Assembly: GCF_009765685.1 (NCBI RefSeq)
Contig: NZ_LMUY01000103.1
Span: 97,955-161,954 of the forward strand
Reading direction: 5' to 3'
Length of the DNA: 64,000 nt
Source: Acidisphaera sp. L21
GTDB taxonomy: Bacteria; Pseudomonadota; Alphaproteobacteria; Acetobacterales; Acetobacteraceae
Below, piece after piece: positions 1-64,000 of this stretch (its first letter is position 1; each line of letters opens with the position of its first letter). The position numbers were made by a program, and so were the translations under genes. The notes under the pieces are model-generated. The model saw only the letters and a program-made list of their open reading frames with translations. It did not search any database and had not been told where the DNA came from.

Positions 1-1
1 C

Positions 2-694
2 GGCTGCGGCACCCTGTCCAAATTGGCGGAAGTAGGCCGCGCGCCCGCCATGTCCGCCATCACCAATCCGACGGCGGATCCAAACTGGCGCCCCGTCAGC
101 ATGCCGATGCCCCGGCCGGAGATGGCGCCTACCCAGGTGAGCAGCCTATGGCGATCCGGCAGCCGAGCGTTCTTCAAGGACCAGCGCGCCGCCATGGTCG
201 GCGACATCCTCACCGTGTTGGTCAACATCTCCGACACCGCCAACCTGGCCAACGCTACCGGCGCCACCCGCACCGGGTCGGAAGATGCCGGCCTGCCGAA
301 CTTCCTGGGATTGGAGGCGCAGTTGCCGAAGCTGATTTCCAAGGCTCTGGACACCAGCAAGCTCATCAGTTCCAGCAGCACCAACGCCAACACCGGCACC
401 GGCACCATCAAGCGTAACGAGACAGTGACTCTGCGCCTGGCTGGTACGGTCACCCAGGTGCTGCCCAACGGCAACCTGGTCGTCGCCGCCAAGCAGGAGG
501 TTCGGGTCAATAATGAACTGAGAGAACTGCAGGTCAGCGGTATCGTTCGTCCACAGGATATCGCCAGCGACAACACGGTGGTGCACGATCGTATGGCAGA
601 GGCCCGGATCGCCTATGGCGGCCGCGGGACGCTCAGCGACCTACAGCAGCCACGCTACGGCCAGCAAGTCATGGACGTCCTAATGCCATTCTAA
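2..694 (+). CDS. flgH: Flagellar L-ring protein FlgH (5' end cut by window)
   Basis: FlgH is the outer-membrane lipoprotein that forms the L ring around the flagellar rod. The reading frame is open from base 2 and begins Gly-Cys-Gly-Thr-Leu; the Cys codon at bases 5-7 looks like the lipidated lipobox cysteine, so only the start codon and most of the signal peptide are missing. The body shows the family pattern: SLW near residue 42 of the visible part, a V-G-D-I-L-T-V-V-like segment, Ser/Thr/Asn-rich middle, NGNLV, and the C-terminal segment with I-V-R-P-x-D-I and A-R-I-A-Y-G-G-R-G. The family is certain; true start lies outside the window. It converges with dksA. Confidence 0.95.
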   Translation, partial: GCGTLSKLAEVGRAPAMSAITNPTADPNWRPVSMPMPRPEMAPTQVSSLWRSGSRAFFKDQRAAMVGDILTVLVNISDTANLANATGATRTGSEDAGLPNFLGLEAQLPKLISKALDTSKLISSSSTNANTGTGTIKRNETVTLRLAGTVTQVLPNGNLVVAAKQEVRVNNELRELQVSGIVRPQDIASDNTVVHDRMAEARIAYGGRGTLSDLQQPRYGQQVMDVLMPF

Positions 695-766
695 CCGAGA
701 ACGAGCGCTAGCCCAAAATGGGTCCGGCCAAAACGGCCAGATACAGCATCCTCATCGCGTCAGAAG

Positions 767-786
767 ACCCTTCCCGCCGGGAGGGT
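767..786. terminator. Hairpin between convergent flgH and dksA
   Basis: ACCCTTCCC (767-775) pairs with GGGAGGGT (779-786) with one bulged T and a 3-nt loop. It lies between the convergent ends of flgH and dksA. There is no U-run, so a role as intrinsic terminator is inferred from position only. Confidence 0.4.
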
Positions 787-830
787 TGGATGAGGGTCCG
801 CCACTGCAGTGTGACGATGAGACAAACGCC

Positions 831-1247
831 TCAATCGTCGCGATGCACCCGCTCCATACGCTCATGACGCTCCTGCGCCTCGATCGACAGGGTTGCGATG
901 GGTCGGGCTTCCAGCCGGCGAAGGCCAATCGGCTCGCCAGTTTCTTCGCAGAACCCGTATGTCCCGCCTTCGATGCGGGCCAGGGCCTGGTCGATCTTGC
1001 TGATCAGCTTGCGGGCGCGATCTCGGGTCCGCAGTTCCAGCGCCCGATCGGTTTCCACGCTGGCCCGGTCGGTAATATCCGCCTCGTGGATGCCGCCCTC
1101 GGACAAACTGGCGAGGGTTCCGTCCGCTTCACGCAACAGGTCGTTGCGCCAACGCAGCAGCTTTTGCCGGAAATACTCCGACTGCCGCGCGTCCATGAAC
1201 TCTTCGTCCTCGGCGGGGCGATAGTCTTGGGGCAGGGTTAGCATCAT
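831..1247 (-). CDS. dksA: RNA polymerase-binding transcription factor DksA
   Basis: DksA binds the RNA polymerase secondary channel and works with ppGpp in the stringent response; in alphaproteobacteria it is often found among flagellar genes. The protein has the N-terminal coiled-coil (FRQKLLRWRNDLL onward, with ADITDRASVE near the coiled-coil tip) and a C-terminal globular region GTYGFCEETGEPIGLRRLEARP. Only one cysteine of the classical four zinc ligands is present, as is common in alphaproteobacterial DksA. The ORF could start at 1256, but GAAGGA abuts that codon; the ATG at 1247 sits 8 nt after AAGGA and is preferred, giving 138 residues. Confidence 0.93.
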   Translation of the reverse strand: MMLTLPQDYRPAEDEEFMDARQSEYFRQKLLRWRNDLLREADGTLASLSEGGIHEADITDRASVETDRALELRTRDRARKLISKIDQALARIEGGTYGFCEETGEPIGLRRLEARPIATLSIEAQERHERMERVHRDD

Positions 1248-1421
1248 CAGTGCCATCCTTCGCGCTCCGGCCGCGTCCCGGCCTGAATGACCGGGTGGGC
1301 CGTTTCGCGGCTGTATAGCGATGCAGGTTCATGTCGCCAAGGGGACGGATGGCACGAATGTGGCGCAAAGAAGGCCGTCCGAGCCAGGTTTGGCGACATT
1401 CCATTCCGTGTCGCCAAACAG

Positions 1422-1823
1422 TCACATGGCGCGCCGGGCGATCTCCACTTGTACTCGCAGCGAAACGGCGCCCAGCGTCGCCCGCAATCCCGGATCGGCA
1501 GCCTCCGGACAATGCTCGGTCAGGGCACCCAGCCGTTCCAGCGTGCCTGGGTCCACATCGCCATCCAGCAATTCCCGTTGCAGCGCGGCCAGCCCCTCCA
1601 GCATCGCCTTGCCGTGCTTGCGCGCCTGGCGGTCCCGGGTTGCCCCGTCTTCCACCTGCTGCTGCAGCATCAACATGCCGTCCATCGACGTGGCGGACGT
1701 GGCCGCCGGGCCGGTGGCACCACTGGTGCCCGGCGTCGACACGGCAAAGCCGCTGCCACCTGCGACCCGACGTGCGCCGGCAGTCTGGATCGGAGGGCTA
1801 CTCACCCGCCCGACGCTCACCAT
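1422..1823 (-). CDS. fliX: Flagellar assembly regulator FliX
   Basis: FliX couples early flagellar assembly to activation of late flagellar genes; in Caulobacter it controls the sigma-54 activator FlbD. The predicted protein of 133 residues has a Gly/Ala/Thr-rich N-terminal half and a helical C-terminal half (LAALQRELLDG, LGALTEHCP, LRVQVEIARRA) typical of the family. The ATG at 1823 has GAGGT 7 nt upstream; the longer ORF to 1889 has no such signal. It is transcribed divergently from flgI, the same arrangement as in Caulobacter, and the shared upstream region carries the regulatory sites listed separately. Confidence 0.85.
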   Translation of the reverse strand: MVSVGRVSSPPIQTAGARRVAGGSGFAVSTPGTSGATGPAATSATSMDGMLMLQQQVEDGATRDRQARKHGKAMLEGLAALQRELLDGDVDPGTLERLGALTEHCPEAADPGLRATLGAVSLRVQVEIARRAM

Positions 1824-1859
1824 CCGAAAGACCTCATCGACCCGGCTCCTTCTACCCAT

Positions 1860-1878
1860 CCCGGCAAGTTCTGCCGGG
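1860..1878. promoter_or_regulatory. Palindrome resembling a Caulobacter ftr (FlbD-binding) element
   Basis: CCCGGCA-AGTTC-TGCCGGG is a perfect 7-bp inverted repeat with a 5-bp centre. It is 37 bp upstream of the fliX start codon and 51 bp upstream of the flgI sigma-54 element. Caulobacter ftr enhancers bound by FlbD have CCGGC...GCCG half-sites with an A-rich centre, so the match is suggestive. Binding by FlbD is inferred, and flbD itself is not in the window. Confidence 0.55.
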
Positions 1879-1929
1879 GCTTCTATCACCCGATCCGCAG
1901 AAATCCGCGGTTTACGGGGCGATCGAGGC

Positions 1930-1944
1930 TGGCACGCCGTTTGC
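1930..1944 (+). promoter_or_regulatory. Sigma-54 promoter for the flgI operon
   Basis: TGGCACG-CCGT-TTGC matches the sigma-54 consensus TGGCACG-N4-TTGC at every conserved base, with GG (-24) at 1931-1932 and GC (-12) at 1943-1944. It lies about 70 bp upstream of the flgI start and reads toward it. Class III flagellar operons in alphaproteobacteria commonly use sigma-54. Confidence 0.85.
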
Positions 1945-2012
1945 GCTTAACGGTTCCGAAGCCCCGACGGGGTCAGAGTGCCGCGTAAATCTAAACGAGC
2001 CGGAAAGAAGAC

Positions 2013-3113
2013 ATGCACGTGCGATCCCTATTGCTCGCCGCCGCGTTATTCCTGCTGCCCGCAACCGTGTTCGCGCAGGTGCGGATCAAGGATATCGCCG
2101 ACGTCGAAGGCATCCGGGAAAACCAACTGGTCGGCTACGGCCTGGTCGTCGGCCTGAATGGCACAGGCGACCGGTTGGACAACGCGGTCTTCACTCGCCA
2201 GTCGCTGATCGGCATGCTGGAACGGCTGGGCGTCAACACCCGCGACCAGGAATCCAAGTTGCAGACCAAGAACGTGGCCGCTGTCATGGTCACGGCGAAT
2301 TTGCCCGCGTTCGCCCGCGGCGGCAGCCGGATCGACGTCAACGTCTCCGCCCTCGGCGACGCGAAGGACTTGACGGGCGGCACTCTGCTCGTCACCCCGC
2401 TGCTCGGCGCCGATGGCGAGGTCTACAGCGTCGCCCAAGGCGCCCTGGCCACCGGCGCCATCTCCGCCCGCGGCGCTGCCTCCTCCGTCACCCGCAACGT
2501 TCCCACCTCCGCCCGCATTGCCAACGGCGCGACGGTGGAAAAGGAGGTCCCGTTTCAGCTCGGCAGCAAGGCGCAATTGCGCCTCGGCCTACGCAATCCG
2601 GATCTGACCACGGCGCGCCGCATGGCCTCCGTTATCAATGCAGCCCTGGGCGGCGGCATCGCCAGCGCACGCGATCCTCGGACCGTGGCGCTGGACCTGT
2701 CGGGCCGCGACATCATCGACACGCTGGGCCGGATCGAGGATTTGCGGGTCGAACCCGACAGCCCGGCCGTCGTCGTGATCGACGAAGCCAGCGGCATCAT
2801 CGTCATGGGCGCCAATGTCCGCGTCAGCACCGTGGCCATCGCCCAGGGTAACCTCACCATCCGCGTCACCGAAACGCCGCAGGTGTCGCAGCCCGCCCCG
2901 CTCTCCAATGGCACCACCACCACGGTACCCCGCACCAACGTCCAGGTGGACGATTCATCGGACAAACGACTCGGCATCATCAAGGGCAGTGTCACCCTCC
3001 GCGATCTGGTGGCCAGCCTGAACTCACTTGGAATAGGACCCCGCGACATGATCAGCATCCTGCAATCCATCAAGGCCGCCGGCGCCCTCCAAGCCGACCT
3101 ACAGGTGCGCTGA
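2013..3113 (+). CDS. flgI: Flagellar P-ring protein FlgI
   Basis: FlgI is the periplasmic protein of the P ring that acts as a bushing for the flagellar rod in the peptidoglycan layer. The 366-residue protein has a clear Sec signal peptide (hydrophobic LLLAAALFLLPAT then VFAQ), followed by the conserved mature start RIKDIADVEGIRENQLVGYGLVVGL and the C-terminal LVASLNSLGIGPRDMISILQSIKAAGALQADL. Length is normal. A GGAAAG ribosome-binding site lies about 5 nt before ATG. The stop overlaps the next start (TGATG), so flgI, the rod-binding gene and the flgN-like gene form one translationally coupled operon. Confidence 0.97.
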   Translation: MHVRSLLLAAALFLLPATVFAQVRIKDIADVEGIRENQLVGYGLVVGLNGTGDRLDNAVFTRQSLIGMLERLGVNTRDQESKLQTKNVAAVMVTANLPAFARGGSRIDVNVSALGDAKDLTGGTLLVTPLLGADGEVYSVAQGALATGAISARGAASSVTRNVPTSARIANGATVEKEVPFQLGSKAQLRLGLRNPDLTTARRMASVINAALGGGIASARDPRTVALDLSGRDIIDTLGRIEDLRVEPDSPAVVVIDEASGIIVMGANVRVSTVAIAQGNLTIRVTETPQVSQPAPLSNGTTTTVPRTNVQVDDSSDKRLGIIKGSVTLRDLVASLNSLGIGPRDMISILQSIKAAGALQADLQVR

Positions 3114-3412
3114 TGGACGCCCCGTCGATCACCACAACCCTGCCCCCGGCCCAGGTCCAGAAGGCCTGGAAGGCCGCGCAGGATTACGAGTCGATGACGC
3201 TGAGCCAGTTTCTGACCCCGATGTTCGACACCATCGACACCTCCGGTGGCCCCTTCGGCGGCGGCCAGGGCGAGCAGGCATGGAAGCCGATGATGATCGA
3301 AAACATCGCGAAGGGCCTGGAAAAGGCCGGCGGCCTCGGCCTCGCCGACCCCGTTTTTCGTCAGATGATCCACATGCAGGAGGTCAAGAACGGCCAAGGC
3401 GATAAGACATGA
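3113..3412 (+). CDS. Rod-binding protein, FlgJ N-domain type
   Basis: This 99-residue protein corresponds to the N-terminal rod-binding domain of FlgJ, which caps or scaffolds flagellar rod assembly. Like other alphaproteobacterial versions (CheL in Caulobacter) it lacks the C-terminal muramidase domain. Family features include KAAQDYESMTLSQFLTPMF, a Gly-rich stretch (GGPFGGGQGE), WKPMMIENIAKGLEKAGGLGLADPV and a C-terminal HMQE. It overlaps flgI by one base and the next gene by four (ATGA). A separate peptidoglycan hydrolase must act for rod penetration elsewhere in the genome. Confidence 0.85.
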   Translation: MDAPSITTTLPPAQVQKAWKAAQDYESMTLSQFLTPMFDTIDTSGGPFGGGQGEQAWKPMMIENIAKGLEKAGGLGLADPVFRQMIHMQEVKNGQGDKT

Positions 3413-3798
3413 CCCAAGATCTGGTCACCGCAGCCCGCACCCTTGCCGACACCATCGCGGTGGAGAACCAGGCGCTCGCCACGCTGAACCTTCAGGCCGC
3501 CGCCAAGTTGCTACCGCTAAAGGAAGCCGCCACCACCGCCTTCAACGCCGCGCAGAAGTTCGCCAGAACCACCCGCGCACCGATCGATGCCGAGGCCCTG
3601 CGCGATGCCGCCAAGCGACTCGACGCTGTGACGGAGGAAAATCGCCGCCTGCTGGAACGCGCTATTCGCGTGCAGAACCGCGTGCTGGGCATTCTGGCTA
3701 ACGCCGCCCGCGCCGCCGACCCCACGCCGCGTTACGGCCGCTCCGGCGCCTACGCCGCGCGCCCGACATCCAGTTGGGCCCTCACCGCCAGCGCATGA
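3409..3798 (+). CDS. FlgN-like flagellar protein
   Basis: A 129-residue, mostly helical protein (long Ala/Glu/Arg-rich helices from residue 1 to about 100, then a disordered Arg/Pro/Tyr tail). The pattern of TLADTIAVENQAL at the start and RRLLERAIRVQNRVLGIL near residue 80 resembles FlgN-type chaperones for hook-associated proteins, which are small, helical and poorly conserved. The ATGA overlap with the rod-binding gene supports a flagellar role. FlgN assignment rests on context and helical pattern, not on catalytic motifs. Confidence 0.6.
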   Translation: MTQDLVTAARTLADTIAVENQALATLNLQAAAKLLPLKEAATTAFNAAQKFARTTRAPIDAEALRDAAKRLDAVTEENRRLLERAIRVQNRVLGILANAARAADPTPRYGRSGAYAARPTSSWALTASA

Positions 3799-3829
3799 CG
3801 CCAGCAGTCCGGCGTGCTATCGCCGGGCT

Positions 3830-4786
3830 ATGGCAGACTTCAACTTCCTCCTGCCGGCGCAGGACCTCCCGCCCGAGGGAGGAAACGCCTATCTCGGCAA
3901 CCTCACCACGGCGCTCGCAGCGTTGGGTCATGGGATCTGGTTCGGCAATGGCCCTGGCAACGCGATCCAGGTGATCGACGGCCTGGCGCTCTCAAACATC
4001 CCGCCGGACCGGCTGCCCGGCGCCGTCGGCATCATCCATCACCCCACCGCCCTGGCCGCCGCCGCCGACCACGATGCGATCCGCGCGACCGAGCGGGAGC
4101 GGCTGCCGCGCCTGCGCCGGGTCATTACCACCAGCACGCCAGTCGCGACGCGGCTAACCGAAGAATTCGGCGTCGACGCAACCCGTCTAACGACTATCCG
4201 CCCTGGCGTGCCGGACGCGGTGCGCAGCCGCGGTTCCATACCGCCAGCCTGCAGTATCCTGTCCATCGGCAGCCTGGTGCCGCGCAAGGGCCACGCCGTT
4301 CTGCTGCAAGCCTTAGCCCGTCTGTTCGACCTTCCCTGGACCCTAGTGATCGCCGGCGACCCGGCGCGCGACCCGGACTACGCCGCCAGCCTACACGCCC
4401 AACTCGCCGCCTCCAGCCTCACCGACCGCGTCCGCTTTGCCGGCACACTCGACGCTCACGCGCTGGAGGCGGAGTGGCAACGAGCCGACATCTTCGCCCT
4501 CGCCACCGAATGGGAAGGCTACAGCGCCCCGATCGCCGAAGCGCTGCGCCGCGGCCTCCCGATCGCCGTCACCGCCGGTGGCAACGCTGCCGAATTGGTG
4601 AGCCCGGAGGTCGGCGTCGTCTGCACACCCGGCGATGTCACCGGGCTTTCCAAATCCATCCGCCGCGTGATCTTCGACACCGCGCTACGCGCCGACATGG
4701 CCAATGCTGCCTGGGACCTCGGGCAAACACTGCCGGGCTGGCAATCCCAGGCCGCCCTTTTTGTGGAGGCTACGCAATGCTTCTAG
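3830..4786 (+). CDS. Glycosyltransferase family 4 protein
   Basis: A GT-B fold glycosyltransferase of 318 residues that would transfer a sugar from a nucleotide donor to an unidentified acceptor. The C-terminal donor domain is clear: SIGSLVPRKGHAVLLQAL (about residue 145), VRFAGTL, and the E-x7-E signature region ATEWEGYSAPIAEALRRGLPIAVTAGG near residues 225-250. The N-terminal domain is short, so total length is below the usual 350-400. It follows the flagellar operon by 31 bp and overlaps the next gene by 10 bp, so it is probably cotranscribed. A role in flagellin or envelope glycosylation is possible but unproven. Confidence 0.85.
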   Translation: MADFNFLLPAQDLPPEGGNAYLGNLTTALAALGHGIWFGNGPGNAIQVIDGLALSNIPPDRLPGAVGIIHHPTALAAAADHDAIRATERERLPRLRRVITTSTPVATRLTEEFGVDATRLTTIRPGVPDAVRSRGSIPPACSILSIGSLVPRKGHAVLLQALARLFDLPWTLVIAGDPARDPDYAASLHAQLAASSLTDRVRFAGTLDAHALEAEWQRADIFALATEWEGYSAPIAEALRRGLPIAVTAGGNAAELVSPEVGVVCTPGDVTGLSKSIRRVIFDTALRADMANAAWDLGQTLPGWQSQAALFVEATQCF

Positions 4787-6033
4787 GCTGCATCGCCGAT
4801 GACTTCACCGGCGCCACCGACCTCGCTTCCACACTGGTGCGTGGCGGCATGCGAACCGTGCAACTCATCGGTGTCCCCACCGGCCCGGCGCCCGACGCCG
4901 ACGCCGTCGTCGTCGCGCTGAAATCCCGCACCACACCCGCCGCCGAGGCTGTGGCCGAAAGCCTCGCCGCGCTGCGTTGGCTGCAGGAAGCCGGCTGCCG
5001 CCAGGTCTTCCAGAAATACTGTTCGACCTTCGACAGCACCGAGGCTGGGAATATCGGCCCTGTCGGTGACGCGCTGATCGACGCGCTGGGCTGCGGCTTC
5101 GCCCTTGCCTGCCCGGCGTTTCCCGCTAACAACCGCTCCGTATTCCAAGGCCATCTCTTCGTTGGCACGGCGCTGCTCAGCGAAAGCGGCATGGAAAATC
5201 ATCCGCTGACCCCGATGCGCGACTCAAATCTGGTCCGCGTCTTGTCCCACCAGACCGAAGGAACAGTGGGACTGGTCCCGTGGGCCACCGTTACCCAGGG
5301 CTCGGACGCCATTCGTCGCGTGTTGAATGCGCTGAAGGAGCAGGGTCGTCGCTATGCCATCGTCGATGCCATCACCGAGTCGGATCTGATGGCGATCGGC
5401 GAGGCCGCAGCGCATCACGCCCTCATCACCGGTGGATCGGGCGTGGCAATGGGCCTGCCCGCCAATTTCCGCCGCGCCGGTCTGCTGGCCGAACGATCCG
5501 ACGTCGCCACGCTTCCGCCCGCACCAGGCCATGCTGCCGTGTTGGCCGGCTCATGCTCCCGCGCCACATTGTTCCAACTTGGCGCCGCACGCGATCGCGT
5601 GCCTACGCTGGAGTTGGACCCGATCGCCACGCCCGATGCGACCGAATTGGCGCGGCGTGCACTGGACTGGGCCGATGGCAAGTTGGGCGACGTCCCACTC
5701 GTCATTGCCGCCTCCGCCCCCCCGGACCGCGTTGCGGCGCTGCAGGCAAAACTGGGGCGTGACCAAGCCGGCGCCTTGGTGGAAGAAACCCTCGCCATCG
5801 TCGCGGCTGGGCTGGTCAAGGCTGGGGTCCGCCGCATGGTCGTCGCCGGGGGCGAAACCTCCGGCGCGGTCGTCTCTCGCTTGGGCGTGCGCCAGCTCCG
5901 CATCGGCGCGGAGATCGATCCGGGTGTGCCCTGGACCTATGCTGAAGGCTCCGGCCCCCCGATGCTGCTGGCGCTGAAATCCGGCAATTTCGGGGGGCGC
6001 GACTTTTTCACGGGCGCATTCGACCTGGCCTAG
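4777..6033 (+). CDS. otnK: 3-oxo-tetronate kinase OtnK (four-carbon acid sugar kinase)
   Basis: Proteins of this family (formerly DUF1537) phosphorylate four-carbon acid sugars; OtnK makes 3-oxo-tetronate 4-phosphate. The 418-residue protein opens with LLGCIADDFTGATDLASTLVRGGM, the conserved N-terminal motif with the DD pair, contains KYCSTFDSTEAGNIGP, and ends with the Gly-rich ATP-binding segment VVAGGETSGAVVSRLGV and LALKSGNFGGRDFF. The start at 4777 follows GGAGG by 7 nt inside the end of the glycosyltransferase gene; the longer in-frame ORF upstream is only a shadow of that gene. The usual partners (OtnI, OtnC, LtnD dehydrogenase) are absent, so it is an orphan. Confidence 0.9.
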   Translation: MLLGCIADDFTGATDLASTLVRGGMRTVQLIGVPTGPAPDADAVVVALKSRTTPAAEAVAESLAALRWLQEAGCRQVFQKYCSTFDSTEAGNIGPVGDALIDALGCGFALACPAFPANNRSVFQGHLFVGTALLSESGMENHPLTPMRDSNLVRVLSHQTEGTVGLVPWATVTQGSDAIRRVLNALKEQGRRYAIVDAITESDLMAIGEAAAHHALITGGSGVAMGLPANFRRAGLLAERSDVATLPPAPGHAAVLAGSCSRATLFQLGAARDRVPTLELDPIATPDATELARRALDWADGKLGDVPLVIAASAPPDRVAALQAKLGRDQAGALVEETLAIVAAGLVKAGVRRMVVAGGETSGAVVSRLGVRQLRIGAEIDPGVPWTYAEGSGPPMLLALKSGNFGGRDFFTGAFDLA

Positions 6034-6042
6034 GCCAGGTCG
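6021..6042. terminator. Perfect palindrome over the otnK stop codon
   Basis: CGACCTGGCC-TA-GGCCAGGTCG is a 10-bp perfect inverted repeat whose centre contains the first base pair of the TAG stop codon of otnK. It is followed 16 bp later by a second hairpin. Together they likely end transcription from both sides of this convergent junction, though neither has a U-tract. Confidence 0.55.
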
Positions 6043-6058
6043 CAGCGTAAACTGAGTT

Positions 6059-6094
6059 CGACCGGGTGGTCGGCATCGCCGCCACACCCGGTCG
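6059..6094. terminator. Hairpin between convergent otnK and histone-like gene
   Basis: CGACCGGGTG (6059-6068) pairs perfectly with CACCCGGTCG (6085-6094) around a 16-nt loop. It sits just downstream of both converging genes, 5 bp from the end of the histone-like gene, and is a plausible bidirectional terminator. Confidence 0.6.
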
Positions 6095-6099
6095 CCAGG

Positions 6100-6681
6100 C
6101 TAGTTGATCGCGTCGCTGATCTGCGACGTGGTCGGTTCGGGCGGCACCACCTCCACCTTGGCACGACGCACCCGGGTGGCCTTCGGCGCAGGAGTCTTGG
6201 CAGGTGTGGCCTTCTTTGGCGCAGCCTTGGGTGCCACCGCCTTCGCAGGCGCTGCCTTCTTTACCTCGCGCTTCGGCGCAACCGCTTTCTTGGGGGTGGC
6301 AGCCTTCTTGGGGGTGGCAGCCGCCTTTTTTGGAGCGGTTTTCGGCGCAGCCTTTTTAACCGTCGGCTTGGCCGCCGCTGTCTTCGTTGCCTTGCCAGCC
6401 GGCTTGGCCGCAGCCTTCACCGGCTTAGTCGCCGCCTTGGTTACCGACGCCTTCTTCACCGCGGGCTTCTTTGCCGCAGCAGCCTTGGTCGCAGTTGGCT
6501 TCGCAGCCTTTGAAGGCGCCGGCTTTGCTGCCTTTGGTGCACCCTTGGCAGTTGTCACCTTCGGCGCGGCCTTTTTCGGCGCGGCTTTCTTCGCTACCGC
6601 TTTTGGGGCCGCCTTGGTCGCAGCCTTTGCCGTCGTTGCCTTTTTGCGGCGGGCGAGTACGTCCGTGTCTTCAGTGCTCAT
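6100..6681 (-). CDS. Histone H1-like alanine/lysine-rich protein
   Basis: A 193-residue very basic protein, after a short acidic N-terminus (MSTEDTDVLARRKK), made almost wholly of degenerate Ala-Lys-Pro units such as AAPKKA, AAKKPA and TPKKA. This resembles eukaryotic H1 tails and bacterial Hc1/Hc2/AlgP-type DNA-binding proteins and would bind DNA through charge. The C-terminus (VEVVPPEPTTSQISDAIN) is not repetitive. GAGGG lies upstream of the ATG at 6681. A 66-codon ORF ends across this start codon in an ATGA overlap. The internal repeats make its length likely to vary among strains. Confidence 0.85.
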   Translation of the reverse strand: MSTEDTDVLARRKKATTAKAATKAAPKAVAKKAAPKKAAPKVTTAKGAPKAAKPAPSKAAKPTATKAAAAKKPAVKKASVTKAATKPVKAAAKPAGKATKTAAAKPTVKKAAPKTAPKKAAATPKKAATPKKAVAPKREVKKAAPAKAVAPKAAPKKATPAKTPAPKATRVRRAKVEVVPPEPTTSQISDAIN

Positions 6682-6878
6682 GATTGAAATTCCCTCAGGG
6701 CCGTTTCGAGTCCAGTTGAAAGCGAACGGCCGCTGACGCGGCCAGTTCCTCCGGCCGCGAACGAAGCACCGGTAACGCCCGCGGGACGCGCAACCGGCCA
6801 CACGTGCAACGCGCAGCGAAACGACAGCGCACCACATGCCCAATAGACACGGGTCTTCGGGACGTAAAATCGGTACAT
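6678..6878 (-). CDS. Candidate leader ORF coupled to the histone-like gene
   Basis: The 66-codon ORF starts at an ATG preceded by GGAGGGAG with 6-nt spacing, a strong ribosome-binding site, and its TGA overlaps the histone-like ATG (ATGA). The peptide begins MYRFYVPKTRVYWACGALSF and is Arg/Gly/Ser-rich with no recognised domain. Two alternative frames are also open across this stretch, which is expected at high GC, so coding is supported only by the start signal and overlap. It could be a regulatory leader peptide controlling translation of the DNA-binding protein. Confidence 0.4.
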   Translation of the reverse strand: MYRFYVPKTRVYWACGALSFRCALHVWPVARPAGVTGASFAAGGTGRVSGRSLSTGLETALREFQS

Positions 6879-6905
6879 AGACCGCTCCCTCCGCCATCTG
6901 CGTTA

Positions 6906-6930
6906 CGACCGGCTTCCATCAAGCCGGTCG
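6906..6930 (-). promoter_or_regulatory. Hairpin in the histone-like gene leader
   Basis: CGACCGGCTT-CCATC-AAGCCGGTCG is a 10-bp perfect stem with a 5-nt loop. On the minus strand it would form about 10 nt after the predicted transcription start, inside the long 5' leader. Read on the plus strand it is followed by TTTC, so a terminator for a plus-strand transcript is the alternative. Confidence 0.5.
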
Positions 6931-6947
6931 TTTCACATGCCTTTCCG

Positions 6948-6976
6948 CTATCTCGCGTGCGACGTTTTCATGTCAA
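6948..6976 (-). promoter_or_regulatory. Sigma-70-type promoter reading toward the histone-like gene
   Basis: On the minus strand TTGACA (6976-6971) is followed after 17 bp by AGATAG (6953-6948). The predicted start, near 6941, gives a leader of about 260 nt before the histone-like ATG, containing the hairpin and the leader ORF. The -35 is perfect, the -10 weak. The rest of 6879-7031 holds no convincing gene. Confidence 0.5.
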
Positions 6977-7031
6977 ACAAAAAACGACGCCATTACTTGG
7001 GCGCTTACCAATAAAACGATTTTTAGCCGCT

Positions 7032-8183
7032 TCAGGCGGTCCGCTGCGCCAACGGGACGAACTTGCGATCCTCGGGCCCGGTGTAGTTGGCCGTCGGCCG
7101 GATGATCTTGTTGTCGATCCGTTGCTCGATCACATGGGCCGCCCAACCCGACGTGCGGGCGATGACGAACAATGGCGTGAACATCGCGGTCGGCACCCGC
7201 ATCGTGTGATACGACACCGCACTGAACCAATCGAGATTGGGGAACATCTTCTTTGTGTCCGCCATCACGACTTCCAGCCGCTCCGCGATGTCGAAGATGG
7301 CCAGATTGCCGTCGGCAGCGGCCAATTCCTTGGCCACGCCCTTGATGACGACGTTGCGGGGGTCAGACACGGTGTAGACCGGATGGCCGAACCCGATCAC
7401 CACTTCCTTATTGGCGACCCGGCGCCGCACATCCGCCTCTGCCTCATCCGCGTTGGCGTAGCGCTGCTGGATTTCCAGCGCGACCTCGTTCGCCCCGCCA
7501 TGCTTCGGCCCCCGTAGCGCCCCGATGCCGCCCACGATGGCGCTGTACATATCCGACCCCGTCCCCGCCACGACGCGCGTGGTGAAGGTGGACGCGTTGA
7601 ACTCGTGCTCCGCATACAGGTTCAGCGAGGTGTGCATCGCCCTTACCCAGGCTTCGGACGGCTTTTCGCCATGCAGCAGATTCAGGAAATGGCCGCCAAT
7701 GCTGTCGTCGTCGGTTTCGACCTCGATCCGCTTGCCGTTGGTCGACCAGTGATACCAATACAGCAACATTGGCCCCAGGCACGCCATCAGCCGATCGGCG
7801 ATATCGCGCGCACCTGGGTGATTGTGGTCGTCCTTCTCCGGCAGCACGCAGCCCAACGCCGACACGCCAGTGCGCATGACGTCCATTGGGTGCGTCGCCG
7901 GCGGCAATGCCTCCAGCACGCTGCGCACGGCGGCGGGCAGGCCGCGCATCGCATGCAGCTTCGACTTATAGGCCCGCAACTGCGCCTCGGTCGGCAGCGC
8001 GCCGTGCACCAGCAGATGGGCGATTTCCTCGAACTCGCATGTCTCGGCGATCTCTAGGATGTCGTAGCCGCGATAATGCAGATCATTGCCGGTGCGGCCG
8101 ACCGTGCAAAGTGCAGTATTTCCCGCCGTAATCCCGGATAAGGCGACGGATTTCTTCGGCTTCGGACCGGTGGTCTCGGACAA
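7032..8183 (-). CDS. prpC: 2-methylcitrate synthase PrpC
   Basis: Condenses propionyl-CoA with oxaloacetate to 2-methylcitrate, the entry step of the methylcitrate cycle. The 383-residue protein has the citrate-synthase fold with active-site histidines in [10 protein letters not shown] and [13 protein letters not shown] and the catalytic aspartate in [10 protein letters not shown]. The short length, N-terminal GLxG-type segment and [17 protein letters not shown] start are those of PrpC rather than the longer GltA. The start codon is TTG at 8183 with GGAG 8 nt upstream. It lies 68 bp after prpD, so the two should form an operon, with a strong hairpin in the gap. Confidence 0.93.
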
Positions 8184-8213
8184 CGTATTTCTCCTTCAGG
8201 AACAGTCTCGCCT

Positions 8214-8243
8214 GCATGTGGCCCGGCGTGACGGGCCACATGC
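8214..8243 (-). promoter_or_regulatory. Strong hairpin in the prpD-prpC gap
   Basis: GCATGTGGCCCG (8214-8225) and CGGGCCACATGC (8232-8243) form a perfect 12-bp stem with a 6-nt loop between prpD and prpC. There is no U-tract. It could stabilise the prpD end of the mRNA or partly attenuate read-through into prpC. Confidence 0.6.
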
Positions 8244-8251
8244 GATCGATC

Positions 8252-9751
8252 TCAGAAGATGCCGGGGTTTGGCTCCACCAGGGAGCCGGCCGGCATCGCG
8301 ACGTTCAAGCGATGCAACTCCCCCGCGGGCAGCGACGCAAGATCCTGCACCGCATCCAGGAACCGCGTGGCTTCCTTCGGCGCGATCAGCCCCTCGGTCA
8401 TCACGTTGAACTTGCCGATATAATCGTCCCGCTGCCACGGCGTGGCGCCCAGCGGGTGCGCGTTCGCGATCGCCATCTCGTCCACGATCACTTCGCCGCT
8501 CTTCATCGTAATCTCGATCCGCGCGCCAAACGCCAGCTCGTTCGGGTCTCGCGAGTGGTAACGCTTGGTCCAGGCCGGGTCTTCCATGGTCTCGATCTTG
8601 TGCCACAGCTCCACCGTATCCTTCCGCCCGGCGCGTTTCGGCGCATAGCTGTCGACGTGGTGCCATTTGCCGTCCTGCAGTGCGACCGCGAAGATGTACA
8701 TGATCGAATGGTCCAGCGTCTCGCGGCTGGCCTTCGGGTCCATCTTCTGCGGGTCGTTGGCGCCAGTGCCGATCACGTAATGCGTGTGGTGGCTGGTGTG
8801 GATCACCACCTTCTCCACCTGACGCGTGTCGCCCACCTTCTCGCGCATGCGGAACGCGAGGTCGATCAGCGCCTGGCTCTGATATTCGGCCGAGTGCTCC
8901 TTCGTGTAGGAGTCCATGATCGCCCGCTTCGGCTCCTTCGGCGCTGGAAGGGGCACGGTGTATCGCGCGTCCTTCCCGTCCAGCATCCAGGCGATCACGC
9001 TGTCCTCGCCTTCGTATACCGGAGACGGCGCGCCCTCACCGCGCATCGCCCGGTCCACCGCCTCGATCGCCAGCTTGCCCGCGTGCGCCGGCGCATAGGC
9101 CTTCCACGAGCTGATCTCGCCCTTGCGCGACTGCCGCGTGGTGAAGCTGACATGCACCGCCTGTTGCACCGCCTGATAGATCACGTCCGTCTTCAGCCCC
9201 AGCAGCGTGCCGATGCCCGCTGCCTGCGCTGGGCAAAGATGGGCGATATGGTCGATCTTATGCTCGTGCAGGCAAATTGCCCGCACCAGGTCGATCTGGA
9301 CCTCGTAGCCCGTGGCTAGCCCGCGGATCAGGTCTGCGCCCGACTTGTCCAGCGTCTGCGCCACCGCCAGGATCGGCGGGATGTTGTCGCCGGGGTGGGA
9401 GTAATCGGCCGCCAGGAAAGTGTCGTGCATGTCTAGCTCGCGCACCGCCGTCCCGTTCGCCCAGGCCGCCCACTCCGGGCTCACCCGCTTGTTGGACGCC
9501 ACGCCGAACACCGTGGCACCGCCCTTGCGCAGATGGCCCATCGCCATGCCCCGGGCCGAAATCGGTGCCGACCGGTTCACCGATGCAATTGCCACCGCCG
9601 CGTTGTCGATGATGCGGTTGACGATCATGTCGGCAACGTCGCGCTGGACCTTCACCTTATCGGCGGCCACCGCGGCGATCTTCCACGCCAACTGGTCTTC
9701 CCGCTTCAACACGTCTTTGGATGGATGGACGCGGACGTCATGGCTCAGCAT
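8252..9751 (-). CDS. prpD: 2-methylcitrate dehydratase PrpD
   Basis: Dehydrates 2-methylcitrate to 2-methyl-cis-aconitate. The 499-residue protein is full length for the MmgE/PrpD family: [13 protein letters not shown] near residue 50, [29 protein letters not shown] (substrate-site DMxDxxL and SHPGD motifs), and a C-terminal YxSRDP, NAHPLGA region. The ATG at 9751 is preceded by GGGAG at 8 nt; the ORF extension to 9793 lacks support. It is first in the prpDC operon. No prpB (methylisocitrate lyase) or prpR is adjacent, so those functions must be encoded elsewhere. Confidence 0.95.
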
Positions 9752-9955
9752 GCAAGGGCTCCCTGTAACTTCATCTGTGTAACTTTGTCGCAACTAACAT
9801 CGTCGCAGCACAATATTATCAAGGCTTCCTAGGAGCCGCCGTGCACCGGGGCAAGCCGCGCGCCTACCAGAATCGCAGGAAACCGCAGCCCGGCATTGGC
9901 ACTCGCCTTGTCGTCCGGCAAACTCTAACGTGCCGGTAGGGAGTGCAGTAACGAC
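9752..9955. promoter_or_regulatory. Divergent control region prpD / aaeB
   Basis: This 204-bp gap separates prpD from the efflux operon. On the minus strand TTGATA is followed after 17 bp by TGTTAG, a possible weak prpD promoter. The hexamer TGCGAC occurs twice 15 bp apart just after it (GCTGCGACGATG and GTTGCGACAAAG), a possible regulator half-site pair. Neither element is proven. Confidence 0.3.
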
Positions 9956-11869
9956 TTGTCAGCAACAACGGCGTCACCGACCGAGCCGCTACTGGAGTTG
10001 CCGGGCTTCTTCCCCGACGCGATTGGTTTCGCGCTTCGCACCACCTGCTCGCTGCTACTGGCCTACCTGGTTTCCTTCACCATCCAACTCGACACCGCGT
10101 CCAGTGCCGGGCTGTGCGTCGCCATCGTGGCGCAGCCGACGCCGGGCATGACGACATCGAAGGCGATCTACCGCACCATCGGCACGATCCTCGGTGGCAT
10201 CGCGGCGATCGTGCTCATCGCGCTGTTCCCGCAGGACCGCACCATGCTGCTATGCCTATTCGCGCTGTGGCTCGGCGCCTGCACCTTCGTCGCCTCGTTG
10301 CTACGCGACTTCCGGTCCTATGGCGCGGTGCTCTGCGGCTACACAGTCGGCATCATCGCCGTCGCCGGCATCGACACGCCGGATGCTGCATTTCTCTCCG
10401 CGCTCAACCGCGTCGCCGCAATCCTCATCGGCATCGCCTCGGTCGCCGTCGTAAACCTGCTGTTTTCCCGCATGTCCGCCTTCCACGACCTGCTGGCCGC
10501 ATTGCAGCAACGGGTTGCGGACGCCGAGGCCGTCTCTATCGCTGCGCTTGCCGGCCACAAACTGCCCCGGGAACCGCTGACCGCGCGAATCGGTGCCGGC
10601 ATCCTGGGTCTGCGCACGCAGGCCGGCTTCGCTGCGGCTGAACTCCCCGACGGCCGCAATCGCCGGGCTGGCGCCACCGCCACCATCGCAGGGCTGCTCG
10701 GCATGATCTCCGCCGCCCGCGCCATCTCGGTCGCCCTGCAGCAGCCAACCAGCGAGCAAACCCGGCGCGCCATGGCCCATGCCTCCGCCCAGTTGAGCGG
10801 TTCGGAGCCTCGGGCCGCACTGGATTGCCCGCCCGAAACCCCCATTGCCGCATCGCTGCTGGACCGTGCCAACGAACTACTATCCCAGCACGACATCGTC
10901 CGGGACGGATTGCGCACCCTGGCCGAGGGTGAAGGCACGTCCATCCAGGTCGACCTGCCGGAGCACCGGGATTGGATCGGCGCGGCGCTGAGCGCGGTGC
11001 GCACGATTATCGCCGTCGGTCTGGGCGCTGTCTTTTGCATCTATGCCGGCTGGTCCGGCGCGACGTTGTTGCTGGTGCAACAGGCTGCCTTTACGGCGCT
11101 GCTGGGAATGACCCCCAATCCCTCCGCCGGGGCCGTGAATTTTTGCTTCTGCCTGCCACCCGCTGCGTTGGCCGCCGGCGTCATCGGTTACCTCGTCCTG
11201 CCGCAAACCTCCGGCTTCGTCCCTTTCGCGCTGGCCGTTGGCGGGGTCTTTTTCCTCTTTTGCCTCGCTGCCCGGCATCCTAAAACCGCCGCCTATGGCC
11301 CAGGTCTGCTACTCTACTTCGCCCTCATCCTATCCCCCGCCAATACCGAGAGCTTCGATCTGTCCTCCTTCATGAACAACGTCATGGTGCAGGCCCTGGC
11401 GGTGCTGTTCATGCTCATCGCATTCCGCTTCATTCTGCCCGTCTCCCGCGAGCGTCGGCTGTTCCGCATCGCCGACTCCATCGGCCAACGGTTGCGGCGA
11501 TCGATCGATGGCGAGCTGCCACGCCACGGCCCAATCTCCGCGCGGTGCCTCCGGTTCGACCGGCTGGCGCAGGCGCAAATCTGGCTCGGCCGCGAAACCC
11601 CTGCCCGCGTTGCCGTGCTTGAGCGCCTATCCGCCTTCAGCGAACTCGACTCCGCCCTGCGCCGCGCTTGGACGGGGATGCGCGCGCTGGGCCTGCCTAT
11701 GCCTCTGCGTGAGCCAGACGCAATGGAGGCCGCCTCAACCGAATTACTCGCCAGCGACCGCCCGAAATCCGACATGCTCGTCCACGCCGCCGCCGGCCTT
11801 TACGGCTCTGCCCTACTGATGCGCCAGCATCACCGCGCCCTGCAGCGCTACGGCGTGATCGACGCCTGA
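9956..11869 (+). CDS. FUSC/AaeB-family inner-membrane efflux protein
   Basis: A 637-residue membrane protein of the FUSC family, comparable to AaeB of the aromatic carboxylic acid exporter. It shows two hydrophobic halves: helices at about residues 25-170 (LLLAYLVSFTIQL, TIGTILGGIAAIVLIALF, AAILIGIASVAVVNLLF) and again at about 345-490 (ILVGLGAVFC-like, LLVQQAAFTALLG, ALAVLFMLIAFRF), separated by a cytoplasmic domain. The start is a TTG at 9956, chosen because no good ATG precedes the first helix. It is followed 3 bp later by an AaeX-type gene and then a membrane-fusion gene. The substrate is unknown. Confidence 0.88.
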   Translation: MSATTASPTEPLLELPGFFPDAIGFALRTTCSLLLAYLVSFTIQLDTASSAGLCVAIVAQPTPGMTTSKAIYRTIGTILGGIAAIVLIALFPQDRTMLLCLFALWLGACTFVASLLRDFRSYGAVLCGYTVGIIAVAGIDTPDAAFLSALNRVAAILIGIASVAVVNLLFSRMSAFHDLLAALQQRVADAEAVSIAALAGHKLPREPLTARIGAGILGLRTQAGFAAAELPDGRNRRAGATATIAGLLGMISAARAISVALQQPTSEQTRRAMAHASAQLSGSEPRAALDCPPETPIAASLLDRANELLSQHDIVRDGLRTLAEGEGTSIQVDLPEHRDWIGAALSAVRTIIAVGLGAVFCIYAGWSGATLLLVQQAAFTALLGMTPNPSAGAVNFCFCLPPAALAAGVIGYLVLPQTSGFVPFALAVGGVFFLFCLAARHPKTAAYGPGLLLYFALILSPANTESFDLSSFMNNVMVQALAVLFMLIAFRFILPVSRERRLFRIADSIGQRLRRSIDGELPRHGPISARCLRFDRLAQAQIWLGRETPARVAVLERLSAFSELDSALRRAWTGMRALGLPMPLREPDAMEAASTELLASDRPKSDMLVHAAAGLYGSALLMRQHHRALQRYGVIDA

Positions 11870-11872
11870 GGC

Positions 11873-12067
11873 ATGTGGCGCGAGACAAACATCGACGGCG
11901 TGTTCATTTCGCCACTGGTGGCCTACATGATCGGCGCACTCGTCGTGTATATTCCGCTGCGCTGGCTTCTCGTGCGCCTGCGCCTACAACGCTGGGTCTG
12001 GAACCCATTGCTGGTGGAGGCTGGGATCTATGTCTGCATCCTCGGCATTCTGGTCGGCGTGTTCTAG
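11873..12067 (+). CDS. DUF1656 / AaeX-like small membrane protein
   Basis: A 64-residue protein with two transmembrane helices (ISPLVAYMIGALVVYIPLRWLL and PLLVEAGIYVCILGILVGVF) and the DUF1656 family signature of conserved aromatic residues. It sits between the FUSC transporter (3-bp gap) and the fusion protein, the exact arrangement of aaeXAB-type operons. The role of AaeX is not well understood; it probably belongs to the same export complex. Confidence 0.85.
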   Translation: MWRETNIDGVFISPLVAYMIGALVVYIPLRWLLVRLRLQRWVWNPLLVEAGIYVCILGILVGVF

Positions 12068-12113
12068 ACCGATGACGCTGCTTCCCCACCCCGCAACGAA
12101 AGGCTGATCCTGC

Positions 12114-13031
12114 GTGTTTGGACGCGCCCGCCGCGCACTGCGCATCGCCATCACCCTCGCCATCCTCGCCGCGGCCTGCGTCGCCGGCGTGGTAATCTGG
12201 AACCACTACGTCACCGGGCCCTGGACGCGGGACGGCCAGGTGCTCGCCAACGTCGTCAACATCGCGCCTGAGGTCGCTGGCCGGGTTACCAAGCTGTACG
12301 TTGTCGACAACCAGACGGTGCACAAGGGCGACCCCCTCTACGAGATCGACCCACTAGACTATCAGGTTGCGGTCGCTACCGCGCAGGCAAACGTGAACAG
12401 CAAGCTCGCCGATATGAAGCTGAAGCAGATCGAGGCAAAACGCCGCGCTATCCTCACCACCCTGTCCACCTCAGACGAGGAGCGCCAGACTTACGGCGCC
12501 AACGCGGACGTCGCGGCTGCGGCCTACGCCACCGCCATCGCGCAACTCAGCCAGGCGCACATCAACCTGGACCGCACCCACGTCGTATCGCCCGTCAACG
12601 GCTACATCACGAACCTGCTGCTGCGGGAGGGCGATTACGCCACCACCGGCACCCGCAATATCTCCATCCTGGACAGCGACAGCTTCTGGATTGCCGGGTA
12701 TTTCGAGGAAACTAAGCTCAGCGGCATTCGTCTCGGCGACCCGGCCATCGCCTCCCTCATGGGATATCGCGACCCGGTGCAGGGACACGTCGAGAGCCTT
12801 GCCCGCGGCATCAACACGCCGAACACCGACCCGGGCAATCTGGGCCTGGCTTCGGTAAGCCCCGTCTTCACCTGGGTGCGCCTCGCGCAACGCATCCCGG
12901 TTCGTATTCACATCGACCAAGTGCCCGATGCGGTTCACCTGGCCGCCGGGATGACGGCGACCGTCTCTGTCGGTCCGGGCGTCCAGCCGAACTCGCTACA
13001 CGGCGCCCTATCGCGCGCCGCGTCTCCCTAG
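12114..13031 (+). CDS. HlyD/AaeA-type membrane fusion protein
   Basis: Periplasmic adaptor that links the FUSC transporter to an outer-membrane channel. The 305-residue protein has one N-terminal membrane anchor (ITLAILAAACVAGVVIW), a lipoyl/barrel-sandwich half (VNIAPEVAGRVTKLYVVDNQTVHKGDPLYEIDP), a short helical hairpin (about residues 85-150), the second half-motif VVSPVNGYITNLLLREGDYA, and a beta-barrel domain ending with LAAGMTATVSV. The start is GTG at 12114 with AAAGG about 10 nt upstream. No TolC-like gene is adjacent, so the outer-membrane partner is encoded elsewhere. Confidence 0.92.
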   Translation: MFGRARRALRIAITLAILAAACVAGVVIWNHYVTGPWTRDGQVLANVVNIAPEVAGRVTKLYVVDNQTVHKGDPLYEIDPLDYQVAVATAQANVNSKLADMKLKQIEAKRRAILTTLSTSDEERQTYGANADVAAAAYATAIAQLSQAHINLDRTHVVSPVNGYITNLLLREGDYATTGTRNISILDSDSFWIAGYFEETKLSGIRLGDPAIASLMGYRDPVQGHVESLARGINTPNTDPGNLGLASVSPVFTWVRLAQRIPVRIHIDQVPDAVHLAAGMTATVSVGPGVQPNSLHGALSRAASP

Positions 13032-13306
13032 CCAGTAATGCGCGGACGCGCGACCCCGCCCCCCGGCGGCACCAGGCCTTTTTGCTGCATGCAGCGATGC
13101 GCCGCATCGATCTTGGCGTATTTCAATTGATCGAGGTGGTTGAGCCGGAAGCTATCGCTGCCCGTACCTTTCAGGATCAAATCCTTCACCACCGGATCGG
13201 CATAAACCTGATCCTCACAAGCGGCCGGGATTGGCGCACTCGGCGCCTCGTCTATCGAACATCCCGACAAGAGGGCGATCGCCGCCAGCGCACCCAACGC
13301 TCTCAT
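13028..13306 (-). CDS. Small hypothetical lipoprotein
   Basis: A 92-residue secreted lipoprotein: signal peptide MRALGALAAIALLSGC with lipobox LSGC (lipidated Cys16), then a mature domain with two further cysteines (AACEDQVYADP and AAHRCMQQKG) that may form a disulfide. The ATG at 13306 overlaps the end of nudC in an ATGA, so it is translationally coupled to nudC. No function is recognised. Its last 4 bases overlap the end of the convergent fusion-protein gene. Confidence 0.75.
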   Translation of the reverse strand: MRALGALAAIALLSGCSIDEAPSAPIPAACEDQVYADPVVKDLILKGTGSDSFRLNHLDQLKYAKIDAAHRCMQQKGLVPPGGGVARPRITG

Positions 13307-14208
13307 ACCGCCAACCAATCTTCGATCAGGCGTCGGGCGATGCTATCGGCTCGCGGCAGGGCAAAGCCATTGGCTTTCGCATTCTTCATTTCGTCGCGGG
13401 TGAACCAGCGCGCATCGGTCAATTCGTCATCATCCAGGATGATCTCCTCCGTCAGCCCTTCGGCATAAAATCCCAGCATGATGCTGCCGGGGAACGGCCA
13501 AGGCTGGCTGCTGTGATAGCGCACGTTCGTCACCGCCACACCCGACTCTTCCAATACCTCGCGAGCGACAGCTTCCTCCAGGCTTTCGCCCGGTTCGACG
13601 AAGCCCGCCAGGGTTGAATACATGACGCTGTTGGGAAACCGCGCGGAATGGCCCAGCAGCGCCTTGTCCCCGCGCGTCACCAGCATGATCACCGCCGGGT
13701 CGGTCCGGGGAAAATGATGAGTATTACACTGGGTGCAGGCCATCACGTTGCCAGCAGCGTGTGGCTGGCAGGCCGCGCCGCACAAGCCGCAGAATTTATG
13801 CCGGCTGCGCCAATGCATCAGCCCGCGGGCATGCGCCAGAATGGCCGCCTGCTCCCGCGGCAGGCCCGCACCGATCGTCCGCAACTCGTTGAATTCGCCG
13901 CCGGTCGGCACCAGCGGCAACGGGTCCTCCGCCGGGCTCAGATCGACCGCAAACGTCGAAACGCCGCCGGCATTGCCCAGGAATGCCCAGCCAAACCCCT
14001 CGACCGACAGCCCACCTGGGAACACCGCCGTCGGCGTGCCATCCTCCGCCGTACCGAAATAATTCCGGCCGCGCCAAATCGGCACGAACTGCGTGGTCGG
14101 ATCGGCCAACGTGTCCTCCACCCATCCGACATCCGTCCGCAGGTGGGAGGCACGGTCCAACGGACTACCCGTGTAGGCGTTGGGGCGACTTGGCGTGATG
14201 TTGTTCAT
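13303..14208 (-). CDS. nudC: NAD+ diphosphatase NudC
   Basis: Nudix hydrolase that cleaves NADH to NMNH plus AMP and can remove NAD caps from RNA. It has the zinc ribbon FCGLCGAACQPHAAGNVMAC with four cysteines (last C in CTQC), the full Nudix box from GFVEPGESLEEAVAREVLEESG, and the NudC signature SQPWPFPGSIMLGF just after it. The ATG at 14208 gives 301 residues; an upstream in-frame ATG at 14259 preceded by GGTGAG is a possible alternative start. It is the first gene of a two-gene unit with the lipoprotein. Confidence 0.94.
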   Translation of the reverse strand: MNNITPSRPNAYTGSPLDRASHLRTDVGWVEDTLADPTTQFVPIWRGRNYFGTAEDGTPTAVFPGGLSVEGFGWAFLGNAGGVSTFAVDLSPAEDPLPLVPTGGEFNELRTIGAGLPREQAAILAHARGLMHWRSRHKFCGLCGAACQPHAAGNVMACTQCNTHHFPRTDPAVIMLVTRGDKALLGHSARFPNSVMYSTLAGFVEPGESLEEAVAREVLEESGVAVTNVRYHSSQPWPFPGSIMLGFYAEGLTEEIILDDDELTDARWFTRDEMKNAKANGFALPRADSIARRLIEDWLAV

Positions 14209-14308
14209 TCCGTCCGACCGTGGCACGGCCTTCGGCACTCGGCAACTGGATGCAGACATCTCACCGCACCACCTTGCCCCACCCCCCACACCCCGTGATA
14301 TACCCCTC

Positions 14309-14407
14309 GTGGGGAGCCGGTTGCGGACGGTCGCCTTGCCAACCCGGTCAGGTCCGGAAGGAAGCAGCCGCAGTGAGTTCCGCCCGGGTCGTGGTCCGGT
14401 TCCCCAC
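14309..14407 (+). ncRNA. ffs: Signal recognition particle RNA (4.5S type)
   Basis: The region contains the near-invariant apical sequence TCAGGTCCGGAAGGAAGCAGC of SRP RNA. Its flanks pair: GGGGAGCCGG (14311-14320) with CCGGTTCCCC (14396-14405), one G-U pair, extended by GT/AC. Length of about 99 nt fits the small bacterial form. The RNA, with Ffh, targets nascent membrane proteins to SecYEG. It lies immediately upstream of dnaX, a classical bacterial arrangement. Confidence 0.95.
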
Positions 14408-14442
14408 CCTACTACTCATGACGAGGAGGCCTGGCGCCGCTG

Positions 14443-16272
14443 ATGTCTGGCCTGTTCGGAGATGCGCCAGCTGAGGAAGCGCCGCCACAAGCTGGCGCCG
14501 GCCTGTTCGGTGACACGCTGCCCACGACCGCGGCCACGCCCTACCGCGTCCTCGCCCGTAAATACCGCCCGACCCGGTTTGAGGACCTGATTGGCCAGGA
14601 CGTGATGGTGCGCACCCTGCGCAACGCGTTCTCGCTCAATCGAATCGCCCACGCCTTTATGCTCACCGGCGTCCGCGGGGTGGGGAAAACCACCACGGCC
14701 CGCATTATCGCCCGAGCGCTCAATTGCATCGGGCCCGACGGCCAGGGCGGTCCCACGGCCACGCCCTGCGGCATCTGCGCAAACTGCACCGCCATCCTCG
14801 CCGACCGCCACCCAGACGTGATCGAGATGGACGCCGCCACCCGCAACAAGGTGGACGATGCGCGCGAGATCATCGAGGCCGTGCGCTACAAACCGCTCCA
14901 GGCCCGCACCAAGGTCTTCATCCTCGACGAAGTCCACATGCTCACGACCCAGGCCTTCAACGCCCTGTTGAAGACGCTGGAGGAGCCGCCGCCCCACATC
15001 ATCTTCATCTTCGCCACCACCGAGATCCGCAAGGTTCCCATCACGGTGCTGTCCCGCTGCCAGCGTTTCGACCTGCGCCGCATCTCCGCCGCCGAGTTGG
15101 CCAGCCTGTTCACCCGCGTCGCCACGGCCGAAACCGTGGCCGTCGCCCCCGCCGCGATGGACCTGATCGCCCGTGCCGCGGACGGCTCCGCCCGCGATGG
15201 CCTGAGCCTGCTGGACCAGGCGATCGCCCGCATGGAGGGCGCGGAGGTCACAGCCGCCGAAGTCACCGATATGCTGGGGCTGGCTGACCGGCAGTTGGTG
15301 TTCGACCTGATGGAGGCCATCGCCGCCGGCGACGTCCGCACAGCCCTGGACATCACCGACCGCGCCCACGCCTTCGGCGCCGATCTTGGCACCATCCTCA
15401 CCGACCTGGTGGAGTTGGTGCACATGCTCACCCGGCTCCGCTCCGTACCCGAGCTCCGCGACGGTTTGGCGCTTCCAGAAGCCGAGCGTACTCGCGGCGC
15501 CGCCTTGGCCGACCGCCTGTCCGTCCCCGTACTCAGCCGCGCCTGGCAGATGCTGCTGAAGGGTCTGACCGAGGTCGAATCCGCCCCCGACCGCCGGGCC
15601 GCGGCCGAGATGGTACTGATCCGCCTCTGCCATGTCGCCGACGTGCCGCCTCCCGGCGACCTTGTCCGCCGCCTCACCGCAGAGGGCACTACCACCACCG
15701 CATTACCACTTGCGCCCCCACAATCCGGTGGCGGCGCCCGTGCCATATCCAGCGGCGGCGCCATGGCTGCTCGTGCCCCGGAACCGGAGGCACTGACAGC
15801 AGCACCCGCCCCGCGCCTGGCCAATTTCCGCGACGTCGTCGCGCTCTGCTCCGGCCGCGATCCCACGCTTCACAGTCACATGCGCCACTCCGTGCATCTG
15901 GTCCGCTTCGCCCCGGGTATCATCGAGCTACGTCCAGAACCCGTCGCCCCGCGCGACCTCGCACCGCGCCTGGCGGCCCTGCTACTGGCCGAATCCGGCA
16001 CGCGCTGGACCATCGCCTTGTCCACCGCACTAGGCGAACCCACGATCGGTGAGCAGGGCGACGCCGCCGAACTCACCCGGCGCGACACCGCTGCGGCCCA
16101 CCCGCTGGTCCTTGCCATACTGGAAGCCTTCCCCGGCGCCACCATCGGCAAAGTGCGGGACAGCGCGATGGACGAATATGGACTACCCGCCACCCCGATG
16201 GCCTTGGGCGAGCCTGACATGCCCGACTTCGCCCCGCCGGACGCCGAGCCGGCCGATATGATGGAGGATTGA
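14443..16272 (+). CDS. dnaX: DNA polymerase III subunits gamma/tau
   Basis: Clamp-loader ATPase that loads the beta clamp at replication forks. The 609-residue protein shows [19 protein letters not shown], Walker [14 protein letters not shown] (about residue 74), a four-cysteine zinc module (CGICANC with a more distal pair), Walker [26 protein letters not shown], and sensor 1 [20 protein letters not shown]. The C-terminal third is the tau region that contacts polymerase. No A-rich slippery heptamer was seen, so the Escherichia type of frameshifted gamma is not predicted. It follows the SRP RNA gene and precedes ybaB by 4 bp. Confidence 0.97.
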
Positions 16273-16276
16273 TCCG

Positions 16277-16600
16277 ATGAAGAACCTTGCCGGCCTCATG
16301 AAGCAGGCCAGCCAGATGCAGTCCAAAATGGCCGAGATGCAGGCTAAGATGGAGGCAATGGAGATCGAGGGTAGCTCCGGCGCCGGCATGGTCCATGTCG
16401 TCATGTCCGGAAAGGGCGATCTGAAGCGCGTCCGGCTCGACCCCAAGCTGCTCGACCCGGCGGAGGCTGAGATGGTACAAGACCTCCTCATCGCCGCCCA
16501 CGCCGACGCCCGCCGCAAACTGGAGGCGGAGACGGCCACGGAGATGGAGAAGGTGACCGGCGGCATGCCCCTACCCGGCGGCTTCAAACTCCCATTCTAG
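16277..16600 (+). CDS. Nucleoid-associated protein YbaB/EbfC
   Basis: A 107-residue DNA-binding protein of the YbaB/EbfC family. It has the N-terminal Met/Gln-rich helix ([36 protein letters not shown]), the central [21 protein letters not shown] strand region, and a second helix with [28 protein letters not shown]. It starts 4 bp after dnaX, the conserved dnaX-ybaB order. recR, which normally follows, is not present; a glycosidase gene lies downstream. Confidence 0.95.
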
Positions 16601-16644
16601 CCGACAGCTCTCTGCTGCTCGGTTTAATCGGCAGCCGAGCGGCG

Positions 16645-17664
16645 GTGTGCAGAGGGCTGGCGGTTCTTGCCCTGCCTCTCTGCCTCGCTGCGTCGCCGCC
16701 CCGCATGACGCATCTCGGCATGAACCTGGCGTCGGCAGAGTTCGGCATCCCCGACATGGAGCACGGCGGCATCCACGCCGGCGTCTACGGGAAGGACTAC
16801 ACCTACCCGACCCACGCCGAGCTGGACGCGGTCGCTGTCGCCGGGCTGAACATCGTCCGCATCCCGTTTTCGTGGGAGCGAATGCAACCCAGCCCGAAGC
16901 GTCCGCTCGACCCGGCGCAACTGGCGCACATGGACGACCTGGTCGCCTATGCCGCCCGCCGCGGCATCACCGTTATCCTCGACCCGCATAATTATGGCTA
17001 CGGCTACGGCCACCTGATCGGCTCGCCCGGAACACCAACCAACGTGTTCGCCGATTTGTGGCGCCGCCTAGCCGCGCATTACCGCCACCACCGGAACATC
17101 GTCTTCGGCCTCATGAACGAACCGCACGACCAGACCCCGGCGCAATGGCTCGCCCCCGCCAACGCCGCGATCACCGCCATCCGCAGCACAGGCGCCCGGC
17201 AAGAAATCCTGGTGCCCGGCACCTACCATACCAACGGCGCCGCCTGGGTGCGTCAGGGCGTGGCTGCAGAATTCGCCGACAAGATCGTCGATCCCGCCAA
17301 CAACTTCGCCTTCGAAGTTCACCAGTATAACGACGGCGACCAGAGCGGCGGCAGCACCATCCCCGCCTCACCCACCATCGGCGCCGAACGTTTGGCGGAT
17401 GTCACCGCCTGGGCCGAGTCGCACCACAAACGCCTCTTCCTCGGCGAATTCGGCGCCGGCCCGGACGCACCGAGCCTTCTTGCCATGACGAATCAGCTCG
17501 CCTTCATGCAAGCCCACGCAAATGTGTGGCAGGGTGGCACCGCCTGGGCGGGCGGCCCGATGTGGCCACAGGGCAATCCCTGGGCGATGGATGCCGTCGA
17601 CGGCGTCCTATCCCCGCAGACCCGCGCCCTTCAAGCTTTCGTCCCCAGCGCTATCAATCCATGA
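16645..17664 (+). CDS. Secreted GH5 family glycoside hydrolase (cellulase-like)
   Basis: A 339-residue endoglucanase-type enzyme. An N-terminal hydrophobic segment (LAVLALPLCLAAS) looks like a signal peptide. GH5 features follow: GLNIVRIPFSWERMQP, GITVILDPHNYG, the acid/base Glu159 in FGLMNEPHD, the HQYND motif, and the nucleophile Glu268 in FLGEFGAG. The start is GTG at 16645; upstream signals are weak. It lies 44 bp after ybaB and its end overlaps mrp by 11 bp on the other strand. A role in cellulose turnover or biofilm matrix processing is possible; no cellulose synthase genes are nearby. Confidence 0.9.
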   Translation: MCRGLAVLALPLCLAASPPRMTHLGMNLASAEFGIPDMEHGGIHAGVYGKDYTYPTHAELDAVAVAGLNIVRIPFSWERMQPSPKRPLDPAQLAHMDDLVAYAARRGITVILDPHNYGYGYGHLIGSPGTPTNVFADLWRRLAAHYRHHRNIVFGLMNEPHDQTPAQWLAPANAAITAIRSTGARQEILVPGTYHTNGAAWVRQGVAAEFADKIVDPANNFAFEVHQYNDGDQSGGSTIPASPTIGAERLADVTAWAESHHKRLFLGEFGAGPDAPSLLAMTNQLAFMQAHANVWQGGTAWAGGPMWPQGNPWAMDAVDGVLSPQTRALQAFVPSAINP

Positions 17665-18745
17665 CGATCCGCGGCCCAGCGCCCACCGGCAGACCCAATT
17701 TCGCCCAAACGCGCGACGCCAACGCCTGATACGCCAGCGCCGCGACACTTTCGGGCGCAGACGCCACGATCGGTGTCCCGGCATCCGCGCTCTCGCGAAT
17801 ATCCAGTAGCAGCGGAATTTCTCCCAGGAACTCCACGCCCAGCCGCTCCGCCTCGCGTCGTGCGCCGCCATGCCCAAACAATTCCTCCCGATGCCCACAG
17901 GCCGGGCAGCAGAAAAAGCTCATGTTCTCCACCAGCCCCAGCACCGGCACGTGAGTCTTTTCGAACATTCGCACCCCGCGCCGGGCGTCGGCCAACGCCA
18001 CATCTTGCGGCGTCGACACGATCACCGCGCCAGACAGCTTCAGCTTCTGCGCCACCGTCAGTTGCGCATCCCCAGTGCCCGGCGGCATGTCTAGCACCAT
18101 CACGTCGAGCGGCCCCCACTCCACCTGCCCCAGCAACTGCTGCAACGCACCCATGACCATCGGCCCGCGCCAGACCATCGCCGTCTCCGGATCCACCAGC
18201 AGCCCGATCGACATGGCGCGCAGGCCCCACGCCTCCAGCGGCACCATCTTGTCCCCGCGAATCGTCGGTTTGACATGCACCCCCAGCATCTGCGGCAGGC
18301 TGGGCCCGTAGATATCGGCGTCCAGCAGTCCAACCCGGTGCCCGGCCTGGGCCAACGCCACCGCCAAATTGACCGCCGTGGTGGATTTCCCGACGCCTCC
18401 CTTGCCGGAGGCAACGGCCACGATGTGCTTCACGCCGGGCAGTAGCCCGGCGGCCACAGCCGCAGCCGGTGGCGCTTCCGCCCGATGCGCCGTCAGCACG
18501 GCGCTCACGTTCAACACGCCCCGAACCCGGCGCAAAACCGCTTCTGCCCGCGCCCGCACGCCTTCCATCGCTGGCGCCGTCGACCGGTCTGCCAGCAGCG
18601 CCAGATGCACCATGCCATCCCGCACGGTCAGGCTATCGACCAGTCCGGCCGTCACGATATCCCGCCCCCCGGAAGGCTCCGCGATCCCGCGCAGCGCCTC
18701 TCGCAGCGCCGCCTCCAGTCCCGAGCCCGGCGTGGTTTCGGCCAT
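17654..18745 (-). CDS. Mrp/NBP35-family iron-sulfur carrier ATPase
   Basis: P-loop ATPase (ApbC/Mrp) that binds and transfers Fe-S clusters. The 363-residue protein has an N-terminal MIP18-like (DUF59) domain (residues 1-90), a deviant Walker [19 protein letters not shown] (about residue 117), DADIYGPS, VLDMPPGTGDAQLT, and the cluster-binding CPAC pair in FFCCPACGHREELFG. The ATG at 18745 is preferred over the ORF start at 18790. It is divergent from hflK with a 131-bp gap. Confidence 0.94.
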   Translation of the reverse strand: MAETTPGSGLEAALREALRGIAEPSGGRDIVTAGLVDSLTVRDGMVHLALLADRSTAPAMEGVRARAEAVLRRVRGVLNVSAVLTAHRAEAPPAAAVAAGLLPGVKHIVAVASGKGGVGKSTTAVNLAVALAQAGHRVGLLDADIYGPSLPQMLGVHVKPTIRGDKMVPLEAWGLRAMSIGLLVDPETAMVWRGPMVMGALQQLLGQVEWGPLDVMVLDMPPGTGDAQLTVAQKLKLSGAVIVSTPQDVALADARRGVRMFEKTHVPVLGLVENMSFFCCPACGHREELFGHGGARREAERLGVEFLGEIPLLLDIRESADAGTPIVASAPESVAALAYQALASRVWAKLGLPVGAGPRIVMD

Positions 18746-18876
18746 GCGCTTGCAAACCCCTGGTGCGTCGTCATTATGCGGCCAGCCCATATCCGATCCC
18801 GGCCACGCCGGGGATATGGCTCACGGATGCTGCAATGCCAACGCCGTCCGTCCAACCGATGAGGAGCGTGGCAGCA

Positions 18877-20154
18877 ATGCCTTGGAATACTGGCGGCAAC
18901 GACCCGACTCCTGGGCCGTGGGGTTCGCCCGGAGACGGCAACAAGCGCCCCCGGAACGAGGGCAGCAAAGACCGCGGCCCTTGGGGCGGTGGAGGCAAGC
19001 GCCCTAGCGGCAGCGGCCCGGGCAACAACATGCCCGATCTGGACCAACTGATCGCCCGTGCCAACGCAGCCTTCCGCGGCATCCTGCCGAACGGCGGCGG
19101 CAATGGCGGCCGCCCTGCACTCCCGGGCCTTCCCTTCTCGGGCGGGCGCGGCATGGTGCTTCTGGTTTTGCTATTCGTTGCAATCTGGCTCGCAACTGGC
19201 TTCTACCGCGTCCAGCCCGACGAACAGGGCGTGGTGCTGCGATTCGGCGCCTTCAACCGCACCACGCTCCCCGGCCTCAACTACCACATCCCTTGGCCGG
19301 TCGAGGCGGCGCTCACCCCCTCCGTCACCCATATCAACCGGGTTGAGGTCGGCTTCTCCCCCGCCGTCGACACTCCCGTGCTGCGGATGACGTCCCGCGG
19401 CCTCGTGAACGACGCCGGCAGCCGCGAGCAGAGCAAGCCCGCGGAAAGCCTGATGCTGACCGGCGACGAGAACATCATCGACATCGACTTTGCCGTGTTC
19501 TGGCGGGTCCGTGACGCCGGCAATTACCTGTTTAGCGCACGGCACCCGGACGACACCGTCAAGCAAGTCGCCGAAAGCGAGATGCGCGAAGTCATCGGCC
19601 GCACCCCGATCCAGCCCGCCCTGACCGAGGCCCGGGCGCAGATCGAAACCGACGTACGCGCTGGCATGCAGGCGATCCTGGACCAGTATAAAACTGGTGT
19701 CGAAATCACCCAGGTGCAGTTGCAGAAGGTCGACCCGCCCGCCGACGTGATCGAAAGCTTCCGCGACGTGCAGCGCGCCAACACCGATGCCGAGCGCATG
19801 CGCAACGAGGCCGAAAGCTACCGCAACGACATCGTCCCCCGCGCCCGCGGCGACGCAGCCGCCGTCACCGCAACGGCCGAGGGTGCCCGCCAGGCCGCCA
19901 TCGCCGAGGCCGGCGGCCAGGCCCAGCGTTTCGAGAGCGTGTATGCCGCCTATCAAGCCGCCAAGGATGTGACCCTGCGCCGCCTGTACATCGAGACGAT
20001 GCAGGCCATCATCTCCCGCACGCCGACCACGGTGCTGGATGCGGGCATCAAGACGCCCATCCCACTGTTGAACCTCGGTGACGCCCAGCCGGCCCAGGCA
20101 AGCCCCCCAACAGCACCGGCCGCAGCCGCAACGACGGCGGGGACAAACCAATGA
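18877..20154 (+). CDS. hflK: FtsH protease modulator HflK
   Basis: SPFH/band-7 membrane protein that with HflC forms a large periplasmic cage around FtsH. The 425-residue protein has a long Gly/Pro-rich cytoplasmic N-terminus (PWNTGGNDPTPGPWGSPGDG), one transmembrane helix (MVLLVLLFVAIWLATGFY), the SPFH domain starting VQPDEQGVVLRFG, long helices with AERMRNEAESYRNDIVPRARG, and an Ala/Pro tail. The ATG at 18877 has GAGGAG 10 nt upstream; the ORF upstream overlaps mrp and is spurious. Coupled to hflC by an ATGA overlap. Confidence 0.95.
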   Translation: MPWNTGGNDPTPGPWGSPGDGNKRPRNEGSKDRGPWGGGGKRPSGSGPGNNMPDLDQLIARANAAFRGILPNGGGNGGRPALPGLPFSGGRGMVLLVLLFVAIWLATGFYRVQPDEQGVVLRFGAFNRTTLPGLNYHIPWPVEAALTPSVTHINRVEVGFSPAVDTPVLRMTSRGLVNDAGSREQSKPAESLMLTGDENIIDIDFAVFWRVRDAGNYLFSARHPDDTVKQVAESEMREVIGRTPIQPALTEARAQIETDVRAGMQAILDQYKTGVEITQVQLQKVDPPADVIESFRDVQRANTDAERMRNEAESYRNDIVPRARGDAAAVTATAEGARQAAIAEAGGQAQRFESVYAAYQAAKDVTLRRLYIETMQAIISRTPTTVLDAGIKTPIPLLNLGDAQPAQASPPTAPAAAATTAGTNQ

Positions 20155-21029
20155 TGCGTAGTGGCGTGATCCTCGGGATCGTATTGCTGGTGGCCGTCGC
20201 CGCGGCCTCATCTGCCCTGTTCACGGTGCGGCAAACCGACCAGGTCCTGATCACCCAATTCGGCCAGCCCATTCGCATCATCACGGAGCCCGGGTTGCAC
20301 GCGAAGATCCCGTTCATTCAGACCGTGATCTCGTTCGACCGCCGCCTGCTGGACTATTCCACCCCTGGCGAGGAAGTGATCCTCAGTGACCAGCGCCGCC
20401 TGATCGTGGATAGCTTCACCCGCTTCCACATCACCGATCCGCTGCAATACTTCCAGGCCGTCGGCGCACAGGAGGACGCTATTCGCGCCCGCCTCAACTC
20501 CGTCGTTACCTCGGCCCTGCGCCGGGTGCTCGGCAACGAAACGCTGCTGGCGGTGCTGTCTGCCGATCGCGGCCATATCATGGGGTTGATCCGCGATCAG
20601 GTGAACAAAGAGATGTCCGGCTTCGGCGTCGCCATCGAGGACGTGCGCATCCGTCGCGCCGATCTGCCAGAGGGCAACACCCAGGCCATCCTCAACCGTA
20701 TGAAGTCCGAACGTCAACGCGCCGCCAGCCAGGCACGCGCCGAGGGTGCCGAGGCGTCTGCAAAGATCCGTGCCGATGCCGAACGGGACCGCACGGTGCT
20801 GCTGGCCGACGCCCGCGCCACCGCCGACAAGCTCCGCGGACAAGGTGAGGCCGCGGCCATCGCCACCTCCGCCGCCGCTTTCGGTCGCGATCCGAAGTTC
20901 TTCACGATCTGGCGCACGCTGCAGGCCTATCGCGACGGCCTTGCGGGCGCCCAATCTCGGATGATTGTCTCGACCGATGACGATTTCTTCAAGATGCTGC
21001 GGGAGGCGCCTGCGACCCCCACCCCCTAG
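20151..21029 (+). CDS. hflC: FtsH protease modulator HflC
   Basis: Partner of HflK in the HflKC-FtsH complex. The 292-residue protein has an N-terminal transmembrane anchor (VILGIVLLVAVAAASSALF), then the SPFH domain (VRQTDQVLITQFGQP, PGLHAKIPFIQTVISFDRRLLD) and the family segment VAIEDVRIRRADLPEGNTQAILNRMKSERQR. Start overlaps the hflK stop (ATGATG). Followed 105 bp later by the Do-type protease gene, the common hflK-hflC-degP order of alphaproteobacteria. Confidence 0.96.
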   Translation: MMRSGVILGIVLLVAVAAASSALFTVRQTDQVLITQFGQPIRIITEPGLHAKIPFIQTVISFDRRLLDYSTPGEEVILSDQRRLIVDSFTRFHITDPLQYFQAVGAQEDAIRARLNSVVTSALRRVLGNETLLAVLSADRGHIMGLIRDQVNKEMSGFGVAIEDVRIRRADLPEGNTQAILNRMKSERQRAASQARAEGAEASAKIRADAERDRTVLLADARATADKLRGQGEAAAIATSAAAFGRDPKFFTIWRTLQAYRDGLAGAQSRMIVSTDDDFFKMLREAPATPTP

Positions 21030-21134
21030 GCGGCGGGTTACATCGTGCCCATCTGCATAGCTCACATGACGTACAGGCTTGTCGCGGAAATGTCCGCGTG
21101 ATCATCATTGCCGATCTATAGGGGTCCGAACCAC

Positions 21135-22718
<1,584 letters not shown>

Positions 22719-22723
22719 AGTCC

Positions 22724-22751
22724 ACGCCCTCTCCCCGTTAGGAGAGGGCGT
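22724..22751. terminator. Bidirectional terminator between degP and minE
   Basis: ACGCCCTCTCC (22724-22734) pairs perfectly with GGAGAGGGCGT (22741-22751) around a 6-nt loop. It lies exactly between the convergent stop codons of the protease gene and minE. Confidence 0.75.
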
Positions 22752-22760
22752 ATTGGACGT

Positions 22761-23027
22761 CTAGGCGCGTGCGCGGACCTCTTCATCGGTCGGCATCTCA
22801 ACATCGATTTCCAATGTCGAGAACGACTCGCCACGGTCCAAATTGACCTTCACCTTGTCCCGGTCGATCGCGATATGCTTCGCGATGACCCGCAGGATCT
22901 CCTCCTGCAAGGTTGCCGCCAGGTCATTGCCGCCAACGAATGCGCGCTCGTGCGATAGCAGGATCTGTAGCCGGTCCCGCGCAACCGGGGCCGTGCTACG
23001 GCGTGTGAGAAACCCAAACAGGCTCAT
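22761..23027 (-). CDS. minE: Cell division topological specificity factor MinE
   Basis: An 88-residue protein that stimulates MinD ATPase and drives Min oscillation so that the Z ring forms at midcell. It has the membrane-binding N-terminus (MSLFGFLTR), the MinD-interacting segment [13 protein letters not shown], and the topological specificity domain [26 protein letters not shown]. Its ATG overlaps the minD stop by 4 bp. Last gene of minCDE. Confidence 0.97.
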
Positions 23028-23839
23028 GCCACCCTCCGCCCAAACAGCCGCCCCAGTAGCCCGCTCTTGTCGCTGTGGACGGTCATCGGCACCGTTTCGC
23101 CCCGCAGCCGCTTCGCCGCGTCGAAGTAGGCGCGCGCCGGGGCGGATGTCGGGCTGCTTAACGTCACGGGCGAGCCAAGGTTCGATGCCTTCAGCACCTC
23201 CTCGCTATCCGGGATAATTCCTAGCAACGGGATCGAAAGGATTTCCAGCACGTCGTCGGTCTTCAGCATGTCGCCGCGTTCGGCGCGCACCGGGTCATAA
23301 CGGGTCAGCAGCAATTGCTTCTCCATCCGCTCCCCCCGCTCAGCCTTCGCCGTCTTGCTGTCCAGCAACCCGATGATCCGGTCGGAGTCGCGAACCGACG
23401 ATACTTCCGGGTTGGTCACCACTACGGCGCGATCGGCATACTTCATCGCCAGCGCCGCACCCTTTTCGATACCGGCCGGGCTGTCGCAGATAACCCAGTC
23501 GAACTTCTCGCGAAGCTCACCGATCACCCGCTCCACACCCTCTTCGCTCAGCGCATCCTTGTCCCGGGTCTGCGAGGCCGCAAGCAGCGACAGCGTGTCG
23601 ACCCGCTTATCCCGGATCAGCGCCTGCGCCAGCTTGGCATCGCCTTGCACGACGTTGATCAGGTCGAACACAACCCGGCGTTCCGCACCCATGATCAGGT
23701 CCAGATTGCGCAGACCCACGTCGAAATCGACAATGACCACCTTCTGCCCGGATTGCGCCAAAGCCACACCCAAAGAGGCGGTGGATGTCGTCTTACCCAC
23801 CCCGCCCTTGCCGGATGTTACGACCAGCACCTCCGCCAT
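23024..23839 (-). CDS. minD: Septum site-determining ATPase MinD
   Basis: ParA/MinD family ATPase that recruits MinC to the membrane. The 271-residue protein shows the deviant Walker [16 protein letters not shown] near residue 10, [14 protein letters not shown], the switch segment [14 protein letters not shown], and a C-terminal amphipathic membrane-targeting helix ([13 protein letters not shown]). Normal length. It sits 31 bp after minC and overlaps minE by 4 bp. Confidence 0.98.
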
Positions 23840-23870
23840 ATCTATTCCCCCACTCCGAATTCAGAAAACG

Positions 23871-24638
23871 TCAGGACATCGTGACCATGACGATCGCGTC
23901 GCCATCGAGCTTTGCGTGGATCGGCTTGCCGCGAACCGTCGCCGGCATGTCGTCCGCAACCTTGTAGACGCCGTTGATCGCGATCAACTCCGCCTCCATC
24001 CGGCGGCAGAACACGCCGGCATCCGCCTGCCCGGCGAATCCAGCAATCACCCGGCCTCGCAACGTGCCATAGACATGCACCGAGCCACCCGCAATCACTT
24101 CCGCACCCGATGCGACGGAGCCCAGGACGGTCACGTCCCCCCGCTCGAAATACACAGTCTGGCCCGACCGGATTGGTCCCTGCAACACCAGTGAGTTGAC
24201 GTCTGGGACCGCCGGTTCCTTGGGTTCGTCCTCGACCACCTCGATGAACCGATCCGCCCGGCCATTCGTCGCGATCGGCGGGCGCCCCCAGGTGTCGCTA
24301 TCCGTCCAGCCCTCCGGCGCGCCCTCTACTCCGATGATGCGGATATCGCGCTTCTCCAACTCCGCGATCAGCGCCTGATAATCCGTCTTAGGCTCGCCCA
24401 GTCCGGAAAAATCGACGATCACCGGCCGGCCCTCGAAGAACGTCGGTGCGCGTTTCATTTGCCCGTCCAGGCTGGCGAGCCAGTCCTCGGTCGGCCACTC
24501 GGGCATCAGCACGAGCGCCACGAATGACCGGCCTTTAATTCGGATCGCACTCTTGGCAGGGCTAGACACTGGGCGTGGAGACTCCAATGAGCGTTCGCCT
24601 ATGTTGGACCATCCGACACTCGCCAATGCAATCGCCAC
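23871..24638 (-). CDS. minC: Septum site-determining protein MinC
   Basis: Inhibitor of FtsZ polymerisation. It has the N-terminal FtsZ-binding domain (about residues 32-110, from IRIKGRSFVALVLMPEW) and the C-terminal beta-helix domain that binds MinD (GPIRSGQTVYF, GDVTVLGSVASGAEVIAGGSVHVYGTLRGRVIAG, CRRMEAELIAINGVY). The ORF starts with GTG at 24638; a second GTG at 24569, just before the conserved domain, has GGAG about 12 nt upstream and may be the real start. Divergent from the HxlR gene with only 52 bp between. Confidence 0.94.
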   Translation of the reverse strand: MAIALASVGWSNIGERSLESPRPVSSPAKSAIRIKGRSFVALVLMPEWPTEDWLASLDGQMKRAPTFFEGRPVIVDFSGLGEPKTDYQALIAELEKRDIRIIGVEGAPEGWTDSDTWGRPPIATNGRADRFIEVVEDEPKEPAVPDVNSLVLQGPIRSGQTVYFERGDVTVLGSVASGAEVIAGGSVHVYGTLRGRVIAGFAGQADAGVFCRRMEAELIAINGVYKVADDMPATVRGKPIHAKLDGDAIVMVTMS

Positions 24639-24655
24639 GCGCCGTCCGCAAGACT

Positions 24656-24684
24656 TTGACGACCAACTTGCATAATGCTAGTAT
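24656..24684 (+). promoter_or_regulatory. Promoter of the HxlR-family gene (likely leaderless)
   Basis: TTGACG (24656-24661) and TAGTAT (24679-24684) are separated by exactly 17 bp. Transcription would begin about 6-7 nt later, at or within a base of the ATG at 24691. There is no Shine-Dalgarno sequence before that ATG, which fits a leaderless mRNA. Confidence 0.65.
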
Positions 24685-24690
24685 CTTCCG

Positions 24691-25152
24691 ATGCAGAGAA
24701 CGTCTTTCAGCAGTATGTCCTGTCCCATCGCACGCAGCCTGGAGCATGTGGGCGAATGGTGGAGCATCCTCATCCTCCGCGAAGCCTTTAACGGGAAAAC
24801 CCGATTCGATGAGTTCCGCGATGCATTGGGGGTCGCCCCAAACATCCTTACGCGGCGCCTGAAATCCCTCGTCACCGCCGGCCTGCTGGAGCGTCGGCGC
24901 TACTGCGAACGTCCCCCGCGTGACGAGTATGTCCTGACCGAACGTGGCCGCGACTTCCGCCCGGTCATGCTGAGCCTGATGACCTGGGGCAATCGCCACT
25001 TTGCCCCCGAGGGCGCGAACGTCGAAATCGTCCACGCCGAGACCGGCCGCCCGGCCGAACCAATTCTCGTCGACCGTCCCACGGGTCTTCCCGTCGAAGG
25101 GCCCGAGTTCAAGATCCGACGAAACCGCACCCCAGAACCCGCAATTGGCTGA
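24691..25152 (+). CDS. HxlR-family transcriptional regulator
   Basis: A 153-residue winged-helix regulator. The HxlR pattern is clear: CPIARSLEHVGEWWSILILREAFNGKTRFDEF, the recognition region LGVAPNILTRRLKSLVTAGLLERRRYCERPPRDEYVLTERGRDF, and VMLSLMTWGNRH. A cysteine at position 11 is typical and redox- or electrophile-sensing in some relatives. The C-terminal extension of about 40 residues is not typical. It lies 35 bp upstream of a MATE exporter, which it probably controls. Confidence 0.92.
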   Translation: MQRTSFSSMSCPIARSLEHVGEWWSILILREAFNGKTRFDEFRDALGVAPNILTRRLKSLVTAGLLERRRYCERPPRDEYVLTERGRDFRPVMLSLMTWGNRHFAPEGANVEIVHAETGRPAEPILVDRPTGLPVEGPEFKIRRNRTPEPAIG

Positions 25153-25187
25153 CATGACAGCCCGCGGCTAAATACAGGGAGGGTGCG

Positions 25188-26570
25188 ATGAGCACGACAA
25201 CCGCTACCGCCGCGTCCGGGCTCAGCCCCCGGACCCGAACACTGCTTCAGGCGCCGATCCTTCCGACGCTGCTACGTCTCGCCTGGCCCAACGTGCTGGT
25301 TATGCTGGCCCAGGCCTCCACCGGACTCATCGAAACATGGTGGGTCGCCCGGCTCGGCACCGACGCTTTGGCCGGCATGGCCCTGGTCTTCCCCGGTGTC
25401 ATGTTGATGCAGATGATCTCCGGCGGCGCCATGGGCGGCGGTATTTCTTCCGCCATAGCCCGCGCTCTGGGCGCCCGCCGCAATGCGGACGCCGATGCGC
25501 TCGTTCTCCACGCAATCGTGATTAACATCATCCTGGGCGGCATCTTCTCGGTCACCGTGCTCATCTTTGGCCCCACTCTCTACCGAGCCCTGGGCGGCTC
25601 TGGCGCCTCACTCCAGGCGGCGCTCGCCTATTCCAATGTCATTTTCGGCGCGACCATCATCCTTTGGGTCATGAACGCCTTGGCCAGCGTCATCCGCGGC
25701 ACCGGCAACATGCTGTTTCCCGCCTTGGTCACTTGCGCCGGTGTCGTCATCCTGGTCCCGCTCTCCCCGTGCCTCATTTTCGGCATCGGCCCATTTCCGG
25801 CGCTTGGCGTCGCCGGCGGCGGTTGGGCCCTTTCGATCTTCTATCTCGGCAGCGCAGCCATTCTCGGCTGGTACGTGCTCACCGGCCGCGCCGGGGTCCG
25901 CCTCGGCTTCCGCAAGTTGCGCTGGCCCATGTTCCAAGAAATCCTGGCTGTCGGCGCCATCGCTTCCATCAGCTCCATCCAGACCAACGTCACCGTCCTG
26001 CTCACGACCGCCCTCGTCGCCCACTCCGGCGGCACGGACGCGGTTGCCGGCTACGGTACCGGCGCACGGTTGGAATACCTTCTCATCCCCCTGGTATTCG
26101 GCTTGGGCGCGCCCCTGGTCGCCCTCGTCGGCACCAACATCGGCGCGGGGCAATGCCAGCGCGCCCTGCACATCGCCTGGATCGGCGCCGGGCTCGCCTT
26201 CATCATGACCGAAGCCGTGGGCCTGCTCGCCGCCAGTTTCCCGCACGCTTGGCTCGGTCTTTTTGGCACCGACCCGGCGATGCTCGCCTCCGGCACCGCC
26301 TACCTCCGCAGCGTCGGCCCAGCCTACGGTTTCTTCGGCGGCGGCCTCGCGCTCTATTTCGCCTCCCAGGGTGCTGGTCGCCTACTCTGGCCGCTCCTAG
26401 CCGGGTTTATCCGGGTCATCGTCGCAGTCGGCGGCGGGTGGATCGCCTTGCGCCTCACCGGCTCCCTGGGGTGGATGTTCGTCGCCTTGGCGCTCGCTCT
26501 GGTGCTGTATGGCGGTCTTCTGGCCGGCGCGATCCACGCCGGCGCCTGGTTCAAACGAGGAATGGCATGA
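25188..26570 (+). CDS. MATE family multidrug efflux transporter
   Basis: A 460-residue inner-membrane exporter with about 12 transmembrane helices in two homologous halves. The first helices carry PTLLRLAWPNVLVMLAQASTGLIETWWVARLGTDALAGMALVFP, the family signature, and the second half repeats the pattern near residue 250 (LAVGAIASISSIQTNVTVLLTTALVAHSGGTDAVAGYGTGARLEYLLIP). MATE proteins use proton or sodium gradients. Drug specificity cannot be read from sequence. It ends in an ATGA overlap with the reductase-like gene. Confidence 0.93.
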   Translation: MSTTTATAASGLSPRTRTLLQAPILPTLLRLAWPNVLVMLAQASTGLIETWWVARLGTDALAGMALVFPGVMLMQMISGGAMGGGISSAIARALGARRNADADALVLHAIVINIILGGIFSVTVLIFGPTLYRALGGSGASLQAALAYSNVIFGATIILWVMNALASVIRGTGNMLFPALVTCAGVVILVPLSPCLIFGIGPFPALGVAGGGWALSIFYLGSAAILGWYVLTGRAGVRLGFRKLRWPMFQEILAVGAIASISSIQTNVTVLLTTALVAHSGGTDAVAGYGTGARLEYLLIPLVFGLGAPLVALVGTNIGAGQCQRALHIAWIGAGLAFIMTEAVGLLAASFPHAWLGLFGTDPAMLASGTAYLRSVGPAYGFFGGGLALYFASQGAGRLLWPLLAGFIRVIVAVGGGWIALRLTGSLGWMFVALALALVLYGGLLAGAIHAGAWFKRGMA

Positions 26571-27490
26571 AACAAAAAATCCTAGTCGTCGGCGCCGGCG
26601 CAATCGGCGGATACTTCGGCGGTCGTCTGCTGGCCGCAGGGGAGGACGTAACCTTCCTCGTCCGCCCTCGTCGCGCCGCCCTGCTGGCCGAGCATGGCCT
26701 CAATATCCGCAGCCCCCGCGGCGACGTGTCGCTGCCCAACCCACCCACCGTCCAGGCCGGCGCCATCACTGCCCCGTTCGACTCGATCATCCTCAGTTGC
26801 AAGGCGTTCGATCTGGGCAGCGCCATCGAATCCTTCGCCCCGGCGGTCGGGCCCACCACCAAGATCCTACCCCTGCTGAACGGCATGGCCCATCTCGACG
26901 CCCTAGTCGCCCGCTTCGGCGAGTCCGCCGTGCTCGGCGGCCAATGCGCGATCTCCACCACGCTGGAGGACAGCGGCACCATTCGCCAATTTGGCGACAT
27001 GCAAGCCGTATCCCTGGGGGAGCGCACCGGACCCGCCTCTCCAACCGCCGAGGCCCTGGCAGCCGCCCTAGCGCCCCAAAACGGTCGCCTCAGCGAGACG
27101 ATTCTTCAGGATATGTGGGAAAAATGGGTGTTCATCACCACGATTGCCTGCACCACCTGCCTGATGCGCACCACGATCGGTGACGTTGTTGCGGCCGGTG
27201 CGACGGAAATCCCGCTCGCCATCGGCGACGAGTGCGCCGCCATCGCCACGAGCGCCGGATACGCCCCCCGCCCCGCCGCCCGTGACCGGTTACGCGCCAT
27301 GATGACGACGCCGGGCTCGCCCCTCACCGCCTCGATGCTGCGCGATATCGAGCGTGGTGGCCCGATCGAAGTCGATCACGTCGTTGGTGATCTTCTCAAC
27401 CGCGGTGCCGATGGCGGATCCCCCACCCTCCGCATCGCCTATCTACACCTGAAGGCCTACGAGGCCCGGCGCACGCGCCTCCATTCCTGA
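26567..27490 (+). CDS. Ketopantoate reductase-like protein (PanE family)
   Basis: A 307-residue NADPH-dependent enzyme of the PanE/ApbA family. It starts with the Rossmann motif ILVVGAGAIGGYFGGRLL and continues with ARFGESAVLGGQCAISTTL and the C-terminal ketopantoate-binding domain (MWEKWVFITTIACTTCLM, DHVVGDLLNRGADGGSPTLRIAYLHLKAYE). The catalytic lysine is probably that of EKW; the Asn usually found in the following helix is not evident, so it may reduce another 2-oxo acid. The ATG at 26567 overlaps the MATE stop; the longer frame upstream is a shadow of that gene. Confidence 0.82.
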   Translation: MKQKILVVGAGAIGGYFGGRLLAAGEDVTFLVRPRRAALLAEHGLNIRSPRGDVSLPNPPTVQAGAITAPFDSIILSCKAFDLGSAIESFAPAVGPTTKILPLLNGMAHLDALVARFGESAVLGGQCAISTTLEDSGTIRQFGDMQAVSLGERTGPASPTAEALAAALAPQNGRLSETILQDMWEKWVFITTIACTTCLMRTTIGDVVAAGATEIPLAIGDECAAIATSAGYAPRPAARDRLRAMMTTPGSPLTASMLRDIERGGPIEVDHVVGDLLNRGADGGSPTLRIAYLHLKAYEARRTRLHS

Positions 27491-27496
27491 TCCACC

Positions 27497-27527
27497 AGCG
27501 TGTAACCCCCGACCAGGATTACACGCT
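27497..27527. terminator. Bidirectional terminator-like hairpin
   Basis: AGCGTGTAA (27497-27505) pairs perfectly with TTACACGCT (27519-27527) around a 13-nt loop, between the convergent ends of the PanE-like gene and the esterase gene. The minus-strand stem is flanked by TTTA upstream rather than a downstream U-run. Confidence 0.6.
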
Positions 27528-27536
27528 AAATCGATG

Positions 27537-30138
<2,602 letters not shown>

Positions 30139-30258
30139 TGCAACACCCAACTCTTGTTTCGCACGCTCTTGTAATTTCCTCCGCTGTTCACGGACGCGCG
30201 AGTCTATGCTGCCCAGGCAGTTAGGCTGCGTTGTTCGTACGGGAAAGAGGCCGGGTGG

Positions 30259-30588
30259 ATGTCGATAGGACGTGCAATCAAGCGGCGGACCAAAGCAGCC
30301 ATTCCATCAGTCGTTCTGCTGGCGATCGCAGCCTATTTCGGGTGGAGCGCCACGCAGGGCGACCGTGGGCTGCAGGCCTATGCCCATCAGCAAGACCAGC
30401 TCCGCCTCGCCCAACTCGATTTGAGCCGCACCAACACCGATGTCGATGTGTGGGAGCGTCGGGTATCCGCCCTGCGCAGCACCCGCCTTGATCCCGATGC
30501 TTTAGACGAGCGCGCGCGCGCGATGCTCAACCTCGCCGATCCCACCGATATCGTCGTGATGTACGGCCAGGGCAAAAAGCTCTTCTAG
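30259..30588 (+). CDS. Septum formation initiator FtsB/DivIC
   Basis: A 109-residue single-pass membrane protein of the divisome. It has a short basic cytoplasmic start, one transmembrane helix (AIPSVVLLAIAAYFGWSA), a coiled-coil with QQDQLRLAQLDLSRTNTDVDVWERRV, and the conserved C-terminal segment LDPDALDERARAMLNLADPTDIVVMY. FtsB-type proteins bridge FtsQ and FtsL. The position after eno is the usual one. Confidence 0.9.
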   Translation: MSIGRAIKRRTKAAIPSVVLLAIAAYFGWSATQGDRGLQAYAHQQDQLRLAQLDLSRTNTDVDVWERRVSALRSTRLDPDALDERARAMLNLADPTDIVVMYGQGKKLF

Positions 30589-30962
30589 TCGGTGGTTCCG
30601 CGACCCGGCGGCGCCTCATCCAGCAATCCGTGGACCGCCGCCACCGTCTCAGGCGGCAAATGCCGGATCCCCCGGGCCAACCGGTTGGCCAACGCCGTCT
30701 GCTGGGACGATAATCCGGCGGTATTTACCACCACCCGCGGATGCGACAGCCGGGCCAGGCGCGTCAACTCGTCCGCCTCCTCCCAGATCAGTCCCAACAC
30801 CTCGCACACCTGGTGCACCAGCCCGGTGCTGGGTATGCCGCGTCGCCCATGCTCAAGCGCCGACACATAGGCGCTGGAAATCTGCAACGCCGCGGCAAAA
30901 TCCTTCAGCGTCATGCCACGCTCCGCCCGAAGCACCCGCAAGTGCTCTCCAAACGGCGTCAT
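30585..30962 (-). CDS. XRE-family helix-turn-helix protein
   Basis: A 125-residue protein with an N-terminal Cro/C1 HTH (FGEHLRVLRAERGMTLKDFAAALQISSAYVSALEHGRRG, residues 4-42) and a C-terminal helical region (about 60-115) of unknown function. The ATG at 30962 overlaps the stop of the Smr gene (ATGA), so the two are translationally coupled. Its last 4 bases overlap ftsB on the other strand. Target genes are unknown. Confidence 0.88.
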   Translation of the reverse strand: MTPFGEHLRVLRAERGMTLKDFAAALQISSAYVSALEHGRRGIPSTGLVHQVCEVLGLIWEEADELTRLARLSHPRVVVNTAGLSSQQTALANRLARGIRHLPPETVAAVHGLLDEAPPGRGTTD

Positions 30963-31486
30963 TTTGGCTTCCGCAGCAGCAACCTGACGGAGCCGACATT
31001 TGCCGCATGCGGATGCGTCACTGCCAGCACCAGCGGACGCAAAGGCGGAAGATTTAACCATAACGGCAGCTCCCGCCGTATCACCCCGCCATTTTCCCCG
31101 CTGCCGCGCCCGGTAATCACTTCCACGCAGCGCACCCGGTCCGCATGCGCCTGGTGCAAGAACGATTGCAGCGCATGGAACGCGTGTTGCGCCGTCCGCC
31201 CATGCAGGTCCAGTGTCCGCCCTGGCACCAGCTTGCCCGTCTTCAGCCGCGACCAGGTGCTGTTATCCACCCCTGCCGGCTGCTCCCCCACGCTCATATA
31301 CGACGCTGCAACCCGCGTGACTCGCGACGGCGCCACGCTTGCCACGGTTATCACCGCCGGCCTCACCGCGGGCGGTGCCACGGCCGGCGTTAGCGCAGGC
31401 ACCGCCCGCCCCGGCAGCGCGGCAACGTGTTTGGCGTACGCCGCCCACAGTTCCCGATCTACATCCGTTAGCCCACGCCGGGCCAT
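30959..31486 (-). CDS. Smr-domain protein
   Basis: A 175-residue protein with a C-terminal Smr (small MutS-related) domain, a likely nuclease or nucleic-acid-binding domain. The signature motifs are TLDLHGRTAQHAFHALQSFL and VEVITGRGSGENGGVIRRELPLWL. The N-terminal 75 residues include an Ala/Pro/Val-rich linker. It forms a two-gene unit with the XRE gene. Similar stand-alone Smr genes occur near murein transglycosylase genes in alphaproteobacteria, but none is present here. Confidence 0.87.
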   Translation of the reverse strand: MARRGLTDVDRELWAAYAKHVAALPGRAVPALTPAVAPPAVRPAVITVASVAPSRVTRVAASYMSVGEQPAGVDNSTWSRLKTGKLVPGRTLDLHGRTAQHAFHALQSFLHQAHADRVRCVEVITGRGSGENGGVIRRELPLWLNLPPLRPLVLAVTHPHAANVGSVRLLLRKPK

Positions 31487-31556
31487 CTAACCCGGCCGAA
31501 ACGCCGCAAGCATCACGCGCCACCTCGCTGCGACGCGAACGCCCAAAATCTCAACG

Positions 31557-31889
31557 TCACGCCTCCTCCGCGCTCCCCAAGGCCGCAGTCCACCGCTCCG
31601 GGTGCGCCGGAGGCAAACCGGGCTCTATCGCCTGCAACCAGGTCACCACATGCGTCAGAATATCCCGCGCGATGGACCCATGCGGATCGGGTGCAATCTT
31701 GCCCCGGCTCCGCTCTAGCCGCTCCGCCAGAGGCGCAGGCGCCAGTACACCCTGCTCCACCAGCTCCGCCAGCAGTCCCTGGTACATGCACAACAACATC
31801 GCATGTGTCTCGTTATGCCGATGATCGCGCGTTTCCAGCACGGCACGAATGAGGTCGCGGGACACCGGGTTGTGCGGGGTTTGTTCCAT
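31557..31889 (-). CDS. Hypothetical helical protein
   Basis: A 110-residue protein from the ATG at 31889 (MEQTPHNPVSRDLIRAVLETRDHRHNETHAMLL). It appears all-helical, with no signal peptide or membrane segment, and a hydrophobic heptad-like stretch LLCMYQGLLAELVEQGVL. I do not recognise the family. It is upstream of, and in the same direction as, the Smr/XRE pair with a 70-bp gap, so it may be cotranscribed. The longer frame beyond 31889 overlaps the divergent SMP-30 gene and was not used. Confidence 0.6.
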   Translation of the reverse strand: MEQTPHNPVSRDLIRAVLETRDHRHNETHAMLLCMYQGLLAELVEQGVLAPAPLAERLERSRGKIAPDPHGSIARDILTHVVTWLQAIEPGLPPAHPERWTAALGSAEEA

Positions 31890-31963
31890 ACCGCCCACTT
31901 TGAAGCCCCGGGCCCACCCCTGCAAGCGTTGCCCAAAACAATCGAATTGGCTACGCAAACTCC

Positions 31964-32908
31964 ATGACCCAAGAATGGCGCCCCTCAGAACGCTACCCGG
32001 ATCCGGCTGTCGAAATCCTCGACCCCAAATTTGCACCCTACCGCATCGCCCTTGCCGCCGTCGAACGCCTCTACACCGGCTGCCGCTGGGCCGAGGGCCC
32101 GGTGTGGTTCGGCGACATGCGCGCCGTGCTCTGGAGCGACATTCCCAACAACCGCATCCTCCGGTGGGATGAAGCAACCGGCACGACCTCGGTCTTCCGC
32201 CAACCCTCCAACAACGCCAACGGCAACACCCGCGATCGGCAGGGCCGCCTTATCACCTGCGAACACGGCGCCCGTCGGGTCACCCGCACCGAATATGACG
32301 GTAGCATCATTGTCCTGGCCGACCGCTTCAACGGCGCCCGCCTGAACTCTCCCAATGACGTCGTCGTCAAATCCGACGACTCCATTTGGTTCACCGACCC
32401 GGAATTCGGTATTCTCGGCTATTACGAGGGCGAACGCGCAACTCCCGAATTGCCCACCAACGTCTACCGGATCGACGGCCATACCTGCGCAATCACCCTC
32501 GCCACCGACGAGATCGCCCGTCCCAACGGCCTGGCCTTCTCCCCCGACGAGCGCATTTGTTATATCGTCGAGTGTGGTGTCCTCCCCCGCCGCATCCTCG
32601 CCTTCGACGTTGCTGCCGACGGCCGCAAGCTCATCAACCGCCGCACTTTCATCGACGCGGTGGATGGCACGCCAGACGGCTTCCGCGTCGATATCGACGG
32701 CAACCTCTGGTGCGGCTGGGGAATGACTCCAGCCCTCGACGGCGTCATGATCTTCGACCCGGCAGGCACGCCGATCGGCCGAATTGCCCTGCCCGAGCGC
32801 TGTGCCAACCTCTGCTTCGGCGGCCGCCACCGAAATCGCCTCTTCATGGCGGGCAGCCAGTCGCTCTATTCCCTCTACGTACAAACCCAAGGCGCTCCCG
32901 GCGGTTAA
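31964..32908 (+). CDS. SMP-30/gluconolactonase/LRE family protein
   Basis: A 314-residue six-bladed beta-propeller lactonase. The family pattern is good: CRWAEGPVWFGDMRAVLWSDIPNNRILRWD at the start (metal-binding Glu in AEGP), NGNTRDRQGRLITCEHGARRVTR, the NSPNDVVVKSDDSIWFTDPEFG signature, and RPNGLAFSPDE. Metal ligands expected in this family (Glu, Asn, Asp) are all present. It would hydrolyse a sugar or related lactone; substrate not predictable. No signal peptide. Confidence 0.92.
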   Translation: MTQEWRPSERYPDPAVEILDPKFAPYRIALAAVERLYTGCRWAEGPVWFGDMRAVLWSDIPNNRILRWDEATGTTSVFRQPSNNANGNTRDRQGRLITCEHGARRVTRTEYDGSIIVLADRFNGARLNSPNDVVVKSDDSIWFTDPEFGILGYYEGERATPELPTNVYRIDGHTCAITLATDEIARPNGLAFSPDERICYIVECGVLPRRILAFDVAADGRKLINRRTFIDAVDGTPDGFRVDIDGNLWCGWGMTPALDGVMIFDPAGTPIGRIALPERCANLCFGGRHRNRLFMAGSQSLYSLYVQTQGAPGG

Positions 32909-32935
32909 GCTCGGACAACCACCGCAGAACACCTC

Positions 32936-33244
32936 ATGTCCAAACTCATCGTGACGATTCCCACCGACTGGACCCAGATCGTCCTAGCCTGCAAGAAATG
33001 CAGTAAAAAACTTCATGGCGGCTTCGGCCCCGAGGGCGATCAATCTCTCCCCAGGGCTCTGAAGACCGAACTGCGCGCCACTGGCCGCCGCCGCTCCATT
33101 CGCGTGATCGAGACGAAGTGCCTCGGCCTCTGTCCGAAGAACGCCGTCACCATCCTGGATGGCAACGCGCCCGGCGCTATGCTCGCAATCCCGGCTGGCA
33201 CCTTGGTCGCCGATCTCCTGGCTAGGCTACCGCCGCGGCCCTGA
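32936..33244 (+). CDS. Thioredoxin-like [2Fe-2S] ferredoxin-type protein
   Basis: A 102-residue protein with a cysteine pattern CKKC (about residues 19-22) and CLGLC (about 62-66) like thioredoxin-fold [2Fe-2S] ferredoxins and NuoE-like subunits, where four cysteines bind a cluster (here spaced C-x2-C...C-x3-C). Electron partners are unknown. It follows the SMP-30 gene by 27 bp and its 3' end overlaps the convergent EcsC gene by 23 bp. Confidence 0.72.
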   Translation: MSKLIVTIPTDWTQIVLACKKCSKKLHGGFGPEGDQSLPRALKTELRATGRRRSIRVIETKCLGLCPKNAVTILDGNAPGAMLAIPAGTLVADLLARLPPRP

Positions 33245-34007
33245 CGGCATCCTCGCCATACACGCGCTCCAACCGTCGCACTGTGAAATGTGCCTTCGCC
33301 AACTCCCGGTAATGCGACAGGAAAGCGCCGTTGAGCGCCGCCCCGCCAACTGCGCCCATGACCGGAACCGCCTGCAACGCGAACTTCTGCGACAGTGTCA
33401 CCCCAAATCGCGACGCCACCTCTGCCATCAGCATCGCCAGCGGCCGGCCTTGCAGCACCAGCCTAGTGCCGAAATAACCCATCTCCGCCTCACGCTCCCC
33501 AGGATTGAGCGCGAACACCTGCAGGCACGCCTCTCGCGCATCCGGATCTTCTAGATCCTCGCCCTCCTCCTGCGCGATCCGCGCAATCTCGCGCATGATG
33601 GCCAGCGTCGTCACCGCCGCATCCGGCACGAACCCGCCCAAGCCTAGAAACCCGCCAACCGCGCCAGACAGCATCACCAGCGGCCGGGCCAGCCGCTTGC
33701 TGCGCATCTGCTCGCCATCGCGGTCCAGCCGCAGCACCGCGACGTCGAACGCCCGTGCCAAGGCCGACTCCACCACCTTCGAGACCATCGACTGCCCTCC
33801 CGGCACCGCATTCAGCGTCCGCGTGCCCAGCCGGAAGGTTCGTCCCATCACGCCGCCCACGAGATCAGCCATTCGCATCACCAGGCCGCCGCCATCCCGC
33901 AGCCGCCGCATCGCCGCCGCCAGTTCCGCCTGCGATGCGCCATCCATCACCGGCCCCACCGTCGCAACGACCGCGCTGCCGGTCACATCGTTCTGCGTCA
34001 CACTCAT
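33222..34007 (-). CDS. EcsC family protein
   Basis: A 261-residue protein of the EcsC family, whose name comes from the third gene of the Bacillus ecs locus. Typical features: FDVAVLRLDRDG, a Gly/Val-rich hydrophobic helix (VMLSGAVGGFLGLGGFVPDAAVTTLAIMREIARIAQEEGEDL), ACLQVFALNPGE, and a Gly-rich hydrophobic segment ALQAVPVMGAVGGAALNGAFLSHYRELAKAHF. Biochemical role is not known. GGAGG is 5 nt before the ATG. It marks the host side of the prophage's left edge. Confidence 0.85.
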   Translation of the reverse strand: MSVTQNDVTGSAVVATVGPVMDGASQAELAAAMRRLRDGGGLVMRMADLVGGVMGRTFRLGTRTLNAVPGGQSMVSKVVESALARAFDVAVLRLDRDGEQMRSKRLARPLVMLSGAVGGFLGLGGFVPDAAVTTLAIMREIARIAQEEGEDLEDPDAREACLQVFALNPGEREAEMGYFGTRLVLQGRPLAMLMAEVASRFGVTLSQKFALQAVPVMGAVGGAALNGAFLSHYRELAKAHFTVRRLERVYGEDAVRAAAVA

Positions 34008-34031
34008 ACCCGCCTCCGCACTTGATCCGCA

Positions 34032-34370
34032 TCAAACGCCGGGACCGACCTCAGGCTCCCCCACATCACGCGCCAACCGCCGCGCCAGCCGCAGAACCTC
34101 CGCTCGCCCGTCCGCCGCGCACGCGCGATACAGCCGTAGCACCGCCAATTCATCGCCAGTCAGCCCGTCCGATCCGTGCAACAGCGCCTCGACCGAGACA
34201 TCTAATGCTCGCGCTATCCGTGACAAATTGCCGCTGACTTGCCCGGCCCGGTCGGTCTCCCACTGCGCTACGGCACTGCGCGACACCCCTGTCGCGGTCG
34301 CCAGCGCCGCCTGGCTCATCCCCCGATCCCGCCGCCACGCCGCAATGCGCTCCCCGATGCTCCGATCCAT
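34032..34370 (-). CDS. Phage-type repressor, XRE family
   Basis: A 112-residue DNA-binding protein with a Cro/C1 HTH at residues 5-60 (IGERIAAWRRDRGMSQAALATATGVSRSAVAQWETDRAGQVSGNLSRIARALDVSVEALL). No C-terminal LexA-type peptidase domain, so it would not be self-cleaving. ATG at 34370 has GGAGG 5 nt upstream. It is divergent from the GcrA-like gene; the 97-bp gap contains a palindrome that is a likely operator. It probably controls the phage block. Confidence 0.87.
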   Translation of the reverse strand: MDRSIGERIAAWRRDRGMSQAALATATGVSRSAVAQWETDRAGQVSGNLSRIARALDVSVEALLHGSDGLTGDELAVLRLYRACAADGRAEVLRLARRLARDVGEPEVGPGV

Positions 34371-34422
34371 CGAAACCTCCTTCCAAAACACACAAACGAC
34401 GATGAGAACAATTGACGAACAA

Positions 34423-34439
34423 TGTTAGATATACTAACA
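34423..34439. promoter_or_regulatory. Candidate repressor operator
   Basis: TGTTAG-ATATA-CTAACA is a perfect 6-bp inverted repeat with a 5-bp AT-rich centre in the short region between the repressor gene and the rightward phage genes. A possible -35 (TTGACG, 34412-34417) lies just before it, so a bound protein would block rightward transcription. Confidence 0.6.
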
Positions 34440-34467
34440 CATAACGATCCACTTCGGATCCCACAAA

Positions 34468-34764
34468 ATGCCAATCGCTATCGCCTGGACGCAGTCCTCG
34501 GACACGCGACTGCTGAGTCTACGCGCCCGCGGCTTTCCTTGGTACGCCGTCGCTGCCGACCTCCGCGTCGGACGCAACGCCGTTATCGAACGCGCCCGCC
34601 GCCTCGGCCTCCCACCCCTCACCCGCATCCAACCCCCGCCCCGCGCTACCGTCGAACGGGTCGATCGCCAACCGCTTCCTCCCGGCCATCCCATCTGCTG
34701 GCAGGCTATCACCAACGGCACGTCCATCGAGGGCGAACCCTATCCTTATCCCGTCTTCCTCTAG
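34468..34764 (+). CDS. GcrA-like small regulator
   Basis: A 98-residue protein whose first 50 residues resemble the DNA-binding domain of GcrA, the sigma-70-associated cell-cycle regulator of alphaproteobacteria: AWTQSSDTRLLSLRARGFPWYAVAADLRVGRNAVIERARRLGLP, matching the W-T-...-G-x-S-...-I-A-x-L-...-R-N-A-V-I-x-K-x-x-R-L-G-L pattern. The C-terminus is Pro-rich and lacks the GcrA sigma-interaction domain. It is the first rightward gene after the repressor and may activate phage genes or imitate host GcrA. Confidence 0.65.
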   Translation: MPIAIAWTQSSDTRLLSLRARGFPWYAVAADLRVGRNAVIERARRLGLPPLTRIQPPPRATVERVDRQPLPPGHPICWQAITNGTSIEGEPYPYPVFL

Positions 34765-34777
34765 CGTCAGGCCCAAC

Positions 34778-35338
34778 ATGCCCCAACTCCGTCTCGCAAA
34801 TCCCCCCGCCACCGACCCACGCGTGGCGCCCCCTCGTTTCGACCGGCACCGCACCAGCCGCAACCCGGCTGCCGCCGCCAGCCCCACGTCACCGCAGATC
34901 GACGCCGAAACGATTATCGCCAGACTGGAAGAAGCCGGGCACACACTGCTCTGCCTTCCCCGCACCGGCCCCACCACGGCCCTGCGGCAAACCCGTCACC
35001 AATACGTCGCCGAAGCGCTTGAAGCATTCACGACCCCAGACACCACCCGCGCCAGCCCCTCTACGCCGCCCCCTATCCGCATCACCAGGATGGACCAGGC
35101 CCTCGCCTGGATCCCCCTCATTCCACCGGATAGGCTCGTCCTACGCCGCATCGTCGGCTGCCGCTGTCTGGTCAGCCCGCTTACCGGTCGCCACCTCTTC
35201 AGTTGGCGCCGCCTTGCCCGCCTGCTCGGCGCCGACCACAAGGCCATCCAGCGCTGGCATGCCACCGGCATCGACCTCATCGCCACATCGCTCAACCGCG
35301 ACGCCGCACTCGTCCGGGCGTGGGACCGCCTGCGCTAA
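34778..35338 (+). CDS. DUF6362-like phage protein
   Basis: A 186-residue protein. Residues 48-60 (RLEEAGHTLLCLP) and 103-175 (ITRMDQALAWIPLIPPDRLVLRRIVGCRCL through LARLLGADHKAIQRWHATGIDLIATSLN) resemble DUF6362 proteins found next to terminase genes in alphaproteobacterial phages. The second part looks like a helix-turn-helix, so it may bind DNA as a packaging or regulatory factor. The N-terminal 45 residues are Pro/Ala-rich and likely disordered. Confidence 0.6.
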   Translation: MPQLRLANPPATDPRVAPPRFDRHRTSRNPAAAASPTSPQIDAETIIARLEEAGHTLLCLPRTGPTTALRQTRHQYVAEALEAFTTPDTTRASPSTPPPIRITRMDQALAWIPLIPPDRLVLRRIVGCRCLVSPLTGRHLFSWRRLARLLGADHKAIQRWHATGIDLIATSLNRDAALVRAWDRLR

Positions 35339-35341
35339 CCT

Positions 35342-35716
35342 TCACCGCCGGCTGAGCACGACGTTCGCCCGGCACCGCGGCGTCGCAAACCGGCCCGTAA
35401 CCGCATCACCCTTCCGATCACCCTCGAACACTTGCTGAAACAGTTTTCGGTCGGCGCCGGGCGCGCTATTTTGCACCACCACGTGCCCTGCATCCGTCAT
35501 GTCTCCGGTCAACAAAATCACCCCGTCTGTCGGCGCAAACTGCACCGCCTTGCCCCGCACGGTCAGCACCGCATTCGCCTTTCCACCGGCGTCGAAGCCC
35601 GGCCCGCAGGCTCCCTGCTCCGTCGTCACGCTCCCGACATACCGCTCCGTGCCACTGCATCCGCAAACCACCAGCACGGCTCCGAAAACAAAACCCTTGC
35701 CCAAACGCCCCATCAT
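35342..35716 (-). CDS. Reverse-strand lipoprotein (candidate phage moron)
   Basis: A 124-residue protein on the strand opposite the phage operon. It begins MMGRLGKGFVFGAVLVVCGC, a signal peptide with a lipobox-like C-G-C, followed by a compact beta-rich mature domain (VGSVTTEQGACG, VLTVRGKAVQFAPTDGVILLTGDM, FEGDRKGDAVTGRF) with two more cysteines. I do not recognise the family. Its position and strand, and an 18-bp direct repeat shared with the start of the next phage gene, suggest an inserted accessory gene. ATG at 35713 is equally possible as start. Confidence 0.65.
   Translation of the reverse strand: MMGRLGKGFVFGAVLVVCGCSGTERYVGSVTTEQGACGPGFDAGGKANAVLTVRGKAVQFAPTDGVILLTGDMTDAGHVVVQNSAPGADRKLFQQVFEGDRKGDAVTGRFATPRCRANVVLSRR
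35695..35712. repeat. 18-bp direct repeat, copy 1
   Basis: CCTTGCCCAAACGCCCCA, lying over the start of the reverse-strand lipoprotein gene. An identical copy is at 35821-35838, 126 bp away; weaker similarity continues for about 25 bp after each copy. Confidence 0.85.
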
Positions 35717-35820
35717 GACTTAGGAATTTCCTTATACTGCAAATCACGCCGCCTCAACGCCTCGCTCGACGCGAGCCGCTCAACCCCAACCAACGAGATT
35801 TCGCTGACTAGGAAAATAAG

Positions 35821-35838
35821 CCTTGCCCAAACGCCCCA
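35821..35838. repeat. 18-bp direct repeat, copy 2
   Basis: Identical to 35695-35712; this copy contains the TTG start and first codons of the small terminase-like gene. Confidence 0.85.
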
Positions 35839-36083
35839 GCGAGGCCTATCAATCTCCCTACGCTGACCAGCCAAGCATCCCGCTGGCAAGCAACCTCACT
35901 CCCCTCGCTATCATCCTCGACACCATGCGCCGACGCTATGCCGAGGGCGACCTCGACGGCGCCGTCGCATTGGCCCGCATCGCCGCCCCCTACCTCCACC
36001 CCCGCATCCCTGCTGCCACACCGCCCACGGACCTTGCCGCAATGCCCGATGCCGACCTGGACGCCTTCCGACCTCAAGACTGA
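35823..36083 (+). CDS. Candidate small terminase subunit
   Basis: An 86-residue protein starting at TTG 35823 with AGGA about 9 nt upstream. The helical segment LAIILDTMRRRYAEGDLDGAVALARIAAPYLHPRIPA resembles the conserved core (AAPYxHPRL) of small proteins that precede large terminase genes in alphaproteobacterial phages. It overlaps the large terminase start by 35 bp. DNA recognition at pac or cos sites would be its role; this rests on position and a short motif. Confidence 0.6.
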   Translation: MPKRPSEAYQSPYADQPSIPLASNLTPLAIILDTMRRRYAEGDLDGAVALARIAAPYLHPRIPAATPPTDLAAMPDADLDAFRPQD

Positions 36084-37452
36084 GCGCACCCTCCGAAAGA
36101 GCATCCGCGCAGACCTCACCGCCTGGGCCACTCTCGCCCTCGCCCCCCGCGGCCAAACTCCGGCCGCCCATCACCGCCTCATCATCGCCGAGCTTGAACG
36201 GCTCGCCGATGCCCGAACCGACCGCCTGATGCTGCTACTGCCACCGGGCTCGGCCAAATCAACTTACGCCTCCCTAGTCTTCCCGCCCTGGTGGCTCGCC
36301 CGCCACCCCAAATCCTCTATCATCGCGACCAGCCATACCGCCTCCCTGGCCCGGCATTTCGGCCGCGGGGTTCGTGGCCTTATCGAACAGCATGCCCCCC
36401 GCCTCGGCTACACGATCGACCCCGCTAGCCACGCCGCCCACCGCTTCGCCACCACCACTGGCGCCGAATACTACGCAACCGGTGTACGCGGCCCAATCAC
36501 CGGCCGTCGCGCCGACCTCATCCTCATCGACGACCCCGTCAAATCCCAGGCCGAGGCCGACAGCCCATCTGCCCGCGACCAACTCTGGGCCTGGTTCCGC
36601 TCCGACCTCGTCACCCGCCTCAAACCCGGCGGCCGCATCCTCCTCGTCATGACCCGCTGGCACCCCGATGACCTCGGCGGCCGCATCCTCGAAGGCTCCG
36701 ACCCCTGGCGCGTCCTCCGCCTGCCCGCTCTCGCCGAACCGGATGATCCCTTGGGCCGCGAACCCGGCGCGCCCCTCTGGCCCGAATGGGAGGACGCCAC
36801 CGCCATCGCACGCAAACGCACCCTGCTCGACGAGCGCACCTTCGCCGCCCTGTTCCAGCAGGACCCCCGGCCCCGCATTGGCCGCCTCTTCCACCCCGCC
36901 AGGATCATGATCCTGGAGGATGCCCAAACCACCACCGCCGTCCGCGCCTGGGACCTGGCAGCATCCGCCGAGGCCCGTGGCAAGGACCCGGACTTCACCG
37001 TCGGGCTCAAGCTCGCCCGCGACGCTGCCGGCGCATACATCGTGCTCGACATCATTCGCTTCCGCGGCGGCCCGCACGAGGTGGAACAGGCCATCCTCGC
37101 CACCGCGGCTGCCGACGGGGTCGCCGTCGCCATCGGCCTCCCGCAGGACCCTGGCCAGGCCGGCCGATCGCAGATCCGCTACTTCACATCGCGTCTCGCC
37201 GGCTTCCGCGTCATCGCCAGCCCCGAAACCGGCTCGAAGGAAACCCGCGCCATGCCCGCCGCCAGCCAGGTCAACGCGGGCAACATGGCCCTCCGTCGCG
37301 CTCCGTGGAACCGAACCTTCCTGGAGGAACTCCAGGACTTCCCCAACGGCGCCAAAGACGACCAGGTTGACGCTCTCAGCCGCGCCATGTCCCTCCTCAC
37401 CGACGCCCCAGCCCCCGCCCGCCGCGCCAACCTCCCCCTCCTGTCCCGCTAA
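36049..37452 (+). CDS. Phage terminase large subunit
   Basis: The DNA-packaging motor ATPase/nuclease, 467 residues. Deviant Walker A LLLPPGSAKSTYAS (residues 63-75), Walker B DLILIDDP (156-163), MTRWHPDDLGGRIL, then the RNase H-fold nuclease with AWDLAAS near residue 302 and the closing acidic motif GAKDDQVDALSRAM near 430. Start at 36049 inside the preceding gene is the only in-frame ATG that leaves the ATPase intact; the longer ORF upstream is a shadow. Confidence 0.95.
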   Translation: MPTWTPSDLKTERTLRKSIRADLTAWATLALAPRGQTPAAHHRLIIAELERLADARTDRLMLLLPPGSAKSTYASLVFPPWWLARHPKSSIIATSHTASLARHFGRGVRGLIEQHAPRLGYTIDPASHAAHRFATTTGAEYYATGVRGPITGRRADLILIDDPVKSQAEADSPSARDQLWAWFRSDLVTRLKPGGRILLVMTRWHPDDLGGRILEGSDPWRVLRLPALAEPDDPLGREPGAPLWPEWEDATAIARKRTLLDERTFAALFQQDPRPRIGRLFHPARIMILEDAQTTTAVRAWDLAASAEARGKDPDFTVGLKLARDAAGAYIVLDIIRFRGGPHEVEQAILATAAADGVAVAIGLPQDPGQAGRSQIRYFTSRLAGFRVIASPETGSKETRAMPAASQVNAGNMALRRAPWNRTFLEELQDFPNGAKDDQVDALSRAMSLLTDAPAPARRANLPLLSR

Positions 37453-37493
37453 CCAGTCCCCGCGCGGCGCAGGCCGGAGCCCGAAGGACCCGC

Positions 37494-38933
37494 ATGTTCC
37501 AGACCATCTGCGACCTCATCCCCAGCGACCCCGGCATGCCGGAGCGCGCTCGTCGGCTGGACATCCTCCGCCGTGCGCTCAACGGCACACTCTACGACGT
37601 CCTACCGCATGATTTTCATGAGGAACGCACCCAGTCCGGTGACTATATCCCCCTCCGCCTGCGCCGCCCAAGCGTCCGCTACGCCATGGCCCGTATCGTC
37701 ACCGAGGATAGCGTCGCCCTGTTGTTCAGTGAGGGCCATTTCCCCACTGTCGATTCTCCCGATCACGCCACCCGCGACACCCTCGCCGCCTTGCTGAAAT
37801 CTGCCCACCTCAACGAGATCATGATCGATGCCGCCCTCCGCGGCAGCATCGGCAGCATTGCCATCCTCATGCGGATCCTGGGTGGCCGACCCTTCTTCTC
37901 CGTGCTCGACACCATCAATCTCACGCCCTGCTGGCGCCCGGACGCACCCGATACGCTCGCCTCCGTCACCGAGCGTTACAAACTTCCCGGCGCCAACTTC
38001 GCCGCAGCCGGCTATGCAATTCCCGACATAGGCGAAACCTACTGGTTCACTCGCTGCTGGGACGACCAGGCCGAAATTTGGTATCTACCCCAGCCCGTCA
38101 GTGACATCGGCCCGCCGCAGCGCGATCCGGACCGTTCCATCACCCATGGCCTCGATTTTGTGCCCCTTGCCTGGGTGCGCAATCTCCCCGGTGCCTCCTG
38201 GACCAATGACCCGGCGGACGGCGCCTGCACCTTTCGCGCCGCCATCGAGACCTCGATCGAGATCGACTATCAACTCTCCCAGGCCGGACGTGGCTTGAAA
38301 TACAGCTCCGACCCAACCCTGCTTATCAAGGAACCCGCCGGCCTGGACGGGGAAATGATTCGCGGCGCCGGCAACGCGCTGGTCGTCTCCGAACACGGCG
38401 ACGCAAAATTGCTGGAAATTGGCGGCACCGCGTCGGCAGCCGTGATCGAATACGTCCGCACCTTGCGGGAATTCGCGCTTGAAAGCGTTCACGGCAACCG
38501 TGCCGACGCCTCCCGCCTCTCCGCCGCCACCTCCGGCCGCGCTCTGGAGCTTATGAACCAGGGCCTACTCTGGCTCGCCGACAACTTGCGCATCTCCTAC
38601 GGCGAGGGTGCCATCCTCACCCTGGCGCGCATGGTTCTTCGCGCCGGCGCCAAATACCAACTCCGCCTCGGCGACGCCGCCCTAGCCAAGCTCGACGAGC
38701 ACGCCCCACTCAGCCTCATCTGGCCGCACTGGTACCCGTCCTCCTCGGTCGACCGGCAAAACGACGCGCAAACCCTCGCCACCCTTACCGCCGCGGGGCT
38801 GATGAGCAAGCAGACCGCGGTCAAGTCGCTCGCCGATGCCTACGACGTCGAGGACATCCCGGCCGAGCTGAACCGGATAGCGGAATCGACCCCGCCAAGC
38901 GACCCCAAGCACCCCAATCGGGACAAAGAATGA
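37494..38933 (+). CDS. Phage portal protein
   Basis: A 479-residue protein directly after the large terminase with GAAGGA before the ATG. The pattern is that of a portal: YIPLRLRRPSVRYAMARIVTEDSVALLF, IDYQLSQAGRGLKYSSDPTLLIKEP, and a long helical C-terminal crown/stem region ending in SVDRQNDAQTLATLTAAGLMSKQTAVKSLADAYDVEDIPAELNRI, which is typical of many portals. It forms the dodecameric DNA entry vertex. The family inside the portal superfamily is uncertain. Confidence 0.88.
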   Translation: MFQTICDLIPSDPGMPERARRLDILRRALNGTLYDVLPHDFHEERTQSGDYIPLRLRRPSVRYAMARIVTEDSVALLFSEGHFPTVDSPDHATRDTLAALLKSAHLNEIMIDAALRGSIGSIAILMRILGGRPFFSVLDTINLTPCWRPDAPDTLASVTERYKLPGANFAAAGYAIPDIGETYWFTRCWDDQAEIWYLPQPVSDIGPPQRDPDRSITHGLDFVPLAWVRNLPGASWTNDPADGACTFRAAIETSIEIDYQLSQAGRGLKYSSDPTLLIKEPAGLDGEMIRGAGNALVVSEHGDAKLLEIGGTASAAVIEYVRTLREFALESVHGNRADASRLSAATSGRALELMNQGLLWLADNLRISYGEGAILTLARMVLRAGAKYQLRLGDAALAKLDEHAPLSLIWPHWYPSSSVDRQNDAQTLATLTAAGLMSKQTAVKSLADAYDVEDIPAELNRIAESTPPSDPKHPNRDKE

Positions 38934-39304
38934 CCGACGAACCAGTAGAGCCTGCCAACCCCGTCGATCCCGTTGAGACTCTGCGCGCCCAGTTGGCCGA
39001 GGCCAACCATCGGTTGATCCAGGCTGAGCTGAAAAGCCACGCCATCCGCGCCGGCATCATCGATGTGGATTGTCTGAAACTGCTGGACACCAGCGGTCTC
39101 GTCCTGGACGCGTCCGGCGACCTCATTGCCGCCCCAGCGGCTTTGGCCAAGCTCAAGCTGGACAAGCCCTGGTTGTTCACCAAGCCCAACACCAGTCACC
39201 CCACGCCGCCTCCGGCGCCAGAACCGCCCAAGCCCCGCATGGCCCGGGACATGACGTTCCGCGAATGGCAGACCGCACGGGAGCGGCTTTTGCGCGGGCG
39301 CTGA
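38930..39304 (+). CDS. Scaffold-like phage protein
   Basis: A 124-residue acidic-then-basic protein with an N-terminal coiled-coil (PVETLRAQLAEANHRLIQAELKSHAIRAGIID) followed by a VDCLKLLD segment, Pro-rich linker, and MTFREWQTARERLLRGR at the end. This layout resembles GP20/DUF4355-type scaffolds, which assemble capsids and are placed between portal and capsid genes. It overlaps the portal stop by 4 bp (ATGA). Confidence 0.65.
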   Translation: MTDEPVEPANPVDPVETLRAQLAEANHRLIQAELKSHAIRAGIIDVDCLKLLDTSGLVLDASGDLIAAPAALAKLKLDKPWLFTKPNTSHPTPPPAPEPPKPRMARDMTFREWQTARERLLRGR

Positions 39305-39314
39305 TCCCGGCTCG

Positions 39315-39713
39315 CTAGTTCCGCGCCTCGCCGACCTCGCCGGAATGCACCATCCCAAGATGGCTGGTCAGCGCCGAAACCATTTTCCGCACCTCGGCTG
39401 CCGCCAGCACGAACCCCACCGTGCCAAACGCTGGATGCGCGAACGCCAACATCGAGCCTTCAGTGAGCGCCTCCGGCCGGACGATCCAGGCCGGTGCAAC
39501 GACCGCCTGCACCCCGGTGGCCTCCAGCCCGCGCTCCTTGGCATCTGGCGGCAAATCCCCCACCAGCCTGGCCCGTGCAGCGCCCAGCGCCCCAATCAAC
39601 TCCAGCAACTGACCCGGCGTGAGCGTCACCGACCCTTCCGCCCCGCTCCCGGGCAGCAAAGACAGCACCGCACTTCCATCGCCGAGCGCAACGTTCATCC
39701 GCGGCTGCGCCAT
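39315..39713 (-). CDS. Reverse-strand hypothetical protein inside the head operon
   Basis: A 132-residue protein read against the phage operon, with GGAGGT before its ATG, which makes a chance ORF unlikely. It has a regular hydrophobic/helical pattern (VTLTPGQLLELIGALGAARARLV, AFGTVGFVLAAAEVRKMVSALTSHL) and no signal peptide. I do not recognise it. A moron gene with its own promoter or a host-control gene is possible. Confidence 0.65.
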   Translation of the reverse strand: MAQPRMNVALGDGSAVLSLLPGSGAEGSVTLTPGQLLELIGALGAARARLVGDLPPDAKERGLEATGVQAVVAPAWIVRPEALTEGSMLAFAHPAFGTVGFVLAAAEVRKMVSALTSHLGMVHSGEVGEARN

Positions 39714-39742
39714 ACCCAGACCTCCATATTCAAGGGACCCAC

Positions 39743-41065
39743 ATGGGCATCCAGAACTTCCCCCTCTCGCTCCAGCCCATCATCCAGCAGGGCTTTCTCG
39801 AGCGCGAGTTCGAACACGCCCTCACTTCCCGCCTGGGCTATCGCGCCATCGCGGATCGCGAAGCCTTTGCGGTTGGCATCGGCGAGACCCTTACCAAGAC
39901 CCGCGCCGGTCTTAAACCCTCCGTCACCACCCCGCTCGCAGCCTCAACCAATACCAACCTCGACAACGGCCTCACCCCGACCTCCTGGGGTGTCGAGCAA
40001 TACACGATCACGATCAACCACTACGCGTCCACTACCGACCTCAACATGGTCACATCTCGCGTCGGGATCGAAGGACAATTCCTGCTGAACGCCTACTCGA
40101 ACGGCCAGCAGGCAGCCCGGTCGCTCGACGAGTTGGCCCGTAACGCCCTCTTCGCTCCGTATTTCGGCGGCAACACGCGGCTGCGGACAACCCTTGGCTC
40201 CGCCGGCCCGGTCATCGCCGTGGACGACATCCGCGGCTTCCAGATGGTTTTCGTCAACGGCATCCAAACTCCCGTCTCCGGCGCAGCCACCCTGACTGTA
40301 ACCGTCGGCGCCAACGCCTACACCCTCACCGGCGCCACGGCGGACGGCACGAACGTCTCCACCGCACCGGGCGGCCTATCCGGCAGCCTCACCTTCAGCA
40401 GTTCCGTCAGCATCAGCGACGGCACCGTCGGCAACGCCGTCCAGGCCGCCAACGCCTCGGTCGTGCTGCGGCCAAATACGCGCACCACCACCGCTGGTCT
40501 CATCGCCACTGACACGCTCGGCATGGCCAACCTGCTGGACGCCGTGGCAAAGCTCCGCATGAACGCCGTGCCGGAAATCGACGGCGTATACAACTGCTAT
40601 CTCGATCCGGTCAGCGCCCGCCAGCTTTTTGCCGACCAGGACTTCCAGCGCCTCTTTACCGGCGCCACCTCGGCCAACCAGGTCTTCAAACAGGGCATGG
40701 TCAACGACTTCCTCGGCCTCCGCTTCATCCCCACGACCGAAGCCTACGTCCAAGCCCACCCGACCATCGCCGGCGCCGTCGTCCGCCGCCCGATCATCTG
40801 CGGCAAGGGAGCCCTTATCGAGGGTGATTTCGCCGGCATGGCGGCAGACGACGTCGCCCCCAAGGACAGCATCGTCACCATGGTCGACGGCATCGCCATG
40901 GTCACTCGCGAGCCGATAGACCGTCTGCAGCAGATCATCGCCCAGTCCTGGTACTGGATCGGCGGCTTCTGCGCTCCCAGCGACACCACAACCAATCCAA
41001 CCATCATCCCCACCGCGACCAACGCCTCGTTCAAGCGCGCCGTCATGATCGAGCACGTAGGCTAG
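39743..41065 (+). CDS. Phage major capsid protein
   Basis: A 440-residue protein in the capsid position with AAGGGA before ATG. It begins with IIQQGFLEREFEHALTSRLGYRAIADREAFAVGIGE and the P-domain-like stretch EQYTITINHYASTTDLNMVTSRVG. An inserted Thr/Val/Gly-rich beta domain (about residues 175-245, AATLTVTVGANAYTLTGATADGTN...) looks like an Ig-like insertion. The C-terminal part has DPVSARQLFADQDFQRLFTG and WYWIGGFCAP. Assignment rests on position, size and fold-like pattern. No separate head protease is seen upstream. Confidence 0.82.
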   Translation: MGIQNFPLSLQPIIQQGFLEREFEHALTSRLGYRAIADREAFAVGIGETLTKTRAGLKPSVTTPLAASTNTNLDNGLTPTSWGVEQYTITINHYASTTDLNMVTSRVGIEGQFLLNAYSNGQQAARSLDELARNALFAPYFGGNTRLRTTLGSAGPVIAVDDIRGFQMVFVNGIQTPVSGAATLTVTVGANAYTLTGATADGTNVSTAPGGLSGSLTFSSSVSISDGTVGNAVQAANASVVLRPNTRTTTAGLIATDTLGMANLLDAVAKLRMNAVPEIDGVYNCYLDPVSARQLFADQDFQRLFTGATSANQVFKQGMVNDFLGLRFIPTTEAYVQAHPTIAGAVVRRPIICGKGALIEGDFAGMAADDVAPKDSIVTMVDGIAMVTREPIDRLQQIIAQSWYWIGGFCAPSDTTTNPTIIPTATNASFKRAVMIEHVG

Positions 41066-41096
41066 GCCCAACATTCGCGCCGCAGGGACCGTATCC

Positions 41097-41474
41097 ATGC
41101 TCACCGACGCCGAAAAGACCGATGCCCGACGCTTCTGCGGCTATCCTGCCTACGGTGCGGCCCCCAGCGGCAACACCGGCTACCGCTTCTTCCAAGCCTA
41201 CGGCACCCTCGAATACCGCCTCAACAACCTGTCGGCTGCAGAGGAAACCGTCCTGCGCACCCACCTCGCGACGCTGCGTGGCTTTGAACGCGCCATTCCG
41301 TCCGCCGCCGAAAATTTGGACACTGCCGCTGCCGCCGTCTGGACCCGTAATCCCAACGAACTCGCCGATCGGCAGAACCTGGAATTCGACTGGGGCCGCC
41401 GCCTCTGCGGCTTCCTGGGTCTACCGCCTGGTCCGGCGCTGCAGAACCGATCCACCGTCACCCTCATCGTCTAG
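41097..41474 (+). CDS. Phage protein, probable head-tail connector
   Basis: A 125-residue protein directly after the capsid gene with AGGGA before ATG. Helical C-terminal half (AEETVLRTHLATLRGFERAIPSAAENLD, QNLEFDWGRRLCGFLGL). Connector or adaptor proteins normally sit here, and the length fits, but no family is recognised. Confidence 0.6.
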   Translation: MLTDAEKTDARRFCGYPAYGAAPSGNTGYRFFQAYGTLEYRLNNLSAAEETVLRTHLATLRGFERAIPSAAENLDTAAAAVWTRNPNELADRQNLEFDWGRRLCGFLGLPPGPALQNRSTVTLIV

Positions 41475-41483
41475 CCCGGCATC

Positions 41484-42119
41484 ATGCACTACCGGCAAAT
41501 ACAGGACCGCATAGCCCGCGGCCTCGGCACCGCCGCGCGCCACGTCGGACCACCATACGACGCCTTCCGTCCCCGGACCGCTCACAATCCGCTTGCCCCC
41601 GAACACCGCTACCTGCGCCTGCCAGCTGCCTTCGCCGACGAAAACCTCTCCCTCCGGCACCCGGTCGGCTACGGCCATGCGGGTTGGGGTGGCATTTTCG
41701 ACACCGCCTACACACGACCCGGCGACTACCTGGTCGGCGAGATCGGCACCTTCTTCATCTCCGCCCAGCAACCGCTGCTTCCAGCGTTCTGCATCCTAAC
41801 CAACCGCATCGTCACGATCACTCGGGCTGCCAGCCCGGGCGCCGCCGGCGTCAATGCTTATGGCGGTCTTACCACGGCGACGGCGACCACTATCCTCAGC
41901 GCTTGGCCTGCCTCGATCCTGTTCGCGGGTACCGGCTCCCCCGGCGACCTACCCGGCGACGCCACAACGCCCAATTGGACCATCCTGCTGCCCACCATCC
42001 CCGTCGGCCTGCGTCCCGCCGATCTCATTAGCGACGACCAGGGCAGCGCCTACGTCATCGGTTCTGTAGAACGCACATTTCTCGGCTGGCGTCTGCTCGC
42101 CAAACAGGCGTCGACCTAA
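41484..42119 (+). CDS. Phage structural protein, unknown
   Basis: A 211-residue protein with many aromatic and Gly residues (HAGWGGIFDTAYTRPGDYLVGEIGTFFISAQQPLLPAFCILTNRIVTITRAA), consistent with a mostly beta virion protein. Position between capsid and sheath genes suggests head completion or tail terminator. The stop overlaps the next start (TAATG). Confidence 0.6.
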   Translation: MHYRQIQDRIARGLGTAARHVGPPYDAFRPRTAHNPLAPEHRYLRLPAAFADENLSLRHPVGYGHAGWGGIFDTAYTRPGDYLVGEIGTFFISAQQPLLPAFCILTNRIVTITRAASPGAAGVNAYGGLTTATATTILSAWPASILFAGTGSPGDLPGDATTPNWTILLPTIPVGLRPADLISDDQGSAYVIGSVERTFLGWRLLAKQAST

Positions 42120-42928
42120 TGCCCACGCAATCCGACGCCGAAACGGCCCTTACCGAATTGGCCGCCGCCGCCCTGTACCCCAACGGCACTGCGGCTGATC
42201 CGGCTATCGCCAGCACCATCCGCCTCTATCGCGGCTGGCCCAATGCCACCGCCCTAGATGCAGACCTGGCTGCGGGCAACGTCAACATCACCGTATTCCC
42301 CGTCCCCGGCGCCACCCGCCTCACCACCCGCTACACGCTCGACTGGATGCCCGATCCCGTAACCCCGACGCTCACCGTGTCCGTCACTGGTAACACCGTC
42401 ACCTTCGCTGGGTCTGCTGATGCCGGGCAACTCGCAGGCATACTCGTTGAAGGCAAGTCCTACGTCCATCGCACGATAGACGCCGACAACCCGGCGCTCG
42501 TCGCCGCCATCCTAGCAGCCGCCATCAACCCGATCCGCCCCGCCACCGCCGCCGGCACCACAGTGACCATTCCGAACGCCACCAGCCTCGTCGCCCGCAC
42601 CGCCGCCGACGCCTCTGCCAACCTGGAACTCCGCCGCCAACAGCAGGAGTTTCGGGTTACCGCCTGGTGCCCCACGCCAGACCTGCGCGACGCCACCTGC
42701 AACACCCTGGACATCACGTTCGCCGCCACGCCGTTCCTGACTCTCCCCGACGGTTCGGCCGCCCGGCTACGCTACGTCTCCACCACCACATTCGATCAAC
42801 GCCAGGACGCCGCCCTCTATCGCCGCGACCTTCTTTACACCGTCGAGTTCCCAACGACGCAGGTCGCCACCCAGCCATCGATGCTCTTCGGCACCCTGGG
42901 CCTCGGCGCGTCAGTCATCACCGCCTGA
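42119..42928 (+). CDS. Phage structural protein, unknown
   Basis: A 269-residue protein with a beta-rich Val/Thr-rich middle (TLTVSVTGNTVTFAGSADAGQLAGILVEGKSYVHRTIDADNPALVAAILAAAIN) and RQQQEFRVTAWCPTPDLRDA. The pattern is seen in proteins that precede tail sheath genes in Mu- and P2-like phages. No specific family is recognised. Confidence 0.6.
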   Translation: MPTQSDAETALTELAAAALYPNGTAADPAIASTIRLYRGWPNATALDADLAAGNVNITVFPVPGATRLTTRYTLDWMPDPVTPTLTVSVTGNTVTFAGSADAGQLAGILVEGKSYVHRTIDADNPALVAAILAAAINPIRPATAAGTTVTIPNATSLVARTAADASANLELRRQQQEFRVTAWCPTPDLRDATCNTLDITFAATPFLTLPDGSAARLRYVSTTTFDQRQDAALYRRDLLYTVEFPTTQVATQPSMLFGTLGLGASVITA

Positions 42929-42939
42929 ACGGAGCTTCC

Positions 42940-43092
42940 ATGGATATAATCCTTGTCGTCGTGCGCGCCTTTGGTCCGCACGCGATCGGCGACCGCATCA
43001 CCACGCCTTCCGACGTCACCGCCATGCTCGCCTCCGAACACGCCGGCTGCGTCGTGGCCATTCCCCAGCCCACCCCGACGACGGAGCACTGA
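42940..43092 (+). CDS. Small phage protein upstream of the tail sheath
   Basis: A 50-residue protein (MDIILVVVRAFGPHAIGDRI...) starting at the ATG at 42940 with GGAG 6 nt upstream and ending 2 bp before the sheath gene. Its content (VVRAFGPHAIGDRITTPSDV, CVVAIP) is like small DUF-type proteins placed before sheath genes in Mu-like phages. No function known. Confidence 0.7.
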   Translation: MDIILVVVRAFGPHAIGDRITTPSDVTAMLASEHAGCVVAIPQPTPTTEH

Positions 43093-43094
43093 GC

Positions 43095-44672
43095 ATGCCG
43101 ATTGTCCAACAGGGCTCGATCAACACCACCGCACTTGTCGTGCCGGACCTTTACGTCCAGATCGTCCCGCCGCAGAACCTCGTCCTCAATGGCGTGCCGA
43201 CCAACGTTCTCGGCGTCGTCGGCACCGCGTCCTGGGGTCCCGTCAATCAGCCGGTCACCCTGGCCTCCATGGCCGACTACGCCCGTACCTTCGGCCCGGT
43301 TCTCGCCCGCAAATATGACATGGGCACCCAGGTCGCCACCGCCGTGCAGCAAGGCGCCAGCAACTTCCGCTGCGTCCGCGTCACCGACGGGACGGACATG
43401 GCCGCGACATACGCCATCTTCTATGCTGGCGGGTCATACCCCCTCGAACTCGTGGCGCGCTACACCGGCAGCCTCGGCAACAGCATCGCCGTCAACATCA
43501 CCAGCGGTTCGCAAGCCGGCACCTGGCGCCTCACCCTCGCTATCCCAGGTCTTACGCCCGAACAGTTCGACAACATAGCCGCACCCAGCCCGGCAGTGTT
43601 CTGGACCAACCTGGCCAACGCAATCAACAACGGCGCCTCGGCTCTGCGCGGTCCCAGCCAGCTTGTTGTCGCCTCACTCGGCTCCGCCACCAGCACCGCT
43701 CCACAAGCTCTCTCCAACCAAGCCCTGCTCGGCGGCACCGACGGCGCCACCAGCATCAATGCCGCGACACTGGTCGGCGTCGACACCCTGCCGCGCCGCG
43801 GCCTCTACGCCCTGCGCGGCCAGGGCTGCAGCATCGGCCTGCTGGCGGATGCGGATGATGCGGGCCAATTCTCGGTCCAGGCGGACTTTGCCCTGTCCGA
43901 AGGCGTCTACATGATCGCCACCGGCCCGTCCGGAGACACGCTGGCCACCGCCATCAGTGCGAAACAGGCCGCCGGGCTCGACAGCTACGGCGTCAAGCTG
44001 ATGTTCGGTGATTGGCTCTACTGGAATGACCAGACCAACGCCTCGATCCGCCTCGTATCCCCGCAGGGCTTCACCGCCGGCCGGCTCGCGAACCTCTCGC
44101 CGGAGCAATCCAGCCTCAACAAGCAGCTTTACGGCGTCATCGGCAGCCAGAAATCCGGCACGCCCGGCTCCGGCCAAACCACCAGCTACAGCAGTGCCGA
44201 ACTTGCGCAATTGTTGGGTAACGGCATCGACGTCATCGCCAACCCGCAACCTGCAGGCACATTTTGGGGCGTGCGCGGTGGCCACAACTCCAGCTCCAAC
44301 GCTGCAACGAACGGCGACAACTACACGCGCATGACCAACTACATCGCCAGCACGCTTGCCGCCGGCATGGGCCAATTCGTCGGCCAGGTCATCAACGCCA
44401 CCCTGTTCCGCCGCATCCGAGCCACCCAGCTTTCCTTCCTGCAGAACCTACTCTCCCAGGGTATCCTCGGCAGCACCGACGGATCCCTCCCCTTCGGCGT
44501 CGTCTGCGACACTTCCAATAACCCCAACAGCCGCACCAGCCTCGGCTACGTCCAGTCCGACGCCCAGATCCAATACCAGGCGATCAACGAGAAGTTCATC
44601 GTCAACATGGAGGGCGGCCAGACCGTCCAGGTCACCCGCCAGACCCTGCCGTCCGGGCAGATCAGCAGCTAA
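43095..44672 (+). CDS. Phage tail sheath protein
   Basis: The contractile outer tail tube, 525 residues. Typical start (VPDLYVQIVPPQNLVLNGVPTNVLGVVGTASWGPVNQPVTL), YDMGTQVATAVQQGASNFRCVRV, a hydrophobic core, and a C-terminal region RRIRATQLSFLQNLLSQGILGSTDGSLPFGVVCDTSNN. Diagnostic of a contractile tail; with sheath, tube and gpV-J genes it assigns the element to the myovirus-like type. Confidence 0.93.
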   Translation: MPIVQQGSINTTALVVPDLYVQIVPPQNLVLNGVPTNVLGVVGTASWGPVNQPVTLASMADYARTFGPVLARKYDMGTQVATAVQQGASNFRCVRVTDGTDMAATYAIFYAGGSYPLELVARYTGSLGNSIAVNITSGSQAGTWRLTLAIPGLTPEQFDNIAAPSPAVFWTNLANAINNGASALRGPSQLVVASLGSATSTAPQALSNQALLGGTDGATSINAATLVGVDTLPRRGLYALRGQGCSIGLLADADDAGQFSVQADFALSEGVYMIATGPSGDTLATAISAKQAAGLDSYGVKLMFGDWLYWNDQTNASIRLVSPQGFTAGRLANLSPEQSSLNKQLYGVIGSQKSGTPGSGQTTSYSSAELAQLLGNGIDVIANPQPAGTFWGVRGGHNSSSNAATNGDNYTRMTNYIASTLAAGMGQFVGQVINATLFRRIRATQLSFLQNLLSQGILGSTDGSLPFGVVCDTSNNPNSRTSLGYVQSDAQIQYQAINEKFIVNMEGGQTVQVTRQTLPSGQISS

Positions 44673-44684
44673 GGAGCAGCCTCA

Positions 44685-45113
44685 GTGCCCACCAACGCCT
44701 TTACTCTCGGCCGCGACTGCCAACTCGTCGTCATCGGCCCTCAGGGTCGTGTCGACCTCACTCACGTCACCGGCTTCGACAGCCGCCAGATGACCCAGCC
44801 CATCCGCATCGACCGGCTGGACGGCACGCAACTCGCCGCCGAACTGCCGAAAGGCTGGGAGGGCAGCTTCGAACTCGAGCGCGGCAACAGTGTCGCCGAT
44901 GACTTCATCGCCACCACCGAGCAGGCCTATTTCACCAATGGCCAGCTCACCGCCAGCACCTTGTACCAGTATGTGAGCGAAGCCGACAGTAGCACCAGCA
45001 CCTATCAATACGATGGCGCCGTCTTCAAACTATCAGCCGCCGGCGCCTGGCGCGGTGACGCTGCCGTGAAGCAGAAATTGGAATTCTTCGCCACTCGCCG
45101 CCGCCGGGTCTAA
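44685..45113 (+). CDS. Phage tail tube protein
   Basis: A 142-residue protein immediately after the sheath, starting at GTG 44685 with AAGGAG upstream. The pattern (FTLGRDCQLVVIGPQGRVDLTHVTGFDSRQMT, GWEGSFELERGNSVADDFIATTEQAYF, LYQYVSEADSSTSTYQYDGAVFKL) matches tube proteins that form the inner channel. The order sheath-tube-chaperone is standard. Confidence 0.85.
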   Translation: MPTNAFTLGRDCQLVVIGPQGRVDLTHVTGFDSRQMTQPIRIDRLDGTQLAAELPKGWEGSFELERGNSVADDFIATTEQAYFTNGQLTASTLYQYVSEADSSTSTYQYDGAVFKLSAAGAWRGDAAVKQKLEFFATRRRRV

Positions 45114-45161
45114 CCCAAGCCCCGCCTTCCTCATTCGAGAAAGTCGATCCGGGAGCCAACG

Positions 45162-45673
45162 ATGCAAACCCCTACACAATCCTACGTCGCCGCCGCCCAA
45201 GACATCCGCACCATCACCGACGCGGTGGGTCGCACACTCACAATCCGTCGCCCCACCACCCTGGACCGCCTGCACCTGTTCAAGGCGGCCGGCCCAATCC
45301 TCTCCGGCAACGACCGCTATCTCGGCCTAGCCATGCTCGCCTTCACCGTCATCGCCATCGACGGCGTCCCAATGCCGCGCCCAACCAGCGAACCCCAGAT
45401 CGATGCCGCCGTCGATCGCCTCGGCGATGACGGCATAAACGCGATCGCCGCTTGCCTCGACCCCACGGACACCGAAGGCCTGGCCGTCGCCACCGCGGGA
45501 AACTGAGCGAGCACCCCGATCTTGTGGACAGCCTATACCTGGTCCGCAACGGGGTGCCCTTCGACGTTGCGTTTTCCCTGAGCCGCGAAGATCGCCTCGC
45601 CTGGGTCGTCGTCCTCGGTCGCCTCGACACCGGCCGCGCTTTCGACTGGGCAACCCACACATGGTCGGAGTGA
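45162..45673 (+). CDS. Tail assembly chaperone pair with -1 programmed frameshift
   Basis: The zero-frame product (45162-45506) has 114 residues. A -1 slip on G GGA AAC at 45497-45503 joins it to an overlapping frame (stop 45671-45673) and gives about 170 residues. This is the gpG/gpGT arrangement of many tailed phages, where the short form and the fused form act at a set ratio as chaperones of the tape-measure protein. The slippery heptamer is directly before the UGA, and a stem-loop starts 7 nt after it. The frame-two segment (LSEHPDLVDSLYLVRNGVPFDVAFSL) has no start signal of its own. Confidence 0.88.
45497..45503 (+). promoter_or_regulatory. -1 frameshift slippery heptamer
   Basis: G GGA AAC in the zero frame, with TGA as the next codon. 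It fits the X XXY YYZ rule (tandem slippage of the GGA and AAC codons to GGG and AAA), as in lambda G/GT (GGGAAAG). After slippage the frame reads GGG AAA CTG AGC. Confidence 0.88.
45511..45557 (+). promoter_or_regulatory. Predicted frameshift-stimulating stem-loop
   Basis: GCACCCCG (45511-45518) pairs perfectly with CGGGGTGC (45550-45557) around a 31-nt loop. It begins 7 nt after the slippery site, within the usual 5-9 nt spacing. A tertiary or pseudoknot contact is possible but not resolved by eye. Confidence 0.7.
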
Positions 45674-45680
45674 TGTTCCG

Positions 45681-46049
45681 ATGACTCCCGCCCAAGCCGC
45701 TGCAGCCCTATCGGATCTTCCGATTACGGACACCCTGGCCACGGTCCTCGCTGCCCAGTCCAACCGTCTGGCCGAGGCCGTGCGCGCCAACCTCGCCACT
45801 CCACCCGGCGGTCCGCACGACCGTCCCTGGCGTCAATCTGGGCAACTCCAGGCCAGCATCGCCGCCAGCACCGACGGCCTTGCCGCGCAAATCGGCTCCA
45901 ACGATCCGGCGGCCGCGCCACAGGAACTCGGCACCGCCACCATCCCACCCCGCCCATTCCTCGCCCCCGCCGCCACCGCCCTGGCAGAGCCGATTGCGCG
46001 CGAGATCGGCCGGGTCCTCGTAGACCTGCTGATACATCGCCTGAAATAG
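45681..46049 (+). CDS. Phage virion morphogenesis/gp10-like protein
   Basis: A 122-residue protein between the chaperone and the tape-measure position. Its pattern (GGPHDRPWRQSGQLQASIAASTDGLAAQIGSNDPAAAPQELGTATIPPRPFLAPAATALAEPIAREIGRVL) resembles HK97 gp10-like and virion-morphogenesis proteins, which contain SG-x-L-...-Y-A-...-E-x-G-T-...-P-P-R-P-F-L-A/x-A motifs. Likely a tail-completion or minor tail factor. Confidence 0.7.
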   Translation: MTPAQAAAALSDLPITDTLATVLAAQSNRLAEAVRANLATPPGGPHDRPWRQSGQLQASIAASTDGLAAQIGSNDPAAAPQELGTATIPPRPFLAPAATALAEPIAREIGRVLVDLLIHRLK

Positions 46050-46076
46050 GCCAGACCTAACTCAGAGGCACCGCCC

Positions 46077-47198
46077 ATGCTAGAAGCCTACGAGATCGGC
46101 ATCTCCCTTGCCCTCCAGGATGGCGTCAGCGACGGCATCGCCCTCATCCGCCGCGACCTATCGGCGCTGGACCGCGCAATCGCCGCAACATCCCAGCACC
46201 TGGCCCAACTCCGGACCCAATCCGCCGCAACCGGCATCACCCGGCCGCCACTACCCGCCATCGCCGGACCGGCCACCCAGTCGGCACCCCCCGCCACCGA
46301 TGCCGCTGAACTACCCGCCCGGCCGACGCCACCCGCTGCGACGACTTCAACATCATTCATCGCACCGGCCGTAATCCCGACACAGCCGATTGCAACGCCT
46401 GCACCAGTTTCGCCTTCGGCACCGCTTGCCAAGGCACCCAGCCAACCACTCCCGCCGCGAGCGCAGGCGGCGCTGCAAACACCTTCACAGCGGCCGTCCG
46501 GTTCCCTCCAACCGCCTCAGCAAAGTCGCCCAGGCGCAGCGGTTGCAGCCCCTTCAGCCGCCGGATCGGTGGCCGTAGCCCGCGATACCGCTCCCATCCT
46601 CTCGCAATCCGCCGCTGCACCAACCAACACGAGAGACGCCGCACCGCCGCAAGCCGCAGCACTGTCCTCCAGCCCCACCATCCCGGCCCGCGCTGCCGCT
46701 TCGGTCACCAGAACGGCCACCACGATCAGATCCGCGGCGTTCACCCAAGCGCTCCCCGCGCAGGCATCGCCACCTTCGAGGCCTCAGCAACCTGCCACCA
46801 AGCCAATTGCGGCCCGGGCGGCACCACCCGCGTCATCACAGATCCAACCAGTGCCAATGCGTCAGCGGGCCGTCCTTACTGCGCCGTCGATCACCAACAT
46901 TGGCAGCCCCCCTTCTTTCACCGCCCCGCAATCTCCGCCACCCGGCGCGCCGACCTACCAACCGCCCTCCGCGCGCCCGGCCGCATCTCCCCAGCAGCCG
47001 GCCGCCGCGTCCTTTGCCCCACCGCCGCAGCAGGCCGCCCCCATCACCCTGCAGGGCGACATCGTCCTCGACGGCGCCCGCGTCGGGCGGTGGATGACCA
47101 GCAGCCTCGCCCGCCAGGCCTCCCGCCCCGCCGCCGGCCCAACCGGTCCCGACCCCCGCCAGACCCCCCTATGGTCCGGCCAAGCACAAGGCTTCTGA
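46077..47198 (+). CDS. Short Pro/Ala-rich protein in tape-measure position
   Basis: A 373-residue protein. The first 45 residues are helical (YEIGISLALQDGVSDGIALIRRDLSALDRAIAATSQHLAQLR) and the last 45 are conserved-looking (GDIVLDGARVGRWMTSSLARQASRPAAGPTGPDPRQTPLWSG); between them lie about 270 residues of Pro/Ala/Ser/Gln-rich low-complexity sequence. The position and ends fit a tail tape-measure protein, but length is well below the usual 600-1500 residues and it lacks the hydrophobic and lytic regions. Either a very short tail, a degenerate gene or a different protein. Confidence 0.6.
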   Translation: MLEAYEIGISLALQDGVSDGIALIRRDLSALDRAIAATSQHLAQLRTQSAATGITRPPLPAIAGPATQSAPPATDAAELPARPTPPAATTSTSFIAPAVIPTQPIATPAPVSPSAPLAKAPSQPLPPRAQAALQTPSQRPSGSLQPPQQSRPGAAVAAPSAAGSVAVARDTAPILSQSAAAPTNTRDAAPPQAAALSSSPTIPARAAASVTRTATTIRSAAFTQALPAQASPPSRPQQPATKPIAARAAPPASSQIQPVPMRQRAVLTAPSITNIGSPPSFTAPQSPPPGAPTYQPPSARPAASPQQPAAASFAPPPQQAAPITLQGDIVLDGARVGRWMTSSLARQASRPAAGPTGPDPRQTPLWSGQAQGF

Positions 47199-47879
47199 AT
47201 GTCCGATTTTAGTCTGACCCTCGGCCCAGTCGCTTTCGCCGGATTCGAGCTTCCCAGTTCCATCACCCTTGGCGGCCACCAACGCTTGGCCATCCACCGC
47301 TTACCCGGCGGCCTACGCATCATCGACGCCCTCGGTCCCGACCCGGCGGATATTGCCTTTTCTGGCATCTTTACCGGCCCCGACGCCGCCGATCGCGCCC
47401 GCCTGCTCGACACCCTCCGCGTCGCCGGGGCCGCCCTCCCACTTTCTTGGGACGCCTTCTTCTACACAGTCATCATTGAGACGCTGGAGGCGGACTATCG
47501 CAGTCCCTGGTGGATTCCCTATCGCCTTTCCTGCACCGTCCTACGGGACGAAGCGGCCGCGCTCGTCACCTCGGCCATCCAACTCACACCCGCCATCAGC
47601 GCCGACCTGCTAGCCGCCGGCTCCTTCGCCACCGCCGCCTCTGTCGCTATCGGTACGCCGGGCGCCACCACCGCAGGCACCGCGGCCTATGCCGCTGCTC
47701 AAACCACGCTCGCTACCACGCTCACTGGAATCGACGGCCAACTCGCCGCCGCTGAACCGGGCCTGCAATCGTCAGACCTACCCTCCGCCACCGCCTCGGC
47801 GGGCCTGCTTGCACAGCTCAGCAACGCGCGGGCCTACACCGCTCGCGCGGCCCGCAATCTGTCTACCGCCAGCACCTGA
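47199..47879 (+). CDS. Tail protein gpU-like
   Basis: A 226-residue protein. The first 105 residues resemble P2-type gpU (SITLGGHQRLAIHRLPGGLRIIDALGPDPADIAFSGIFTGPDAADRARLLDTLRVAGAALPLSWDAFFYTVII...), a tail terminator/assembly factor that precedes gpX. The second half is an Ala/Thr-rich helical extension not found in P2 gpU. The ATG abuts the previous stop. Confidence 0.75.
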   Translation: MSDFSLTLGPVAFAGFELPSSITLGGHQRLAIHRLPGGLRIIDALGPDPADIAFSGIFTGPDAADRARLLDTLRVAGAALPLSWDAFFYTVIIETLEADYRSPWWIPYRLSCTVLRDEAAALVTSAIQLTPAISADLLAAGSFATAASVAIGTPGATTAGTAAYAAAQTTLATTLTGIDGQLAAAEPGLQSSDLPSATASAGLLAQLSNARAYTARAARNLSTAST

Positions 47880-48064
47880 TGGGGAACCTTACCGTCGCAG
47901 GTGGAAATCTTTTCCGCATCGCCGCCGAACAGCTTGGTGACGCCACACAATGGATCCGCATTGCGGAGTTGAACGCGCTGTCCGACCCGGTCCTGACCGG
48001 GCTCACAGTGCTCAGGCTTCCCAATCCGGATCCCACCGCCGGGGGCGGCATTGCCCGACAATAG
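47879..48064 (+). CDS. Tail protein gpX (LysM-like)
   Basis: A 61-residue protein: LTVAGGNLFRIAAEQLGDATQWIRIAELNALSDPVLTGLTVLRLPNPD. This is the LysM-like fold of P2 gpX and similar proteins that connect tail baseplate hub to the tube. TGATG overlap at the start, and its 3' end overlaps the gpD gene by 14 bp. Confidence 0.85.
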   Translation: MGNLTVAGGNLFRIAAEQLGDATQWIRIAELNALSDPVLTGLTVLRLPNPDPTAGGGIARQ

Positions 48065-49082
48065 TCTTCGCACCCCCAGCATCACCGCCCTTTCGGACGG
48101 GGCCGAACTGCCGAACCTCATCGACGGCGACATCTTCGACAACGCTCACTTCGCCGCAGCACGCTTTCGTCTCCGCTTTGCACTCTCCCCCACCGATGCG
48201 GAAACCCTTTTCCAACCCGGCGCCGTCATCGAAATCCAATCAACCCTCGGCGGCGCTCCCACAAGCTTGCTCCAGGGCGAGACCGATACAATCACTTGCG
48301 ACGTCCTGAACGGCATCGTCGACGTCGAGGGCCGCGACCTCACCGCTCGCCTGCTAGACGCCCGGACTCAAGAAACCTTCAGCAACCAAACCGCCAGCGA
48401 GATCGCCACCACCCTCGCCGGCCGCCATAGCCTCACCCCCGATATTACCGCCACCTCCACACTCGCTGGCCGCTACTACGCCACGGAGCACGACCGCATC
48501 ACACTCGGCCAGTTCTCGCGCGCCACAACGGAATGGGATCTCCTCACCTTCCTCGCTGCCCGCGAAGGCTTCGAGGTATTTGTCACCGGCCAAACCCTAA
48601 CCTTCGCCCCGCCCCCTGACACGCCGGCGGTGCTCACCCTCTCCCCCGATCTCTGCATCAGCCTCCAGCTCGAACACGCCCTCACCCTCGCCCGCGATAT
48701 CGAGGTCACGGTCAAGTCCTGGAACAGCCGCCAGCAAAATGCCTTCACCCAAACCGCCCGCAGCGCCGCCAGAGGCAAGCGCAGCGGTCCGGTCCAGCGC
48801 ATCGTCGTCGTCCGACCCAATCTCGCCCCAGATGACGCAGCCCAGCTAGCAAAACGCATCCTCACCGATCTCTCGGCGCACGAGCGCAACGTACATGCCG
48901 AACTCCCCGGCGAACTATCGCTGACGCCCCGTAGTCAAATCTTACTCACCGGCACCGGCACCGATTTCGACCAGATCTACTACGTCGCCGAACTCGACCG
49001 GCATTTCAGCGCTGCACACGGCTTTACCGAGCGGCTGCACCTTAAGAACATTCCCTCCAACGCCTCGATCGACACGTCATAG
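48051..49082 (+). CDS. Late control D / baseplate hub protein
   Basis: A 343-residue hub protein of the gpD (P2)/gp27 type. It begins at TTG 48051 and shows the expected segments: GDIFDNAHFAAARFRLRFALSPTDAETLF, DVEGRDLTARLLDARTQETFSNQTASEIATTLAGRHSL, WDLLTFLAAREGFEVFVTGQTLTF, and LTLARDIEVTVKSWNSRQQNAFT. It trimerises around the spike at the tip of the tail tube. Confidence 0.88.
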   Translation: MPDNSLRTPSITALSDGAELPNLIDGDIFDNAHFAAARFRLRFALSPTDAETLFQPGAVIEIQSTLGGAPTSLLQGETDTITCDVLNGIVDVEGRDLTARLLDARTQETFSNQTASEIATTLAGRHSLTPDITATSTLAGRYYATEHDRITLGQFSRATTEWDLLTFLAAREGFEVFVTGQTLTFAPPPDTPAVLTLSPDLCISLQLEHALTLARDIEVTVKSWNSRQQNAFTQTARSAARGKRSGPVQRIVVVRPNLAPDDAAQLAKRILTDLSAHERNVHAELPGELSLTPRSQILLTGTGTDFDQIYYVAELDRHFSAAHGFTERLHLKNIPSNASIDTS

Positions 49083-49092
49083 GAGCCAGGGT

Positions 49093-49632
49093 TTGGATCG
49101 TTTGCTCAACGCGCTGAAAGCCCAGGGCGCCAATCAGGACCAGGCAGCCGGTGTACCACGCTTCGGCACCGTCACCTCCGTCGACCCCACCACCGCCACC
49201 GCCCGCGTCACCCTCCAGCCGGAGGGCGTGCTCACCGGCTGGCTCCCCTTGCTCACACCCTGGGTCGGTAATGGCTGGGGCCTAGTCTGCCCGCCCTCAC
49301 CCGGCGACCAGGTGCTCGTTTTCCCGCAAGAGGGCGATGCCGAACACGGTCTCATCCTCGGCGCCAGTTGGTCGGCCAAAACCACCCCACCTGCAGCCCC
49401 CTGCGGTGAATTCTGGCTAGTCCATAAATCCGGCAGCTTCCTCAAACTGCAGAATGACGGAACCGTGCAGATCAAGGCGGACGTCTACGTCACCGGCACC
49501 GTCCAGGTCACCGGCGACGTTCGTGCCGCGGGTGACGTCTATGACAGCCACGGCGCACTCAGCGCCCTGCGCGCCCACTATAACGCGCACCTTCATCCGC
49601 CAATCCCTTCCACCACCAGCATGCCGGATTGA
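49093..49632 (+). CDS. Baseplate spike protein gpV
   Basis: The membrane-piercing spike, 179 residues. It has the OB-like domain GTVTSVDPTTATARVTLQPEGVLTGWLPLLTPWVG and GDQVLVFPQEGDAEHGLILGASWS, then a beta-helix with QIKADVYVTGTVQVTGDVRAAGDV, and a tip with NAHLHPP. The HxH close to the C-terminus matches iron-binding tips of P2-like spikes. Start is TTG 49093 with AGGAG upstream. Confidence 0.9.
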   Translation: MDRLLNALKAQGANQDQAAGVPRFGTVTSVDPTTATARVTLQPEGVLTGWLPLLTPWVGNGWGLVCPPSPGDQVLVFPQEGDAEHGLILGASWSAKTTPPAAPCGEFWLVHKSGSFLKLQNDGTVQIKADVYVTGTVQVTGDVRAAGDVYDSHGALSALRAHYNAHLHPPIPSTTSMPD

Positions 49633-49656
49633 TTGATCGCGACTTAGGAAGTACCC

Positions 49657-50019
49657 ATGCCCGACCTATCTCAACTCTGGGGCAATGATCTAGCCTGGTC
49701 TCCCACCGGCGACCTCGCCACCGCCGACATCCCTTCTGTCACGCAACAGCGCGTCCTGCGCCGCCTGCTCACGAGCACCGGCGAATACCTATGGGCACTG
49801 GATTACGGCGCAGGTCTCGCCTCATTCGTCGGCCAACCCGGCGCCGCCGCCGCCATTCGTGCCGCCATTCGCGGGCAGATCTTCAAAGAGGCCGCCGTCG
49901 CACAAACCCCCGAACCGATCATCGACCTGGTGCCGGACCCGGCCGGCGCGATCTATGTCCACATTCGCTACGCCGACGCAACCACCGGCGGCACTCAGAC
50001 GATCGCCTTCGTCACCTGA
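49657..50019 (+). CDS. Baseplate wedge protein gpW (gp25-like)
   Basis: A 120-residue gp25/lysozyme-like (fold) wedge component: DLATADIPSVTQQRVLRRLLTSTGEYLWALDYGAGLASFVGQPGAAAAIRAAIRGQIFKEAAV. The R-R-L-L-T...-G-E-Y-...-Y-G-x-G-L pattern is diagnostic for the gpW/gp25 family. Follows the spike by 24 bp. Confidence 0.9.
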   Translation: MPDLSQLWGNDLAWSPTGDLATADIPSVTQQRVLRRLLTSTGEYLWALDYGAGLASFVGQPGAAAAIRAAIRGQIFKEAAVAQTPEPIIDLVPDPAGAIYVHIRYADATTGGTQTIAFVT

Positions 50020-50046
50020 CGCCAACCGCTTGCGCATAGGTCAAAC

Positions 50047-51165
50047 ATGCAGCTTGAACTTCAGGACTTTACAACGCTGGTGCGCAATATGGCCGCTGGC
50101 GTCCAGGGCAGCGCACGCGTGCTCGTCGACCTCACCACCGGCAGTGTTCTCCGCGCGATTCTGGAGGCGAATGCCTCGCTTGCTCTATGGCTGCAATGGC
50201 TCATCGTGCAGGTGTTGGCCGCAACCCGCGCGGCAACTTCCAATGGCGCCGATCTCGACACCTGGGTTGCCGATTTCGGCCTTGCTCGCCTACCCGGCCA
50301 GGCCGCAGCCACGACGCTCGTCTTCTCTCGAATCACGCCGGGCTTCCCCGCAACCATCCCCGTCGGCGCACAGGTTAAAACCGGCGACAATACCGTCACC
50401 TTCACCGTCCTGGCCGACCCGGCCAACCCCGACTTCTCCGCCACGACGAACAGCTACGCCGTCGTCCCATCCGTCACCGCCATCGCCATCTCGGCCGCCG
50501 CTACAACATCCGGCGTCATCGGCAACGTCCAGGCGGGTGCAATTTCCCTCCTCGCCTCTGCCATGCCGGGTATCGACGCTGTCACCAACCCCGCCGCGGC
50601 TGCCGGCGGTCTTGATGCCGAGCCCGACGCCGCCCTACGCGTCCGCTTTGGCAACTTCATCGATAGCCGCTCGCGTGCAACTCCGCGCGCCATCGCCTTT
50701 GCAATCCAATCACTGCAACAGGGCATCGGCTTCGTCCTGGCTGAAAACACCGATCCGTCCGGCGCCACCCGCCCGGGTTTCTTTACCGTAACCATTGATG
50801 ACGGATCTGGCTCGCCACCGTCGACGTTGATTGCACTAGTCGCCGCCGCGATCGACGCAGTGCGCCCCGTCGGCACACAATTCGCCATCCAGCCGCCCCA
50901 GCCAATCGCCGCCAATGTTTCCATCACCATCACGACGCCAACGGTGAACCATGCCGCTGCCCAGTTGGCCGTATCCAACGCCATCACCAACTACATCTCG
51001 ACCCTGCCAATCGGTGTACCACTCCGCACCTCCCGCCTCGCCGCTCTCGCCTACGCCGCAGACCCTTCGATAAGCAACGTCTCCCTCCTCACCATCAACG
51101 GCGGTAACGATCTCGTTCCGTCAGCCACTGGCGTTGTAAAGCCTGGAACGATTGCGGTGAACTGA
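50047..51165 (+). CDS. Baseplate wedge protein gpJ
   Basis: A 372-residue gpJ (gp6-like) wedge protein. It shows the AAATSNGADLDTWVADFGLARLPGQAAATTLVFSR segment, the beta-domain G-AQVKTGDNTVTF, DAEPDAALRVRFGNFIDSRSRATPRAIAFAIQSL and a C-terminal AVRPVGTQFAI and VSITIT repeat. All features fit the family. One base separates it from gpI. Confidence 0.92.
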   Translation: MQLELQDFTTLVRNMAAGVQGSARVLVDLTTGSVLRAILEANASLALWLQWLIVQVLAATRAATSNGADLDTWVADFGLARLPGQAAATTLVFSRITPGFPATIPVGAQVKTGDNTVTFTVLADPANPDFSATTNSYAVVPSVTAIAISAAATTSGVIGNVQAGAISLLASAMPGIDAVTNPAAAAGGLDAEPDAALRVRFGNFIDSRSRATPRAIAFAIQSLQQGIGFVLAENTDPSGATRPGFFTVTIDDGSGSPPSTLIALVAAAIDAVRPVGTQFAIQPPQPIAANVSITITTPTVNHAAAQLAVSNAITNYISTLPIGVPLRTSRLAALAYAADPSISNVSLLTINGGNDLVPSATGVVKPGTIAVN

Positions 51166-51166
51166 C

Positions 51167-51808
51167 ATGACTGGTGACGCACCCGACTTCATTACCCGCA
51201 TCAAATCCGCTCTCCCAACCCGGTGGTTCCCCGACGACACCCCCGTGCTGGACAGCGTCCTATCCGGACTCGCCATCGCATGGTCGGCGCTGTACGCCCT
51301 GCTCGCATACGTCCGTCTACAGAGCCGCATCGCAACCGCCACCACGTCTTTCCTCGAGGGCGCAAGCACGGACTTCTTCGCCGACCGCCTTCCCCGCCGT
51401 ATCGGTGAGTCCGACGACAGCTTCCGCGTCCGTCTGCAACAGGCACTCAGGCGCGAACACGCCACCCGCTTCGCGCTGCTCTCCACTCTGCAGGACCTCA
51501 CGGGACATATTCCCATCATCTTCGAGCCATCGCGCATCACCGACACCGGCGCCTATGCAACAGCCTCGATGGGTTACGCAGTGGCCGGGGCCTGGGGCAG
51601 CCTCGAATTGCCGTTCCAGGTCTTCGTCACCGCCCGGCGTCCCCAGGGCGTTGGCATCGCCAATATCGCGGGGTATGCCACCGGCGGCCCCCTCGCCCGC
51701 GCCAGCCTCGCGCAGATTAGCGGCCAGGTCACCGACGCAGACATTGCCGCCGCCGTCACCGCCGTGATGCCAACGGCATCCACCGCGTGGCTTCGGATCA
51801 CCAACTGA
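51167..51808 (+). CDS. Tail protein gpI-like
   Basis: A 213-residue protein in the P2 gpI/Mu gp48 position. Pattern: LPTRWFPDDTPVLDSVLSGLAIAWSALYALLAYVRLQSRIATATTSFLEGASTDFFADRLPRRIGESDDSFRVRLQQALRREHATR, typical for the wedge-fibre connector. The C-terminal third is beta-rich and differs from P2. Confidence 0.85.
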   Translation: MTGDAPDFITRIKSALPTRWFPDDTPVLDSVLSGLAIAWSALYALLAYVRLQSRIATATTSFLEGASTDFFADRLPRRIGESDDSFRVRLQQALRREHATRFALLSTLQDLTGHIPIIFEPSRITDTGAYATASMGYAVAGAWGSLELPFQVFVTARRPQGVGIANIAGYATGGPLARASLAQISGQVTDADIAAAVTAVMPTASTAWLRITN

Positions 51809-51820
51809 GGAAACCCCTAC

Positions 51821-53050
51821 GTGGATCGCCAGATAGTCTACCCGGGAAGCATCCCGCTCGACACCGACCTCTTGTCCATTCAACGCAACACCATGGTTGC
51901 ACTCGGCTACCTGACCCAGGCGACGCTCGGCGCATCGACCTTCGTCGACGGGCTGGAGTGTTTCGCCACGACGCCCGCAAGCCTCACCATCGTGCTCAAC
52001 CCCGGCAGCATCGGGTCGTTCGGTGCCATTGATGCGGCGGCCTTTGGCTCCCTACCAGCCGACAATGTTGAGCCGCTCGTGCGGATGGGAGTTTCAACCA
52101 ACCTGACCAACCTGACCCTGACCGCACCAGCCACGTCGGGCCAGTCCATCAACTACCTCATCCAGGCTAGCTTCAGCGAAACCGACACAACGGCAATCGT
52201 CCTTCCCTACTACAATGCCGCCAACCCCGCTCTTCCGTTCAGCGGCCCCGGGAACAGCGGGATCGCCGAAAACACCCAACGCATCCAACGCGTGCAGTTT
52301 CAGGTCAAACCGTCCGCCCCGGCCAACGCTGGCTCGCAGGTGACGCCGCCCGTCGATGCAGGTTGGAGCGGGCTCTACGTCGTCACGGTCAATTACGGCC
52401 AAACCCAAATCACCTCCTCCAGCATCGCGACCTATCCCGGCGCACCTTTCATTGCGTTCAAGCTCAGCGGCCTCACTCCCGGCTTCTCCCGCATGGCGAC
52501 CTTCACCGCGTCGGGCAACTTCGTCGTCCCGAATGGCAGCACGTCTGTCAGAGTTCGGCTCTGCGGCGGCGGCGGTGGTGGCGCGTCCGGTCAAGGTGGC
52601 GCCGGCGGTGGTGCCGGCGGCTATGCGGAGGGCATTGTCCAAGTCACCCCGGGCCAGGTCATTCCGATCACGGTCGCCGGCGGCGGAGCAGCGGGAAACG
52701 TCGCCGCAGCCACAGCAGGTGGCACCAGCAACTTCGGCAGCGCCATGTCCGCCACTGGCGGCTCTGGCGGCGGCAACGCTCAATCCTTCGCCTCGGGCGG
52801 CGCTCCCGGTGCGGGCTTCGGTGGCTCTCTGAACCTACGCGGCGGCTATGGCTCCGACGGGAACGCAGGAACGGTCATGTTCGCCGGCAATGGCGGCGTC
52901 TCCTATTTCGGTGGCGGCGGCCGCGCCGCATCCACCGGTAGTGCCACCGAACAAATAGCGCTCGCCCCCGGCTCCGGCGGCGGCGCCGCTTACAGCGTCA
53001 GCGGCGCGGGCGGCCCCGGCGCACCCGGCGTCGTCATCGTGGAGTTCTAG
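51821..53050 (+). CDS. Tail fibre with glycine-rich C-terminus
   Basis: A 409-residue protein starting at GTG 51821 with GAGGAAA upstream. The N-terminal 220 residues form a baseplate-attachment domain (IVYPGSIPLDTDLLSIQRNTMVALGYLTQATLG). From about residue 240 it becomes Gly-rich (LCGGGGGGASGQGGAGGGAGGYAEGIVQVTPGQVIPITVAGGGAAG and further GG runs), resembling the polyglycine-II fold of receptor-binding adhesins such as phage S16 gp38. A host-recognition role is inferred. Confidence 0.78.
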   Translation: MDRQIVYPGSIPLDTDLLSIQRNTMVALGYLTQATLGASTFVDGLECFATTPASLTIVLNPGSIGSFGAIDAAAFGSLPADNVEPLVRMGVSTNLTNLTLTAPATSGQSINYLIQASFSETDTTAIVLPYYNAANPALPFSGPGNSGIAENTQRIQRVQFQVKPSAPANAGSQVTPPVDAGWSGLYVVTVNYGQTQITSSSIATYPGAPFIAFKLSGLTPGFSRMATFTASGNFVVPNGSTSVRVRLCGGGGGGASGQGGAGGGAGGYAEGIVQVTPGQVIPITVAGGGAAGNVAAATAGGTSNFGSAMSATGGSGGGNAQSFASGGAPGAGFGGSLNLRGGYGSDGNAGTVMFAGNGGVSYFGGGGRAASTGSATEQIALAPGSGGGAAYSVSGAGGPGAPGVVIVEF

Positions 53051-53052
53051 TC

Positions 53053-53496
53053 TTGATCCGCATTTTCGCCATCCTGCTATTTATCGTTCCGGTATTCGCC
53101 AGTGCGCAATCCGTCAGCAGTTCGTACGCGACACGGGACGGTAGGGCCGGCACCGTCGTCATCACCTGCCCCAGCAGCGACAACACCTTCACAGCAGGCC
53201 CTTGTCCCGTGGCAAAGCCCAGCCCGGTCACGTTCGCCGCGCCATCTACGTCCGCGATCGTCACCCCGAACACCGCCGTGACGGTATTTGCCGCCAGCAG
53301 CGTCGCCACGGGATGCGACTTTGTGAACACTGGCACAGCCATCCTTTACATCGACCTGACGACGACCGCCGCCGCGGGCTTGCCAACCTCGATCCCACTG
53401 CAGCCAGGCCAGTCCTTCCACTGCCCCTACCCCCCCGCGGGCGCCGTCTCTGCAGTGGCGGCCCAGGCCCAATCCTTCGTGGCAATTCGCTACTAG
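53053..53496 (+). CDS. Phage protein with a signal peptide
   Basis: A 147-residue protein starting at TTG 53053. It has an N-terminal Sec signal peptide (MIRIFAILLFIVPVFASAQ), a rare feature in a virion gene, followed by a beta-rich Val/Thr/Ala domain with four cysteines (CPSSDNTFTAGPC, GCDFVNTG, HCPYPP). The domain resembles the phage-fibre accessory proteins of this gene region but I do not recognise it. It would be exported to the periplasm or outer membrane. Confidence 0.65.
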   Translation: MIRIFAILLFIVPVFASAQSVSSSYATRDGRAGTVVITCPSSDNTFTAGPCPVAKPSPVTFAAPSTSAIVTPNTAVTVFAASSVATGCDFVNTGTAILYIDLTTTAAAGLPTSIPLQPGQSFHCPYPPAGAVSAVAAQAQSFVAIRY

Positions 53497-53540
53497 CTCC
53501 CCGTCATCCGCGCCGCGTCTCGACTTGCTAAGGAACATCC

Positions 53541-54026
53541 ATGACCACGACTGCCACCCATGTCTGGCGGCCGAGCGCCGCGCGCAGCATTACCCTGGAC
53601 GCTTTCGTCCCGGTCCCGCGCGGAACGGCCGCCCAAGCGCCCGCCTTACTCTCCTGGCCGCTGAAGGACCCGAGCGACCTGCTGGACTACCAGTTCGACA
53701 TCGCACCGGCGCTTATCGGCAACGACGGCGATGCAATTTCCACCCTCGACATCACCATCAACCCGTCAGCAACCGGTGACCTGGCGCTGTCATCCGCCGC
53801 CGCCGATGGCAGCCGCGCCGTGTTATGGCTGGCCGGCGGTCAACCCGGTGTCACCTATACTGTCACGCTGAAGATCGGCACCCAGGCAGGCCGCACCATA
53901 GCGCGCTCCGTCTATCTTCCCGTGGCCACTCTAGCAGCCCAGCCCGCCAACGACGGTACAATAGTGACCGACACTGGCGAGCGCCTGGTTGATCAGAACG
54001 GCAATCCGATCATGGCAGGCTCCTGA
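53541..54026 (+). CDS. Phage fibre-tail adaptor protein
   Basis: A 161-residue protein. The pattern WPLKDPSDLLDYQFDIAPALIGNDGDAISTLDITINPSATGDL and AVLWLAGGQPGVTYTVTLKIGTQAGRTIARSVYLPV matches adaptor proteins that link tailspike to baseplate in alpha- and betaproteobacterial phages. TAAGGA precedes the ATG. It shares a TGATG overlap with the tailspike gene. Confidence 0.7.
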   Translation: MTTTATHVWRPSAARSITLDAFVPVPRGTAAQAPALLSWPLKDPSDLLDYQFDIAPALIGNDGDAISTLDITINPSATGDLALSSAAADGSRAVLWLAGGQPGVTYTVTLKIGTQAGRTIARSVYLPVATLAAQPANDGTIVTDTGERLVDQNGNPIMAGS

Positions 54027-56467
54027 TGCCGACAGTCGACCAACTCGCACCAGCACCGGCCGCTGCGGACACCGACGAATTGCTTGCTTCCCAGTCTGGC
54101 GTTCTGCGGCGCGTCACTCGCGCTCAGTTACTCGCGGGCACGCAGTCGCAGATCACGCTTCCAACAGCAAATTTGCTGGGCCGTACGTCCAGCGGCTCCG
54201 GCTTGCCGGAACCAATCACGATCGGTGGCGGGCTCACACTCGCCAACGGCAGCCTATCCATGACGCCGGCTGCCGCTTTAAACCTTGCAAGCCTTGACGC
54301 ATCATCCGCCCTTGTAACGCCAGCCGGTGGAACCACCCCGCGCAGCCTTGCCGACCTTTTCGCAGCAGCCGTCTCACCCGAATCCTTCGGCGCGATCGGT
54401 GACGGCGTCACCGACGACACAGCTTCCCTCGCTGCTGCCGTCGCTACGTTGCGGCCCATTCTGCTTGGCCCGCGCACCTACGCCGTCAGCGGGCAATGGA
54501 CGATCCCGGTTGCCGCGATACTACTTGGCGCACCCGGCCAAACCCGGCTCCGGCGCAAAGCCCAAGCCACCGGCGGTGCCTGGATCGCTATCCAGGGGCC
54601 GAGCTTTCGCGCCCACGGCATCATCTTCGACGCCAATAGCCCCGCCATACCTGGTGAAAACTGGGCCGTCCTCGTTGCCCCCACGTGTCTACGCACCGAG
54701 TTTCACAACTGCGTTTTCACCAATGCGGGTGGTCCCAGCCTCGGCAACGGCCTCACCATTCTCGCCTCCGATCCTGCGACGACTGGTCATGTCATCGACT
54801 CGTGTGAGGCGATGGCAAATGCTGCCCATGGAATCTGGGTCCAGGCCGTCGACGGCGCGCGAATCACGAACAACCGCGTGCACGACAACGTCGCATACGG
54901 CATTAACGTCGATTATAACGACGCCACCTTCGTCCAGGCGGTTCGGCTTGCCCTCATCTCGGGCAATTCCTGCTGGAACAACGCACGCGGTATTGCCGTT
55001 GGCAACTTCAACGCAACCAACCGCGAACCCCCCAGCTGGGGCAACGCCAATCCAGACGCAATTGGCGCTGCCGTGGTCGATAATATCTGCCACGACAATA
55101 TCTATTACGGCATCGCCGTCTCCGGGCGTTCCCTACTGGTGCAGTCGAACCTGCTGACGGCCAATGGCAATACGGGAAATGGTGGCGCTGGCATTCTGGT
55201 CAACGCCGCCTACTCCCGCGTCGCCGACAACACGATCACCGGCAACAGCCAATTCGGGATCGATTCAGGCGGCAGCATCGTCCTGGATATCGCCGGTAAC
55301 CACATCACCGGAGCCGCCTGCGGCATCAATCCTGGCGGTAGCCAGGCCGTAACGGTGCGGTCGAATGTCCTCCAGGACAATGGCTGGGGCATGCTGGTCT
55401 ACAACGTCGAAACCGACGGCGCTGGCAATAATTTCGGCCTCGCCTGCAGCAACCTGGCCATCACCGACAACACGATCGGCATTTCCTCCGGCAATGGCGG
55501 CGGCATCTGGCTGATCGACGGACCACAATCCGTTCTTGTCGCCCGCAACAACTTCTTCGGAACCTCCGATGCCAGCATCGGCCAGTGCCTCTACACCAAT
55601 ACCGACAGCGTCCTGATCGAGGGTAACCGCTGGAACAACACCCAGCGCCTATTCGCCAATCCCACCGCGGTAAACGGCCTGCAAACCATTCTTCTGCCCG
55701 ACATCGCCGATGAAGTCATGCTCAGTGCCGTACCTTCCGGCGTGCAATCCATCAAAACGATGCACCAACTGAACGTCGCCGGGCAGATCACGTTCATCAA
55801 GCCGACCGCCGGCGGCTCTGGCTACACCCACGCCGCGGTTGCAATATCCGGCACCGGCACAGGCGCCACTGCTATCGCGTACATCGCCAATGGCGCGCTC
55901 ATCGGGGTTGCAATCGTCAGTCCCGGCTCTGGCTACGGTTCGCCAGGCAGCCCCGTCGCTGTCACCATCTCGGGCGACGGAACGGGCGCAGCGGCCACCG
56001 CCTCGGTGGGTCTTTCCGTGATCGAGGGGCGGCGCGTGCGCCTCGCCTGCAATACCGCGGTCCACTTCGCCCGCGCCGGGTCCAACCCGTTCCAGGAAAA
56101 TTGGACGCTTGGCGACATCACTGTCCCGGCCAACGCCACGATCACCTTCACCGGTGTCTTCGGCGCTTGGCGGGCCGACAACGTCCCGCTGGCCGACTAC
56201 ATCGCACCGCCCGGCGACGGCAGCCTTTTACTGCGCACCCTCCATGATGCCGACCTCATCGTTCGCCCATCCACCACCGGGCACTTCCGGGTCAGCACCG
56301 ACGCCGACCCAGGCGGTTATATCGCCGCAATCGGCCACGGAAGCCCCATTGGCGTGGTCACAGCGCCGCCGGGTTCGGACTATCGCAATCTCGACGGCGG
56401 CGTCGGCCAAACCCTTTGGATCAAACGCCTCGGCGCCGACTCGCAGGGATGGTTCGCTGTCGCCTGA
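54026..56467 (+). CDS. Tailspike with right-handed beta-helix
   Basis: An 813-residue protein. Residues 1-110 are a linker/head-binding part, followed by the pectate-lyase/tailspike entry motif FGAIGDGVTDDT (121-132) and a long series of parallel-beta coils rich in N-N, N-T-I-T-G and G-N-x-I motifs (about 150-530). Residues about 593-665 hold two copies of a Gly-rich repeat (GGSGYTHAAVAISGTGTGATAIAY and PGSGYGSPGSPVAVTISGDGTGAAATA). The final part is a beta-tail. It likely binds and cuts a surface polysaccharide; no active site is certain. Confidence 0.85.
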   Translation: MPTVDQLAPAPAAADTDELLASQSGVLRRVTRAQLLAGTQSQITLPTANLLGRTSSGSGLPEPITIGGGLTLANGSLSMTPAAALNLASLDASSALVTPAGGTTPRSLADLFAAAVSPESFGAIGDGVTDDTASLAAAVATLRPILLGPRTYAVSGQWTIPVAAILLGAPGQTRLRRKAQATGGAWIAIQGPSFRAHGIIFDANSPAIPGENWAVLVAPTCLRTEFHNCVFTNAGGPSLGNGLTILASDPATTGHVIDSCEAMANAAHGIWVQAVDGARITNNRVHDNVAYGINVDYNDATFVQAVRLALISGNSCWNNARGIAVGNFNATNREPPSWGNANPDAIGAAVVDNICHDNIYYGIAVSGRSLLVQSNLLTANGNTGNGGAGILVNAAYSRVADNTITGNSQFGIDSGGSIVLDIAGNHITGAACGINPGGSQAVTVRSNVLQDNGWGMLVYNVETDGAGNNFGLACSNLAITDNTIGISSGNGGGIWLIDGPQSVLVARNNFFGTSDASIGQCLYTNTDSVLIEGNRWNNTQRLFANPTAVNGLQTILLPDIADEVMLSAVPSGVQSIKTMHQLNVAGQITFIKPTAGGSGYTHAAVAISGTGTGATAIAYIANGALIGVAIVSPGSGYGSPGSPVAVTISGDGTGAAATASVGLSVIEGRRVRLACNTAVHFARAGSNPFQENWTLGDITVPANATITFTGVFGAWRADNVPLADYIAPPGDGSLLLRTLHDADLIVRPSTTGHFRVSTDADPGGYIAAIGHGSPIGVVTAPPGSDYRNLDGGVGQTLWIKRLGADSQGWFAVA

Positions 56468-56492
56468 CCGCACACCAGGAAGACCGTGGCCC

Positions 56493-56780
56493 ATGCCAGA
56501 CGACGCCAAACCCGACTTGCGGGCCCAGGAACTCGCCGAACGCGCGGCGTTTCGCTCGATCACCGACACTTTTCGCCTGCTCGGCATCGACATTACCGAG
56601 ATGGGCGATGTGAACGACCTACGGGACGATTTCCGCTTCATTCGCCGCCAACGTGAAAACAACGAAATTCGCCGAACCGAGGCAAGCAAATCCGCCGTTA
56701 CTGCCGTCATTGGCGGTGTCGTGGGGATGCTAATAAGCGCCGTCACCTGGCTCCTCACTATCGCAAGGCATCCGCAATGA
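56493..56780 (+). CDS. Small membrane protein (holin-like)
   Basis: A 95-residue protein: a charged helical N-terminus (QELAERAAFRSITDTFRLLGIDITEMGDVNDLRDDFRFIRRQRENNEIRR) followed by one C-terminal transmembrane helix (AVTAVIGGVVGMLISAVTWLLTI) and a short basic tail. This topology is seen in small phage proteins often annotated as holin-like or DUF-type. The ATG at 56493 is preferred. No endolysin is found next to it, so a lysis function is uncertain. Confidence 0.6.
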   Translation: MPDDAKPDLRAQELAERAAFRSITDTFRLLGIDITEMGDVNDLRDDFRFIRRQRENNEIRRTEASKSAVTAVIGGVVGMLISAVTWLLTIARHPQ

Positions 56781-57280
56781 GGATCAACCTACGCAGCCCG
56801 ATATGCCGTCGCAATATCGTCGCGGGCCTTGCTGGCCTGGCACTCGGCGGCCTATTCGGCTTCGGCTTGATCGTGTGGACCAACCGCATCTCCCCTATCG
56901 TGATCCATGAGGCGCAGGAGGTCGACGGCGTTGCCACCCGCAATGGCCATATCGACCTATATTTCGAGTTCGACCGCACCCGTGATTGCCCAACGGACAC
57001 GTCGCGTTGGCTGTGGACTTGGGTCGACCATAACGGGACGCGGATCAAGCAATTCTATCCGCTGCTCAACACCACCACCACCCTCACCGACGTGGGGCGC
57101 GATCAGCGCTTCATCCTGACCATCCCGATCCCGCCCGGGGTCTGGCAAGGCCAGTGGTATTATTGGTCAAAAACGGTCGATCACTGCTCACTCCTTGCCG
57201 GATTATTTCAATCCAGGATTCGCGAGAGCAACGACATTCCAATCCAAATCGTGGCTGACGCCCCAGCATCTTCTCATTGA
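56777..57280 (+). CDS. Membrane-anchored hypothetical phage protein
   Basis: A 167-residue protein: N-terminal transmembrane helix (NIVAGLAGLALGGLFGFGLIVWTN) then a beta-sandwich-like extracytoplasmic domain (EVDGVATRNGHIDLYFEFDRTRDCPTDTSRWLWTWVDHNG, FILTIPIPPGVWQGQWYYWSKTVDHCSLL). Two cysteines may pair. It overlaps the previous gene in an ATGA, so the two membrane proteins are translationally coupled. A role in exclusion or lysis is possible; no family is recognised. Confidence 0.65.
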   Translation: MRINLRSPICRRNIVAGLAGLALGGLFGFGLIVWTNRISPIVIHEAQEVDGVATRNGHIDLYFEFDRTRDCPTDTSRWLWTWVDHNGTRIKQFYPLLNTTTTLTDVGRDQRFILTIPIPPGVWQGQWYYWSKTVDHCSLLAGLFQSRIRESNDIPIQIVADAPASSH

Positions 57281-57378
57281 CGCCGCGGCTGCCTGCCCGG
57301 TTACAATTCCGCACAAAGCTGAGGATGTGCTTCGTGAGAGACGGGACTATCAAGCGATGCCACGGAGGAGTGAGGCAA

Positions 57379-57471
57379 ATGGCTCATCGTTATCTACTGA
57401 CCCGCTTCCTGTTCACAGCGAGCGCTCTCGCGATGATTGGCTGCGTTTCAGCCGCTTGCGCTCTCGGATAG
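57379..57471 (+). CDS. Candidate 30-residue membrane/lipoprotein peptide
   Basis: The ATG at 57379 follows GGAGGAGTGAGG, a strong ribosome-binding region. The peptide MAHRYLLTRFLFTASALAMI continues GCVSAACALG, a basic start and a hydrophobic helix with a lipobox-like M-I-G-C. It may be an entericidin-type small lipoprotein or a short membrane toxin. It could also be a fortuitous ORF in a non-coding gap. Confidence 0.35.
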   Translation: MAHRYLLTRFLFTASALAMIGCVSAACALG

Positions 57472-57533
57472 TCACTCCTGGGCATGCGGTGCCAAAGCAC
57501 CACCCGTCCTAGCTTTACAAAATCGCGATCTAG

Positions 57534-57558
57534 AAGCGGGGCGGCAGTTGCCCCGCTT
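57534..57558. terminator. Hairpin before the glycosyltransferase operon
   Basis: AAGCGGGGC (57534-57542) and GCCCCGCTT (57550-57558) form a perfect 9-bp stem with a 7-nt loop 41 bp before the glycosyltransferase start. It probably ends phage transcription. No U-tract. Confidence 0.55.
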
Positions 57559-57598
57559 GGCTGCTCGTTGTCTAGTGTTCCGGCAATCCACCCGGGAT

Positions 57599-58462
57599 AT
57601 GATGCCGCCAAAAGTCGCCTCGATCACCATGGCCTACAATGAATCGGTGCTTCTGCCGGTCTGGGCGCGGCACTACGCGCGCCAGGTTGGAGCCGACCAT
57701 TGCTATGTCGTCGATCACGGCTCGACTGAGCCATTGGTGCTCCCGCCTGGCGTAAACACGATTCGTATTCCACGATCTCCGCACGACGATCAGCGGCGCG
57801 CGCGGTTTATCTCTGGGCTTACGGCCAGTCTGCTAAACTACTATGACTGGGTAATCCATACAGACGTCGATGAGTTGGTCCTAGCCGACCCTCACCATTT
57901 CTCTGACTTACCGGCTTTCTGCGCCGCGACGAGCCTGCAGACCGTATCGACGATTGGGTTTGACGTCCAGCACGTCCCCGTCATTGAACCGCCATTAAAT
58001 CCCGCCAGCCCCCTCGGCGATCAGCGGCAATGGGTCCGCTTCACCAGCGCGATGTGTAAACCGGTGCTAACCCGGCGCGCTATCGCCTGGGCGCCGGGTT
58101 TCCATTGCGCCGACCAACCATTGGCGTTTGCACCGCTCTATCTCTTTCACCTGCACTGGGCGGACCGCGACATCGGGATGCAGCGCCTGAAGAAGACCCG
58201 CGATATGGCCTGGGCAAAGGGTGATTTCGGCGCCCACCAGCGCGTGGCCGATCGCGATTGGGCCGAATTGTTCGACGCTATGGCTGCGCTGCCCCGCCTC
58301 GACCCTGTCGAATTCGACCCGGCGGCCGCGCCGATCCGCGATTGGCTGAAGCGCACGGTGGACAGTGGCATAGGCCGCGAGCACGAGACGTATACCTTCG
58401 ACCTGCACGTCAATGCCGGGGAGCTCTGGTCCATCCCCCCCCACTTCCGCGCTCGGCTCTGA
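57599..58462 (+). CDS. Glycosyltransferase (GT2-like, GT-A fold)
   Basis: A 287-residue glycosyltransferase. SITMAYNESVLLPVWARHYARQVGADHCYVVDHGSTEPLVLPPGVNTI is the nucleotide-binding start of the Glyco_tranf_2_4 (DUF4422-like) type, and HTDVDELVLADPHHF contains the metal-binding DxD. The ATG at 57599 is followed by a second ATG at 57602. The hydrophobic YLFHLHWAD near residue 200 is a family feature. It is 16 bp upstream of the Rieske gene and thus probably cotranscribed. Acceptor unknown; could act on surface polysaccharide or on a small molecule. Confidence 0.82.
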   Translation: MMPPKVASITMAYNESVLLPVWARHYARQVGADHCYVVDHGSTEPLVLPPGVNTIRIPRSPHDDQRRARFISGLTASLLNYYDWVIHTDVDELVLADPHHFSDLPAFCAATSLQTVSTIGFDVQHVPVIEPPLNPASPLGDQRQWVRFTSAMCKPVLTRRAIAWAPGFHCADQPLAFAPLYLFHLHWADRDIGMQRLKKTRDMAWAKGDFGAHQRVADRDWAELFDAMAALPRLDPVEFDPAAAPIRDWLKRTVDSGIGREHETYTFDLHVNAGELWSIPPHFRARL

Positions 58463-58478
58463 CCCGCTAGGTCAGGGC

Positions 58479-59534
58479 ATGTCAGGCACCAACCAATCCG
58501 GAATGCTCCGTGGCTTCTGGTATATCGCCGGTTTGTCCCGCGCCCTCGCCAAGGGGGCGACCAAACCGGTTACACTCCTGGGCGACGAACTGCTGATTGG
58601 CCGCCGCCCAGATGGGCAGGTTTTCGCCTACTCGGACCGGTGCCCCCATCGCGGTATGCCGATGCGGCACGGCAGTTTCGATGGCACCAATCTTCAATGC
58701 TGCTACCACGGCTGGCAGTTCTCGGCCGAAAACGGCGTCTGCATCCACATTCCGGCTCTCGCAGACGCCGATCCGACGCAACCAGGCCGCTTTCGCCTGC
58801 GCTCCTATCCTTGCCGCGACGTCCAAGGCAACGTCTGGGTCTATATCCCAGCCGGCCGCACGCTGCCCAACACCCTGCCTGATGTGCCGCAGGTTCCTGG
58901 CTTCGATGGGATCGCGCCGCAGATCGCCACGACCATGCGCTTCCCGTCCAATGCCGACATCGCCGCCTATGGCTTTTGCGACCCGGCGCACCCCGCATTC
59001 GTCCACACCTCGCGCTGGTGGAAGTCCAAGGCCGGCCTAAAGCTACGTCCCAAGAAAAAAGCGTTCGAGCCTGCGCACCACGGTTTCCGCATGAAATCCC
59101 ACCAACTGAGCGGCGGCGCTCGTCCGTATCGCCTCATGGGAACAGACGTTCAGGTCGACGTCACCATTGGCTTACCTGGGTTGCGTATCGAGCATATCCG
59201 AGGCAGCCGCCATTCCGCCTGCGTGCTTGCGGCCGTTACACCCGTGACGGAAACCACCACGGACGTCCATTATTGCGTCTACTGGACGATGCCCTGGTTG
59301 GCGCCGCTGCGCCCCTTTGCTGCCTGGATGGCGCGCGATTTCCTGAGCCAAGACCTCGATATGGCTGCGAAACTTGCCCATGGCGCAGCGACCCCGCCCA
59401 TGCTGTTCGTCGGCGACCCCGATATCCAGATTGCCTGGCTGATGCGGCTCAAACGCGAATATTTAGCGAGCCAAGTTGAGGATCGCCCGTTCGTAAATCC
59501 GCTGACCGAACAGGTTTTGGAGTGGAAGAGCTAG
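58479..59534 (+). CDS. Rieske [2Fe-2S] aromatic-ring-hydroxylase-type oxygenase
   Basis: A 351-residue terminal oxygenase. The Rieske domain has C55-P-H57-R-G and C74-C-Y-H77-G-W (motif C-x-H...C-x2-H). The catalytic domain carries D168-P-A-H171-P-A-F-V-H176, the mononuclear iron ligand pattern D-x2-H-x4-H. C-terminal portion includes LMGTDVQVDVTIGLPGLRIEH and a long helix. It would be a monooxygenase or dioxygenase needing a reductase, not seen here. It lies in the GT-Rieske-egtB-egtD operon, 53 bp upstream of egtB. The substrate may be the histidine-derived product of EgtBD. Confidence 0.9.
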   Translation: MSGTNQSGMLRGFWYIAGLSRALAKGATKPVTLLGDELLIGRRPDGQVFAYSDRCPHRGMPMRHGSFDGTNLQCCYHGWQFSAENGVCIHIPALADADPTQPGRFRLRSYPCRDVQGNVWVYIPAGRTLPNTLPDVPQVPGFDGIAPQIATTMRFPSNADIAAYGFCDPAHPAFVHTSRWWKSKAGLKLRPKKKAFEPAHHGFRMKSHQLSGGARPYRLMGTDVQVDVTIGLPGLRIEHIRGSRHSACVLAAVTPVTETTTDVHYCVYWTMPWLAPLRPFAAWMARDFLSQDLDMAAKLAHGAATPPMLFVGDPDIQIAWLMRLKREYLASQVEDRPFVNPLTEQVLEWKS

Positions 59535-59587
59535 AATTCCTGGGAACCATCGCCATTTGATCGCCGTTCGACCTGCGGAGGGTGGCA

Positions 59588-60763
59588 ATGGGCTTGATGG
59601 ACGAGACCGAAATTGGCGCCTTTCTCGCGGTTCGGCGCCATACGGAGGCAATCTGCAGCAATCTCACCCCCGAAGACCAATGTATTCAGTCGATGCCCGA
59701 CGCCAGCCCCGCGAAATGGCATCGTGCCCATACGACTTGGTTTTTCGAGCAATTCATCCTCGCGCCGCATATGGACGGCTACAAGACGTTCAGCCCAGAA
59801 TTCAGCTACCTTTTTAACTCGTATTATGAGACGGTCGGCGCCCGACACCCTCGCTTCGCCCGTGGCATGATCACCCGCCCAAGCACCGATCACGTCACCG
59901 AATACCGCGCCCACGTCGATGCCGCGATGGCGGAGTTTATCGGCTCGGGTCGCGCAAGTTCGGCGCTCCTCGCCCTAGGGCTTCAACACGAGCAGCAGCA
60001 CCAAGAACTGATGATGACGGACGTTTTGCACGCGTTCGCGCAGAACCCGCTTGCCCCCGCCATGATCCCCGCCTGGTGTCCACCTAGCCCCAGCACACTT
60101 GCTGACGAATTCATCGTATTTGAGGGCGGGATCGTCAACATCGGCCATGACAGCCAGCGTTTTGCCTTCGATAATGAAGGGCCGAGCCACAGGTCGCTGC
60201 TAGCGCCCTACCGCCTTGCGAACCGGCTGGTTCGGAACCGCGCGTGGTTAGCGTTCATCGCGGCCGGTGGTTACACAACCCCGACGCTCTGGATGTCGGA
60301 GGGTTGGGCTGCGGCGCAGGAGAACGGTTGGAACGCCCCGCTGTATTGGCGCAAGACCGACGATCGTTGGACGGTGTTCACACCAGGCGGCGAACGCCCG
60401 ATTGACCTCGATGAGCCCGTTCGCCACGTCAGTTGGTATGAGGCTGACGCTTTTGCACGTTGGTCCGACGCACGCCTTCCGACTGAGTTCGAGTGGGAGG
60501 CTGCGAGCGAGGATCCACGTATAACGGAGCGCGAGGGGCATGTCTGGCAGTGGACCGCCAGCGCCTATCTTCCTTATCCGGGCTTCCGCCCGGTCGCGGG
60601 CGCGATCGGCGAGTACAACGGCAAGTTCATGATCAACCAGATGGTTCTACGTGGCGGCTCCATGGCGACGCCGCCGGGTCACACACGGCCAACCTATCGC
60701 AATTTCTTTCACCCCGACCGGCGCTGGCAGTTCACTGGCCTGCGCCTAGCATTGGATCTCTAA
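59588..60763 (+). CDS. egtB: Ergothioneine biosynthesis protein EgtB (sulfoxide synthase)
   Basis: Nonheme iron enzyme that joins cysteine or gamma-glutamylcysteine to hercynine with O2 to give a sulfoxide. Of 391 residues, the N-terminal DinB-like part has WHRAHTTWFFE (His48) and HEQQHQE with His134 and His138, the expected iron ligands. The C-terminal FGE-sulfatase-type domain has LPTEFEWEAA and VLRGGSMATPPGHTRPTYRNFFHPDRRWQFTGLRLAL. The ATG at 59588 follows GGAGGG at 5 nt. Donor (Cys or gamma-Glu-Cys) cannot be fixed by eye; egtA and egtC are absent, favouring cysteine use. Confidence 0.93.
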   Translation: MGLMDETEIGAFLAVRRHTEAICSNLTPEDQCIQSMPDASPAKWHRAHTTWFFEQFILAPHMDGYKTFSPEFSYLFNSYYETVGARHPRFARGMITRPSTDHVTEYRAHVDAAMAEFIGSGRASSALLALGLQHEQQHQELMMTDVLHAFAQNPLAPAMIPAWCPPSPSTLADEFIVFEGGIVNIGHDSQRFAFDNEGPSHRSLLAPYRLANRLVRNRAWLAFIAAGGYTTPTLWMSEGWAAAQENGWNAPLYWRKTDDRWTVFTPGGERPIDLDEPVRHVSWYEADAFARWSDARLPTEFEWEAASEDPRITEREGHVWQWTASAYLPYPGFRPVAGAIGEYNGKFMINQMVLRGGSMATPPGHTRPTYRNFFHPDRRWQFTGLRLALDL

Positions 60764-60767
60764 GCCC

Positions 60768-61715
60768 ATGCCAGACGGTTACAACGCGCCTGCAGCGTCG
60801 ATAGTCGAAGAAGTTTTGATGGGCCTCAGCCAGCCGCAAAAGACGCTGCCGGCGAAGTTTTTCTACGACGCCGAAGGATGCCGTTTGTTCGGGAAGATCA
60901 CCCGTCTGCCAGAGTATTACGTAACTCGGACCGAACAGGCGCTGCTACAGCAAGTCGCACCGGAGTTGCCCCGCATGCCGGGCTGCGCGCTTGTCGAATA
61001 CGGTGCGAGCGATGAGAGCAAGGCCATGATGTTGCTCGATCATATCGGGGCGAGTGCCTATGTTCCGGTCGATATCGCCGATTCAGCGCTACAGGATCTG
61101 ACCCAGCGCCTGCATACCGCGCGTCCATCTTTGTCGGTTCATCCAGTGGCGGCGGACTTTCTACGTCCACTCGCCCTGCCGCATCAGACCTCCAGTCAAC
61201 AGCGTTTCGGGTTTTTTCCTGGTTCGACGATTGGGAATCTGGATCATGCGACGGCCCACCGCTTTCTCGTCCAGGTTCGGGAGACATTGGGCGCAAACGC
61301 TCGTTTCCTCGTTGGAGCGGATCTTCGCAAGGATAGCTCAATCCTCATTCCCGCCTATGACGACGCGCAGGGTGTGACGGCGGCGTTCAACCTGAACCTT
61401 CTGTCCCACCTCAACCGGGAAATCGGGACTGATTTCGAGCTCGAGAATTTCTCCCACCGCGCCGTATGGAATGATAGCGAGGGTCGGATAGAAATGCATT
61501 TGGTCTGCGCACATCGTCAGACTGTGAGCGTTGGGGGAACGACGATCGTGTTTGACGGCGGTGAGACCATTCATACTGAGAACAGCTACAAGCACACGGT
61601 GCCTCAACTTCGCAGCATGGCGGAGCGCGCCGGGTGGCGCTCCGAAAAGGTTTGGACAGACCCGGCTGAGTTGTTCTCGATCCATCTTCTAGCTGCAGAC
61701 GACGTGGTAAACTAG
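60768..61715 (+). CDS. egtD: Histidine N-alpha-methyltransferase EgtD
   Basis: SAM-dependent trimethylation of histidine to hercynine. The 315-residue protein has LPAKFFYDAEGCRLFGKITRLPEYYVTRTEQALL, the conserved EgtD start, the SAM-site region VEYGASDESKAMMLLDHI (the usual Gly-Ser-Gly loop is changed), VPVDIADSAL, FFPGSTIGNLDHATAHRFL, and the histidine-binding stretch YNHLN-like AFNLNLLSHLNREIGTDFELENFSHRAVWN. It starts 4 bp after egtB, so they are cotranscribed. Together they give the minimal ergothioneine core; a C-S lyase EgtE is not nearby. Confidence 0.92.
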   Translation: MPDGYNAPAASIVEEVLMGLSQPQKTLPAKFFYDAEGCRLFGKITRLPEYYVTRTEQALLQQVAPELPRMPGCALVEYGASDESKAMMLLDHIGASAYVPVDIADSALQDLTQRLHTARPSLSVHPVAADFLRPLALPHQTSSQQRFGFFPGSTIGNLDHATAHRFLVQVRETLGANARFLVGADLRKDSSILIPAYDDAQGVTAAFNLNLLSHLNREIGTDFELENFSHRAVWNDSEGRIEMHLVCAHRQTVSVGGTTIVFDGGETIHTENSYKHTVPQLRSMAERAGWRSEKVWTDPAELFSIHLLAADDVVN

Positions 61716-61763
61716 GTTGTTAAGCTACGCCTAAGCCATCCGGCCCATCCTCGTCCCACAAGA

Positions 61764-61799
61764 TCGGATCATGGGAGCTAGCGTGCTTCCATGATCCGA
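61764..61799. terminator. Strong bidirectional terminator after egtD
   Basis: TCGGATCATGG (61764-61774) pairs perfectly with CCATGATCCGA (61789-61799); the stem extends by GAG/CTT with one G-U, giving about 14 bp and an 8-nt loop. It lies between the convergent egtD and DUF2934 genes. Confidence 0.75.
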
Positions 61800-61804
61800 G
61801 AGTA

Positions 61805-62116
61805 CTACCTCACACGCTTGCTTGGTGTTTGTCGCTGCTCACCCTGGTCAGTCATGCGGCCGGGAATTTCCCCCAAATTGTCCTGGATCGAGGCCTCTTC
61901 AACTGCTTGGCCGAGGATCACGCTCGGATCGTCGGGACTAGGCACTGGCTTTTGTCCCGCGCCGGCACTCTGCTCCATGCCGACCAGTTCGCGGGCTCGT
62001 TCCCAGTATTCCAGATCGGCACCATGCGGGCTGCCATCGGCCTCCCACAGCAGGTAGGCTCGTTCGCGGATCAACTGCTCGCGGGCGCTGTCGTATTCCA
62101 GCGGGTTGTCTGACAT
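61805..62116 (-). CDS. DUF2934 domain protein
   Basis: A 103-residue protein. Residues 10-45 (YDSAREQLIRERAYLLWEADGSPHGADLEYWERARELV) match the small DUF2934 domain (I-R-x-R-A-Y-x-L-W-E-x-x-G-x-P-x-G-x-x-x-x-x-W-x-x-A). The rest is polar and probably disordered. The ATG at 62116 has AAAGGAG with 7-nt spacing. Function is not known; family members are common in rhizobia and relatives. Confidence 0.85.
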   Translation of the reverse strand: MSDNPLEYDSAREQLIRERAYLLWEADGSPHGADLEYWERARELVGMEQSAGAGQKPVPSPDDPSVILGQAVEEASIQDNLGEIPGRMTDQGEQRQTPSKRVR

Positions 62117-62333
62117 GCTAGTCTCCTTTTGAGGGTTCAAGCGCGCCGCAGCGCTTGCAGTTCATCGCTGGGGATAATTCAGGGAGCCGCCTCTCCGGCT
62201 GCCACACTTATTTTTCGTACAATTGCGACTAAGACGCAGTCTAATCTATCATGTGCTAGGCTATGGACATGCCTGATGCCAACCCACTACTCCTCCCACC
62301 ACGCAACTTGGTGATCTGGTTGGAAGAACGTCT

Positions 62334-63797
62334 ATGCAGGGAATGAACGTGGCGCCGAACGTGCTGACGAATGCCGCGCGGCGTAACGTCGTGGCCGCAA
62401 TGCTGATCGCGACGTTTATGGTTGCGGCCGAAGTCACCGTCATCAGCACGGCCATGCCGACCATCGTCGCCCGGCTCGGCGGTTTCGACCTGTTCACCTG
62501 GGCGTTCGGAATTTATCTGCTCGGCCAAGCCGTCACGACACCGATCTACGGTCGGCTGGCAGATCTTTACGGTCGCCGAACGGTCTACCTATGCAGCACG
62601 GCTGTTTTCCTCGTGGGATCGCTACTCTGCGGCGTGGCCTGGAGCATGCCTGCGCTCATTGTCTTCCGCGCTATACAAGGATTGGGTGGCGGCGGCCTGG
62701 TTCCGCTGGCGACGATCATTATTGGCGATGTCTCAGCGCCACCGGATCGTGCCCGAATGCTGAGCTACGTCAGCGGCATCTGGGGCATCGCCGCCATCAT
62801 CGGGCCCCTGTTAGGCTCGCTCTGCGTTGGGACCGTCGGCTGGCCCTTCGTGTTCTGGATCAACCTGCCCATTGGCGTGGTCACGATGGCCGTGGTTTGG
62901 CGCAATCTGCATGACCCGGTGTCGCAACGGGTCGCCGGCCGGATTGACGTCGCCGGTGCAATTCTGTTGGCCGTCGGCATCGGCGCCGGTATGGCCACTC
63001 TCGTTCAGTGGGAGACGCTATCCACCACGACAATCACGGCGTTGCTGGTGCTGGCAGCATTGTGCCTCGGTGTTTTCGGCGTGCGGGAACGGCAAACGAC
63101 CGACCCGATGCTGGCCCTGCAGCTACTTCGCCTGCCAGTCATTCTCGCGGCAAACGCCTCCACCCTGCTCTGCGGCGCACTGATCATCGGTCTAACGGCG
63201 TTCGTGCCGGCTTGGGTACAAGGCGTCTTGGGCGACAATGCCCTCGCCGCCGGATTCATCCTCGGCGTGATGACGGTGTGCTGGAGCAGCACTGCCATGA
63301 TTCTGGGCCGCACCTTGGGCCGCTTACCCAACCGTAGCGTGGCGCTCGTTGCCTCGATCGCACTAGTGGTGGGATCTGCGGGCCTGTTGGTTTTGTCGCG
63401 CGACAGCGTCGTCTTGCTGGTGGTCGCATCGGCGATCCTTGGCGCCGGGCTGGGAAGCACAAGCCTGGTATTCACCGTCGCGGTCCAGATGGCCGTGTCA
63501 CAGGCAGATCGCGGCCGCGCGACGTCGCTGTATTATTTCTCCCGCCTGGTTGGGCAGGCCGTCGGCGCCGCCGCCTTTGGGGGCATCCTCAACGCCGGCC
63601 TTTCCGCAGCCGGGCCGGAGGCACATGGCGCACTCCGCGCCCTCATGGACCCGGCGAGCCGTCTTACACTGCCCCTCGATGACCTTGTCCGGTGGGTGCC
63701 GACGCTGGGGAACGCGCTGCACCAGGTATTCACCTTCGCGTTCGGCCTGGCAATCCTATGTGTTCCCGTCGCGCTGATCGTGCCGCGGCGTCGCTAA
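62334..63797 (+). CDS. MFS transporter, DHA2 (EmrB/QacA-like) family
   Basis: A 487-residue exporter with about 14 transmembrane helices. It has FMVAAEVTVISTAMPTIVARLGG, the motif A region YGRLADLYGRRTVYL, motif C-like GIWGIAAIIGPLLGSL, and VFWINLPIGVV, all typical of drug:H+ antiporters with 14 helices. The ATG at 62334 has GGAAGA upstream; ATG at 62343 is possible. No regulator is adjacent, and specificity is unknown. It converges with the end of the Gfo/Idh gene. Confidence 0.93.
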   Translation: MQGMNVAPNVLTNAARRNVVAAMLIATFMVAAEVTVISTAMPTIVARLGGFDLFTWAFGIYLLGQAVTTPIYGRLADLYGRRTVYLCSTAVFLVGSLLCGVAWSMPALIVFRAIQGLGGGGLVPLATIIIGDVSAPPDRARMLSYVSGIWGIAAIIGPLLGSLCVGTVGWPFVFWINLPIGVVTMAVVWRNLHDPVSQRVAGRIDVAGAILLAVGIGAGMATLVQWETLSTTTITALLVLAALCLGVFGVRERQTTDPMLALQLLRLPVILAANASTLLCGALIIGLTAFVPAWVQGVLGDNALAAGFILGVMTVCWSSTAMILGRTLGRLPNRSVALVASIALVVGSAGLLVLSRDSVVLLVVASAILGAGLGSTSLVFTVAVQMAVSQADRGRATSLYYFSRLVGQAVGAAAFGGILNAGLSAAGPEAHGALRALMDPASRLTLPLDDLVRWVPTLGNALHQVFTFAFGLAILCVPVALIVPRRR

Positions 63798-64000
63798 CTC
63801 ACGCTGGTCCGCATGACTTCTGCGCGGGCCGCTGTGGCGGGGGATTGCAGCGCCAACGTCACCTCCGTCACGTGCAGCGCGAGGTCGGCACCGACCATGC
63901 TTGGCGCCCCACGCTCGATCTGAGCAGCCAGTTGCGCGATGCCGCGGCTGAAATCCATGCGGTGGCCGCCTTGCGTCCGCGGCACCTTGCGGCCGTGCGC
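63794..64000 (-). CDS. Probable Gfo/Idh/MocA oxidoreductase, C-terminal end (5' cut by window)
   Basis: The minus-strand frame is open to the window edge (reading A-H-G-R-K-V-P-R-T-Q-G-G-H-R at the cut) and ends DFSRGIAQLAAQIERGAPSMVGADLALHVTEVTLALQSP. The D-F-x-R-G-I-...-G-x-P-...-S/A-D-L-A-L-H-V-x-E-V-x-L-A-L-Q pattern is typical of the C-terminus of NAD(P)-dependent Gfo/Idh/MocA sugar oxidoreductases. The Rossmann domain lies outside the window, so enzyme assignment is tentative. Its stop overlaps the MFS stop by 3 bp. Confidence 0.7.
   Translation of the reverse strand, partial: AHGRKVPRTQGGHRMDFSRGIAQLAAQIERGAPSMVGADLALHVTEVTLALQSPATAARAEVMRTSVS

What the first reader, a model, noticed from the sequence alone, without database searches (positions are those of the whole stretch)
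45162..45673. Canonical -1 programmed frameshift in the tail chaperone with an 8-bp stimulatory stem
The zero frame reads G GGA AAC UGA at 45497-45506, the exact X XXY YYZ slippery form next to a stop codon. The second frame is open across the junction and lacks its own start signal. A perfect stem (GCACCCCG with CGGGGTGC) begins 7 nt after the slippery site with a 31-nt loop. Slippage fuses the 114-residue product into about 170 residues, the gpG/gpGT layout of tailed phages.
Basis: partly seen in the sequence, partly recalled or inferred. Interest (0 to 1): 0.75.

Follow-up and report, generated by a model that had tools for sequence, protein, structure and literature searches.

The report
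Ribosome frameshift in phage tail gene
A prophage gene carries a conserved slippery site and RNA hairpin where some ribosomes probably slip back one base to make a longer tail-building helper protein; this trick is well known in tailed phages, and here it is traced through a large, mostly unannotated family.

Summary
Confirmed and essentially ordinary. The zero frame reads G GGA AAC TGA at 45497-45506; the -1 frame is open to 45673; the 8-bp stem (45511-45518 with 45550-45557) follows a 7-nt spacer. One sequence would prove little: GGGAAAC occurs six times in the window, as chance predicts. Comparison settles it. Of 212 sequences (211 loci plus the window), 209 hold both parts, all in the -1 relation, and 207 of 209 carry X_XXA_AAC/U at the junction (166 of 168 distinct): GGGAAAC, AAAAAAC, GGGAAAT or CCCAAAC. 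The stem is held by synonymous choice: mean folding z -3.19 against synonymous shuffles over 148 sequences, -0.07 in a control stretch. One subclade has an unrelated, covarying stem. The zero-frame product's best solved match is HK97's tail assembly chaperone, weakly. The mechanism, and these heptamers in tail chaperones, are in print. New here: the family, its swapped sites and stems, and a possible reason for the asparagine A-site codon (hosts with a tRNA-Lys-CUU). No frameshift product has been measured.

The parts
45162..45506 (+). zero-frame ORF, 114 aa: gpG-like tail assembly chaperone
   Evidence: phrog_20383 (unknown function) E 1.6e-19; AlphaFold2 model pLDDT 86, top PDB match HK97 tail assembly chaperone, weak
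45497..45503 (+). slippery heptamer G_GGA_AAC
   Evidence: X_XXA_AAC/U at the junction in 207 of 209 loci
45504..45506 (+). zero-frame stop TGA directly after the heptamer
   Evidence: the stop follows after 0 nt in 118, 18 nt in 38, 3 nt in 9 and 15 nt in 1 of 166 distinct sites
45503..45673 (+). -1 frame extension, 56 aa (gpT-like part), first codon CTG re-using base 45503
   Evidence: part found in -1 relation in all 209 loci with both parts; third codon positions of this frame differ most among 146 relatives
45511..45518 (+). 5' arm of the stimulatory stem
   Evidence: 99.0% of cells paired in 61 hand-picked sequences
45550..45557 (+). 3' arm of the stimulatory stem
   Evidence: codons GGG 142/144 and GTG 143/144 here against 25% and 35% elsewhere in the -1 ORFs
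45522..45549 (+). inner helix in the 31-nt loop (window only; not conserved)
   Evidence: the consensus fold keeps only two weak pairs here
43095..44672 (+). tail sheath, 525 aa
   Evidence: phrog_23 tail sheath E 8.9e-46
44685..45113 (+). probable tail tube protein, 142 aa
   Evidence: phrog_12993 (unknown function) E 6.6e-40; 33% identical to the phiKX1 gene in the same place; tube role inferred from position
45681..46049 (+). 122-aa gene between chaperone and tape-measure candidate (tail completion/neck type)
   Evidence: phrog_5 E 2.8e-8
46077..47198 (+). probable short tape measure protein, 373 aa
   Evidence: position; no significant family match; best piece of its match to the phiKX1 742-aa protein is 10 N-terminal residues, E 0.022

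Best explanation
A programmed -1 ribosomal frameshift in the tail assembly chaperone gene of a contractile-tailed prophage. Most ribosomes stop at TGA 45504 and make the 114-aa chaperone. When the tRNAs on GGA and AAC sit in the P and A sites, the hairpin that starts 7 nt downstream holds the mRNA at the entry tunnel; some ribosomes let both tRNAs slip to GGG and AAA and go on in the -1 frame to a 170-aa fusion. By analogy with lambda gpG/gpGT, the short form would coat the tape measure and the extra part of the fusion would recruit the tube protein. Shown here: the sequence elements, their phase, their conservation, synonymous constraint on the stem. Inferred: slippage itself, its rate, the protein partners.
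For: All 209 loci with both parts are in the -1 relation; 207 carry X_XXA_AAC/U (GGGAAAC 148, AAAAAAC 39, GGGAAAT 10, CCCAAAC 10). A search open to any XXXYYYZ heptamer in the overlaps of 180 loci found 191 in the slippery phase, 6 and 4 in the other two. In the first 79 loci, none dropped, 66 distinct regions: the P-site codon is GGA in 62 and AAA in 4, while GGA is 89 of 721 Gly codons elsewhere in these genes. The zero-frame stop moves, the heptamer stays. Stem: 144 of 148 usable distinct sequences hold at least 6 of 9 pairs at fixed offsets; synonymous-shuffle z mean -3.19, control stretch -0.07 (n = 147). A second stem type in a subclade: 97.2% paired, 7 cells with changes on both sides. 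PhiKX1, 33% identical, has A_AAA_AAC TGA and the same stem. Best fold matches: HK97 tail assembly chaperone and YqbN.
Against: No expression data. The fold match is weak (Foldseek E 0.081; VIA Z 5.3, and the tool warns that Z under 8 may mean only a common arrangement). In 151 nt of mRNA the stem is not part of the minimum-energy fold. Two of 209 loci lack a heptamer (L144, L152). Counts come from related sequences and are not independent events; double changes in the main stem are 2 cells, both in L161; in the second stem the number of pairs with double changes (3) is reached by 33 of 500 shuffles.
Confidence: 0.95

Rival explanations
1. Two separate genes: the -1 ORF is translated on its own by reinitiation or coupling after the TGA.
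For: One relative (L144, Isosphaeraceae MAG) has no heptamer and an ATGA stop/start overlap instead. PhiKX1's record annotates the second part as its own CDS from an internal ATG. In the window a TTG lies upstream and a GTG 21 nt after the slip.
Against: 110 of 166 distinct loci have no ATG/GTG/TTG in the -1 frame from -60 to +24 around the site, and among the codons tabulated (-12 to +15) no position has a start codon in more than 32 of 166. It does not explain the fixed heptamer.
Confidence: 0.03
2. RNA polymerase slippage on a base run gives a mixed mRNA pool that is then read without ribosomal shifting.
For: AAAAAAC sites (39 of 209) hold a run of six A.
Against: 148 sites are GGGAAAC, 10 GGGAAAT and 10 CCCAAAC, whose runs of three are short for this; the X_XXY_YYZ phase is kept.
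Confidence: 0.01
3. A decayed or mis-sequenced gene: a frame error has split one ORF.
For: None beyond the split itself.
Against: The same split in 209 loci, in an alignment whose phiKX1 row is only 33% identical to the window.
Confidence: 0.005

Closest known systems
Burkholderia phage KL1 gp18/gp19 (PMC3483164, one passage seen, abstract start)
   [quoted passage not shown] a -1 shift; another tail gene between the chaperone and the tape measure
   Different: 142/264 aa against 114/170 aa; siphovirus per the abstract; homology not tested
Caulobacter phages phiCbK (AAAAAAC) and Colossus (GGGAAAC) (PMC3556154, one passage seen, abstract start)
   Same: Tape-measure chaperone with -1 shift at the same heptamers
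   Different: phiCbK is a siphophage per the abstract; homology not tested
Haloarchaeal viruses HCTV-1 (G_GGA_AAC) and HCTV-2 (A_AAA_AAC) (review PMC5009743, passages seen)
   Same: g-t type -1 frameshift at the same heptamers
   Different: Archaeal hosts; siphoviruses
Lambda G/GT (review PMC5009743, passages seen)
   Same: Short chaperone in excess, minor -1 fusion
   Different: Lambda's slippery site (GGGAAAG, recalled) has a lysine A-site codon; the 30:1 ratio is from the review, nothing was measured here
P2 E/E+E' and Smp131 (PMC3931495, passages seen)
   Same: -1 frameshift in the tail operon of a contractile-tailed phage
   Different: T-run slippery sequence (T6G, T7G)

Membership tests
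Frameshifted tail assembly chaperone genes (gpG/gpGT type) | Two overlapping ORFs in -1 relation | tested here: met
   209 of 209 loci with both parts; 3 of 212 sequences skipped
Frameshifted tail assembly chaperone genes (gpG/gpGT type) | Conserved X_XXY_YYZ slippery site in phase at the junction | tested here: met
   207 of 209 loci; phase control 191/6/4
Frameshifted tail assembly chaperone genes (gpG/gpGT type) | Downstream stimulatory RNA structure | tested here: met
   A conserved structure: synonymous-shuffle z -3.19, n = 148; pair counts. That it stimulates was not measured
Frameshifted tail assembly chaperone genes (gpG/gpGT type) | Between major tail protein and tape measure gene | tested here: inconclusive
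   Follows the sheath and the 142-aa tube candidate; one gene lies between it and the 373-aa tape-measure candidate, and neither candidate matched a family of named function
Frameshifted tail assembly chaperone genes (gpG/gpGT type) | Fold of the zero-frame product like the HK97 tail assembly chaperone | tested here: inconclusive
   Top match of the PDB search, but weak: 2ob9_A Foldseek E 0.081; 2ob9_B VIA Z 5.3, rmsd 4.3 over 94 residues
Frameshifted tail assembly chaperone genes (gpG/gpGT type) | Both products made in a fixed ratio, absent from virions, binding tape measure and tube | not testable with these tools
   Needs experiment
P2 E/E' family | T-run slippery sequence (T6G) | tested here: not met
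   The junction heptamer is X_XXA_AAC/U with X = G, A or C in 207 of 209 loci

The most novel reading that the evidence does not exclude
The A-site codon of tail-chaperone frameshift sites follows the host's lysine tRNAs. In this family the A-site codon is asparagine (AAC or AAU) at every kept junction site, while the P-site codon is free to be GGA, AAA or CCA. The host family carries a tRNA-Lys(CUU) that should pair tightly with AAG and spoil the lambda/E. coli type A_AAG site, so selection settled on double slippage by tRNA-Asn, backed by a strong hairpin that could be replaced by an unrelated one.
Probability: 0.3. Interest if true: 0.5.

Novelty: new member of a known kind. Interest (0 to 1): 0.25.

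Why it matters
It lets annotators name a large, mostly unannotated prophage gene family (phrog_20383 and its -1 extension) and merge two 'hypothetical proteins' in a published acetic acid bacterial phage. The set of natural heptamer swaps and two unrelated stems is a ready-made series for asking what a bacterial -1 frameshift site needs in hosts with two lysine tRNAs. As a mechanism it is not new.

Tried and rejected
Pfam and NCBIfam gave no usable match for either part (NCBIfam's best, at E 0.14, is noise). Rfam had no match at E up to 1. The window's inner helix was considered as part of the signal and rejected: it is not conserved. A pseudoknot was not modelled; third codon positions in the loop vary more than in the stem, so nothing points to one. 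An upstream Shine-Dalgarno-like stimulator: 53 of 166 sites hold GGAG/GAGG/AGGA in the window at -18, but other windows of the same genes range from 20 to 72 of 166, so there is no case. Plasmid relatives of 43000-52000: no match in 'near' mode. Queuosine loss as a reason for tRNA-Asn slippage: the own genome has a TGT-family gene, but so do all 14 control genomes, so the test says little.

Limits of the counts. One search kept 79 loci of 538 relatives; one search kept 80 of 98; one search fetched 20 loci. Alignment A1 holds 11 of the fusions made; A3 (the structure input) holds the window protein and 66 of the first 70 references listed (L003, L082, L095, L098 left out). The 61 sequences were hand-picked for spread. 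The 15 leave out L201 (folds differently) and L203 (no heptamer, partial, +1 relation). One search skipped L160 (cut contig; only the second part, and I turned it the wrong way round), L163 (the window again) and L203. Searches looked for any XXXYYYZ; only for XXXAAAC/T, with a looser E limit (0.01 against 0.001), so 'always asparagine' rests; two loci (L043, L045) also hold an in-phase GGGAAAG 15 nt upstream of their GGGAAAC. The 180 loci include the window twice; the 209 include it once and some contigs fetched twice (L046 and L183, for example); the 168 distinct junctions correct for that. In one search GGG was a selection criterion, so its 1.00 for that codon is circular; use.

Full report
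Observation. The reading is exact. From ATG 45162 the zero frame ends GCG GGA AAC TGA, so G_GGA_AAC occupies 45497-45503 and the stop 45504-45506. The -1 frame is open from 45431 to the TGA at 45671-45673 and gives 56 residues after the slip, for a fusion of 170 aa. The 8-bp stem, the 7-nt spacer and the 31-nt loop are as described. The heptamer as a word is not rare: six in the window, 6.64 expected. The 67 nt after the heptamer fold at -29.2 kcal/mol, better than all 200 shuffles, but in 151 nt of context the z-score is only -1.01, the minimum-energy fold does not form the stem and the centroid keeps six of its pairs.

Conservation of the site. A fusion query found 538 relatives in IMG/VR, of which 79 loci were kept. 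Alignment A1 of 11 fusions found 98 in GTDB genomes, 80 kept, whose titles mostly name Acetobacteraceae, Rhodospirillales or unplaced Proteobacteria, five naming other phyla; it also matched 26 of 100 genomes, the own one included (20 loci fetched). Two further scans gave 21 and 10 loci, some already held, and phiKX1 came from the phage records. With profile HMMs of the two halves, 209 of 212 sequences (window included) showed both halves, all 209 in the -1 relation; 207 carry X_XXA_AAC/U: GGGAAAC 148, AAAAAAC 39, GGGAAAT 10, CCCAAAC 10. Distinct 150-nt junctions: 166 of 168. A search open to any XXXYYYZ word in the overlaps of 180 loci found 191 in slippery phase against 6 and 4 in the other phases. 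The swaps change the encoded amino acids (Gly-Asn, Lys-Asn, Pro-Asn) but keep a legal site. In the first 79 loci (66 distinct regions, none dropped) the P-site codon is GGA in 62 and AAA in 4; elsewhere in these genes GGA is 89 of 721 Gly codons. The zero-frame stop follows after 0, 18, 3 or 15 nt (118, 38, 9 and 1 of 166 distinct sites).

The two misses. L144 (Isosphaeraceae MAG) has an ATGA overlap in place of the heptamer; L152 has neither the heptamer nor a good 5' arm. I read the first as a switch to coupled translation and the second as decay; neither is tested.

The stem. In 144 of 148 usable distinct sequences at least 6 of 9 pairs stand at the same offsets. In most of them a ninth pair closes the base (131 of 144 G-C), so the spacer is 6; the window lacks that pair. 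Synonymous choice holds the arms: GGG 142 of 144 (25% elsewhere in the -1 ORFs), GTG 143 of 144 (35%), CCC 120 of 140 Pro (21%). Shuffling synonymous codons 60 times per sequence gives a mean z of -3.19 (91% below -1.64), against -0.07 (10% below -1.64, n = 147) in a control stretch further on. In 61 hand-picked sequences 99.0% of cells pair; most changes are C-G to U-G, with two double changes, both in L161. A subclade (L009/L046/L070/L092 and L183-L200, L202) has an unrelated GC-rich stem 6-7 nt after GGGAAAC/T or CCCAAAC: in 13 distinct sequences 97.2% of cells pair, seven cells have changes on both sides (0 of 500 shuffles), sliding controls pair 34-52%; the count of pairs with double changes alone (3) is reached by 33 of 500 shuffles. 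So the stem was replaced while the slippery site stayed. The sequences are related, and the second stem was named after seeing its alignment, so these counts lean towards it.

What the gene is. Upstream lie a sheath (phrog_23) and a 142-aa probable tube; downstream a tail-completion type gene, a 373-aa probable tape measure and baseplate genes; terminase, portal and head genes precede. The zero-frame part matches phrog_20383, of unknown function. An AlphaFold2 model (67 sequences, pLDDT 86) has as best solved match HK97's tail assembly chaperone (2ob9_A, Foldseek E 0.081; 2ob9_B, VIA Z 5.3 over 94 residues at 4.3 A) and then YqbN, 3klu (Z 4.9). That YqbN belongs with phage tail chaperones is recalled. 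The match is weak, but it heads the list of all chains searched and fits the gene's place.

Mechanism. Tandem -1 slippage by the tRNAs on GGA and AAC, aided by the hairpin. The own genome has tRNA-Asn(GUU), tRNA-Lys(UUU) and tRNA-Lys(CUU); a CUU-type pattern is in 56 of 60 genomes of its family, 53 of the 54 good ones (only the own genome's was confirmed by ARAGORN). The review PMC5009743 (passages) says that E. coli's A_AAG site is shifty because its sole tRNA-Lys pairs weakly, that of two lysine tRNAs one is expected to pair tightly with AAG (said of Thermus), and that E. coli tRNA-Asn promotes only double slippage. The family's strict use of AAC/AAU fits that, but the link is an inference from one host family.

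Known or new. The same heptamers in tail chaperones are in print: Burkholderia KL1 (GGGAAAC right before TGA, with an intervening tail gene; PMC3483164, passage), Caulobacter phiCbK and Colossus (PMC3556154, passage), HCTV-1 and -2 (PMC5009743, passages). Contractile-tailed P2-like phages use T runs (PMC3931495, passages). For acetic acid bacterial phages I found no mention: the main text of the phiKX1 paper has no 'frameshift' or 'slippery' (PMC8566455, word searches and passages only; supplements not seen), its record splits the gene, and a search for papers holding 'tail assembly chaperone', 'frameshift' and 'Acetobacter' together gave none in this library. Verdict: new member of a known kind.

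Noticed in passing
L144, end of the zero-frame ORF: In an Isosphaeraceae MAG the heptamer is gone and the second part can begin with an ATG overlapping the stop (ATGA): a possible natural switch from frameshifting to coupled translation.
   Followed up: no
L082 3986-4527 (LC644975, Komagataeibacter phage phiKX1): The published record lists two hypothetical proteins where A_AAA_AAC TGA and the conserved stem indicate one frameshifted gene.
   Followed up: yes
window 46077-47198: Very short tape-measure candidate (373 aa). An N-terminal motif search found such ORFs in 23 of 168 distinct loci: 22 of 288-406 aa and phiKX1's of 742 aa. At about 1.5 A per residue (recalled) 373 aa predict a tail near 56 nm; 742 aa predict about 111 nm against 98.9 nm reported for particles of the phiKX1 host strain (PMC8566455, table passage).
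   Followed up: partly
L119, L145, L144, L154, L159: Relatives lie in the complete Limnoglobus roseus chromosome (two copies) and in records labelled Isosphaeraceae, Solirubrobacterales and Acidimicrobiales, so the family may cross phyla; labels of binned genomes may be wrong.
   Followed up: no
L190-L197, L199, L200: A subclade uses C_CCA_AAC with a GC-rich stem of about 11 pairs unrelated to the main one.
   Followed up: yes
window 54026-56467: 813-aa protein whose best match is a tail-spike family (phrog_7458, E 1.6e-8); a candidate receptor-binding protein of the prophage.
   Followed up: no
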